From a virus, in IMG/VR virus record IMGVR_UViG_3300047557_003279, positions 1-32,399 of that record: 32,399 nucleotides of DNA; one strand, written 5' to 3'. Each line of letters begins with the position of its first letter. Positions within the stretch are counted from its first letter, which is position 1. The notes under the pieces are model-generated. The model ran no database searches, was not told the DNA's origin, and was given only the letters and a program-made list of their open reading frames with translations. The position numbers and the translations under genes are program-made. This document shows positions 1 to 32,399 of this stretch, piece after piece.

Positions 1-588
1 ATTTTGCTGACCGCCACAACCAAAACCACCTCCGTAGGCAGTTAATAAAGAACCAAATGTAGTATTTCCTCCAATTGCGCCTGTTGCGCCATTAGTATTA
101 TTTGTTGTTCTTGCTGCGCCACCAGATCCACCAGCACCAACAGTTACAGTTTCTGTTGAGCCTACACACGCTGCTTTAAAAAGTCGTTGAACATAAGCAC
201 CGCCACCACCGCCTGCTCCGCCAGATTTACCACCATTAACTCCTCGACGACCAGAGGAACCACCACCACCCCCTGCCCATGCCTCTACAAGCACAAAGGT
301 TGCACCAGAGGGTTTGGTGTAGGTTCCTGAAGAGGTAAATTCTTGTAAGTTGGCACCGGCAGCTGTAGCGAAACTCAGAACTCCTGAGCCATTCGTCTGA
401 AGTACCTGACCACTTGTGCCGTCTGCGCTAGGCAAGGTAAAGGTCACATTTGATGCAATATTGGCTGCCGCCTGTAATTCGACATAGTTAGTACCGTTGT
501 CGGTATCCTCAGCAAGTCTTACTCGACCCTGAGTGGTTGATGTACCGTCAAGCGTTATCAGTCCGTCGCCGTTAATAGTTGCTGCCAT
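1..588 (-). CDS. Glycine-rich tail fibre/adhesin, 3' end missing
   Basis: An open frame of 196 codons runs off the left edge with no stop. The ATG at 588 has GGAG six bases upstream and starts just after the neighbour's TAA (592-594). The N-terminal third holds a fibre motif, EDTDNGTNYV followed by ASNVTFTLPS, that also occurs in the protein at 2853-3473. It is followed by DGTSGQVLQTNGSGVLSF, a pattern common at the base of phage fibres. From about residue 100 the sequence becomes glycine-rich (runs such as AGGGGGGSSG and GGAGGGGGAY), like the protein at 1933-2844. Such glycine-rich domains are typical of distal adhesins that touch host receptors. I infer a second adhesin; its receptor and true length cannot be seen. 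Confidence 0.8.
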   Translation of the reverse strand, partial: MAATINGDGLITLDGTSTTQGRVRLAEDTDNGTNYVELQAAANIASNVTFTLPSADGTSGQVLQTNGSGVLSFATAAGANLQEFTSSGTYTKPSGATFVLVEAWAGGGGGSSGRRGVNGGKSGGAGGGGGAYVQRLFKAACVGSTETVTVGAGGSGGAARTTNNTNGATGAIGGNTTFGSLLTAYGGGFGCGGQQN

Positions 589-591
589 AAT

Positions 592-849
592 TTACTCCAT
601 CGTTAAAGCAGTTTTGACAGTAGCCTTAATGACCGCCGTGGATGACTCCCGGTCAATCTCTAAGTACCCCGTACAACAAATGTTGTAATCCACACCGTTC
701 TCATCTTTTTCACTTTTGATGGGAACTGAAATATCTAAGTTCTTAAATAAGTATTCTTTGCCGTTTTCAAACACACGCCAAACATGATCCATCGTGCCTC
801 GACCGGGCTGACCACGGGTTTTGTTAAAGCGGATTGAGTACTTGTTCAT
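592..849 (-). CDS. Small conserved phage protein, unknown function
   Basis: This 85-residue protein starts with an ATG that overlaps the upstream stop in an ATGA junction (846-849), so its translation is probably coupled to the oxygenase gene. The N-terminus (MNKYSIRFNKTRGQPGRGT, then DHVWRVFENGKEYL) matches a pattern I remember from small proteins in environmental phages, with no known function. The sequence is mixed alpha/beta in character and has two adjacent cysteines near residue 58. It has no signal peptide or membrane segment. Its position between two fibre-region genes suggests a role linked to the adsorption module, but nothing in the sequence proves that. Confidence 0.75.
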   Translation of the reverse strand: MNKYSIRFNKTRGQPGRGTMDHVWRVFENGKEYLFKNLDISVPIKSEKDENGVDYNICCTGYLEIDRESSTAVIKATVKTALTME

Positions 850-1541
850 ACGATCTCCGCTGCGGGCATAGGCGCCTGAACCGGCTGGGCCATCTGAACC
901 GACAGATTGAAATGCACAAACTTGATCGGTTTATCGGCGGCGTGGCGGGTAAATGCGTGGGCTAGCCAAGCGTTAGTAAAAATCATCAGCCCCGGTTTTG
1001 GCTCAAAGTTGATCATCTTGCTTGCCACGGTAGCCTGAGAGGCATCGGTCTCAGGTAGATCGATCTGAACCTTTCCTGCCCGTGGGTCATAAAAGACCAC
1101 CCGAGAGGAGTTCTCAGGAACCTCAAGGAAATAAAAGCCTACGATCTGAGATCCGTACCCGTGTGTATGCTGCTCCATAGAGGACTGTTTATGGTGTTCC
1201 TGAGTCCACATCTCCATGTAGGAGGTCACCTTGTCCTGCATGGCATATCCCTGCTCGTTGAGGATATTCCATGCGGTAGCGGCTACGAATTGGGCAAAAG
1301 GTTGAACCCGCTCATCAGCGTAAAAGTTTTCGCTCATTAAAACAGGATAGATTTCGTCAATCTTGTGTTCTTTGCGCTGTTTCTCCAAAGATTCTTCTGA
1401 AACCTTATTGACGGCTTCTAAGAAGTCTGGACGCTCAATCAGGTAGATTGGGCAAGGAAAGTGAAAGGCAACATTTAGTTGTGTGTTTTGCACAACTTCT
1501 TTTACCTGTTCGGCGGCCTTACATACTTTTTTCTTGCCCAT
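846..1541 (-). CDS. Putative 2OG-Fe(II) oxygenase (TIGR02466-like)
   Basis: The frame can open at 1562, but the ATG at 1541 has GGAG five bases upstream and follows the neighbour's TAA, so I chose 231 residues. The double-stranded beta-helix core is visible as HTHGYGSQIVGFYFLEVPE (from His125), then VVFYDPR, then PGLMIFTNAWLAHAFTRH and KPIKFVHFNL. In the TIGR02466 family the H-x-H/D pair and a distal histidine (here around His195) bind iron and a later basic residue binds 2-oxoglutarate. Related genes occur in cyanophages and other environmental phages with uncertain substrates. Placement between fibre genes suggests hydroxylation of a virion or cell-surface component, but a nucleic-acid substrate cannot be excluded. 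Confidence 0.72.
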   Translation of the reverse strand: MGKKKVCKAAEQVKEVVQNTQLNVAFHFPCPIYLIERPDFLEAVNKVSEESLEKQRKEHKIDEIYPVLMSENFYADERVQPFAQFVAATAWNILNEQGYAMQDKVTSYMEMWTQEHHKQSSMEQHTHGYGSQIVGFYFLEVPENSSRVVFYDPRAGKVQIDLPETDASQATVASKMINFEPKPGLMIFTNAWLAHAFTRHAADKPIKFVHFNLSVQMAQPVQAPMPAAEIV

Positions 1542-1543
1542 AA

Positions 1544-1930
1544 TTACTCCACTATTTTCCAAGAAGTTGTTGGTTCATCCCAAATATAAATTTTGGGTGG
1601 ATTTCCTTGTTCATGATCGCTTGGAATTGCAACAGGTGGAATCCAACCTCCAATTGTTTCATCTAAAACCCACGAATTAAAAGGCTTTGGGGGGATAAAA
1701 GCATCTTTTTCAGCATCATATTTATATCCAATACAAGCATAATTTTTTCTAAAAGGAATTCCTCCTAATTTATGGATTCCTTTTTGGGTGTTATATGAAG
1801 TTCTTTTGCACGCTAAACCACGAAAATTTTCATAGTGCTTTTCCCAATCAATTCCGTCTTCGTTCTCTTCTTTTCCGACAATAACTTCAACTACAATATT
1901 ATTTTTATCAAGAAATGCGTAATGAGCCAT
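1544..1930 (-). CDS. Conserved phage protein beginning MAHYAFLD, unknown function
   Basis: The ATG at 1930 has GGAG six bases upstream, overlapping the previous gene's TAG region. This is preferred over the in-frame start at 1942 and gives 128 residues. The pattern MAHYAFLDKNNIVVEVIVGKEE, then CKRTSYNTQ, GGIPFRKNYACIGYKYD and a Trp-rich C-terminus (WIPPVAIP, YIWDEPTTSW) is one I remember from many marine and freshwater phage genomes, usually near fibre genes. The aromatic and Pro-rich C-terminal half looks like a small beta-sandwich or carbohydrate-contact surface, but that is only an impression. There is no signal peptide. Function is unknown; it may be a small virion or fibre-assembly protein. 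Confidence 0.78.
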   Translation of the reverse strand: MAHYAFLDKNNIVVEVIVGKEENEDGIDWEKHYENFRGLACKRTSYNTQKGIHKLGGIPFRKNYACIGYKYDAEKDAFIPPKPFNSWVLDETIGGWIPPVAIPSDHEQGNPPKIYIWDEPTTSWKIVE

Positions 1931-1932
1931 TG

Positions 1933-2844
1933 CTAACTCCACGAAACATTGCCAGTGCCGGCAGTAAATGTACTAATTTTATTTGCACCTGATGTTGTAG
2001 TTGAAAAAGTAAGACCTCCACCAGGATTTGAAATCGAATAAACGCTTGGATATTTAAGAATTACAACTCCTGATCCCCCGTTTCCTCCATTGCTATTAAC
2101 TGGAGACCCTGAATTGTTCCATTGAATTCCACCGCCTGCGCCACCCCCACGATTTGCTGTGCCATTAGAGCCATTACCAGAACCGCTTGTTGCCGCTCCA
2201 TTGCCTCCTCCGCCGGAACCTCCTGTTCCAGATGTTGTTGTTGACACTGTTGGAAAAGCAATAACACCGCCGCCACCGCCACCGGCATAAGTTACGCAAG
2301 AACCAGATATATTTGATGTAGATCCAGATCCACCATTTCCTCCGGAAAATGTTCCTCCATTAGATCCAGCACCGCCTGCCCCACCGCCTCCGCCGGCTCC
2401 AGTTCTACAAGTTGTTGCATTATTGCCACCATTATTTCCTTGCGATGGACTTTGCGTTGGAGTGTTTCCTGTTCCGCCAGACCACGAACAATTACTTGTT
2501 GCTGCTCCTCCGCCGGAGCCACCATTTGCTCCAGCGCGAATGCAACAAGGGTAACCTGGATACCCTCTACCGCCACCACCTCCACCGCCTGCTGAAGTTG
2601 TCGTATTAAAAACTGAATTTGATCCACTAGCTCCTCTAGGGCCAAATCCAACGCAAAATCCACCTCCCCCGCCAGCTCCAACTGTAACCGTGTAGTTAGT
2701 ATTTGCTAATAAAGTAGCACTACTTGTTCTGTATCCACCTCCACCACCGCCACCGCCTGCCCACCCACCGCCACCGCCACCAGCCACAATTAGAGCCTCA
2801 ACATCTAGAGGTAGTTTTCCAGATGCTCCAACAAATGAAAGCAT
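1933..2844 (-). CDS. Glycine-rich tail adhesin
   Basis: I chose the ATG at 2844, eight bases after the upstream TGA with a weak purine-rich GAGCGGA site, giving 303 residues; the frame extends to 2880. About 25 N-terminal residues (MLSFVGASGKLPLDVEALIV) lead into a long tract dominated by Gly, Ser, Thr and Asn, with runs such as AGGGGGGGWAGGGGGGGGY and GGSGGGGNGAATSGSG. The C-terminus (GGLTFSTTTSGANKISTFTAGTGNVSW) looks like a compact beta end. Polyglycine-II type sandwiches of this composition occur in distal phage adhesins such as T-even Gp38, so receptor binding is the likely role. Long open frames in the other minus-strand frames here reflect composition only. Confidence 0.82.
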   Translation of the reverse strand: MLSFVGASGKLPLDVEALIVAGGGGGGWAGGGGGGGGYRTSSATLLANTNYTVTVGAGGGGGFCVGFGPRGASGSNSVFNTTTSAGGGGGGGRGYPGYPCCIRAGANGGSGGGAATSNCSWSGGTGNTPTQSPSQGNNGGNNATTCRTGAGGGGGAGGAGSNGGTFSGGNGGSGSTSNISGSCVTYAGGGGGGVIAFPTVSTTTSGTGGSGGGGNGAATSGSGNGSNGTANRGGGAGGGIQWNNSGSPVNSNGGNGGSGVVILKYPSVYSISNPGGGLTFSTTTSGANKISTFTAGTGNVSWS

Positions 2845-2852
2845 AATTCCGC

Positions 2853-3473
2853 TCACGACACATTCCCCGTAATTACGCAAACAGTGCCGCTAATAAATAA
2901 AATTGTTGCTACGCCGCGAGTGGCTAAAGTTACTGATGCTTTATCGGCGTCCGTTCCAGCGATGTAAGCGGTTGTAATTGTGCAGGTGATCGTAATGTTG
3001 CCAGTGGTGTTATTAAATATTGATATTGCATCACCCTCTGCAAATGTTGCATCAGGTATAGTAATCGACCCACCAGAACCTACTTGAACATATTTACCAA
3101 CATCACCAACTGCGAGGGTGTAAGAACCTGTTTTCGTTCCTACCGCCGGAAGGTTGATGTACCCAAGAGTCGATGTTGTTGACGGCAAAGTGCAGGTCAC
3201 ATTTGATGCAAGAGAAGCCGGAACGGTCAGTGACACATAGTTTGTGCCATTGTCCGTATCCTCATAAATTTTTACATCTGCTGGGCCGCTCGATGTCCCG
3301 CTAACCGCAACGCCGCCAACTGCCGTCACCGTGCCAACAAAAGATGCGTTTTGCGATGTATTCAGCGTTAAGGCTGTCGTCGTGCCATTGGTCTGAAACA
3401 CCAAATTACCGGTTGTATCCCCGGTATTAACTAACGCGCTACCGGATGTGGTTCCTGCTGCAATCGTACTCAT
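2853..3473 (-). CDS. Modular tail fibre protein
   Basis: This 206-residue protein has a textbook start, with AAGGAG five bases before the ATG at 3473. The first 70 residues are Thr/Ser/Gly/Ala-rich (NTGDTTGNLVFQTNGTTTALTL), as in the shafts of bacterial and phage fibres. Residues about 70-105 hold the EDTDNGTNYV...ASNVTCTLPST module shared with the partial fibre at 1-588. The C-terminal half (KYVQVGSGGSITIPDATFAEGDAISIFNNTTGNITITC) resembles a small beta-helix or beta-sandwich tip often seen at the end of environmental phage fibres. It lies between another fibre gene and the glycine-rich adhesin, so it may be a subunit or adaptor of the same fibre. Confidence 0.75.
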   Translation of the reverse strand: MSTIAAGTTSGSALVNTGDTTGNLVFQTNGTTTALTLNTSQNASFVGTVTAVGGVAVSGTSSGPADVKIYEDTDNGTNYVSLTVPASLASNVTCTLPSTTSTLGYINLPAVGTKTGSYTLAVGDVGKYVQVGSGGSITIPDATFAEGDAISIFNNTTGNITITCTITTAYIAGTDADKASVTLATRGVATILFISGTVCVITGNVS

Positions 3474-3482
3474 GTCTGCTCC

Positions 3483-4052
3483 TTACAGTACAAGCCAACG
3501 CTGGCCAGAAGATACGGTCACGCTTTGACCTGAAGCCACAGTTACCGGCCCAACCGACAGAGCATTGGTTCCTGAGGCGATGGTGTAACTTGCCGATACC
3601 GTGGTGCTATTTACCAAAAGTCCGTTTGAGGCCACCAGCTCTGAGGCTTTCAACTCACCGGTGCTTGGCTTATAAAGTAGCTTTGCGTTACTGGTATAGA
3701 TATTAAGAGCCGAACCGGTTGTAGCTTGCAGAAACGACGGGTAGTAGTCGGTTGAGCTTGAGGTGTCATTGCTAATCGTTGCGCCGCTGGTAATCGTCGT
3801 CCAGCTCAAGACCCCTGCGCCGTTGGTCGTAATTGCCTGACCATTAGTGCCGTCTGCCGTTGGGTACTTTAGGGCAGCAGGGTTATTGAAAAACAGTTTT
3901 ACCGTGCCGGACGCATTCTCCATGTACATCGACATATCGTTGTTGGCAATGTTGAGCGCCAACTCACCTGCAACCAAGTTTGCGTTGCTAGGTACATTCG
4001 TTGCCGTAGTACTGTGATATAGCGATATTGGGGTATAGCCTGCTTGTGCCAT
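3483..4052 (-). CDS. Tail fibre-like protein
   Basis: This is a 189-residue protein whose ATG at 4052 is preceded by GAGGT. The N-terminus (PISLYHSTTATNVPSNANLVAGELALNIANNDMSMYMENASGTVK) is a familiar phage module: the GELALN...D..lY/M pattern often begins tail-fibre or knob proteins. The middle has KYPTADGTNGQAITTNGAGVLSW, close to a module in the partial fibre at 1-588. The C-terminus is Ser/Val/Thr-rich (VGPVTVASGQSVTVSSGQRWLVL), a beta-structured end also common in fibres. It directly follows the sugar-transfer cassette, so it is a candidate substrate for those enzymes. No catalytic or receptor-binding residues can be assigned. Confidence 0.75.
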   Translation of the reverse strand: MAQAGYTPISLYHSTTATNVPSNANLVAGELALNIANNDMSMYMENASGTVKLFFNNPAALKYPTADGTNGQAITTNGAGVLSWTTITSGATISNDTSSSTDYYPSFLQATTGSALNIYTSNAKLLYKPSTGELKASELVASNGLLVNSTTVSASYTIASGTNALSVGPVTVASGQSVTVSSGQRWLVL

Positions 4053-4054
4053 TT

Positions 4055-4504
4055 CTACCTCTTAATTAAAAGTTCCTTCAAGTGTTGGTAAACCACCTTC
4101 GGCTCCACAAACTTCTCGCTTTTGTGTTCTACCATCTCCCACCACAGAAATTGGTTTTCCGCCAAGCAAGACCGATCTTTGAGAAGATTTATATTCTCCG
4201 GGTGACCGAAGATCAGCGGATCGGACACCGACCAAAGCACTATCCCGGGCTTTTTCTCGTCCCAGGCTAGGTGCTGAAAGAAACTGTCGCATCCAATCCA
4301 TGTCTTGCATTGCTTAATCAAACTCCTTAATTCTGCTATTGGTAGGTTTTTCCTAAAATCCTCAACTAAAGCCTCTTCTCCATCTATGCCGATCTGCACG
4401 ACCGGCTCGTCAATCATCTCTAAAAGCTCGCTCCAATATGGGTAGTCTTTTGGGTTACGCTTTCCGGTTCTAAGTTTTTTCGCATATGGTGCTATCAAAA
4501 TCAT
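4055..4504 (-). CDS. C-terminal half of a GT9 (heptosyltransferase-like) glycosyltransferase
   Basis: This 149-residue protein starts in an ATGA overlap with the gene before it. MILIAPYAKKLRTGKRNPKDYPYWSELL followed by PVVQIGIDGEE matches the start of the C-terminal Rossmann domain of GT9/ADP-heptose transferases. ELRSLIKQCKTWIGCDSFFQHLAW matches the donor-binding part, where the family has (D/C)S-x-x-x-H. The N-terminal GT9 domain is absent here, but a matching segment ends the preceding protein (4501-5469). The two products could assemble into one GT-B enzyme, or a single ancestral frame may have been split. The presumed donor is a nucleotide sugar, with a virion fibre or host surface glycan as acceptor; both are inferred. 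Confidence 0.7.
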   Translation of the reverse strand: MILIAPYAKKLRTGKRNPKDYPYWSELLEMIDEPVVQIGIDGEEALVEDFRKNLPIAELRSLIKQCKTWIGCDSFFQHLAWDEKKPGIVLWSVSDPLIFGHPENINLLKDRSCLAENQFLWWEMVEHKSEKFVEPKVVYQHLKELLIKR

Positions 4505-5469
4505 AGGTACATCTTGCGGTAAGCCTTCTCCAAACTATCTTTCCAACCCCATTGGTGCATCTTTTTATAAATACTGTACGGCTCAATATCACCTAGCATC
4601 TGTTGCGCCTCAGCAATCGATCTACCCGGAATAATCTCGGGATAGCATCCAAAAACAGCTGGATTCTTAATTTCCGGCAACAGGTGCGTGAAAACAATAT
4701 GATCGCCCATACCCCCGTTTAGCACCACCACGGTGTTGTCTCTGAGCTTTAGGAAGTTTTGGAATATCCGCTCATCATGAGCATAAAGTTCAGCGTTTTT
4801 CTCCATCCGAATCCCGCCCTCAGCCTTTAGGTGCCAAGTCGTAGCCCCGGGGACGGCAAGCACTCTGTAACCCTTCTTCTTTAAAGAATAGGTAAACATA
4901 GTCTCTTCCCGGTGGGCCACCCGAGAAAGTCCGAGGTTATAGTCCACCACCCCAGCTCGGTATAAAAATGAGCAGTGCAGGTGATCAACCTCGGTCAAAT
5001 GCTTAATCTCAGCCCACTGAAGGTTCGCCTCAGAATCAATCTTCTCTAGTAGCCCGGTTGACTTGGATGTATCGAACGGCCGGCCAGGCATAAGAATTGC
5101 CCCGCCAATAGCCCCTACATCATCTGCAATATGGCTAACAAGAACTTCCAAAGTAGTTGGCTCAGGGATAGCATCATCATCGACTCTCCAAACCCAGTCA
5201 TAGCCCATGTTGTTGGCGATCTGATGATTATGGTGCTGACCCTTCTTCCCGGCAAAAAGCCATTCCCACTTAATTCCCTTTTGGTTCAAGATGCAGAATA
5301 GGTTTTTATAAACAGGATGCTCCCGAAGATCCTCAGGACTGTCGTTATCGTCAAAAATGACCAGCTTATCGACCGGCCGTGTCTGATTGGCCACCGCCAT
5401 TAGGGCTATAGGCAAGGTCGTGTGATATCGCCCCCGGGTAGATATTGAGCAGAGAACTATCTTGTCCAT
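4501..5469 (-). CDS. GT2 glycosyltransferase with a GT9-like N-terminal domain at its C-terminus
   Basis: This is a 322-residue protein. Residues 1-240 form a GT-A fold: VLCSISTRGRY at the start, ALMAVANQTRPVDKLVIFDDND, then WVWRVDDDAIPEP with the DDD metal site at 97-99, and HREETMFTYSLKKKGYRVLAVP further on. From about residue 245, NTVVVLNGGMGDHIVFTHLLPEI resembles the opening strand and Gly-rich loop of GT9 enzymes. The protein ends at residue 322, before a full GT9 domain, and the next gene supplies the missing half. It overlaps the previous gene by 13 bases and the next by an ATGA. It probably acts in the host cytoplasm on a fibre protein or a lipid-linked/LPS sugar; the target is inferred. 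Confidence 0.77.
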   Translation of the reverse strand: MDKIVLCSISTRGRYHTTLPIALMAVANQTRPVDKLVIFDDNDSPEDLREHPVYKNLFCILNQKGIKWEWLFAGKKGQHHNHQIANNMGYDWVWRVDDDAIPEPTTLEVLVSHIADDVGAIGGAILMPGRPFDTSKSTGLLEKIDSEANLQWAEIKHLTEVDHLHCSFLYRAGVVDYNLGLSRVAHREETMFTYSLKKKGYRVLAVPGATTWHLKAEGGIRMEKNAELYAHDERIFQNFLKLRDNTVVVLNGGMGDHIVFTHLLPEIKNPAVFGCYPEIIPGRSIAEAQQMLGDIEPYSIYKKMHQWGWKDSLEKAYRKMYL

Positions 5470-6905
5470 ATCTCGTTAGTCCTGCCCAAGTCTCGGTAGT
5501 TGATCATCTCTCCCTGAGAGCCTAGATCCCAAGCACCAATATGTTTGCGGTCTTTAAGGGTAAACCCGAAGGACTCTAATTTCTTCTCTATTACCTCGAT
5601 GCCCCGATATTTGGGGTGCAGATCTCCGTGAACCTCTAGGGCGATCGTGGTGATCCGCTCCATGTCCTCTTCTGAGGCGTTCATCAGGATGTCGTACTCA
5701 GCACCCTCGCAGTCCATCTTAAGGAAGACATTGCTGCCATCGACCATGTCTAAGAGGTTATTTAGGGTGACGGAATAGACCTCTTCAAAGTCTTCTTGGA
5801 CGCCATAAAGGCTGTTATGGCCCGTTTTTTGCTGTAGCCCTATCCGCACATACTCCCCGGCACGGTCAGAAACCACGGCCTTCTGCGGCTTGATGACATC
5901 TGAACCCGACTTCCATACATTTTTAATCAGGACATCAAAGGTCGGGGTCACCGGCTCAATCGCTATGACCTTCCTAGCCCCAAGGCTAGCGGCCAAGATT
6001 GAAAAGGTGCCCATATTAGCCCCGATATCGATGACCTCTCGGCCACGCATGGACTCTTCAGAGGCTCCATAGACATTCCCGACGATCACCTCATCGAACA
6101 ATTCCTTGGCTTCAGGGCCGTTTTCGCACATCCAGGCAAGGGATGACCTGATTTGATGGTCTTTAGCCTGTCTGTGGGCGTTTTTGGCCCATTCAGGGTT
6201 ATGTTTTTCGGCCAATTTAAGCTGGTTTTGGAAAAAAGCGGACTTCCAATCCTTTACCAAGACCGAATCGTGAACCGTACCCTCGCCCTTGTGATAAATC
6301 GGGAAGGCTCCGGTGTTGGTTTGGCCGTTCCAGCCCTGATTTTCACACTGAATCACCTTAAATCCGGCGTTTTCAGTCTCTAAGCAAAACTCAATGTCCT
6401 CGCACCCACCTGCCCCAAACTCCGGATTCAGTAAGCCAACGGTCTCAAAGACCTTACGGTCGATCATCACGCAGAAAAACACCGCAAAGTCCCGGCCGGT
6501 AATCTCTGAATGGGCCTTTAAGACGGCTGAGATCCCGCACTTCTCGTCTTCAAAGGCGGAATTCAGCATCTTTAGCCAAGTTCCGCGCTCTTGGTCCAAG
6601 AGGATGCAGTCGTTATTCAGAAGGACAATCCGGTCAGCTGTCGCATGGCGGATGGCCACATTGTTGGCGACTGGATACCCCAAGGGGACATCGCTCCATA
6701 AGACCTTGAAGTGATCCCCAAACCCAACCCGATCAAACTGATTTTTCAGAGACTCTAAATACCAGCGGGTGTTATCCGTGCATCCATTAGCCGATACGAT
6801 TATCTCCACCTCGGACATAACGGAATGCTTAAAGACGGACTCAAGACACGGCCGCAGCAGGTCATCACAGTGGTTGTAGGTTGGGATGACGATTGAATAC
6901 TTCAT
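5457..6905 (-). CDS. Fusion of GT2 glycosyltransferase and FkbM-type methyltransferase
   Basis: A 482-residue two-domain enzyme whose ATG overlaps the fibre's stop (TGATG at 6903-6907). Residues 1-250 are GT2: SIVIPTYNHCDDLLRPCLESV, IIVSANGCTDNT, VLLNNDC (NND at 97-99 in place of DXD) and GAGGCEDIEFCLETENAGFKV. Residues about 288-470 are an FkbM methyltransferase: VIDIGANMGTFSILAASLGA (SAM loop at 293-302), AIEP near 317, and FLKMDCEGAEYDIL at 394-407. Such fusions make and O-methylate a sugar or sugar chain. Position directly after the collagen-like fibre suggests modification of fibre serines, or else of the host surface to block superinfection. Substrate specificity cannot be read from the sequence. 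Confidence 0.85.
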   Translation of the reverse strand: MKYSIVIPTYNHCDDLLRPCLESVFKHSVMSEVEIIVSANGCTDNTRWYLESLKNQFDRVGFGDHFKVLWSDVPLGYPVANNVAIRHATADRIVLLNNDCILLDQERGTWLKMLNSAFEDEKCGISAVLKAHSEITGRDFAVFFCVMIDRKVFETVGLLNPEFGAGGCEDIEFCLETENAGFKVIQCENQGWNGQTNTGAFPIYHKGEGTVHDSVLVKDWKSAFFQNQLKLAEKHNPEWAKNAHRQAKDHQIRSSLAWMCENGPEAKELFDEVIVGNVYGASEESMRGREVIDIGANMGTFSILAASLGARKVIAIEPVTPTFDVLIKNVWKSGSDVIKPQKAVVSDRAGEYVRIGLQQKTGHNSLYGVQEDFEEVYSVTLNNLLDMVDGSNVFLKMDCEGAEYDILMNASEEDMERITTIALEVHGDLHPKYRGIEVIEKKLESFGFTLKDRKHIGAWDLGSQGEMINYRDLGRTNEIWTR

Positions 6906-9304
6906 CAGAAGGTTCCGCCCACCACACCTGATAAGAAGGCATTGGTTGTTGCGTTATAGCTCAAGTCAGAGTCCGTCAAGGCACTTTGGCTTCCGGTCGT
7001 GCCGGCCACTAGGACGGGGTAGACCGGCGTCGTAGAAGTCGTAGCGACAGAAATTGTCGTCGGCGGCGCACCCGAAAATCCCGATGTGCCACTGAAGCCC
7101 GAGAAGCCGCTAATGCCGGAAAAACCTGAAAACCCCGAAGTTCCCGAAAAACCTGAAGTTCCGCTAAATCCGCTAATTCCACTAAACCCTGAGATTCCGC
7201 TGAAACCGGAAAACCCTGAAAATCCTGAAGTTCCGGAAAAGCCACTAAGACCAGCTGTAATTGCAAAAATAATTGGATCGTTATTTGCAAAGCTGTAAGT
7301 TGAGGTTACAAGACTGACCGGGAATTCCCAGTAACTATTTGATAAGCCAGGATTTACATTATTTGGGGTTCCGTTGACTTCCCAAACTTGATAATTAGCA
7401 CTCGATGTTCTGCTTTGAATTGTAAATCGTTGAGTTTGCTTAATTAAAGCCAAGAAAATATCAACATCAACTCCATCGTCATCTTCATGGCTTACATTGA
7501 TTTGCGTGGCGCTTGATTGAGTTGCGTTGTTCCACAACAAAAATCCAACACCTGGATCACCGCTTTGTGATGTTGTTTTCGCTAGATATGGATAAAAAGT
7601 TGATGCCGATCCAACTGCGCCTGAAAATCCTGAAGTTCCCGATTGGCCCGAAAATCCACTAGTTCCTGAAAATCCAGAAAATCCTGATTGGCCACTAAAT
7701 CCTGAGAATCCCGAAGTGCCGCTTTGAGCTATGCCATCAAGCCCCGAATAACCCGAAAATCCTGAGAATCCAGACTCTCCGCTAAATCCCGAAAATCCGC
7801 TAATTCCGCTATCGCCAGAAAATCCACTGATGCCGGAAAATCCGCTAGCTCCCGAAAAACCTGATTCACCAGAAAATCCCGAAAAACCAGACTCGCCGCT
7901 AAAACCCGAAACGCCACTGCCTGAGTATCCGCTGAATCCTGATTCGCCCGAAAAACCGGAAATTCCAGAAAATCCACTGATTCCGCTATCACCGGAAAAT
8001 CCGCTAATTCCTGAAAAACCTGAATAGCCGCTCTCTCCGCTAAAACCTGAGAATCCGCTAAAGCCTGAAATTCCGCTAAAGCCCGAGAATCCGCTAAATC
8101 CGGAAGTGCCAGAGAATCCGCTAATACCGTTTACGACCGCAAGGATGACTTCAAGGTTATCTGCAAACCCTGAGGTTCCAGTTCCACCGGAGTCAACAAG
8201 CGTACAAGGAATCGTCCAGTAATTACCTGCATTCGATGGCGCCCCGTTGATCAGCCACTTTTGGAAGTTTCCGCTATTAGCTTGATCCTGAATGATGAAG
8301 TTTTCAGTTTCGGCAAGCAGGGCCAAAAAGACATCAATATCAACGCCATCGTCCGTTATGTGATTGACATTGATTTGTGTTGCGCTTGTTTGGGTTCCGT
8401 TATTCCAAAGTAGCTTGCCTGATCCGGGGTCCCCTGAGGTGCTTCCCGTATTAGTGCGGTATGGGTAAAAGGTACTCGATATACCGCTAAGTCCAGAAAA
8501 GCCAGAAAAACCGGAAATGCCTGAGAATCCGGAAAATCCTGAAATTCCGGAAAATCCGCTAAAGCCGGAAAATCCACTGATGCCGGATGAGCCTAAAGCG
8601 TTAGTCCAAGCACCACCAATCAAGCCCTCAAAATACTGAGTCTGAGTGTTGTATCGAATCTGCCCATCCGGGCCATAGATCTGTTGAGCGGTTGTCCCGT
8701 TAGGGATCAGCATCGCCCCGGTGCCTGGTATCCGCGGGTTGTCCGAAATCCCAATAGTCGGGTTTCCGGGTCCGGTTCCGTTGGCTACATCAATCTCATT
8801 AGTCGTTCCCGTAATTTCTAGGGCGGTGACACTGCTTCCCCCAACAATCCCTAGGACACCGGTTCCGGCAAGCCCTGCAAGCGATCCTACGGCCCCTGTA
8901 AGGCCGATCGTTGGGTTTCCTGCAATGCCATTGCCGTCAGAAACCGAGACCCCTGTGGAGCCTGTAATCGTGCGCCCGACCATTGTTGAGGCGTTAGTTT
9001 TGGACTGCAGCCCCAAAGTAGAGGAGAAAAGGCTCGCTACCGCTCCAGCGAGGCCAATCTGCATAGTCGATTGAGCTCCGCCATCGGTGAGGCTTAACCC
9101 CGATCCGACAGACAAGGCCCGACTATTGATCAGGCTCGGCTCTTGGTTGACCGTAATAAAGGTCTGAGTCTGACTCGGGGAGGCGGCAATAGCCCCCGTT
9201 GTGGTCTGTACGGTCTGACCGTTTTGGACGATAGGTACCGCCTCAGTCCCTTGAATTGGACCGGCGGCAGGTAATTGGGTAATGGTGACTTGTGCTGAAG
9301 GCAT
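6905..9304 (-). CDS. Collagen-like Gly-X-Ser tail fibre with duplicated beta domain
   Basis: This 799-residue protein starts in a TAATG overlap. Its N-terminus (VTITQLPAAGPIQGTEAVPIVQNGQTVQTTTGAI) is a widespread phage fibre-anchor motif, also seen at the start of the protein at 11126-12127. About 230 residues follow before a first Gly-X-Ser block. Two copies of a roughly 110-residue domain (TFYPY...GDPG.G.LLWNN.TQ.SATQINV.H..DDGVD.D.FLAL) are each followed by a further repeat block. The triplets are almost all G-X-S with X mostly Phe or Ile and essentially no proline, unlike animal collagen. A trimeric shaft with receptor-binding knobs is likely. Two sugar-transfer genes follow directly, which suggests modification of the shaft. 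Confidence 0.9.
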   Translation of the reverse strand: MPSAQVTITQLPAAGPIQGTEAVPIVQNGQTVQTTTGAIAASPSQTQTFITVNQEPSLINSRALSVGSGLSLTDGGAQSTMQIGLAGAVASLFSSTLGLQSKTNASTMVGRTITGSTGVSVSDGNGIAGNPTIGLTGAVGSLAGLAGTGVLGIVGGSSVTALEITGTTNEIDVANGTGPGNPTIGISDNPRIPGTGAMLIPNGTTAQQIYGPDGQIRYNTQTQYFEGLIGGAWTNALGSSGISGFSGFSGFSGISGFSGFSGISGFSGFSGLSGISSTFYPYRTNTGSTSGDPGSGKLLWNNGTQTSATQINVNHITDDGVDIDVFLALLAETENFIIQDQANSGNFQKWLINGAPSNAGNYWTIPCTLVDSGGTGTSGFADNLEVILAVVNGISGFSGTSGFSGFSGFSGISGFSGFSGFSGESGYSGFSGISGFSGDSGISGFSGISGFSGESGFSGYSGSGVSGFSGESGFSGFSGESGFSGASGFSGISGFSGDSGISGFSGFSGESGFSGFSGYSGLDGIAQSGTSGFSGFSGQSGFSGFSGTSGFSGQSGTSGFSGAVGSASTFYPYLAKTTSQSGDPGVGFLLWNNATQSSATQINVSHEDDDGVDVDIFLALIKQTQRFTIQSRTSSANYQVWEVNGTPNNVNPGLSNSYWEFPVSLVTSTYSFANNDPIIFAITAGLSGFSGTSGFSGFSGFSGISGFSGISGFSGTSGFSGTSGFSGFSGISGFSGFSGTSGFSGAPPTTISVATTSTTPVYPVLVAGTTGSQSALTDSDLSYNATTNAFLSGVVGGTF
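7070..7257 (-). repeat. Third Gly-X-Ser coding block of the fibre
   Basis: Approximate limits of the C-terminal triplet block (AGLSGFSGTSGFSG... to SGFSGAPP). At DNA level glycine uses several codons and serine switches between TCN and AGY, so the protein repeat is much more regular than the DNA repeat. This is a coding repeat and not a CRISPR or satellite array. Confidence 0.85.
7612..8136 (-). repeat. Second and longest Gly-X-Ser coding block of the fibre
   Basis: Approximate limits of the central triplet block between the two copies of the TFYPY domain. X is Phe, Ile, Glu, Asp, Tyr, Gln, Thr, Ala or Val, with Ser at almost every third position. Codon choice varies from triplet to triplet, which would lower slippage and recombination. 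Confidence 0.85.
8478..8595 (-). repeat. First Gly-X-Ser coding block of the fibre
   Basis: Approximate limits of the shortest, N-terminal triplet block (SSGISGFSGFSG... to GLSGISS), just before the first TFYPY domain. X is Phe, Ile or Leu here, so this block is the most hydrophobic of the three. Confidence 0.85.
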
Positions 9305-9645
9305 TATGGGCTCGGGCTAATTACATCGAGGTTGCCATCGTTTTCCGGGATATTTTGGTTGTCCTGTGTCGATATCAGGAACTGGCCATAACCCCCGGTC
9401 TGCAAGGCCGGTTGGACATTGGCGACACTTACATCTGGGCGGGGAAAGCGAAGGTTAATTCGCTCAGTCTTCCGAGCCGGCAGCCTGTAGGGGTCAAATT
9501 GATCCTTGCATCCTTGATCGCATACGCGCAATCCTGGGAAGTTAGGATCGGGGCCTAGATTGACATAGGCGCGTTTCATCTTGCATCGATCACATACACC
9601 GATGGCTACAGATGTTAGGGCGCGGGTGTCTAGGAATCTAGGCAT
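9304..9645 (-). CDS. Small zinc-ribbon-like virion-region protein
   Basis: A 113-residue protein that starts in a TAATG overlap with the adaptor and ends in one with the fibre. Four cysteines in the N-terminal half (Cys18, Cys21, Cys42, Cys46: CDRC...VCDQGC) form a plausible zinc-binding site, followed by QFDPYRLPARKTERINLRFPRP. I remember similar CxxC proteins beside the head-tail adaptor in environmental podovirus-like genomes, but have no function for them. The Cys-free C-terminal 50 residues look extended and polar. A structural zinc protein of the neck or tail is one option; a chaperone for the adaptor or fibre is another. Confidence 0.72.
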   Translation of the reverse strand: MPRFLDTRALTSVAIGVCDRCKMKRAYVNLGPDPNFPGLRVCDQGCKDQFDPYRLPARKTERINLRFPRPDVSVANVQPALQTGGYGQFLISTQDNQNIPENDGNLDVISPSP

Positions 9646-10718
9646 TATTTTGTGTAAACCGCAATATTTGGTGCGAAGTAGATCGGCGACTTGTCACGCT
9701 CTTCCTGCTCGGCCTCATAGATATACCGATCGGACATCTTCTCCAAGTAGGCAATCCGATCCGGGGCCACATTTGGCATCTCCAAGGCCATACGGTGGGC
9801 AAGCATGAAGACGACCGCCTCATACCATCTTTGGGGAACCTCAAGCTCATCGGTCAAGGCTCCCACATCCATGATCTGCCGGGAATACCAAACCGTCATC
9901 TGAATAAACGGATCGTTTGGCACCGGCCAAAGGTACATGGTCGGCTGCGGGATCGTACGATCAAACCAAAACTGATAGGGCTGATTGGCCGTAAAGTTCT
10001 GATTCGGCAGGTTGGTATAGTCATCGCGGTTTAGGCGGGCCATCTGAATCAGGCGGGCGTTATTGCCGACATACCACTCCCGCAGCGCAAGAGTCGTGCC
10101 AGAGTAGGCTCGGACACGGTAATACTCAACGGTTTGGCCGGGATCGACATCCGTCCAAATCCATTCATTATCGGTAACGACTATTTGCCCCAGGTCCTCA
10201 AGCGTGCGCCAGGTACTTCCGTCAACCGAATACTCATAGATGATATTCCAAGTAGCAGTACCGCCCCCTGCAACATAAGGCAGGATGCCAATAGAACCGG
10301 CGTAAATAGGATTGTCAGTGCCATAGAAGACGGAAATGTTTCCGTTGGCTGAGGTTTGCTGACATATAGTGTCAATATCGGAGTCTGCGACAAAGCTGAC
10401 ATTCCCCCCTGCGCTGGTGGCGTAATCGCCGCTCGGACGGTTTAGGGTCCGGTAAAGGACATTCAGGACATCAATACACCCTAACGGCATGGTGTAGATG
10501 TACTGATCGGCCTTCAGACCAAAAACCTTCTTATTGATTGCCCAATAGTTAATTCCCTTATTTGCTAGGGCTGACAGGGCAAAATACAACGACTCCCGGG
10601 CAGATAAGACCTGCTCGGATGTGAGCTCTTCAGCGAGTTTCCCGCACCGCCGAGCCCCATGATCGATCATGGTTTGAACATTGATGACCGTGGTTGAAAC
10701 GGTTCCTGAGTACGCCAT
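9645..10718 (-). CDS. Head-tail adaptor/tail tubular-like protein with inserted beta domain
   Basis: A 357-residue protein. The N-terminal helical part (VQTMIDHGARRCGKLAEELTSEQVLSARESLYFALSALANKGINYW) has the look of the four-helix adaptor that stacks under the portal in P22-like and T7-like phages. The C-terminal part (PQRWYEAVVFMLAHRMALEMPNVAPDRIAYLEKMSDRYIYEAEQEERDKSP) continues the helical bundle. Between them, around residues 105-215, lies a beta-rich insertion (ATWNIIYEYSVDGSTWRTLEDLGQIVV...VEYYRVRAYSG) resembling a fibronectin- or discoidin-like module. It sits between virion accessory genes and the fibre. I infer a connector; the exact family is not certain. Confidence 0.72.
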   Translation of the reverse strand: MAYSGTVSTTVINVQTMIDHGARRCGKLAEELTSEQVLSARESLYFALSALANKGINYWAINKKVFGLKADQYIYTMPLGCIDVLNVLYRTLNRPSGDYATSAGGNVSFVADSDIDTICQQTSANGNISVFYGTDNPIYAGSIGILPYVAGGGTATWNIIYEYSVDGSTWRTLEDLGQIVVTDNEWIWTDVDPGQTVEYYRVRAYSGTTLALREWYVGNNARLIQMARLNRDDYTNLPNQNFTANQPYQFWFDRTIPQPTMYLWPVPNDPFIQMTVWYSRQIMDVGALTDELEVPQRWYEAVVFMLAHRMALEMPNVAPDRIAYLEKMSDRYIYEAEQEERDKSPIYFAPNIAVYTK

Positions 10719-11126
10719 TTACCACCCCGGACAATTCCAGCGTTTCATGGAAGCACGGGAACGACTACCGCGCTCACTCTTTTCTGCTATTGCGCCCATC
10801 CTCGCGCAAAATGAATCTCTACGCGACCCACCTTGCGGTTGCGGCGCTTTTAACTTTGAACCCGTTTCCCGGTTGTACTTAGCGCGACCCTTGGCTGTTA
10901 AACCAGCACCTTGGGACACAGGCAGTTTTTCTCCTCGGCCAACGGCTAAATTAACCTGACCGCCTTTTTTCATCTTCTCAGGCAGCTCGGCATAAGCCTT
11001 TTTCTTGACATTGGCCTCAGTAAACTCGGCCGCAACTGAGGGCTTGATTCCAACCTTCTTGGCAAACTTCGGGCTGTATTCGGCAGCCTTCATAAACCTA
11101 AACTGAGCTTTAGATTTAGCTGGCAT
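10719..11126 (-). CDS. Basic KKGG-type phage protein, unknown function
   Basis: The ATG at 11126 overlaps the upstream TAA (TAATG), which favours it over the in-frame start at 11237 and gives 135 residues. MPAKSKAQFRFMKAAEYSPKFAKKVGIKPSVAAEFTEAN, then KMKKGGQVNLAVGRGEKLPVSQGAGLTAKGRAKYNRETGS and a C-terminal CARMGAIAEKS...KRWNCPGW form a pattern I remember in many environmental phages. It is strongly basic. The central KKGG stretch is shared with three other proteins here. A DNA- or capsid-lining role is possible from charge alone; no enzyme motif is visible. Confidence 0.8.
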   Translation of the reverse strand: MPAKSKAQFRFMKAAEYSPKFAKKVGIKPSVAAEFTEANVKKKAYAELPEKMKKGGQVNLAVGRGEKLPVSQGAGLTAKGRAKYNRETGSKLKAPQPQGGSRRDSFCARMGAIAEKSERGSRSRASMKRWNCPGW

Positions 11127-12127
11127 TACGACACCTGATTCACGGTAAGAATAACCGCAGGCGATGCTGGCCGAACTGGATTTGCAAGGCTTTGAGGGTA
11201 GGTCACCAAGATTGAATTTCCCGTTGTGGTTGACCAATACATTCTTACTACATCCCCTGGATTTACACTTACATAAATGTTGGCCGCAACGATGCTTGCA
11301 CCAACAATAGATCCGTCTTTTTTAATCGTTGTGGCAATGCTGCTTGAGTCAACAATGTTTGTTCCATTCTGAGCAAACCACAGCGCTGCATTATCGTTTG
11401 CATTTGATGCATTCAGTAACTGAACGCTAAACTGAATGTTGTAAACCCCACCTATTGCAAAAGTAATATCAGTTTCGCTGGCTACCGTCACACCGTTTGA
11501 GAAGTCAGTAATATTTAATCGAACTAATGTTGCGGTATTTGCTGCGGCGATCTGAGCTGAGGTAACCGCAGAGCCATTTGCGTGGGTTGCAGCACTAGTT
11601 CCAGCAACACCCCGGGTCAAACCCGTAAGAGTTGTGGGTGTCTTTCCTGTGTAGGTTATGACCTCATCTCCAATCAACACATTTCCAGACGATGCAAAAT
11701 CTGTAGTGCTTGCCACCGACATGGAGGTGACATTGTTATTTTGTAACTGTGCCGTTAGCGTTGATCCATTATCGTAATGAAACGCTCCGTACTGAGTATT
11801 GATGTCAGATGGATCAAGCAGCTCCCAAGACGGTGCGGTGGAAACAGAGCCTGTCCCGGTTTGGGCTAAAAACTTTTTGACTGCCGTGGTGTTGCCAGCC
11901 AACTTTGCCAGTGTATCGGTAGCCGATGCGTAGAGCGTATCGCCAAGCGTATAAGATGTAATGTTTGTGCCGCCTTGGGTCGTCAAGACGGGATTAACAT
12001 CAAGAACCTCAGACACATAGTTAGCAGTCGTTACTTGTTTATTTACTCCGCTTTGAACGATAGGCGTAATCTCTGTCCCGTCTAGCGTCGCCGCTGAGGG
12101 CATTGCGGAAATTTTCTGATCAGCCAT
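11126..12127 (-). CDS. Tail fibre or tail spike-like protein
   Basis: Start chosen at the ATG in a TGATG overlap with GAGG upstream, six bases inside the GTG at 12133; this gives 333 residues. MADQKISAMPSAATLDGTEITPIVQSGVNKQVTTANY is the same anchor type as the start of the collagen-like fibre (ITQLPAAGPIQGTEAVPIVQNG). Around residues 130-190 there is SMSVASTTDFASSGNVLIGDEVITYTGKTPTTLTGLTRGV, a module common in environmental phage structural proteins. The C-terminal 130 residues (FAIGGVYNIQFSVQLLNASNANDNAALWFAQNGTNI) look like a C1q/TNF-like or galactose-binding jelly roll, a frequent receptor-binding end. The shared anchor suggests both fibres dock to the same site. Confidence 0.8.
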   Translation of the reverse strand: MADQKISAMPSAATLDGTEITPIVQSGVNKQVTTANYVSEVLDVNPVLTTQGGTNITSYTLGDTLYASATDTLAKLAGNTTAVKKFLAQTGTGSVSTAPSWELLDPSDINTQYGAFHYDNGSTLTAQLQNNNVTSMSVASTTDFASSGNVLIGDEVITYTGKTPTTLTGLTRGVAGTSAATHANGSAVTSAQIAAANTATLVRLNITDFSNGVTVASETDITFAIGGVYNIQFSVQLLNASNANDNAALWFAQNGTNIVDSSSIATTIKKDGSIVGASIVAANIYVSVNPGDVVRMYWSTTTGNSILVTYPQSLANPVRPASPAVILTVNQVS

Positions 12128-12366
12128 CAGCACACCTCAAGATAAATTTTGCTATCGTCTTCTTGTAAGACATAGCCAGAGTTTTCCATCAATATGTAAC
12201 AAGTTTCAGGCGGAACTGGAGGCACAAGACATGAATATGTGTCTACCACCCCATCTCCACCAACATCGTCCCCATACCCATTATTGGCATCGGCAACGAC
12301 TCCTAAGGCACACCCCGGAGTGGTTTGCGCCTGATTGGCAACCCCGGTGTAGCCTATGTAAGCCAT
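12127..12366 (-). CDS. Small unknown virion-region protein
   Basis: A 79-residue protein placed between two structural genes by a TAATG start and a TGATG end. It has several cysteines (around residues 19, 46, 56 and 79), a Gly/Asp-rich middle (YGDDVGGDGVVDTY) and a proline-rich stretch (VPPVPPETCY), then ILMENSGYVLQEDDSKIYLEVC. The C-terminal ENSGYVLQED.S.I.LE pattern recurs in environmental phage structural proteins I remember. I cannot assign a function. The tight overlaps on both sides argue that it is translated. Confidence 0.65.
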   Translation of the reverse strand: MAYIGYTGVANQAQTTPGCALGVVADANNGYGDDVGGDGVVDTYSCLVPPVPPETCYILMENSGYVLQEDDSKIYLEVC

Positions 12367-12671
12367 TACGCAATTCCAGCTTGAATTAGTTTAAGCGTGG
12401 CAGTGCCGCCGCCAGAATTCACAGTTAAACGAATACCGGTTACAGGAAAGGCATAGTTGCCATCCGTATTGGCTGCCTCTCCATCAATTGTCGGATGCGG
12501 AAACCATGTCGTAAATCCAACTGCGGGGTCATCAAATGAATGCTCAACCGTATAGTTGACCGTGCCAGTAACCAATACACCAAAACCCACATTAAATGGG
12601 TTTGTGTTTGTATTCATAACAAGCGCAGTCGTTGACCCCGAGCCAGTTTTAGAAACAATTTGAACTTTCAT
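12366..12671 (-). CDS. Small beta-rich virion protein
   Basis: A 101-residue protein with AAGGAA six bases before its ATG; that site overlaps the U-tract of the terminator at 12683-12709, so translation begins almost directly after the hairpin. The sequence (NPFNVGFGVLVTGTVNYTVEHSFDDP, WFPHPTIDG, FPVTGIRLTVNSGGGTATLKLIQAG) alternates polar and hydrophobic residues and looks like one beta-sandwich. The TGTVNYTVEHSFD pattern is familiar from small proteins in the structural region of environmental phages. A decoration or minor tail role is likely but not shown. Confidence 0.7.
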   Translation of the reverse strand: MKVQIVSKTGSGSTTALVMNTNTNPFNVGFGVLVTGTVNYTVEHSFDDPAVGFTTWFPHPTIDGEAANTDGNYAFPVTGIRLTVNSGGGTATLKLIQAGIA

Positions 12672-12682
12672 ATTATGTTCCT

Positions 12683-12709
12683 TAAAAAGCAGGGGCTTAA
12701 AGCCCCCGC
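12683..12709 (-). terminator. Intrinsic terminator after the Lys/Gly-repeat gene
   Basis: On the minus strand a ten-base-pair stem (GCGGGGGCTT with AAGCCCCTGC, one G-U pair, one-base nominal loop) is followed directly by TTTTT. It lies six bases after the TAA of the 12715-13623 gene, within the 43-base gap to the next start. Stem strength and the U-tract make a rho-independent terminator likely. It may be partial, since no strong promoter is visible before the next gene. Confidence 0.82.
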
Positions 12710-12714
12710 CTTAT

Positions 12715-13623
12715 TTAGCACATACCGCCGCTTCGCATTTTCTTCCCGTACTTGCTGTAAATCTCAACATCTTTAGATTTAGCAGCCTTCATTGCAGGGG
12801 CATTTTCTTTCTTAAATGCGTCCTGAGCTCGCTTTTGAGCGGGCGTTGGGACGATGCCACCCTTTTTGAATGTTCCGGAAAGCTCAGTAATGCTTACGGG
12901 TGCAGACGGTTTTTTATGACCCTGCGGCATGCTTTCAGCCTTGCCTGAGTCATTTACCGCCCCACCCTTAGCATACTTTTTTGCGGCACCACCTTTCTTG
13001 TAGCCACCGCCGTTACCCAGCTTCACGCCACCTGTTTTGGCAGGCGAATGATCGGGCTTGGTGGTCACCATCTTGGTGTTTTTGTAGGGTCCTGCATCAC
13101 GCGAACCTTCTTGCTCGGTAATGATTCCGCCCTTGGCGTACTTCTTAACCTTGCCGCCGTGCTTGTAGCCGCCTTGACCGTAGACCACACCACCGGTGGC
13201 ATAACCACCTTGGCCTTTGACAACACCGCCGGTCTTTAAGCCCTTATGGGCTTTAGATGCGGGTTTGCCGGCATGCTCTTTGAGCTTCTTGGCAACATCA
13301 GCCGTAGCCTTGGCTTCAGCCTTATGCTCTTTCATTGACTCCTCAGCCTCGCCGCCCTCTTTCATCATGGCAGCGGCACGGCCTACGGGGCCTGCAGGCG
13401 CTCCACGCATCATGCGACGGCGAGCGGACAGGGGGGGACGCATCGGGGAGGCTGCACCGGCCATACCGCCGCGGGCAGGCATACCTGCTGGCATCGGTGT
13501 AGCGGTAGGTGCTAGGGCACCGCCCATTTGCATTTTCTTTTCTACTTTTCCGCCTTTTTTGAGCTTTAACTCAATAGACGGCTCTGTGGTCATCATTTTG
13601 ACCATCGGCTTAAACTGACCCAT
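12715..13623 (-). CDS. Lys/Gly-rich repeat protein with many KKGG tags
   Basis: A 302-residue, very basic protein with AAGGAG seven bases before the ATG; it overlaps the previous gene by 14 bases. After an Ala/Pro/Met/Gly-rich N-terminus with RPPLSARRRMMRG, a charged segment (KEGGEAEESMKEHKAEAKATADVAKKLKEHAG) leads to a repeat region. That region repeats GGVVxGQGGY, YKHGGKVKKYAKGG, YKKGGAAKKYAKGG and FKKGGIV. These low-complexity tags occur in environmental phage proteins I remember, without known function. The composition would suit binding DNA or acidic surfaces, or acting as a flexible virion glue. A Rho-independent terminator follows. No enzyme motif is seen. Confidence 0.78.
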   Translation of the reverse strand: MGQFKPMVKMMTTEPSIELKLKKGGKVEKKMQMGGALAPTATPMPAGMPARGGMAGAASPMRPPLSARRRMMRGAPAGPVGRAAAMMKEGGEAEESMKEHKAEAKATADVAKKLKEHAGKPASKAHKGLKTGGVVKGQGGYATGGVVYGQGGYKHGGKVKKYAKGGIITEQEGSRDAGPYKNTKMVTTKPDHSPAKTGGVKLGNGGGYKKGGAAKKYAKGGAVNDSGKAESMPQGHKKPSAPVSITELSGTFKKGGIVPTPAQKRAQDAFKKENAPAMKAAKSKDVEIYSKYGKKMRSGGMC

Positions 13624-13789
13624 TTTCTGGCTCCTTAGATTCGGTTGATTCAGGCATTTCCAAACGAGCGATCAAGGCATCCATGACATCAATAGCGGCC
13701 TGTGATGCCACCGCTATTTCATGTGCACGATTTCGCTGATCGATCATTTTTTGGATCTCAGCCTGCAAAAATTCCTTAGTTATCTGCAT
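13610..13789 (-). CDS. Small alpha-helical protein, 59 residues
   Basis: This short gene starts in a TAATG overlap with the virion protein upstream and its end overlaps the next start by 14 bases. Its own last codons carry the AAGGAG that serves the next gene. The product starts MQITKEFLQAEIQKMIDQRN and continues as a single amphipathic helix (HEIAVASQAAIDVMDALIARLEM), ending in an acidic tail (PESTESKEPENGSV). This is a coiled-coil candidate of the type often found beside phage structural genes. Function is not known. The evidence is coding position and overlap, not homology. Confidence 0.68.
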   Translation of the reverse strand: MQITKEFLQAEIQKMIDQRNRAHEIAVASQAAIDVMDALIARLEMPESTESKEPENGSV

Positions 13790-14391
13790 TAAGGTGTAAA
13801 GGTTGCGTAGGCAGGAACATAGTAATCAGTTCCAGCGATACGAACTTTAATTGCCTTTGACACCGTACCGACTGCTGATGCCGTCGGAGCAACCGTTGCT
13901 GCAGGACCAGAGGTAATGTTGATCATCGACTGCACTTCACCGGTCTGTGTGCCGCTATCGGTTACACGGATAAATGAAGATTCTGCACCGAGCGTCACAT
14001 TGGTGCTGTAGTCGGTGTCCAGCTGAAGAACAGCCAGCGTACCGCCCGGGGTGGTTGCAGTGCCGCCCAAAGTTGCGCGGATTGCATTAGCAGCGCCAGA
14101 GATCGAACCGCCAGTGTTGACCGACAGTGAGATGTGGGCGCCATTGATCGTGCCGCCGGTTGCTGCATTAGCACCGCTTACGCGACTAAAGGCACGCAGA
14201 GTCTCGCCAGAGCCCGTGCTGGTGAAATCCAGACGGTTATAGACGAGTCGGGTATCGCCAGTCGTTGCGGATGTAGTGCCGTAAGAGCTGGTGATGTTTT
14301 GAGCCGAAGTTACCGAAATCGGATCGGCAGCAGTGCCGCTGATAAACCCGTTATTGGATTTAACTGGGCCGGAAAAGGTCGTTTGAGCCAT
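13789..14391 (-). CDS. Virion surface or decoration-like protein
   Basis: I chose the ATG at 14391, preceded by GAGGA, over the in-frame start at 14412; this gives 200 residues. MAQTTFSGPVKSNNGFI is a short start I remember from structural proteins of environmental phages. The rest is rich in Thr, Ser, Gly and Ala with little charge (ATGGTINGAHISLSVNTGGSISGAANAIRATLGG, then DYYVPAYATF at the end). This suggests a beta-rich protein exposed on the capsid. As the first gene after the capsid protein it may decorate the head. Assignment is by position and composition only. Confidence 0.7.
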   Translation of the reverse strand: MAQTTFSGPVKSNNGFISGTAADPISVTSAQNITSSYGTTSATTGDTRLVYNRLDFTSTGSGETLRAFSRVSGANAATGGTINGAHISLSVNTGGSISGAANAIRATLGGTATTPGGTLAVLQLDTDYSTNVTLGAESSFIRVTDSGTQTGEVQSMINITSGPAATVAPTASAVGTVSKAIKVRIAGTDYYVPAYATFTP

Positions 14392-14415
14392 ATTGTCCTC
14401 GTGTAGTAGCACATT

Positions 14416-14458
14416 GCCTTACTGTCTCTACTAAGTCTGCTAGGCCAGTCAGTAAGGC
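14416..14458. other. Nine-base inverted repeat between capsid gene and next gene
   Basis: GCCTTACTG at 14416-14424 is matched exactly by CAGTAAGGC at 14450-14458, with 25 bases between the arms. It lies in the roughly 120-base gap after the capsid gene, between the strong hairpin at 14477-14502 and the start at 14391. It could be a second, weaker transcript hairpin, an RNase processing or stability element, or a protein-binding site. It has no U-tract. Confidence 0.55.
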
Positions 14459-14476
14459 TAAAAATCCTAGAACATC

Positions 14477-14502
14477 CCCCCACCGGATTTCTCCGGTGAG
14501 GG
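14477..14502 (-). terminator. Strong hairpin after the major capsid gene
   Basis: An eleven-base-pair stem (CCCTCACCGGA with TCCGGTGGGGG, one G-U pair) is closed by a GAAA tetraloop on the minus strand. It begins nine bases after the capsid gene stop codon. No long U-tract follows on the minus strand (GATGTTC), so it may be a partial terminator or a 3' stability hairpin rather than a full stop. On the plus strand it is followed by TTTT. Confidence 0.68.
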
Positions 14503-14511
14503 TTTTACTGC

Positions 14512-15426
14512 TTAGACTCCAGGTGTGCCGTACATAGCACGGGGGTCTGTAAAGCCAACATCGTAACGCTCGGTTGCCTTGTAACGCATGGTGTCGGTTT
14601 CAAAGTCACCTTCCATCGTCTTCTCAAGGCCACGACGCATCATCAGCTTCATGCCTTCCGGAGCGTCGGTCTGCACCCACCATGCGGTGGAGGAAGTCAG
14701 ACGCGACAGAACTGCGGCACCCTCGTCGAGCAAGCCAATTGACTTGATCGGGTTGATGTCGTTGTCTGCCGTACCAGAACGCAGAACTGACTTCAGCAGA
14801 ACTTCAGCTTGGAAGACATTGCCCGGGGCCACCACCAGTTGGCGGGGAACCAGACGGATCTTCTTGCCGTTGTTGTCCACTGCCTGGCGGATCTGAATGA
14901 GCATCTGCTCAAGCGAGGTCTGCGACAGGTTAGCGGGCGTGGTCAGCAGGTTGCTGAATGTACCGTTTACGATCGGGTGCGAAGCGGAGTTCAGCTGAAC
15001 GCCGTCGCCACCGGGGTAAGCGGAGTTGAACGCACGGTTGAGCACATTGGCGGACAGGGTCTCCTTGGTCTCGATCAGGGACTGAGCGAGATGGCGGGCA
15101 TACACCTGACCAATACGGATGTGGTCGCCGTCTTCAACAAGCACTTTGGTCAGTGCGAAGGCCAGGCCATACACACTGTAAACATAGCGCTTGAGGAAGA
15201 GCACACCGCCCTGCTGATAGGTAACCGGAGTTCCATCAGGCAGTTGAGGTGCTGCGCCAAATCCATACAGGACCGGCTCTTCGTGGTAGTTACGGGGGAT
15301 ACCTTGTTGCTCGGTGAAAACACGCGACCACTCGTCGGTACGCTGATCATAGACTCCGTCGAAGCATTCATTGAGGATTGGCTCAACTATGCTTCTAAAG
15401 TCGGTACTGCGCATCGGGGCTGCCAT
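14512..15426 (-). CDS. Major capsid protein (HK97 fold)
   Basis: This 304-residue protein has the strongest start in the window, TAAGGAGG upstream of the ATG, and a strong hairpin after its stop. These fit the most highly expressed virion protein. The sequence reads as an HK97-type capsid protein: an N-terminal helical part (STDFRSIVEPILNECFDGVYDQRTDEW), then RYVYSVYGLAFALTKVLVEDGDHIRIG and RHLAQSLIETKETLSANVLNRAFNS. A central LTTPANLSQTSLEQMLIQIRQAVDNNGKKIRLVPRQLVVAPGN leads to WWVQTDAPEGMKLMMRRGLEKTMEGDFETDTMRYKATERYDVGFTDPRAMYG. The pattern is close to Mu gpT-like and related capsid proteins. Scaffold and portal lie upstream. Confidence 0.88.
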   Translation of the reverse strand: MAAPMRSTDFRSIVEPILNECFDGVYDQRTDEWSRVFTEQQGIPRNYHEEPVLYGFGAAPQLPDGTPVTYQQGGVLFLKRYVYSVYGLAFALTKVLVEDGDHIRIGQVYARHLAQSLIETKETLSANVLNRAFNSAYPGGDGVQLNSASHPIVNGTFSNLLTTPANLSQTSLEQMLIQIRQAVDNNGKKIRLVPRQLVVAPGNVFQAEVLLKSVLRSGTADNDINPIKSIGLLDEGAAVLSRLTSSTAWWVQTDAPEGMKLMMRRGLEKTMEGDFETDTMRYKATERYDVGFTDPRAMYGTPGV

Positions 15427-15439
15427 TTATCTGCCCTCC

Positions 15440-16039
15440 TTAGATTGCGTTGACAGTACCTGCGTACTGCGACTCGCTGATTTGCACTCGTACAATCGTG
15501 TACGCATCTCCCCACGCATTATCTGGGTAGGGGGCTATGTCGATGACACGACACTGTTTGGCGTTACCAGAACCAGCGGCCGAGGTACCAAGGGTAGCCT
15601 GCGACAGACCAGTGGTGGTGGAGCCAGCAGTCGTATTCGTGAGATCAAACTCATCACCGATTGCGGTCTGAGACAGGGAACCATCTACCTGGATCTCATA
15701 AACAATCTGCGGATCTTGATAAAAATAAGCAATCACGGAACCGACTTGGAATGACTCGTTGGCGGGCCAGTAGTTGCTTACACGACGACGACCAGTGGCA
15801 TCGGTCCACTCAACGCCGGCAAAGGCGCCAAGGAACGCATCACCGGTGCCGGCGACTTCGATCCATCCAGAGGTGTTCATCTTGACCGGTTGACCTTTGA
15901 GAATGTTGTTGGCGTAGCCAGCAGAGACATTTCCAGAGGTCGAAACCGCTTGAATTCCGTTTGCAAGAGCGAACGCACGATCCAGACCAGAGGGGTGGAA
16001 CGCGGGGCGCAGTCCAAACGGAGCAGAGGTTGCACTCAT
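15440..16039 (-). CDS. Structural protein next to the capsid gene, probably decoration
   Basis: This is a 199-residue protein with TAAGGAG before its ATG; its stop overlaps the capsid gene's ribosome site. It begins MSATSAPFGLRPAFHPSGLDRAFALANGIQ, a pattern (GLRPAxHPSGLDR) I remember from a phage family encoded beside capsid genes. The middle (ILKGQPVKMNTSGWIEVAGTGDAFLGAFAGVEWTDATGRRRVSNYWPAN) and the end (VYEIQVDGSLSQTAIGDEFDLTNT) are beta-rich. No signal peptide or enzyme motif is seen. Position and strong translation signals suggest an abundant head protein such as a decoration or stabilising protein; an alternative is a head-assembly protein. Confidence 0.75.
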   Translation of the reverse strand: MSATSAPFGLRPAFHPSGLDRAFALANGIQAVSTSGNVSAGYANNILKGQPVKMNTSGWIEVAGTGDAFLGAFAGVEWTDATGRRRVSNYWPANESFQVGSVIAYFYQDPQIVYEIQVDGSLSQTAIGDEFDLTNTTAGSTTTGLSQATLGTSAAGSGNAKQCRVIDIAPYPDNAWGDAYTIVRVQISESQYAGTVNAI

Positions 16040-16072
16040 TTCTTACTCCTTAATGGTTGATAAATCCTCCCC

Positions 16073-16609
16073 TCACTGGAAAACCGGCGCGGGTAGGGGT
16101 TTGTCAATGTCGCCTAGTCCCTCGCCCTCAACCTGTCCAAGTCTACGACCTGAACTGTCTCGTCCGACCTGCTGCTCCGCCTGCACCTTGATCTTGTTTG
16201 CTTCCTCTAAAGGTTGATCGTGGTGGAAGTGGGTCATGATTTCCTGATAAACCTCTTCAGGAATCTTGAATAACAACATTTCGTTACATGCGACATAACC
16301 AATGTGTTCGCCAGACTTTACGCGATAATTCTCGAACCCTTGGATTTCATCGGCGCTAACCGGAACATATCCAAGGCGCAATCGCTTATCGATACTGTCG
16401 TAACTATTAGTGGTTGAAAGCCAACAGACATGCCACCCGGGGATATCGGGGGCCTTTGGCAATGCTTCGGGTGTGAATTCATCCTTCCACATCTTTCGAC
16501 GCTCTTCAGATGACACGAACATATCCTCCGGTGGCCTACGGCTTGCGTCCTCGCTTGCGCGAGTTTCGCGTGATCCGGAAGAAACAGATTTTTTGAGTCG
16601 AGAATCCAT
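16073..16609 (-). CDS. Conserved head-region protein, unknown function
   Basis: A 178-residue protein with AGGAG before the ATG, sitting between scaffold and the decoration-like gene. The first 30 residues are basic and Ser/Arg-rich (LKKSVSSGSRETRASEDASRRPP). The core (PGWHVCWLSTTNSYDSIDKRLRLGYVPVSADEIQGFE, then VKSGEHIGYVACNEMLLFKIPEEVYQEIMTHFHHDQP) matches a conserved family I remember just upstream of capsid genes in environmental phages. The C-terminus is polar and disordered-looking. Its role is unknown; a head-completion or scaffold-associated role is inferred from its place. Confidence 0.75.
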   Translation of the reverse strand: MDSRLKKSVSSGSRETRASEDASRRPPEDMFVSSEERRKMWKDEFTPEALPKAPDIPGWHVCWLSTTNSYDSIDKRLRLGYVPVSADEIQGFENYRVKSGEHIGYVACNEMLLFKIPEEVYQEIMTHFHHDQPLEEANKIKVQAEQQVGRDSSGRRLGQVEGEGLGDIDKPLPAPVFQ

Positions 16610-16611
16610 GT

Positions 16612-17577
16612 TTAGCTCCTATTTTGGCGTGCTTCGCGGGCATATCGAGCAATCATCTTGTTACGCTTGGACTTATCGTCCCAAAAACCTGCGTCTTTCA
16701 TTGCTCGTACTTGTTCTGCGGATAGAGAAAAGGTGTTTTGGCTTGAACCGCCACCGACTTCTCTTTCGCTCCCTGTCACAACGCTCTTAGGACCTCTCTT
16801 TCTTGGAGTCTCGTAAGTGGGCTCAGTATAGGCATCGTTTTCTTCTTCCTGCAACTCTGCCTCAAATCTTGCGTCAAGCTCGTTCCAATAAAGCTGGCTA
16901 GCAGGGTTCCAACCCTCCTTGGCGAGCTGGGCATCAATCCGCTTGGCAAGAAGACTTCGTTCGTCACTGCCATCAGGTTTATACCAAGGGTTCTTTTTCA
17001 TCCAACGGTCGGAGTACCTTTGGACGGCCGGGTCGGAGGTTGGCTCGTAGGATTGAGCTTGTTGCTCGGCCTGCCGCTTGAACCCCTCAAGTTTCGCCAG
17101 TCGATCATTGGCCGACAAAAGGATCTCTTGGGCGCTTACCGCTGCCGCCCCATCAGCCCGCTCGGTGGCCTCTTTTAGGCGGATTTTGGCAAAGCGAAGT
17201 CTTGCTTCCTCGTCCTCAATGGCCTTCCTGATCTTGGCCATTTGGTCTTCTTTGGCGTTTTTCTCAACCATCGCCAGGCGGTTTTGCAGGTCCTGAATCA
17301 GACGGTCTTGGGCGATCAGCCTTTGATCCTTCTCTACCTGGACTTGCTTGATGTACTCCTTTTTGGCCTTGCGACGGGCGCGGCGAGCCTCTCGGACGGC
17401 GTCTGTGTCATCCGGCTGGTCTGCGTCATCGTCTTCTACGGCCTCGGCCTTAACCGGCTCTTTTTGCTCTTCGCCCTCAACCGCAATCAGGCTATCAGGC
17501 ACCTCTACCGTGACGGTGCCGTCTTTCTCTTCGGACACCTTGATGTCCTCAATTTCCTTTTTGGTTTCTTCACTCAT
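16612..17577 (-). CDS. Putative capsid scaffolding protein
   Basis: This 321-residue protein has the hallmarks of a scaffold. It has an acidic, disordered N-terminus (EEQKEPVKAEAVEDDDADQPDDTD). Then comes a long charged coiled coil at about residues 62-175 (REARRARRKAKKEYIKQVQVEKDQRLIAQDRLIQDLQNRLAMVEKN). The C-terminal part (DAGFWDDKSKRNKMIARYAREARQNR) is basic and could bind the capsid shell. It lies between portal and capsid genes, where scaffolds normally are, and no separate head protease gene is visible. The middle (DPAVQRYSDRWMKKNPWYKPDGSDERSLLAKRIDAQLAKEGWNP) is a pattern shared by scaffold-like proteins of environmental phages. The assignment rests on position and character. Confidence 0.75.
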   Translation of the reverse strand: MSEETKKEIEDIKVSEEKDGTVTVEVPDSLIAVEGEEQKEPVKAEAVEDDDADQPDDTDAVREARRARRKAKKEYIKQVQVEKDQRLIAQDRLIQDLQNRLAMVEKNAKEDQMAKIRKAIEDEEARLRFAKIRLKEATERADGAAAVSAQEILLSANDRLAKLEGFKRQAEQQAQSYEPTSDPAVQRYSDRWMKKNPWYKPDGSDERSLLAKRIDAQLAKEGWNPASQLYWNELDARFEAELQEEENDAYTEPTYETPRKRGPKSVVTGSEREVGGGSSQNTFSLSAEQVRAMKDAGFWDDKSKRNKMIARYAREARQNRS

Positions 17578-17586
17578 GGTTTACCC

Positions 17587-18015
17587 CTATACGAAGGCTT
17601 TCATTTCAAGTGGATTGCAAGTGAGCTTGGCAATGACTTCATGGTCGTTAATGACCATAAACAAAGCCGGATCTTCCTCGCCGGGAACTTCAATCTCCCA
17701 ACGATCTCCACCCCACTTGGGAACGCGCAAAAAGTCGCCCACTTCGCACCATGACCCCTCAGGCCACGGCTCCATCGTGTCTCGCTTTTTGAACGCCAAC
17801 GGGCCAATTTCCACGACTTTGGCCACCATGTTGTTCCACTTCTCGGTCTCTTTAGTCTCTTGGACCAAGATAATCCCAGCGCTTGTAGCCTTCTTTTTTG
17901 CGCGACGCAGTTGAACCAAAATGCGGGCGCCAAGAGGTTTTGCACCGGGGTCTACGCTCGGAAATGCCCAAGCCAACTCAGCGTCGCTAAACGCTACCGG
18001 TTCGTTAATCTTCAT
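17587..18015 (-). CDS. GroES-like co-chaperonin (Cpn10 family)
   Basis: A 142-residue protein. Residues 27-60 (PLGARILVQLRRAKKKATSAGIILVQETKETEK) match the first strand and mobile loop of GroES; GIIL at 47-50 lines up with the GroEL-binding tripeptide of GroES (IVL after GG). Then come AKVVEIGPLAF, VGDFLRVPKWGGDRWEI (GroES: VGDxVLF..YxG..) and FMVINDHEVIAKL at 119-131 (GroES: ...E.DILAVI). It is longer than the usual 95-100 residues, with a 26-residue N-terminal extension. T4 encodes gp31, which replaces GroES in capsid folding. The gene sits between portal and scaffold, so assisting head assembly is the natural inference. No GroEL partner is in view. Confidence 0.83.
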   Translation of the reverse strand: MKINEPVAFSDAELAWAFPSVDPGAKPLGARILVQLRRAKKKATSAGIILVQETKETEKWNNMVAKVVEIGPLAFKKRDTMEPWPEGSWCEVGDFLRVPKWGGDRWEIEVPGEEDPALFMVINDHEVIAKLTCNPLEMKAFV

Positions 18016-18187
18016 CGTCTTCCTTTAATAAGCTGTTTAAGATGTCCAGGGACTCTTGAAGTCCTTGGTGTTGTCCGACCAAACGCTGATAAGACTCCCA
18101 GCTCGTTGCCGTACCGCCGGCAAGGGACGCGGCTATTTCAGCCTGCCTAGTCTTAATAGCGCTGATCAGGTCTGCAGTTGTGTTCAT
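18005..18187 (-). CDS. Small helical protein, 60 residues
   Basis: The start overlaps the previous gene's stop in an ATGA junction and the end overlaps the co-chaperonin start by 11 bases. The sequence is helical (TADLISAIKTRQAEIAASLAGG...SWESYQRLVGQHQGLQESLDILNSLLKED) with an acidic end and resembles a two-helix hairpin. Short proteins of this sort are common beside phage portal genes and have no known role. Function cannot be assigned. Confidence 0.7.
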   Translation of the reverse strand: MNTTADLISAIKTRQAEIAASLAGGTATSWESYQRLVGQHQGLQESLDILNSLLKEDDED

Positions 18188-18351
18188 TTTTTCTCAGCTT
18201 GTGCTAGCCCCCCTTTTGGTTCCGATTTGGTATCCGAATTGGTTTTCTGCCCCGTGGGCTTTAGGCTTGTGCCATCAAGAGGCACACCCATAGCCAGGCG
18301 GGCGTGGTAATTGACCATCTCAGACTGCTGCTCTTTGTCGTAATCAGACAT
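18184..18351 (-). CDS. Small unknown protein, 55 residues, coupled to the portal
   Basis: The ATG at 18351 lies eight bases inside the portal gene's end, with AAGGAG six bases upstream. The stop forms an ATGA overlap with the next gene. The product starts MSDYDKEQQSEMVNYHARLAM and becomes polar and Lys-rich at the end. I find no motif. The Shine-Dalgarno site and two overlaps are the reasons for calling it. Confidence 0.66.
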   Translation of the reverse strand: MSDYDKEQQSEMVNYHARLAMGVPLDGTSLKPTGQKTNSDTKSEPKGGLAQAEKK

Positions 18352-20902
18352 TTGAAGCTCCTTTGGTTAGTTCAATGGCGGTCTTATCCCGGTCTAACTT
18401 CAACCGGGCCGCATCACGGGTTAGCCGTGCCGACTCGATGCGTTCCTTCATATCCATATCGCCCATAGCGATCGCATACTTATATTTCTGCTCTTCCATA
18501 GCGAGGTCGTAATCTGCCTGCAGTCTGGCCATCTCGCGCTCAATGTCGGCGGCCATCTCCCGGTCCTTGAGCTGCATCTCGGCCTCATCACGGGCGGCAC
18601 GGCGCTGAGTCTCGGCCATTGAGGTATCCAAGAGCACCTTGGTCTCCGCGGTCATCTGCGGTTGGGGCTTGAACTGCTGGTTGACTTGGATCATCTGCTG
18701 GATGACCGGCAGAATGCCCTGCAAGGTCTGCTCCGTATCCATTTGGATATGTTGCGCTGCCATAGCGTAGAGCTTATCGATGTCCTTGGGATTGGCGACC
18801 ATCGCGTAGTTTTCATGCGGCTGACCACCCAAGGCTTTGTTTACATAACCCTTGGCTCGGTTTAAGTACCAAAGGACGATGTGCTGCTTTACATGCTCCA
18901 TCGCCTTTGCGATGAACTGAGGCGCAATCAGTGGGTTAGCCCCGAATACCGGATCTCGGGCAAAGTCTAGGTGGCTCTGAATATGAGCTAGGTGATCTTG
19001 TTCGGGATAGGCATAAGCCATCTGCCCGATCGACATAGCCACATTCTCATTGGCCGGGTCCATCTTCTCCGGCGGCGGCACATCGGTCATGAGTTCGTTG
19101 ACCCCAGGCACCTTGATCTGCTTTAGAAACCGAGAAATAACCGCCCGGCGGTTAAAAAGGTCTGGATTCTGCTGCATGATGGCCATAACCGCTTGGGTCT
19201 GAGCCATCCGCTGGGTTTCCGAGAAGATATGAGGGTCAGAGACCGGAATGACATCGGTATTGCGCTCAAAATCCTCCCGGCTGATCTCCAAGGCGGCCAC
19301 AACATCGCCTTTTTTCATGTCGTCCATGTACCAGCGGTTGATCCGTCCCAAGATCATCAGGACGCGCCGCTGGCTCTCATGCAGACGGGCATGGATTGAG
19401 GAAAATACTGCCGCTCCCTGCTCAATTAAGGCTTGAGTCGTGCCAACCGGGGTGTTTTGACCCACATCGGCAATCTTTTCCTCGGCCGTTGTCACCACGC
19501 CCTTGGCGGCATTGGTTAGCCACCCCAAAAGCTCCATCAAGACAGGGCTTGGCGGGTTAAACGGCATCGGCATGGCTAGTTTCCGGACATCATCCACCCC
19601 CGGAGCTGCTTCAATCTCCGAGACCTGGGTGATTTCCACCTGTTGGCTCTGCCCAGACACCTTCGCGCCCTTCAGCTTCAAGAGAGTAGCGGCGTTGTTG
19701 ATGTGGGCAGAATCTAGTAGGGCCCGCAGGGAGCCCGTAAGAGCCGCTGCCAAGCCTCCAATGAGGTGTGGGAGGCCAACTGCGTAAGCGCCTCGCCACG
19801 GGATGAATTTGAACTCCACAATCCAGTCCAGCTTGGTCATGGATTCGTCGCCTTCTTCCCAATTTCGGTAAAGACCGACGACTTCGTTCTCCAATTCATC
19901 GACCATCAGGATGTAAGGAGCCATCTCACCCTTGGTGTACTTGTCTTCCTCAATCTCTAGGAAGGCGTAGATGTGATAAACCCGCCGGACACCGTCTTCA
20001 TTCTCGTCCGGCTCCTTACCCTCAACCTTGTAGTTGGCCTTTTCAGGGGCGGTTTCCTCAGGATAGGCCGTTGCCCGGATCAGGCTGATGTCTTTGTAGA
20101 GCCCTGCATTGATCCGGCGCTTGAATTCGTACTGCGTAATGTCTTGGATCTCGGTGACCCGCTGGGCGGTATAGAAATTGCCTGCGGCAAAGGGAAGAAG
20201 TACATTATCGATAGGCAGGAACTCTGCACAGGGGCGTTTTTTTCTGTCGTCGTACCAAAGTTTGATGTATTGAGAGCCTCCGAGGGGCAGCTGAGTCAGC
20301 ATTTGCTCCTCTTCATCCCTGAATTCCTCAATCTGCTCGGTCAACTGCCAGTTCATCCAATCCCGTTTGCGCTCCGCAATGGTGACTTTTTCGTCATCCA
20401 CATCACCGAGGATCTTGATCCGGGTAGGACCATCGGGCGGGAACATCTCCCGGATGGCTCGGGCGGCAAAATCCACGCAAGCCTCAGCCATAACGGGGTG
20501 AACCACCTTGGATGCGCCAGTAAACTGCGCTCCACCAGGGGCGTCATTGCCTAAACCTGTCCTGCGGATGCCCTCTTCGTACTGCTCATCGCGCTTTTTG
20601 CGGCTTTCCTTGTCCTTTTTGATCAGGTCTTGGTACTTCAGGGCCAGTTTCTGCAGGTCGAATGAGTCGATGTCGTCAGTATCGGCAAGGTTTCCGTAGA
20701 AATCCTCGTTATCCATCGGCCCTTTGGTTGGCATTTTGACCACAGCAGAGCCATCAGGAAGCTCTTCAATCTCAGCCTCCACCAGTTCCGGCATTTCTAC
20801 CTGCACATCCCCCTCAGGAGTCTCTGTCATGCCCGTGGCAGGGTCAGGAATCCCCGGAACGAAGCGATTAAATTCAGGGTCAATCGGAAATTCTTCTGCC
20901 AT
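18344..20902 (-). CDS. Portal protein
   Basis: This 852-residue protein starts with AAGGAA eight bases before the ATG. It has an acidic N-terminal arm (residues 1-85), then the portal core from about 90: KYQDLIKKDKESRKKRDEQYEEGIRRTG, ASKVVHPVMAEACVDFAARAIREMFPPDGP, then KLWYDDRKKRPCAEFLPIDNVLLPFAAGN. Around residues 340-420 come KLDWIVEFKFIPWRGAYAVGLPHLIGGLAAALTGSLRALLDSAHINNAATLLKLKG. The last 100 residues are a long charged helix (MAETQRRAARDEAEMQLKDREMAADIEREMARLQADYDLAMEEQKY), which would suit a helical barrel like the P22 portal's. The portal is the dodecameric DNA-entry ring between head and tail. It lies downstream of TerL and the large polyvalent-type gene. The exact family (P22-like versus other long-portal groups) is not certain. 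Confidence 0.9.
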   Translation of the reverse strand: MAEEFPIDPEFNRFVPGIPDPATGMTETPEGDVQVEMPELVEAEIEELPDGSAVVKMPTKGPMDNEDFYGNLADTDDIDSFDLQKLALKYQDLIKKDKESRKKRDEQYEEGIRRTGLGNDAPGGAQFTGASKVVHPVMAEACVDFAARAIREMFPPDGPTRIKILGDVDDEKVTIAERKRDWMNWQLTEQIEEFRDEEEQMLTQLPLGGSQYIKLWYDDRKKRPCAEFLPIDNVLLPFAAGNFYTAQRVTEIQDITQYEFKRRINAGLYKDISLIRATAYPEETAPEKANYKVEGKEPDENEDGVRRVYHIYAFLEIEEDKYTKGEMAPYILMVDELENEVVGLYRNWEEGDESMTKLDWIVEFKFIPWRGAYAVGLPHLIGGLAAALTGSLRALLDSAHINNAATLLKLKGAKVSGQSQQVEITQVSEIEAAPGVDDVRKLAMPMPFNPPSPVLMELLGWLTNAAKGVVTTAEEKIADVGQNTPVGTTQALIEQGAAVFSSIHARLHESQRRVLMILGRINRWYMDDMKKGDVVAALEISREDFERNTDVIPVSDPHIFSETQRMAQTQAVMAIMQQNPDLFNRRAVISRFLKQIKVPGVNELMTDVPPPEKMDPANENVAMSIGQMAYAYPEQDHLAHIQSHLDFARDPVFGANPLIAPQFIAKAMEHVKQHIVLWYLNRAKGYVNKALGGQPHENYAMVANPKDIDKLYAMAAQHIQMDTEQTLQGILPVIQQMIQVNQQFKPQPQMTAETKVLLDTSMAETQRRAARDEAEMQLKDREMAADIEREMARLQADYDLAMEEQKYKYAIAMGDMDMKERIESARLTRDAARLKLDRDKTAIELTKGASNV

Positions 20903-20914
20903 TTTCTCTATTCC

Positions 20915-23900
20915 TTACTTTTTTTGTGCGGCAATTAGCTTTTGAACCAAACCACCGCGGGCCATTTTTCTCATGTGCCATTCTCTGAGTTTGTTGTCCT
21001 TAGTGACCACGCCGCCTTCTTTAAACGACTGACCGATCTTTACATCGGACTTTAGGTCTGCGGGCAAGTCCATGAACCACATTGAGGTCTTGGGTGCTTT
21101 CTTATTCGCTTCTTTTAGAGCCTTCTCAAAGTCATACTCATAGGCAATATATTCGTCTGTTTCGGGGTCTCTGACACCGTAAGCAATTACTCCTTTGCCA
21201 TGTCTATCGTATTCACCAGTATGCAAAAGTTCTACATCGCCTGAAGTAAACTCTTTGATTATGTGTTCCCGCTTCTCAATATTGGCGTTATATTTCTTGC
21301 CGATCCGGTTGATTGAGTCTGGGTAAGTGCGGCCATAGTACTGGCGCATCCCCTCACCACCGATCATCAGGTCATCTCCCGATAGGGTTCCATCAGCATC
21401 TTTGGTGCTCAGAATCTTCTTGGCCACGCTCTTGCCGACATATAACTCAAGGTCTTCGGGCTTCACGGTCTTATCTAAAATTACTGACTGATCCTTTTCA
21501 GCTAACAATTTGATAGAACCGTCCTTATTCTTTTCAAAGGTCAGGCCATCAACATAGGTTCCAAGACTTCCACGGCGGATCTGTTCCTCGGGTCCGACCA
21601 AGGCGATTTGGTCATAGTCGTTGTCTGCGGCGTACTTCATAAGCCGGCGGATAGCTAATTGATACCAATCTTTCTTAAACGGGGCATCAGGAACACCACC
21701 ACCAATCAGCCTTTGAGTTTTTCTCCAATCTTCAAACTCATCATAAAGTTTCTCTTGCCCTTCAGGAGTTGCATCCGTAAATCGTTTATCAAAATCATTT
21801 ATGTAATTTATTTGATCTTGAGTCATCCGATCCTTGTAAAGCATCAGCAATGAGTCAGGATCATCAGCGGGCATTTCATCGCCTTGGCCATAACCCAACT
21901 TTCGGCCTTGTTGATGCCAATCCGATTGAATTTCCTCAATGACCAAAGTCTTCTTGCCGCCCAAAGTCATATCTTGTATACGCATATGAGCAAGAATATT
22001 CTTCTCCGGAAAATGAGAAGATCTGAAAGTCAAATCTATTGAGCCCTCTGGAGACTGACTTTTATTCCAAAGGTCGGTTAATTTTTGTTTTTCTGATGGA
22101 TCTATAAGATCTCTATCAAACCCTTCACCATATTTGGTATTGAGTACTCGAACATATTGATCGTATTGGTTGACCGGCTGATTTGGTAAGGTTAGTACAA
22201 TCTCTTTATAATTTTTCCCACCTGGAAGCATCAAACTTTCCCGCTCATGCTTTGGCTCTTTAAATGTTTGAAGCTTCAATTTCGTTGCTTCATACCAATC
22301 CAAATCCTCCTGCGGGATGTCGTACCAGCCTTTTGATATGGCTCGCTCAAGCTCTCTTAGCTTTTGCCTTTCTTCACGAGATAGGATCGTGCCCCGGACT
22401 GTTTCTTCAATCTCAATCTTGTGGCCATCAAGGTAGTTCTGTACCTCCTCTTTGGTCACCTTATCTTTGGTCTTTAGCCAATCAATGATGCCGGTTCCCT
22501 CAAGCTCACCTGAGCTGGGGTTGGCCTTCATGATGTCGTTGATAAAGTCTTGGCCAGATCCCTCTGTCCGGGTTGTGTTGGCTAGACCCTTCTCTACCGA
22601 TGAATAAAAGCCCAGCTCATTAGCGGGAACCTTTACCTTCTCCTCTTTCGGGGCGGGCTCTTTCGCTTGGCGGGCGATGTTGGCTTGGGCGTACTTTTCC
22701 TTCTGAGTCTTGGAATACTCAGCCTTTTGTCTCTGCTCCGGGGTCAGGTCCTCGCCGGCCTCAAGTTTGGCAATCAGCTGGTTGACTGAGAGTTTCTCAG
22801 GCTTGCCACCAAGATCTATTGCCCCGACAGGTGGGGTGGCCAAGGTCTGCGGTATTGCCTGCACCGCATCCTTAACCGCCTCTGCCCCACGCTTAACCGC
22901 GCTGACCGAGATCGGAATTCCAGCAAACTCACCCAAAGTTTCAAACTGCCCCATCGCAGGGGGAACGCCAAAGCGCTCTAGGTATGGATCAATCTTTGTC
23001 TTAATGTTCTCGGTTGTTGGGAGATAGGTCTCGGCTTCCATGCCACGCAAGAAAGCATCTAATCTGTCCTCACCAGCTTGTGGACTGATGGCTTGGCCGA
23101 TGCCACGACCAATCATCTCAATGTCCCCTGGCGTTCCAACCGTAGCCTGGGCTGCTCCTTTGGCAGCTGACCCTAATGCTCCTAATCCGCTTTTTACCGC
23201 ATACGCTGGGGTCTCAAAGATTTCCCCGACTTGCGGACGCTTACGCCGAACTCCGCGACCCACCAAGATTTCATCAGAGGCACGAACAGAGTCGGGTGCT
23301 TGGCCGGTCTCAAAGAACCCCTCAAACTCAGGGTTGCCGCCGTCCCGCATATGGACAGCGCCGCCTTCTTTAAATCCTTGTTCTAACTCAGTAATTATTG
23401 GCGGGATACCTTCTGGACTTTCTACGAATCCGCCCTCCGCCTTGCCCTCTTTTAACCGTTGCTCGAGCTGGTAACGACTTTCCATCAGCCGATTGAGCCA
23501 CTCATCATCTGCATATTGAATTGGATGCGACAGGGAAAACGAACGATAGTCTCCGGACTCTGGCTTTCCATGTAAGCGTCGAGCGTCAAAGTAGGATTGC
23601 CAAACATCTTTGTAATCCGCTGGCAGGTCTAAACGGCCAGCCACTTGCCCTGCCATTGCAACCGGATAGTCGGACGGAATTAACGGGTTCTCAATAATGC
23701 GCCCCGTGGTGTCAATCTTCGCAATTCGATAGCCTGCCTCATTGGTCGGGACATCCAATAACTCAGGCTCAATGATTGACTTGCGGGTGGCCGCCACATC
23801 CGGAAAACCCATTGACTGAAAGTTTTCCTTACCCATGACCTCAAATAATTTAGTCCGGACGATACCGTTGCTTTTGTCCAAGATCATGGCCTGAGCCTCT

Positions 23901-24688
23901 GGACTCATAATGCCTGGCCAATCCGGTATTGGTGGAGATGTTTTTGATCCCTCTTTCATCGCCCGATCAAATTCTTTTATTGCTTTTTTACTGATTTCGC
24001 TAAATGGCAACTGCTGCAGTAACGCATTGGCGCCCATGATGTTGAAGTCGGTATTGATTGCCGATCCTGCGGTATAGACGCCGTAAACGGGTCTTCCCCC
24101 TTCACCCGCTTGAGCAGCCTGCCTACCGAGGGCGGTAATACGGTTTGATGCAGATTCCCAAGCTGCTGACTCTTCAGGGGCATTGGGGTTGTAATTAGCA
24201 TCCATGTAGCGGGGGCCGCCGGTTAGTCTTACCGGAATTTCTAACTCATTTTCGCCAATATGGGTCAGATAACGCCCTGCGGCAGCACGATCACCAACTA
24301 ACGGGAATAGGGCGGCCTCTTCTTTGACCAACTGCTCCGGGGTAATGATGCCGATCTTCGGTGGATTAAACATCGGATCGGGGACAGTCGTTGCATACAT
24401 CCCACTTACGGGTCGGGATAACTTTAGGCTACCGCCGACGGGGTGATACAAGCCAAACTCTGTGGCCGCCTTCTTTGAGCGTGGCGGCAGCTTCGCTAGC
24501 CCCTCTTGGATCTCGGCCTCTGTTGCCTCACGGGCTGGCGCCTGCTCCTTGAAAGCATTCTGCCCCGCCGATCGGATTGAGCTCAGTGCGCCCTGGCTGA
24601 TCGGCTCTGCCTCTCTTGGCTTAGAAGACCTCTTGACGGCCCTGCTCAGTGCGCCGACGCCCTCTTTTACACCCTGCATCCTACCCAT
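20915..24688 (-). CDS. Very large polyvalent-type phage protein (1257 residues)
   Basis: A 1257-residue protein with GGAGG six bases before its ATG, between TerL and portal. The N-terminal 450 residues include GIITPEQLVKEEAALFPLVGDRAAAGR and RLTGGPRYM, a module I remember from the polyvalent proteins of phages and conjugative elements, and end at FKEGGAV. Around residues 905-930 comes KTLVIEEIQSDWHQQGRKLGYG and near 1005 PDAPFKKDWYQLAIRRLMKYA, another hallmark of that class. The C-terminus is SFKEGGVV followed by HMRKMARGGLVQKL. Such proteins are often carried in the virion and injected, but their chemistry is mostly unknown. I name no catalytic residues. The repeated KEGG ends suggest fused modules. 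Confidence 0.72.
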   Translation of the reverse strand: MGRMQGVKEGVGALSRAVKRSSKPREAEPISQGALSSIRSAGQNAFKEQAPAREATEAEIQEGLAKLPPRSKKAATEFGLYHPVGGSLKLSRPVSGMYATTVPDPMFNPPKIGIITPEQLVKEEAALFPLVGDRAAAGRYLTHIGENELEIPVRLTGGPRYMDANYNPNAPEESAAWESASNRITALGRQAAQAGEGGRPVYGVYTAGSAINTDFNIMGANALLQQLPFSEISKKAIKEFDRAMKEGSKTSPPIPDWPGIMSPEAQAMILDKSNGIVRTKLFEVMGKENFQSMGFPDVAATRKSIIEPELLDVPTNEAGYRIAKIDTTGRIIENPLIPSDYPVAMAGQVAGRLDLPADYKDVWQSYFDARRLHGKPESGDYRSFSLSHPIQYADDEWLNRLMESRYQLEQRLKEGKAEGGFVESPEGIPPIITELEQGFKEGGAVHMRDGGNPEFEGFFETGQAPDSVRASDEILVGRGVRRKRPQVGEIFETPAYAVKSGLGALGSAAKGAAQATVGTPGDIEMIGRGIGQAISPQAGEDRLDAFLRGMEAETYLPTTENIKTKIDPYLERFGVPPAMGQFETLGEFAGIPISVSAVKRGAEAVKDAVQAIPQTLATPPVGAIDLGGKPEKLSVNQLIAKLEAGEDLTPEQRQKAEYSKTQKEKYAQANIARQAKEPAPKEEKVKVPANELGFYSSVEKGLANTTRTEGSGQDFINDIMKANPSSGELEGTGIIDWLKTKDKVTKEEVQNYLDGHKIEIEETVRGTILSREERQKLRELERAISKGWYDIPQEDLDWYEATKLKLQTFKEPKHERESLMLPGGKNYKEIVLTLPNQPVNQYDQYVRVLNTKYGEGFDRDLIDPSEKQKLTDLWNKSQSPEGSIDLTFRSSHFPEKNILAHMRIQDMTLGGKKTLVIEEIQSDWHQQGRKLGYGQGDEMPADDPDSLLMLYKDRMTQDQINYINDFDKRFTDATPEGQEKLYDEFEDWRKTQRLIGGGVPDAPFKKDWYQLAIRRLMKYAADNDYDQIALVGPEEQIRRGSLGTYVDGLTFEKNKDGSIKLLAEKDQSVILDKTVKPEDLELYVGKSVAKKILSTKDADGTLSGDDLMIGGEGMRQYYGRTYPDSINRIGKKYNANIEKREHIIKEFTSGDVELLHTGEYDRHGKGVIAYGVRDPETDEYIAYEYDFEKALKEANKKAPKTSMWFMDLPADLKSDVKIGQSFKEGGVVTKDNKLREWHMRKMARGGLVQKLIAAQKK

Positions 24689-24749
24689 TGCGTTCCTCCA
24701 TCAACGGGATTGTCATGCCTTGTTGGATTACCCGCCACTCAGACTGCAT
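24681..24749 (-). CDS. Possible 22-residue coupling ORF
   Basis: The ATG at 24749 has GGGAG seven bases upstream and overlaps the end of TerL; its TAG overlaps the start of the 1257-residue gene. The frame encodes MQSEWRVIQQGMTIPLMEER and two further residues. It may be a coupled mini-gene or only a by-product of the strong site that serves the next gene. Very short and unsupported by homology. Confidence 0.28.
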   Translation of the reverse strand: MQSEWRVIQQGMTIPLMEERNG

Positions 24750-26157
24750 ACGGATTCTCCCGCTTTCTGAGTCCGGCATCGATGGCATCTTCCTCATCGT
24801 AGTAATCCTCCCGAGGGGGATCGATCTCAAGCCAGCCCGAGTCTCTAAGGAACCGCAGCGCTTGGGTGCAGGCATCCACAAAGTCATCATGCGTAGACTC
24901 CGGGAATGAGCAGATTTGGGAGACAAAGGGCTCCGCCCAATCCCGGACATAGCCCTTTCGGACTGAGCTCTCCGGTATCCAAACCCGCCCCCTGGCGATG
25001 ATGTTGGACACGATGTTTAGCCGCTGGACCTTATCGGCATTCCCCGGGTTGTAGGCTCGGACAGGCAGGTGAGCCCGCTGCAGGTCTTGGATCAGGCTGA
25101 TCCCTGAGCTCTTGTCTTCCACTAGGATTAGGTCCACCCGCTTTCGCTCCTTGCCCTCCCCGTAGACGGTTTCATACTCCTCAATGACCTTGGGGCGGAG
25201 ATCCGGGTACTGAAGCCTGTCCTGCCAGCAGTCGATGACCATGACCGCCATAGCGCCGTCCAAGGGCTTGAAGACCCCCCAAGTAATGCACGCCGTGGGA
25301 TCGTTGATCGTCTTCTCGGTATAGGCGCAGTCGTAGGACTGGATGATGTACTCAAACTTCGGGAAGGCTTTCTCCGCCGGCCAGAGCTTGAACATCTCCC
25401 GCTTTACGATCCCTGACTCCTCGGGGTCAATGATCTCGGCGTAGATCTCCTGCCTGCCGATCTTGGTGCCTTCGTACTGCAGGATCTGCTTTTGGAAGTT
25501 AGTCGAGAGGTTGACTAGGTTGTCGTAGGTTGAGGCTGTCCGGACAATTACATCATCCCCGTCCCGGCCGACTAGATCGATGATCAGGTCCTTCGGCCGC
25601 GGGGTAGTCGTGCAGATGATCTTGGTCTTTTTGCCCAGGCGGACGGAGAACATGATCTGATCCCACGCCTCATCGAGGTAGTCCCAGGCGGCCAGCTCAT
25701 CGCACCACGCCCCGTGAAACTGCGGCCCCCGGAAGCGCTCAGGCTCAGACGCTGGGATGCCCTTGATCAGGCTGCCATTGGTCAATTTAAGCTCGTGGAA
25801 TGCGCGGTTGTAATCTGCCACAAGTGCACTGGGTATAACTGATAGGAGGCCCGAGTCTCCTTCAAAGCAAGTGGCACGAACATCTGAGGAAGTTGGGGCT
25901 CCAACGAGCCATCTGGTCCCCGGCTCAGTCCAAGCCCACCAACCGACCTGCTCTGCAGCCGTTCGAGTCTTGCCCGCACCCCGGCCGGCCAACATAAGCC
26001 AGATAGACCACCAGTCCCCAGTTGGGACAACCTGATAGATGTGAGCCTTAGCGATCCAGTTAGCCCGCCATGCCCAGGCGATCTGATCCTCAGGCTTAAG
26101 CTGGTCGAACTTGGCCTGAGTCTTTGGATCTTTAAGGATCTCAAGAATCTCTTCCAA
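24739..26157 (-). CDS. Terminase large subunit (TerL)
   Basis: A 472-residue packaging motor ATPase/nuclease. Walker A is GRGAGKT at 58-64. Walker B is AWCDE at 150-154, with motif C TTT at 183-185. The nuclease domain has SYDCAYT around Asp276, VEDKSSG around Asp348 and THDDFVDA around Asp424-425. The only start available is TTG at 26157; no ATG or GTG lies upstream before the in-frame context of the previous gene, and no strong ribosome site is present, so coupling to the previous stop (26162-26164) is likely. It cuts concatemeric DNA and pumps it through the portal. The motif set matches the large-terminase superfamily; the packaging mode (cos or pac) cannot be decided from it. Confidence 0.95.
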   Translation of the reverse strand: MEEILEILKDPKTQAKFDQLKPEDQIAWAWRANWIAKAHIYQVVPTGDWWSIWLMLAGRGAGKTRTAAEQVGWWAWTEPGTRWLVGAPTSSDVRATCFEGDSGLLSVIPSALVADYNRAFHELKLTNGSLIKGIPASEPERFRGPQFHGAWCDELAAWDYLDEAWDQIMFSVRLGKKTKIICTTTPRPKDLIIDLVGRDGDDVIVRTASTYDNLVNLSTNFQKQILQYEGTKIGRQEIYAEIIDPEESGIVKREMFKLWPAEKAFPKFEYIIQSYDCAYTEKTINDPTACITWGVFKPLDGAMAVMVIDCWQDRLQYPDLRPKVIEEYETVYGEGKERKRVDLILVEDKSSGISLIQDLQRAHLPVRAYNPGNADKVQRLNIVSNIIARGRVWIPESSVRKGYVRDWAEPFVSQICSFPESTHDDFVDACTQALRFLRDSGWLEIDPPREDYYDEEDAIDAGLRKRENPYAV

Positions 26158-26161
26158 GCAC

Positions 26162-26677
26162 TTACCACTTACCCTTTGACATCTTTTTCACCGCCCCGCC
26201 CTTTTTATAGGCCCGCGGGCTTGAGGCAGACAGCGTTGTCCGTGCAGATGAAAGGGGGTCCAAAGCCGCCATCGGAAGAAAATACTCCGGCTGTCTCGGT
26301 TCTCCGCCACGGATGCGCGGAACATAGGCTCCAATCCTCTTTTCATTCGGCATCCCAACTTCCGGAGACCTAACCTCCATCGGGCGGAATCCCTCAATGC
26401 CCGCAATCACTTTTTCCTCATCGGTCACCCTTGGGGCCGGAGTCGGGCTGATTGCCGCTGCATCAGCTGCAGACGCCTGCCGATACCGATTTCCTATTTC
26501 TTCTAAATTTCCACCTGTAGCTCTCGCCATCTGGCTTACCGAGACCCCGTATTGGTCCATCGCCTTAGCGATGTCTCTGTCAGAAAGCCCTGGGTTTGAG
26601 CTCAAATATGCTCGAATCTGATCATCACTAACTGATTCCGGTGCCAGTTCTGGTGGTGGTAGTCTTGGTGTAGACAT
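26162..26677 (-). CDS. Linker-type protein with short helical module and KKGG tail
   Basis: This is a 171-residue protein with AAAGG before its ATG, between small and large terminase. The first 65 residues (DDQIRAYLSSNPGLSDRDIAKAMDQYGVSVSQMARATGGNLEEIGNRY) form a helical pattern I remember from environmental phage proteins, with a HTH-like look (SDRDIAKAMDQYGVSVSQMARATG). A proline/charge-rich linker follows. The C-terminus is PRAYKKGGAVKKMSKGKW, the same basic tag found in three other proteins here. A role in packaging or virion assembly is possible from position only. Confidence 0.72.
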   Translation of the reverse strand: MSTPRLPPPELAPESVSDDQIRAYLSSNPGLSDRDIAKAMDQYGVSVSQMARATGGNLEEIGNRYRQASAADAAAISPTPAPRVTDEEKVIAGIEGFRPMEVRSPEVGMPNEKRIGAYVPRIRGGEPRQPEYFLPMAALDPLSSARTTLSASSPRAYKKGGAVKKMSKGKW

Positions 26678-26680
26678 GAT

Positions 26681-27244
26681 TTACCTTTCTTGGTTTACCT
26701 GCTTTTTGGCCTCCATAGCCGTCAGCAAGTTGTTAAACAATCCTTTGGCTTCGATCGATGCTTCAATTTTGAGCGGGTTATCTTTATCTCCAGCCAGCTC
26801 TACCCGATCGCCATATTTCCTCGGCTTTAGCTTGGCAGCCACCCACTTCCTGGCGTCCACCCGCAGGCGCATCCATTGGATATAGGCCGAGTCAAATGAG
26901 GTGCCACCGTCCTTATCCACCTTCTGCAGGGGCATATCATCAGCAATAGCTTGGATCTCATCGGCCAAAGTATCTGCCTGATCTTCCCTCGCTTTTGTGT
27001 ACATCTCCGAAAACTCAGAAAAGCGGGACAGCCAAAGATATACCGTGCTCTGTACCGGCATACCTTCATCCATACATATCTGCCTTAATGGTTCTCCATT
27101 GGAGATACGGACACAAATATCTGCGGCTAACTTAGGATCGTATTTTGTTGGGCGGCCAATGGGGAATTTTTGCGGCGGCTCTTGATCCGAAACCGACTTG
27201 GATTCCGATTCGGTTTCAGTTTGTTTCTTTCGAGTTTCAGGCAT
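26681..27244 (-). CDS. Terminase small subunit (TerS, Sf6-like)
   Basis: A 187-residue protein two genes upstream of TerL. It has a Ser/Glu/Thr-rich N-terminal tail (ETESESKSVSDQE) and a helix-turn-helix-like region, GRPTKYDPKLAADICVRISNGEPLRQICMDEGMPVQSTVYLWL at about residues 29-72. A helical part follows (EMYTKAREDQADTLADEIQAIADDMP, IQWMRLRVDARKWVAAKLKPRKYGDRVEL). That last stretch matches the Sf6-type TerS pattern I know. TerS binds the packaging start site and brings TerL to it. The repeated boxes inside and upstream of this gene (27205-27221 and 27965-27989) are candidate binding sites. The ATG has AAGGG only two bases upstream. Confidence 0.85.
   Translation of the reverse strand: MPETRKKQTETESESKSVSDQEPPQKFPIGRPTKYDPKLAADICVRISNGEPLRQICMDEGMPVQSTVYLWLSRFSEFSEMYTKAREDQADTLADEIQAIADDMPLQKVDKDGGTSFDSAYIQWMRLRVDARKWVAAKLKPRKYGDRVELAGDKDNPLKIEASIEAKGLFNNLLTAMEAKKQVNQER
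27205..27221. repeat. CCGATTCGGTTTCAGTT box inside TerS, copy of 27965-27981
   Basis: These 17 bases match 27965-27981 (CCAATTCGGTTTCAGTT) at 16 of 17 positions, although one lies inside the TerS coding region and the other in a gap. An inverted partial match (CCGAAACCGA) lies at 27187-27196, and a CCAAT/ATTGG palindrome at 27255-27267. Confidence 0.6.
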
Positions 27245-27254
27245 GACCCTTAGT

Positions 27255-27267
27255 CCAATCGAATTGG
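27255..27267. promoter_or_regulatory. CCAAT-CGA-ATTGG palindrome before TerS
   Basis: A perfect five-base inverted repeat with a three-base centre lies 11 bases before the TerS start, in the short gap after the XF1762-like gene. It shares ATTGG/CCAAT with the boxes at 27205 and 27965. A TerS- or repressor-binding site is possible; no protein can be named. Confidence 0.4.
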
Positions 27268-27281
27268 TTAATTGAGCGAGT

Positions 27282-27767
27282 TTAAGGGCTATCCCCTTTT
27301 TCTGCCACCGCCTCCCACCTAAACTTCATCTGACCATAGATCGGTTGCCATTCCCTGCTCATTCCATCACGCCTCGATTTCTCTGCCCATCGGTCATGGG
27401 GTTTGACCTCACCGACTATTTTCCATCCGGCGCCGCGGAGACTGGAGCCGCTCTCGGTCTGCAGGGTGTAAGTCACCATTCGGCGGCCACCCATCATCTG
27501 CCAAACCCGCCAACACCGGCCATACAAAAAAGAGCAGGTGTTTTTTGGGGCGTCATCCAAGACGCAGACCCGGGTAACTTCCACGGTATATCCGTCCATC
27601 AGGGTGGCCGATACCGGGTTTCCAACAATCGCCACCCCTACCAACCGATCTCCATCCGAGGCTCCGATCGAAAACTTTGCTCCCTGCACGGGCTTATTGT
27701 GCCGGTGGAAGCTCTCCACAAATCGGTTAGCCTCTGTCGTGCTTATCGGGACTACGATCAGACTCAA
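27282..27767 (-). CDS. XF1762-like protein (N-acetyltransferase-like fold)
   Basis: A 161-residue protein that begins with TTG at 27767; AAGGA lies six bases upstream and the TTG overlaps the previous stop (TTGA). IVVPISTTEANRFVESFHRHNKPVQGAKFSIGASDGDRLVGVAIVGNPVSATLMDGYTVEVTRVCVLDDAPKNTCSFLYGRCWRVWQMMG matches the XF1762 family seen in phages and prophages. The final part (RRMVTYTLQTESGSSLRGAGWKIVGEV...WQPIYGQMKFRWEA) is the family's usual C-terminus. The fold resembles GNAT acetyltransferases, but I know of no assigned substrate. It lies directly before the small terminase, a common place for this gene. Confidence 0.87.
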   Translation of the reverse strand: MSLIVVPISTTEANRFVESFHRHNKPVQGAKFSIGASDGDRLVGVAIVGNPVSATLMDGYTVEVTRVCVLDDAPKNTCSFLYGRCWRVWQMMGGRRMVTYTLQTESGSSLRGAGWKIVGEVKPHDRWAEKSRRDGMSREWQPIYGQMKFRWEAVAEKGDSP

Positions 27768-27910
27768 CTATTTTCCTTGCCATCTATGACTTGGCGGGGC
27801 AGGTTGTGTACGAACAACCGAACCCCACATTGCCGGAATTCTTTAGTTCCCTGCCCCATACGACTGGGCACTACCCCGGTGGGGACCGGACGACTGTTGG
27901 TAGCACCCAT
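27764..27910 (-). CDS. Possible small basic protein, 48 residues
   Basis: The ATG at 27910 opens a 48-codon frame that ends in a TTGA overlap with the XF1762-like gene. Weak GGGGA lies about nine bases upstream. The product starts MGATNSRPVPTGVVPSR and contains KEFRQCGVRLFVHNLPRQVI. It is basic and has one cysteine, with no motif I recognise. The exact overlap and its TTG partner argue for translation; the weak ribosome site and lack of homology argue caution. Confidence 0.5.
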   Translation of the reverse strand: MGATNSRPVPTGVVPSRMGQGTKEFRQCGVRLFVHNLPRQVIDGKENS

Positions 27911-28037
27911 GCGTATTGGTCCCCGAATTTAACGGCTCCGGGGTGCCGACTACATTTCATTAAACCAATTCGGTTTCAGTTCGGTTTCAATTTGCTCTTA
28001 CTTGAAGAGCTTTTCCATAGTTAGCATTTTCCTCTCT
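27911..28037. other. Non-coding gap with direct repeats
   Basis: This 127-base gap has no supported gene. It holds two TTCGGTTTCA boxes at 27969-27978 and 27980-27989 (period 11), a perfect six-base hairpin (27994-27999 with 28005-28010) and a nine-codon frame with AGAGG upstream (near 28028) that I regard as chance or a leader. I see no convincing sigma70 promoter. A terminase or regulatory protein may bind the repeats. Confidence 0.5.
27965..27989. repeat. Two tandem TTCGGTTTCA boxes, period 11
   Basis: TTCGGTTTCA occurs at 27969-27978 and 27980-27989; a third copy is at 27209-27218 inside the TerS gene. Spacing of about one helical turn would place two proteins on one face of the DNA. Confidence 0.6.
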
Positions 28038-28256
28038 TTACACCGGGTTGTCATTGCGGTTTTCCTCTATGGTGATCGTGTAGGCCGTCCCGTGCTTATC
28101 CACTACGCTTAGAGTCTTCTTGGTCGATCGGTAGGACCCGTCCGGGTTTAGGTCAAATTGGACCTTACCCACGGTATCGATAAAGCCCTCCACATCATTC
28201 TTCTTTAGGTTCTTTTGAATAATGTGAGACAGATAGTCGCAATAAGCAAGAATCAT
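28038..28256 (-). CDS. Small unknown protein, 72 residues
   Basis: The ATG overlaps the upstream stop (ATGA). The product (MILAYCDYLSHIIQKNLKKN, then GFIDTVGKVQFDLNPDGSYRSTKKTLSVVDKHGTAYTITIEE) has an N-terminal helix and a beta-rich second half with the pattern of a small beta-barrel. I do not recognise a family. It is part of the tight string of small genes downstream of the promoter at 29399-29427. Confidence 0.68.
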   Translation of the reverse strand: MILAYCDYLSHIIQKNLKKNDVEGFIDTVGKVQFDLNPDGSYRSTKKTLSVVDKHGTAYTITIEENRNDNPV

Positions 28257-28459
28257 TTCTTATCCCTCAGTTCAAAGATTTCAAAAGCCCGGACAAATAG
28301 ATCGGGCCAAGTGGCCTGAATCTTTTCCCGGTTGGTCGGATCAGCCCTAAACCAAGTCAGGGCCAAGGACTCAGCGAAACCGCCTAAGTGGCCATTGGCC
28401 ATGATATTGGCCGCTTGGTGGTATTCCACCGGACGGTGCATTTTGATGATATTGCTCAT
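28253..28459 (-). CDS. Small unknown protein, 68 or 73 residues
   Basis: The ATG at 28459 overlaps the previous stop (ATGA); an in-frame ATG at 28474 is also possible and neither has a clear ribosome site. The product (IIKMHRPVEYHQAANIMANGHLGGFAESLALTWFRADPTNREKIQATWPDLFVRAFEIFELRDKK) is helical with several conserved-looking Trp and Phe residues. I do not recognise a family and assign no function. Chain position and overlaps on both ends support it as a gene. Confidence 0.65.
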   Translation of the reverse strand: MSNIIKMHRPVEYHQAANIMANGHLGGFAESLALTWFRADPTNREKIQATWPDLFVRAFEIFELRDKK

Positions 28460-28626
28460 CTGTTTTTTTCCCATCCATAAAAGACCCCCTCAGGGGCGGT
28501 TTCGTTAAGCCTCTCGGCCTCATCTTGCGCCTCAAACTTCTCCTCAAACCAAGCCACCTGCTTGGCTGAGGTGAAGCCCACAAACTCAATTACATTCCAA
28601 CCTAAGGCTACTTGTACCCATGCCAT
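28456..28626 (-). CDS. Small unknown protein, 56 residues
   Basis: The ATG at 28626 has GGAGG upstream and lies three bases past the previous gene's TGA; the stop overlaps the next start (ATGA). The product starts MAWVQVALGWNVIEFVGFTS and ends with NETAPEGVFYGWEKNR. Trp- and Gly-rich, with a possible short amphipathic helix (FEEKFEAQDEAERL). I know no family for it. The ribosome site and two junctions support it. Confidence 0.7.
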   Translation of the reverse strand: MAWVQVALGWNVIEFVGFTSAKQVAWFEEKFEAQDEAERLNETAPEGVFYGWEKNR

Positions 28627-28628
28627 GA

Positions 28629-28811
28629 TCAACCCTCCAAATTAAAAAATACCGATGGAACAGTCTTCCCATCTTTCAATTTGAGCCAATGCTCCCCGTT
28701 ATGAAAGTAAATCTTTAAAAACTCCATCTTTTCCCCCACCGCAATCTCTTGCTTAGTTGGGGAGAGGATTGATGGAACTTTAGATCTGCAAGTTGCAATT
28801 TTGAATGCCAT
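28629..28811 (-). CDS. Small unknown protein, 60 residues
   Basis: A short protein with GGGAG seven bases before the ATG, two bases after the preceding stop. MAFKIATCRSKVPSILSPTK then GEKMEFLKIYFHNGEHWLKLKDGKTVPSVFFN is basic and beta-rich. It has no signal peptide or known motif. It is one of the small genes likely read from the promoter at 29399-29427. Confidence 0.65.
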   Translation of the reverse strand: MAFKIATCRSKVPSILSPTKQEIAVGEKMEFLKIYFHNGEHWLKLKDGKTVPSVFFNLEG

Positions 28812-28813
28812 GA

Positions 28814-29047
28814 TTACGCTCCCAAATTTTGAATGTGTTGATCAATGATTTTTGTGCTTTGGGCAAGGCCCTTTTCGTTGGACTCATCCTTATAAAGATC
28901 CCAAGTCCATGCCTTTTTAGGAGATGCCATAAAGGTCAGAACCGCACCATCATCAGTCTGATAGGTGTATTTGGTTTCGGTTTTTGGAATCTGTTTGCCC
29001 CGAAACTTGATTGTCATCTGAACCGATTGAGTGTTGATCAGTTTCAT
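28814..29047 (-). CDS. Small unknown protein, 77 residues
   Basis: Three ATGs in a row (29053, 29050, 29047) follow AAGGAG; only the third has a good six-base spacing, so I chose 29047. The previous gene's TAA overlaps the ribosome site. The product (MKLINTQSVQMTIKFRGKQIPKTETKYTYQTDDGAVLTFMASPKKAWTWDLYKDES) is beta-rich and then helical. No family is recognised. Confidence 0.7.
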   Translation of the reverse strand: MKLINTQSVQMTIKFRGKQIPKTETKYTYQTDDGAVLTFMASPKKAWTWDLYKDESNEKGLAQSTKIIDQHIQNLGA

Positions 29048-29057
29048 CATCATCTCC

Positions 29058-29354
29058 TTATCGTGCGGTGGTTTTGACAGAAATAACGGGCGTGGTCTTG
29101 GTGTACTTGGCAACCACTTCTTCTGTGATCTGAAGATCGGCAAAGAGTTTTTTGTAGTTCACAACTTTACGATCTGCCTCAACGACTAAAGCCCGAAACA
29201 GATTGCCGATGAACTCATGTTGACCCTCAGGGAGAATCGCAATGTCTTTGAGATTGTCTTTGATTGATTCTGCTTCTTTGGACAAACGATCGATCTCAGC
29301 CAAGAGAAGACCTAAGCGATCAATGTCAGAGGTGATGATGTCAGTAGTGTTCAT
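29058..29354 (-). CDS. Conserved phage protein with coiled coil, unknown function
   Basis: A 98-residue protein, the first gene after the promoter at 29399-29427. The N-terminal half is a coiled coil (DRLGLLLAEIDRLSKEAESIKDNLKDIA). The second half has the pattern LFRALVVEADRKVVNYKKLFADLQITEEVVAKYTK...VISVKTTAR, which I remember as a recurrent small-protein family in phages (fragments such as F.A.v...R..vd.k.i...L). No function is known to me. AGGA lies five bases before its ATG. Confidence 0.75.
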   Translation of the reverse strand: MNTTDIITSDIDRLGLLLAEIDRLSKEAESIKDNLKDIAILPEGQHEFIGNLFRALVVEADRKVVNYKKLFADLQITEEVVAKYTKTTPVISVKTTAR

Positions 29355-29398
29355 TTCTTTCCTATCCTTTCCTAAACGATCACGATGACCGTAGAGAA

Positions 29399-29427
29399 AC
29401 TATAAGTCCAAATTTAAGAAATGTCAA
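29399..29427 (-). promoter_or_regulatory. Near-consensus sigma70 promoter
   Basis: On the minus strand TTGACA (29422-29427) is separated by exactly 17 bases from TATAGT (29399-29404). The bases just upstream are A/T-rich, as in an UP element. The gap between the nuclease stop and the next gene start is about 96 bases, and the predicted transcript begins there. It would feed the small genes at 29354-28038 and possibly TerS and beyond. Confidence 0.85.
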
Positions 29428-29450
29428 AATATTTTAATATCCCCTACTTT

Positions 29451-29747
29451 TTACTCAGGTATTACCTTTAGCCTCCCGGACTCAAACAACCACCCAATCG
29501 TTTTGCGGTGCGCCATTTCCCATAGGTCCTGCCGGTCCTCCTTGCTCATCTTAGAGCCTTGATCCAGCTCCATATGGCAGGAGTAGCACAGGGCGGCTAT
29601 CCGGTAGTCGTGGGCCTTTATGGCCGTTCCCTTGCCGTCCCGCTGCTGGTTGGAGTGGGCAGCCACCACCGTCCCGTCTTGGGCCCCGCAGAGCTGGCAG
29701 GGAGACTCCCGGACGATCTCTAAAAGGGTCTTATTTCTGTAGTTCAC
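29451..29747 (-). CDS. YbcO-like HNH-type nuclease
   Basis: A 98-residue protein that starts with GTG at 29747, AAGGA six bases upstream, and overlaps the methyltransferase end by 17 bases. The family pattern of YbcO/DUF1364 nucleases is visible: CQLCG (Cys17, Cys20), VVAAHSNQ (His31), GTAIKAHDYRIAALCYSCHMELDQG (Cys54, Cys57, His58) and AHRKTIGWLFESGRLKV. The four cysteines would bind zinc and the His residues support DNA cleavage. Such genes occur in lambdoid prophages next to recombination genes. Here it is paired with a DNA methyltransferase. The true target is unknown. Confidence 0.83.
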   Translation of the reverse strand: MNYRNKTLLEIVRESPCQLCGAQDGTVVAAHSNQQRDGKGTAIKAHDYRIAALCYSCHMELDQGSKMSKEDRQDLWEMAHRKTIGWLFESGRLKVIPE

Positions 29748-31251
29748 AGACCATCCTTATCCGCTCCCCGATCCAAGCCATGACCGGAACCGCCATAGAG
29801 TTGCCTAAAGCCTTGTATCGAGGGCCATCCGGGCATTGGGAGGCATCCTTGCCCCGCCACGGGATCAGGGTGTGGTCATCGGAAAAGCCTTGAAGCCGCT
29901 CACATTCCCGCGGGGTGAGGCGGCGCACAGCCATCGACTGCATAACATGATTGTGCGGAATGCTGTCTTTCCCGCCGCTTGCGCCGTGATGTTTGGCAAA
30001 ACAAGCGGTCAATGGATCGGCAGTTTCCTGAAAGACAACCGGCTGCATCACCGCAGTCCCGCCCTGATTGGCAGTCGGATTTAACCCTGAAGTGGCGTCC
30101 AAGGTTTTGCTTGTGTCCTCATTCATCCGGACATAAAACCCGCCCTCCGGCCTGTCAGATCGCTTGTTACCACCATAAATGTTCAAGGGTTGAGCTACAG
30201 CGTGATGGTTTGTTTTGGTAAGGGTAAACATCGCCTCTCCCTCCTCCCCCAATCCACAACCTGTTGAAGCGTCTGCCTCCGGGCTTCGGAAGATGTTCAT
30301 GGAATCTAACGGAATCGGTTGAACTACGGCATGGGTAGTGCGCGTATCGCCTTGATCGAATAGGTTGACGGTATTGGCAATCCCATCATCTACCCATGTC
30401 TCATCATCGTCTTGGGTATGAGCTCGCTTAGATTTCCGGTAAGCCATCGGAATATAGGTCTCATGCTCTGTAGCCGCATTACCGGGGCGGGATACCCCGG
30501 CAGTCGATGACAACAAGGTGGACATGACCTCAGGCAGACCGACCGGTTGGGCTACGAATAATCCTCCCTCATTTCCTGAGGGTCCTCCTGATCCTTTTGC
30601 CCATTTGCTTGTGACGGTATCGGCACACTCTGCGTTTGAGCCACCGTACTGAGGGCCTGGTGGAGAGCCGGGGGTAACTCCTTGCCCCTTTTCTCTGCTC
30701 GGCGGAGGATTCCCTGACATGCTTGCGAGCTCAAAAAGAACCGCTGCGGCAGCTCGCCAGTTTCCAAGACATCCGACAACGAACACACGGCGGCGTCTTT
30801 GGGCCACTCCGAAGTACTGAGCGTCAAGAACTCTGTAGGCGAACCCATACCCGAGTTCTCCCAACATTCCGAGGAAGGTACCAAAGTCCCGTCCTCCGTT
30901 TGACGACAAGACCCCAGGGACATTCTCCCAAACCAACCAACGGGGAGCGAAGTGGCGAGCAATGGCACCAAAGGTGAGCATGAGGTTGCCACGCGGATCG
31001 TCCAATCCTTTTCTGAGTCCGGCGACTGAGAAGGACTGACAGGGGGTTCCTCCGACAAGAAGGTCAATTGATCCAAGATTCCACTCCTTAAATTTAGTCA
31101 TATCGCCCAGGTTCGGCACATTCGGGTAGTGATGCTTAAGCACGGCTGATGGGAATGGCTCAATTTCAGAGAACGCCACCGGCTCCCATCCCATGTGGTG
31201 CCAAGCCGAGGTGGCTGCCTCAATACCTGAGCACACGGACAGATATTTCAT
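29731..31251 (-). CDS. Cytosine-5 DNA methyltransferase with repeat-rich target region
   Basis: A 506-residue enzyme that starts in an ATGA overlap. Motif I is SVCSGIEAATSAW (5-17), motif IV GGTPCQSFS with catalytic Cys71, motif VI WENVPG (108-113), motif VIII QRRRRVF (151-157), motif IX RRLTPRECERLQGF (443-456) and motif X ALGNSMAVP (481-489). The region between VIII and IX is about 285 residues, longer than in single-target enzymes such as M.HhaI, and holds about six variants of a short unit (ADTVTS, STLLSS, ANTVNL...HAVVQP, FTLTK...AVAQP, KTLDAT...AVMQP, DPLTACF...NHVMQ). Methylation probably protects phage DNA from host restriction; the target sequence cannot be read. Confidence 0.9.
   Translation of the reverse strand: MKYLSVCSGIEAATSAWHHMGWEPVAFSEIEPFPSAVLKHHYPNVPNLGDMTKFKEWNLGSIDLLVGGTPCQSFSVAGLRKGLDDPRGNLMLTFGAIARHFAPRWLVWENVPGVLSSNGGRDFGTFLGMLGELGYGFAYRVLDAQYFGVAQRRRRVFVVGCLGNWRAAAAVLFELASMSGNPPPSREKGQGVTPGSPPGPQYGGSNAECADTVTSKWAKGSGGPSGNEGGLFVAQPVGLPEVMSTLLSSTAGVSRPGNAATEHETYIPMAYRKSKRAHTQDDDETWVDDGIANTVNLFDQGDTRTTHAVVQPIPLDSMNIFRSPEADASTGCGLGEEGEAMFTLTKTNHHAVAQPLNIYGGNKRSDRPEGGFYVRMNEDTSKTLDATSGLNPTANQGGTAVMQPVVFQETADPLTACFAKHHGASGGKDSIPHNHVMQSMAVRRLTPRECERLQGFSDDHTLIPWRGKDASQCPDGPRYKALGNSMAVPVMAWIGERIRMVCELQK
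30552..31076 (-). CDS. Overlapping alternative-frame ORF inside the methyltransferase gene
   Basis: A 174-codon frame lies wholly inside the methyltransferase gene in another minus-strand frame. It starts with TTG at 31076 and has a perfect AAGGAG seven bases upstream, although those bases also encode KE in the main frame. The product (MDQLTFLSEEPPVSPSQSPD, then GWFGRMSLGSCRQ, NSGMGSPTEFLTLSTSEWP, LPQRFFLSSQACQGILRRAEKRGKELPPALHQAL) resembles proteins I remember annotated in many phages and proteobacteria. Conservation there may only follow the conserved methyltransferase motifs. I list it as a candidate dual-coding gene, not a proven one. Confidence 0.42.
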   Translation of the reverse strand: MDQLTFLSEEPPVSPSQSPDSEKDWTIRVATSCSPLVPLLATSLPVGWFGRMSLGSCRQTEDGTLVPSSECWENSGMGSPTEFLTLSTSEWPKDAAVCSLSDVLETGELPQRFFLSSQACQGILRRAEKRGKELPPALHQALSTVAQTQSVPIPSQANGQKDQEDPQEMREDYS

Positions 31252-31457
31252 CGGCTTGCTTCCTTATGCCAATACCTTCGATTCTGCTCCCCAATCCACA
31301 GCCCTACGCAGGCCAGCTCAAGCTCCTCAGAGGGCGGGTTAGTCTTTAACGCAGTCTTAACCCCTTCCTGGTATCCGAGCTGGTACTGGTCATTTAAGCG
31401 ACTCTCAATTAACACCCCGAGGATGGCGACAAGCAAAGCGATCAATACATATTTCAT
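31248..31457 (-). CDS. Small membrane-anchored protein, 69 residues
   Basis: ATGA overlaps link it to the genes on both sides. The first 20 residues (MKYVLIALLVAILGVLIESR) form a hydrophobic segment that could be an uncleaved signal or membrane anchor. The rest (LNDQYQLGYQEGVKTALKTNPPSEELELACVGLWIGEQNRRYWHK) would lie in the periplasm. A lysis, spanin or superinfection-exclusion role is thinkable; no motif supports a choice. Confidence 0.68.
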   Translation of the reverse strand: MKYVLIALLVAILGVLIESRLNDQYQLGYQEGVKTALKTNPPSEELELACVGLWIGEQNRRYWHKEASR

Positions 31458-31651
31458 AAGATGTCTCGCAGTCTGTAGTAGGTCGTCCCATCGGCCTCTC
31501 GAATTGAGTCAATTTTGTAACCCTCAGCCCTCAGGCGATGAATCGCTGAGGACAACCGATCAATCCTCATCTTTTCCGCTTGAGCAGTTGTGATCTTGCC
31601 GGTCTTGATTAAGCGGTATAGCACCCGCTGCTTTTGGCTTCTCTTGGTCAT
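31454..31651 (-). CDS. Winged helix-turn-helix protein
   Basis: The ATG at 31651 overlaps the previous stop (ATGA) and has AAGGA seven bases upstream; the extension to 31687 is less likely. The 65-residue product (SQKQRVLYRLIKTGKITTAQAEKMRIDRLSSAIHRLRAEGYKIDSIREADGTTYYRLRDIL) fits the small phage HTH family with G.IT..qA....i.RLs..I..LR..G..I and a C-terminal Y.L wing. It may regulate early genes or act as a DNA-binding accessory. The operator is not visible. Confidence 0.75.
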   Translation of the reverse strand: MTKRSQKQRVLYRLIKTGKITTAQAEKMRIDRLSSAIHRLRAEGYKIDSIREADGTTYYRLRDIL

Positions 31652-31980
31652 ACCGGATTCCTTGAGCCCCTGTTTTGGCATGGCCAAACCTTAGCAAGAG
31701 ATTCTCTGACCAAGGCTTCAGCGTTTCGGTGTCGTTGCCCCGGGTTATTAGTTAGGTGCTGAAGGGCGATGTCTTTTACTTGGCCGGCCGTTATGGTGCT
31801 TTCCACCCGCGGGCAGATCGTCACATGAACATTGACATCGTAGATTCCAACGACATACCCAAGGGCATACATCCTGTCTCCGAGATCTCCGGTGAGTTTC
31901 ATAAAGAGATCGTTTCCGGTTAGGAACTCAGCCCGGGCCATAGCTGGAATGAACATCAAGGCAATCAGTAGCTTTTTCAT
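31648..31980 (-). CDS. Secreted Rap1a/Tai-like protein
   Basis: A 110-residue protein starting in an ATGA overlap. MKKLLIALMFIPAMARA is a clear signal peptide (probable cleavage after residue 17). The mature part has the Rap1a/Tai pattern: TGNDLFMKL, YVVGIYDV, ICPRV (Cys56), ITAGQVKDIALQHLTNNPGQR and LVRESLAKVWPC (Cys101). The two cysteines would form a disulfide in the periplasm. Known members include immunity proteins against type VI amidase effectors; many others are uncharacterised. In a phage it could affect host periplasmic enzymes or another phage's lysin. That role is inferred. Confidence 0.78.
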   Translation of the reverse strand: MKKLLIALMFIPAMARAEFLTGNDLFMKLTGDLGDRMYALGYVVGIYDVNVHVTICPRVESTITAGQVKDIALQHLTNNPGQRHRNAEALVRESLAKVWPCQNRGSRNPV

Positions 31981-32168
31981 TGTTTAAGCTCCCGCTTCAT
32001 TGAGCTCTCGATAACCGTTGCGTGCATCTTCATTGAGCTTGCGATGTTGGCAATCGCCTGATAATTAGGCTTATAGGTTTGCCTTGCCTCTTTATTTAAT
32101 TGCGTCATCAGGCTATTCAACGCAACTACATGCCCACCAAGATCTGCGCCGTCTTCTACTTTTTTCAT
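31977..32168 (-). CDS. Small helical protein, 63 residues
   Basis: AGGAG precedes the ATG and the stop overlaps the Rap1a-like start (ATGA). The sequence (MKKVEDGADLGGHVVALNSLMTQLNKEARQTYKPNYQAIANIASSMKMHATVIESSMKREL) is helical with alternating hydrophobic residues, like an amphipathic coiled coil. No signal or motif is seen. Its function is unknown; it may partner the membrane proteins beside it. Confidence 0.66.
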   Translation of the reverse strand: MKKVEDGADLGGHVVALNSLMTQLNKEARQTYKPNYQAIANIASSMKMHATVIESSMKRELKQ

Positions 32169-32176
32169 GATTGCTC

Positions 32177-32380
32177 CTATCGAACCCTAACCTGACACGA
32201 ATACGCCTGGGTGTTATCTCTGAACGACCCCATGATCCTGCAATCGTCTGTAGTTTCCTTTTGTTGCCATTGCATCCCGAATATGAAAGCGATGATGCAA
32301 ATGACAATCCAACCAAATGATTCTTTCCACCGAGTCACAATCCATTCCCAAATCTTTTTTAAATCTAAAAGGTCTTTCAT
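32177..32380 (-). CDS. Small inner-membrane protein, 67 residues
   Basis: The first complete gene at the right edge, with GGAGG before its ATG. After a charged amphipathic start (MKDLLDLKKIWEWIVTRWKES) a single hydrophobic helix (FGWIVICIIAFIFGMQW, about 22-38) is followed by a polar tail with two cysteines. This would be a one-pass membrane protein. A holin-like, spanin-like or superinfection role are possible, but no motif decides. The last 19 bases of the window hold only its ribosome site and a few bases. Confidence 0.68.
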   Translation of the reverse strand: MKDLLDLKKIWEWIVTRWKESFGWIVICIIAFIFGMQWQQKETTDDCRIMGSFRDNTQAYSCQVRVR

Positions 32381-32399
32381 CGCCCCTCCTAAAAAAGTG

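Follow-up and report, generated by a model that had tools for sequence, protein, structure and literature searches.

Our analysis suggests that the collagen-like tail fibre of this phage is probably glycosylated on serine residues, and methylated, by enzymes of the phage itself. A cassette of sugar-modifying genes directly follows the fibre gene, and because such cassettes travel between unrelated phages together with one type of fibre, the phage's own collagen fibre is probably sugar-coated. The earlier note on this DNA had raised the same idea. It now finds partial support, and more than its rivals, in genomic linkage: a pair of cassette enzymes tracks one collagen type, is shared with the cultivated phage P19250A, has no membrane segments by hydropathy and is nearly absent from bacteria.

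Cassette and fibre in the window

The window, i.e., the whole stretch of DNA that was analysed, is a linear IMG/VR virus record, 32,399 bases long. Its genes lie on the minus strand and include portal-, terminase-, capsid- and fibre-like ones, as judged by reading. The phage is of freshwater type. The features discussed here, all on the minus strand, are:

6905..9304, minus strand: collagen-like tail fibre, 799 aa, proposed sugar acceptor (PF01391, tail-fibre PHROGs)
5457..6905, minus strand: GT2 fused to an FkbM-type methyltransferase (GT2-FkbM), 482 aa (PF00535, PF05050, TIGR01444)
4501..5469, minus strand: GT2 (GT-A) plus a putative GT9N half (GT2-GT9N), 322 aa (PF00535, model, motif)
4055..4504, minus strand: GT9C, the C-terminal, donor-binding half of a GT-B enzyme of GT9 type, encoded on its own, 149 aa (PF01075, profile, model)
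3483..4052, minus strand: fibre-like protein of 189 aa with 27% Ser+Thr (matches to fibre/unknown PHROGs, among them phrog_34255, E=1.1e-6, and phrog_5342 for a tail fiber C-terminus, E=5.5e-5)
2853..3473, minus strand: fibre-like Ser/Thr-rich protein, 206 aa (by composition; without family match)
1933..2880, minus strand: glycine-rich virion-type protein (Gly_rich_2), 315 aa (PF21722, E=8.9e-18; phrog_2295, E=2e-45)

After the collagen fibre, the cassette genes follow in the order GT2-FkbM, GT2-GT9N and GT9C. Successive genes from the fibre to GT9C overlap by 1, 13 and 4 nt, respectively, and the fibre-like gene at 3483-4052 begins 2 nt past GT9C. The earlier note had described a sugar-modifying cassette among the fibre genes, and all genes were indeed found where it had placed them. 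Its mention of further Ser/Thr-rich fibres is a fair description as well: the proteins encoded at 3483-4052 and 2853-3473 contain 27-30% Ser+Thr, the former matching PHROGs and the latter no family. The arrangement of cassette and fibre is more than chance, because the pair of GT2-GT9N and GT9C and its tie to this fibre type recur in many phages.

The fibre matches the Pfam Collagen family PF01391 (E=9.7e-34, 115 bits) and has 91 triplets, 86 of which are Gly-X-Ser with mainly Phe or Ile at X; proline is almost absent from them. These long uninterrupted Gly-X-Y triplets make the protein collagen-like. They form three Gly-X-Ser blocks with two copies of a globular domain between them, and this domain was found as well in Methylophilaceae phage P19250A (KX815270), in HTVC010P and in cyanophage tail fibres. 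Matches to tail-fibre PHROGs reach down to E=1.7e-31. All six serine codons are used at the Y position (28 AGY and 58 TCN), which argues that serine is kept at the protein level. In the Gly-Thr/Ser-Ser class of collagens, which lacks the cassette among the matches listed, serine at Y is frequent too.

A putative GT-B enzyme in two halves

GT9C matches PF01075 over model positions 173-218 of 247 (E=5e-5), with 23.1 bits against a curated cut-off of 22; its counterpart in P19250A scores 15.6 bits, under this cut-off. When a GT9C profile was compared with PDB, WaaC was retrieved at E=0.0016. The GT9C residues K19, D73 and H78 are invariant among 49 representatives, and align to K192, D261 and H266 of WaaC, which we take to be donor-site residues. 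The AlphaFold model (pLDDT 97) has WaaF (Z 16.4), TibC (15.8) and WaaC (15.4) as its nearest folds, and scores for WaaF, TibC, WaaC and 3tov range over Z 14.7-16.4 versus 12 or below for folds outside the family. By Pfam, profile and fold alike, GT9C is homologous to the C-terminal donor domain of GT9. GT9 enzymes carry both domains on one chain, whereas here the two putative halves are on separate proteins in the window and in almost all relatives.

The partner protein, GT2-GT9N, has a GT2 domain at residues ~1-240 (PF00535, E=6e-6), and its model (pLDDT 94) has GT-A neighbours at Z~18. Among 47 representatives, DDD at positions 97-99 and G253, G255, D256 and H257 are invariant. Assignment to GT2 (GT-A) follows from PF00535 in both GT2-bearing proteins of the cassette and, for GT2-GT9N, from the GT-A fold with its invariant acidic D97-D99. 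Polypeptide GalNAc-transferases, chondroitin polymerase, TarP and LH3 are fold neighbours within one or two Z units; these scores are too close for a donor or acceptor to be chosen from them, and this approach was dropped. When solved structures were searched with the GT2-GT9N sequence, no match was obtained.

The last ~75 residues of this protein (~245-322) constitute GT9N. This part opens with an invariant GxGDH, which resembles the MGD at residues 11-13 of WaaC, and it forms a strand-helix-strand in the model. On its own it has no Pfam match; its profile gave no significant alignment with WaaC, WaaF or WaaU (hhalign) and a weak match with full-length phage GT9. From its motif, its position and one natural fusion, we infer that GT9N is the N-terminal half of a GT9.

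A single GT-B enzyme is probably divided here over two proteins, with GT9N as one half and GT9C as the other. The earlier note had overlooked this arrangement, and also the possibility that ADP-heptose is the donor of this step. Relatives of GT9C are encoded in 581 viral stretches. Among 174 GT9C ORFs in viral contigs, 156 have a GT2-GT9N partner close upstream, the gene bearing GT9N overlaps GT9C by 4 nt in 96 cases, and none is a fusion of the pair. A later sample did contain a natural fusion in one ORF of 537 aa with the same domain order (L480, 7641-9254), on the strand opposite that contig's collagen. A sequencing error as the source of the split was ruled out, because the same split occurs in 156/174 ORFs and in the isolate P19250A.

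The remaining cassette protein, GT2-FkbM, matches PF00535 at residues 4-105 (E=6e-15). Its methyltransferase part is of FkbM type, with scores above the cut-offs for both PF05050 (residues 293-448, E=1e-9, 39 bits versus 22.7) and TIGR01444 (E=2.7e-23, 83 bits versus 37.7). In sampled relatives, the place of GT2-FkbM is taken by a GT2 with a methyltransferase whose family varies (FkbM, Methyltransf_11/23/25, Methyltransf_24); alternatively, the methyltransferase is joined to GT2-GT9N in one protein or stands alone. The pair is thus the core, regularly accompanied by a methyltransferase. The methylated sugars envisaged by the earlier note fit this pattern, as a methyltransferase was found in the variants examined.

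Linkage to one type of collagen, and rival explanations

P19250A encodes a collagen of 1201 aa with Gly-Tyr/Ile/Phe-Ser triplets, followed by a methyltransferase, GT2-GT9N and GT9C, the latter three annotated as hypothetical. Its collagen is annotated as a tape measure protein. A BLASTP comparison covering every ORF from 80 aa upwards (E<1e-3) found just three proteins common to both phages: the fibre, GT2-GT9N and GT9C. Therefore, these three move as a unit between unrelated phage backbones. No description of this module turned up in the papers that were searched.

The same association is apparent from a broader set of loci. A Gly-X-Ser/Thr collagen is present at 124/170 GT9C loci, mostly adjoining the cassette, on either side. 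After removal of redundancy, and with only enzyme-seeded loci with enough flank retained, a same-strand collagen of this kind lies within 1.5 kb in 18 of 30 GT9C clusters and an opposite-strand one in 0, compared to 308 of 3339 random points (9%) in other phage collagen loci.

A test from the collagen side was seeded from collagens drawn by a DNA pattern, and its counts apply to samples of fragmentary contigs and to the matches listed. Among the matches listed, the pair occurs within 6 kb, both sides considered, at 36/89 loci with a window-type collagen (aromatic or Ile/aliphatic at X, Ser at Y) versus 0/47 Gly-Thr/Ser-Ser and 0/78 Gly-Pro-X loci, i.e., 0/125. Cassette genes are found among the next three genes in 33/69 window-type cases versus 0/45 Gly-Thr/Ser-Ser and 0/93 Gly-Pro-X cases (again among the matches listed, and with three lone FkbM hits set aside); Fisher's test gives p=2.5e-19 when related contigs are treated as independent. 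Some members of the other collagen classes have GT4, GT25, GT2 or PLOD-type neighbours. That phage collagens in general are simply linked to glycosyltransferases was nevertheless rejected as an explanation, because the other classes never occur with this particular pair among the matches listed.

Of the 123 collagens linked to a cassette, only 24 have the globular knob of the window fibre. Hence, the link concerns the shaft, and perhaps the N-terminal module, rather than one receptor-binding domain. This N-terminal module is common to 101/123 of these collagens (by single linkage), and common descent may therefore explain part of the association.

The main rival, which the earlier note had also given as the alternative, is that the cassette acts on sugars of the host surface. 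It might modify a glycan such as the LPS core or O-chain, for instance blocking superinfection or re-adsorption, and its linkage to the fibre would reflect binding of this glycan by the fibre; the pairing with the fibre would thus follow from this explanation also. The LPS inner core is the classic GT9 product. Where phage glycosyltransferases occur in host-recognition clusters, this is their usual interpretation (PMC7029224). At fibre loci of aquatic phages they have previously been regarded as directed against host LPS or as serving to protect DNA (PMC7029224, PMC10202952). Part of our own data points in the same direction: in the large phages L035 and L061 the cassette lies within sugar-gene clusters without a Gly-X-Ser collagen, and about half of the window-type collagens have no cassette nearby (among the matches listed). 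Yet, we consider this explanation rather unlikely. The link tracks the repeat type of the shaft and not the knob, and the other phage collagen classes lack the cassette among the matches listed. Unlike gtr-type O-antigen conversion systems, with their membrane-anchored GtrB and GtrA flippase, the cassette enzymes have no membrane-type segment by hydropathy (highest 19-residue value 1.52); a GtrB-like PHROG match in the cassette is weak (E=0.016), and no GtrA-like small membrane protein was seen by reading among the neighbouring window proteins. Moreover, fibre-coupled genes are normally expressed late, which would presumably leave little time for a change of the surface. The enzyme family is also almost absent from bacteria and archaea: a scan of 84,980 genomes yielded 7 hits. 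The closer hits lie on contigs of metagenome-assembled genomes, and the majority of these contigs seem to derive from phages, while the two weakest hits match other GT9-like proteins over part of their length. For the same reasons, a recent capture of the genes from a host found no support.

If the virion is glycosylated, the acceptor could be another structural protein, such as the Ser/Thr-rich fibres or the capsid, with the collagen merely linked. Ser/Thr-rich fibre-like genes do come after the cassette in the window, and in two further large phages, where it has no such collagen beside it, the cassette follows genes resembling T4-type head genes (L036) or LamG-like fibres (L014), both by reading. 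We nevertheless regard another acceptor as improbable, since the collagen is the recurrent neighbour of the cassette and, besides the pair, the sole detectable gene shared by the window and P19250A. It is very improbable indeed that a recombination hotspot has picked up these genes as neutral passengers, unconnected in function with the fibre. In aquatic phages, the fibre loci are known as hypervariable gene-collecting islands (PMC10202952), but mere hitchhiking fits poorly with 0/125 in the other collagen classes versus 36/89 at comparable loci (among the matches listed), with catalytic residues that are invariant in divergent members, and with the conserved translational overlap of the pair.

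Proposed mechanism and comparison with known systems

Glycosylation of the phage's own fibre would proceed as follows. The fibre and the enzymes are encoded by genes that overlap in the sequence, and the modification would take place during assembly. GT9N and GT9C would assemble into a single active GT-B enzyme, and this enzyme and the GT2 of GT2-GT9N would add sugars to serines along the exposed Gly-X-Ser shaft. Judging from their families, the second GT2 would extend the glycan and the FkbM domain would O-methylate it. Speculatively, the glycan could stiffen or protect the shaft, and alter contact with the host or other particles.

The donor of the GT9 step may be ADP-heptose, as in serine heptosylation of the TibC type. 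L503 encodes a run of collagen, GT2, GT2-GT9N, GT9C and an HldD-like epimerase, where the HldD and GT9C genes overlap by 4 nt; this epimerase matches TIGR02197 at E=1.9e-62, below the equivalog cut-off. L061 and L041 carry genes for an HldE-type kinase and adenylyltransferase plus HldD just upstream of the cassette. These neighbours make ADP-heptose the best guess. Genes for ADP-heptose are present at only 3 of the 226 cassette loci not fetched through them, however, so most phages would need the pool of the host. Given this rarity, the HldD neighbourhood was rejected as general proof of the donor. A scan with the HldD of L503 retrieved its own sequence at 100% and nine relatives at ~30% identity. 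The full proposal, in which a split phage-specific GT9 with one half fused to GT2 heptosylates serines of a collagen triple helix while its partners extend and methylate the glycan, is a tentative one.

If the module coats the fibre shaft, then many uncultured phages, as represented by the 581 viral stretches with a GT9C relative, carry glycosylated collagen. This would have a bearing on host range, particle stability and phage-host arms races. With P19250A in cultivation, the question is directly testable.

Several known systems resemble parts of this proposal. The spore collagen BclA of Bacillus carries O-glycans on Gly-Pro-Thr triplets in the exosporium. It is similar in that its sugars are O-linked to collagen-type triplets whose Y residue bears a hydroxyl group, but it differs in its triplets (Gly-Pro-Thr versus Gly-Phe/Ile-Ser), its place in a bacterial exosporium and its enzymes. 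This analogy, drawn in the earlier note, is weaker than that with serine heptosylation by TibC/AIDA-I or with Mimivirus L230. Alg13/Alg14 is a membrane-bound split GT-B of the UDP-GlcNAc family with a lipid acceptor. It likewise has its N- and C-terminal GT-B halves on two proteins, whereas the phage pair is GT9-like and soluble. GT9C also aligns with the donor domain of the GT9 enzymes WaaC and WaaF of E. coli. These are full-length single chains that act on LPS, however, while the phage version is split and tied to a fibre.

TibC and AAH (BAHT; PMC4358343) come close in activity: they are GT-B enzymes of WaaC type that transfer heptose from ADP-heptose to serines of repetitive surface proteins, and TibC is among the nearest folds of GT9C. 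TibC attaches heptose to serines, not threonines, of autotransporters (PMC4358343). It consists of one chain with an iron finger and forms dodecamers. In contrast, the putative window enzyme consists of two proteins (322 and 149 aa); its N-terminal part is greatly shortened and joined to GT2, and its putative acceptor is collagen-like.

Viral enzymes offer further parallels. The lysyl hydroxylase-glucosyltransferase L230 of Mimivirus (PMC9614988) is a virus's own enzyme that glycosylates collagen-like proteins, but its target is hydroxylysine and its source a giant virus infecting amoebae, whereas the phage case would involve a Ser-rich collagen, GT2/GT9 enzymes and a tailed phage. A064R of PBCV-1 (PMC9614988) combines two glycosyltransferase domains and a methyltransferase in one protein, and builds and methylates a glycan of a virion protein; its transferases are rhamnosyltransferases, however, and its product is the N-glycan of a chlorovirus capsid protein. 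In glycosylated mycobacteriophage virions (PMC11256854 for an inferred example), phage glycosyltransferases are likewise presumed to act on structural proteins of the same phage, though these are capsid or tail proteins of actinobacterial phages, without collagen or a split GT9. The combination found here is present in none of the precedents named (TibC, Mimivirus L230, PBCV-1 A064R), and a split GT9 would be an unusual enzyme architecture.

Further enzyme genes in the window

The window encodes the following additional enzymes or enzyme-like proteins:
846-1562 (-), 2OG-Fe(II) oxygenase (PF13759, TIGR02466-like)
29731-31251 (-), cytosine-5 DNA methyltransferase-like protein (sequence read by eye)

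The oxygenase gene is located downstream of the fibre genes, and its product could be a further virion-modifying enzyme.

Fibres, heads and ADP-heptose genes in related loci

In the isolated Methylophilaceae phage P19250A, the collagen-like fibre gene (L180:21390-24995) is annotated as 'tail length tape-measure protein', which is probably a mis-annotation. In the viral locus L036, the glycosyltransferase cassette (8001-12646) comes after genes that read as T4-type head-like genes, not after fibre genes. Hence, its acceptor may differ from that at the fibre-linked loci.

A run of ADP-heptose genes of the phage's own is present at L061:1760-3957, L041, L018, L020 and L531-L594. Here, the HldE adenylyltransferase and kinase domains, encoded as separate ORFs, are followed by a cupin (at some loci only) and then by an HldD-like epimerase, a relative of which is encoded at 64 viral loci.

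Other glycosyltransferases beside viral collagens

Glycosyltransferase genes also accompany collagens on two other viral contigs, L188 (170 kb) and L336 (7.2 kb):
L188:3349-5736 (-), protein with GT4-type and GT25 domains, after two Gly-Pro-X collagens
L336:2798-4621 (-), PLOD-type glycosyltransferase (PF25342, E=1.6e-52)
L336:5193-7196, Gly-X-Thr/Lys collagen, near the PLOD-type gene

Possibly, the L336 pair represents a collagen-lysine glycosylation similar to that of Mimivirus.
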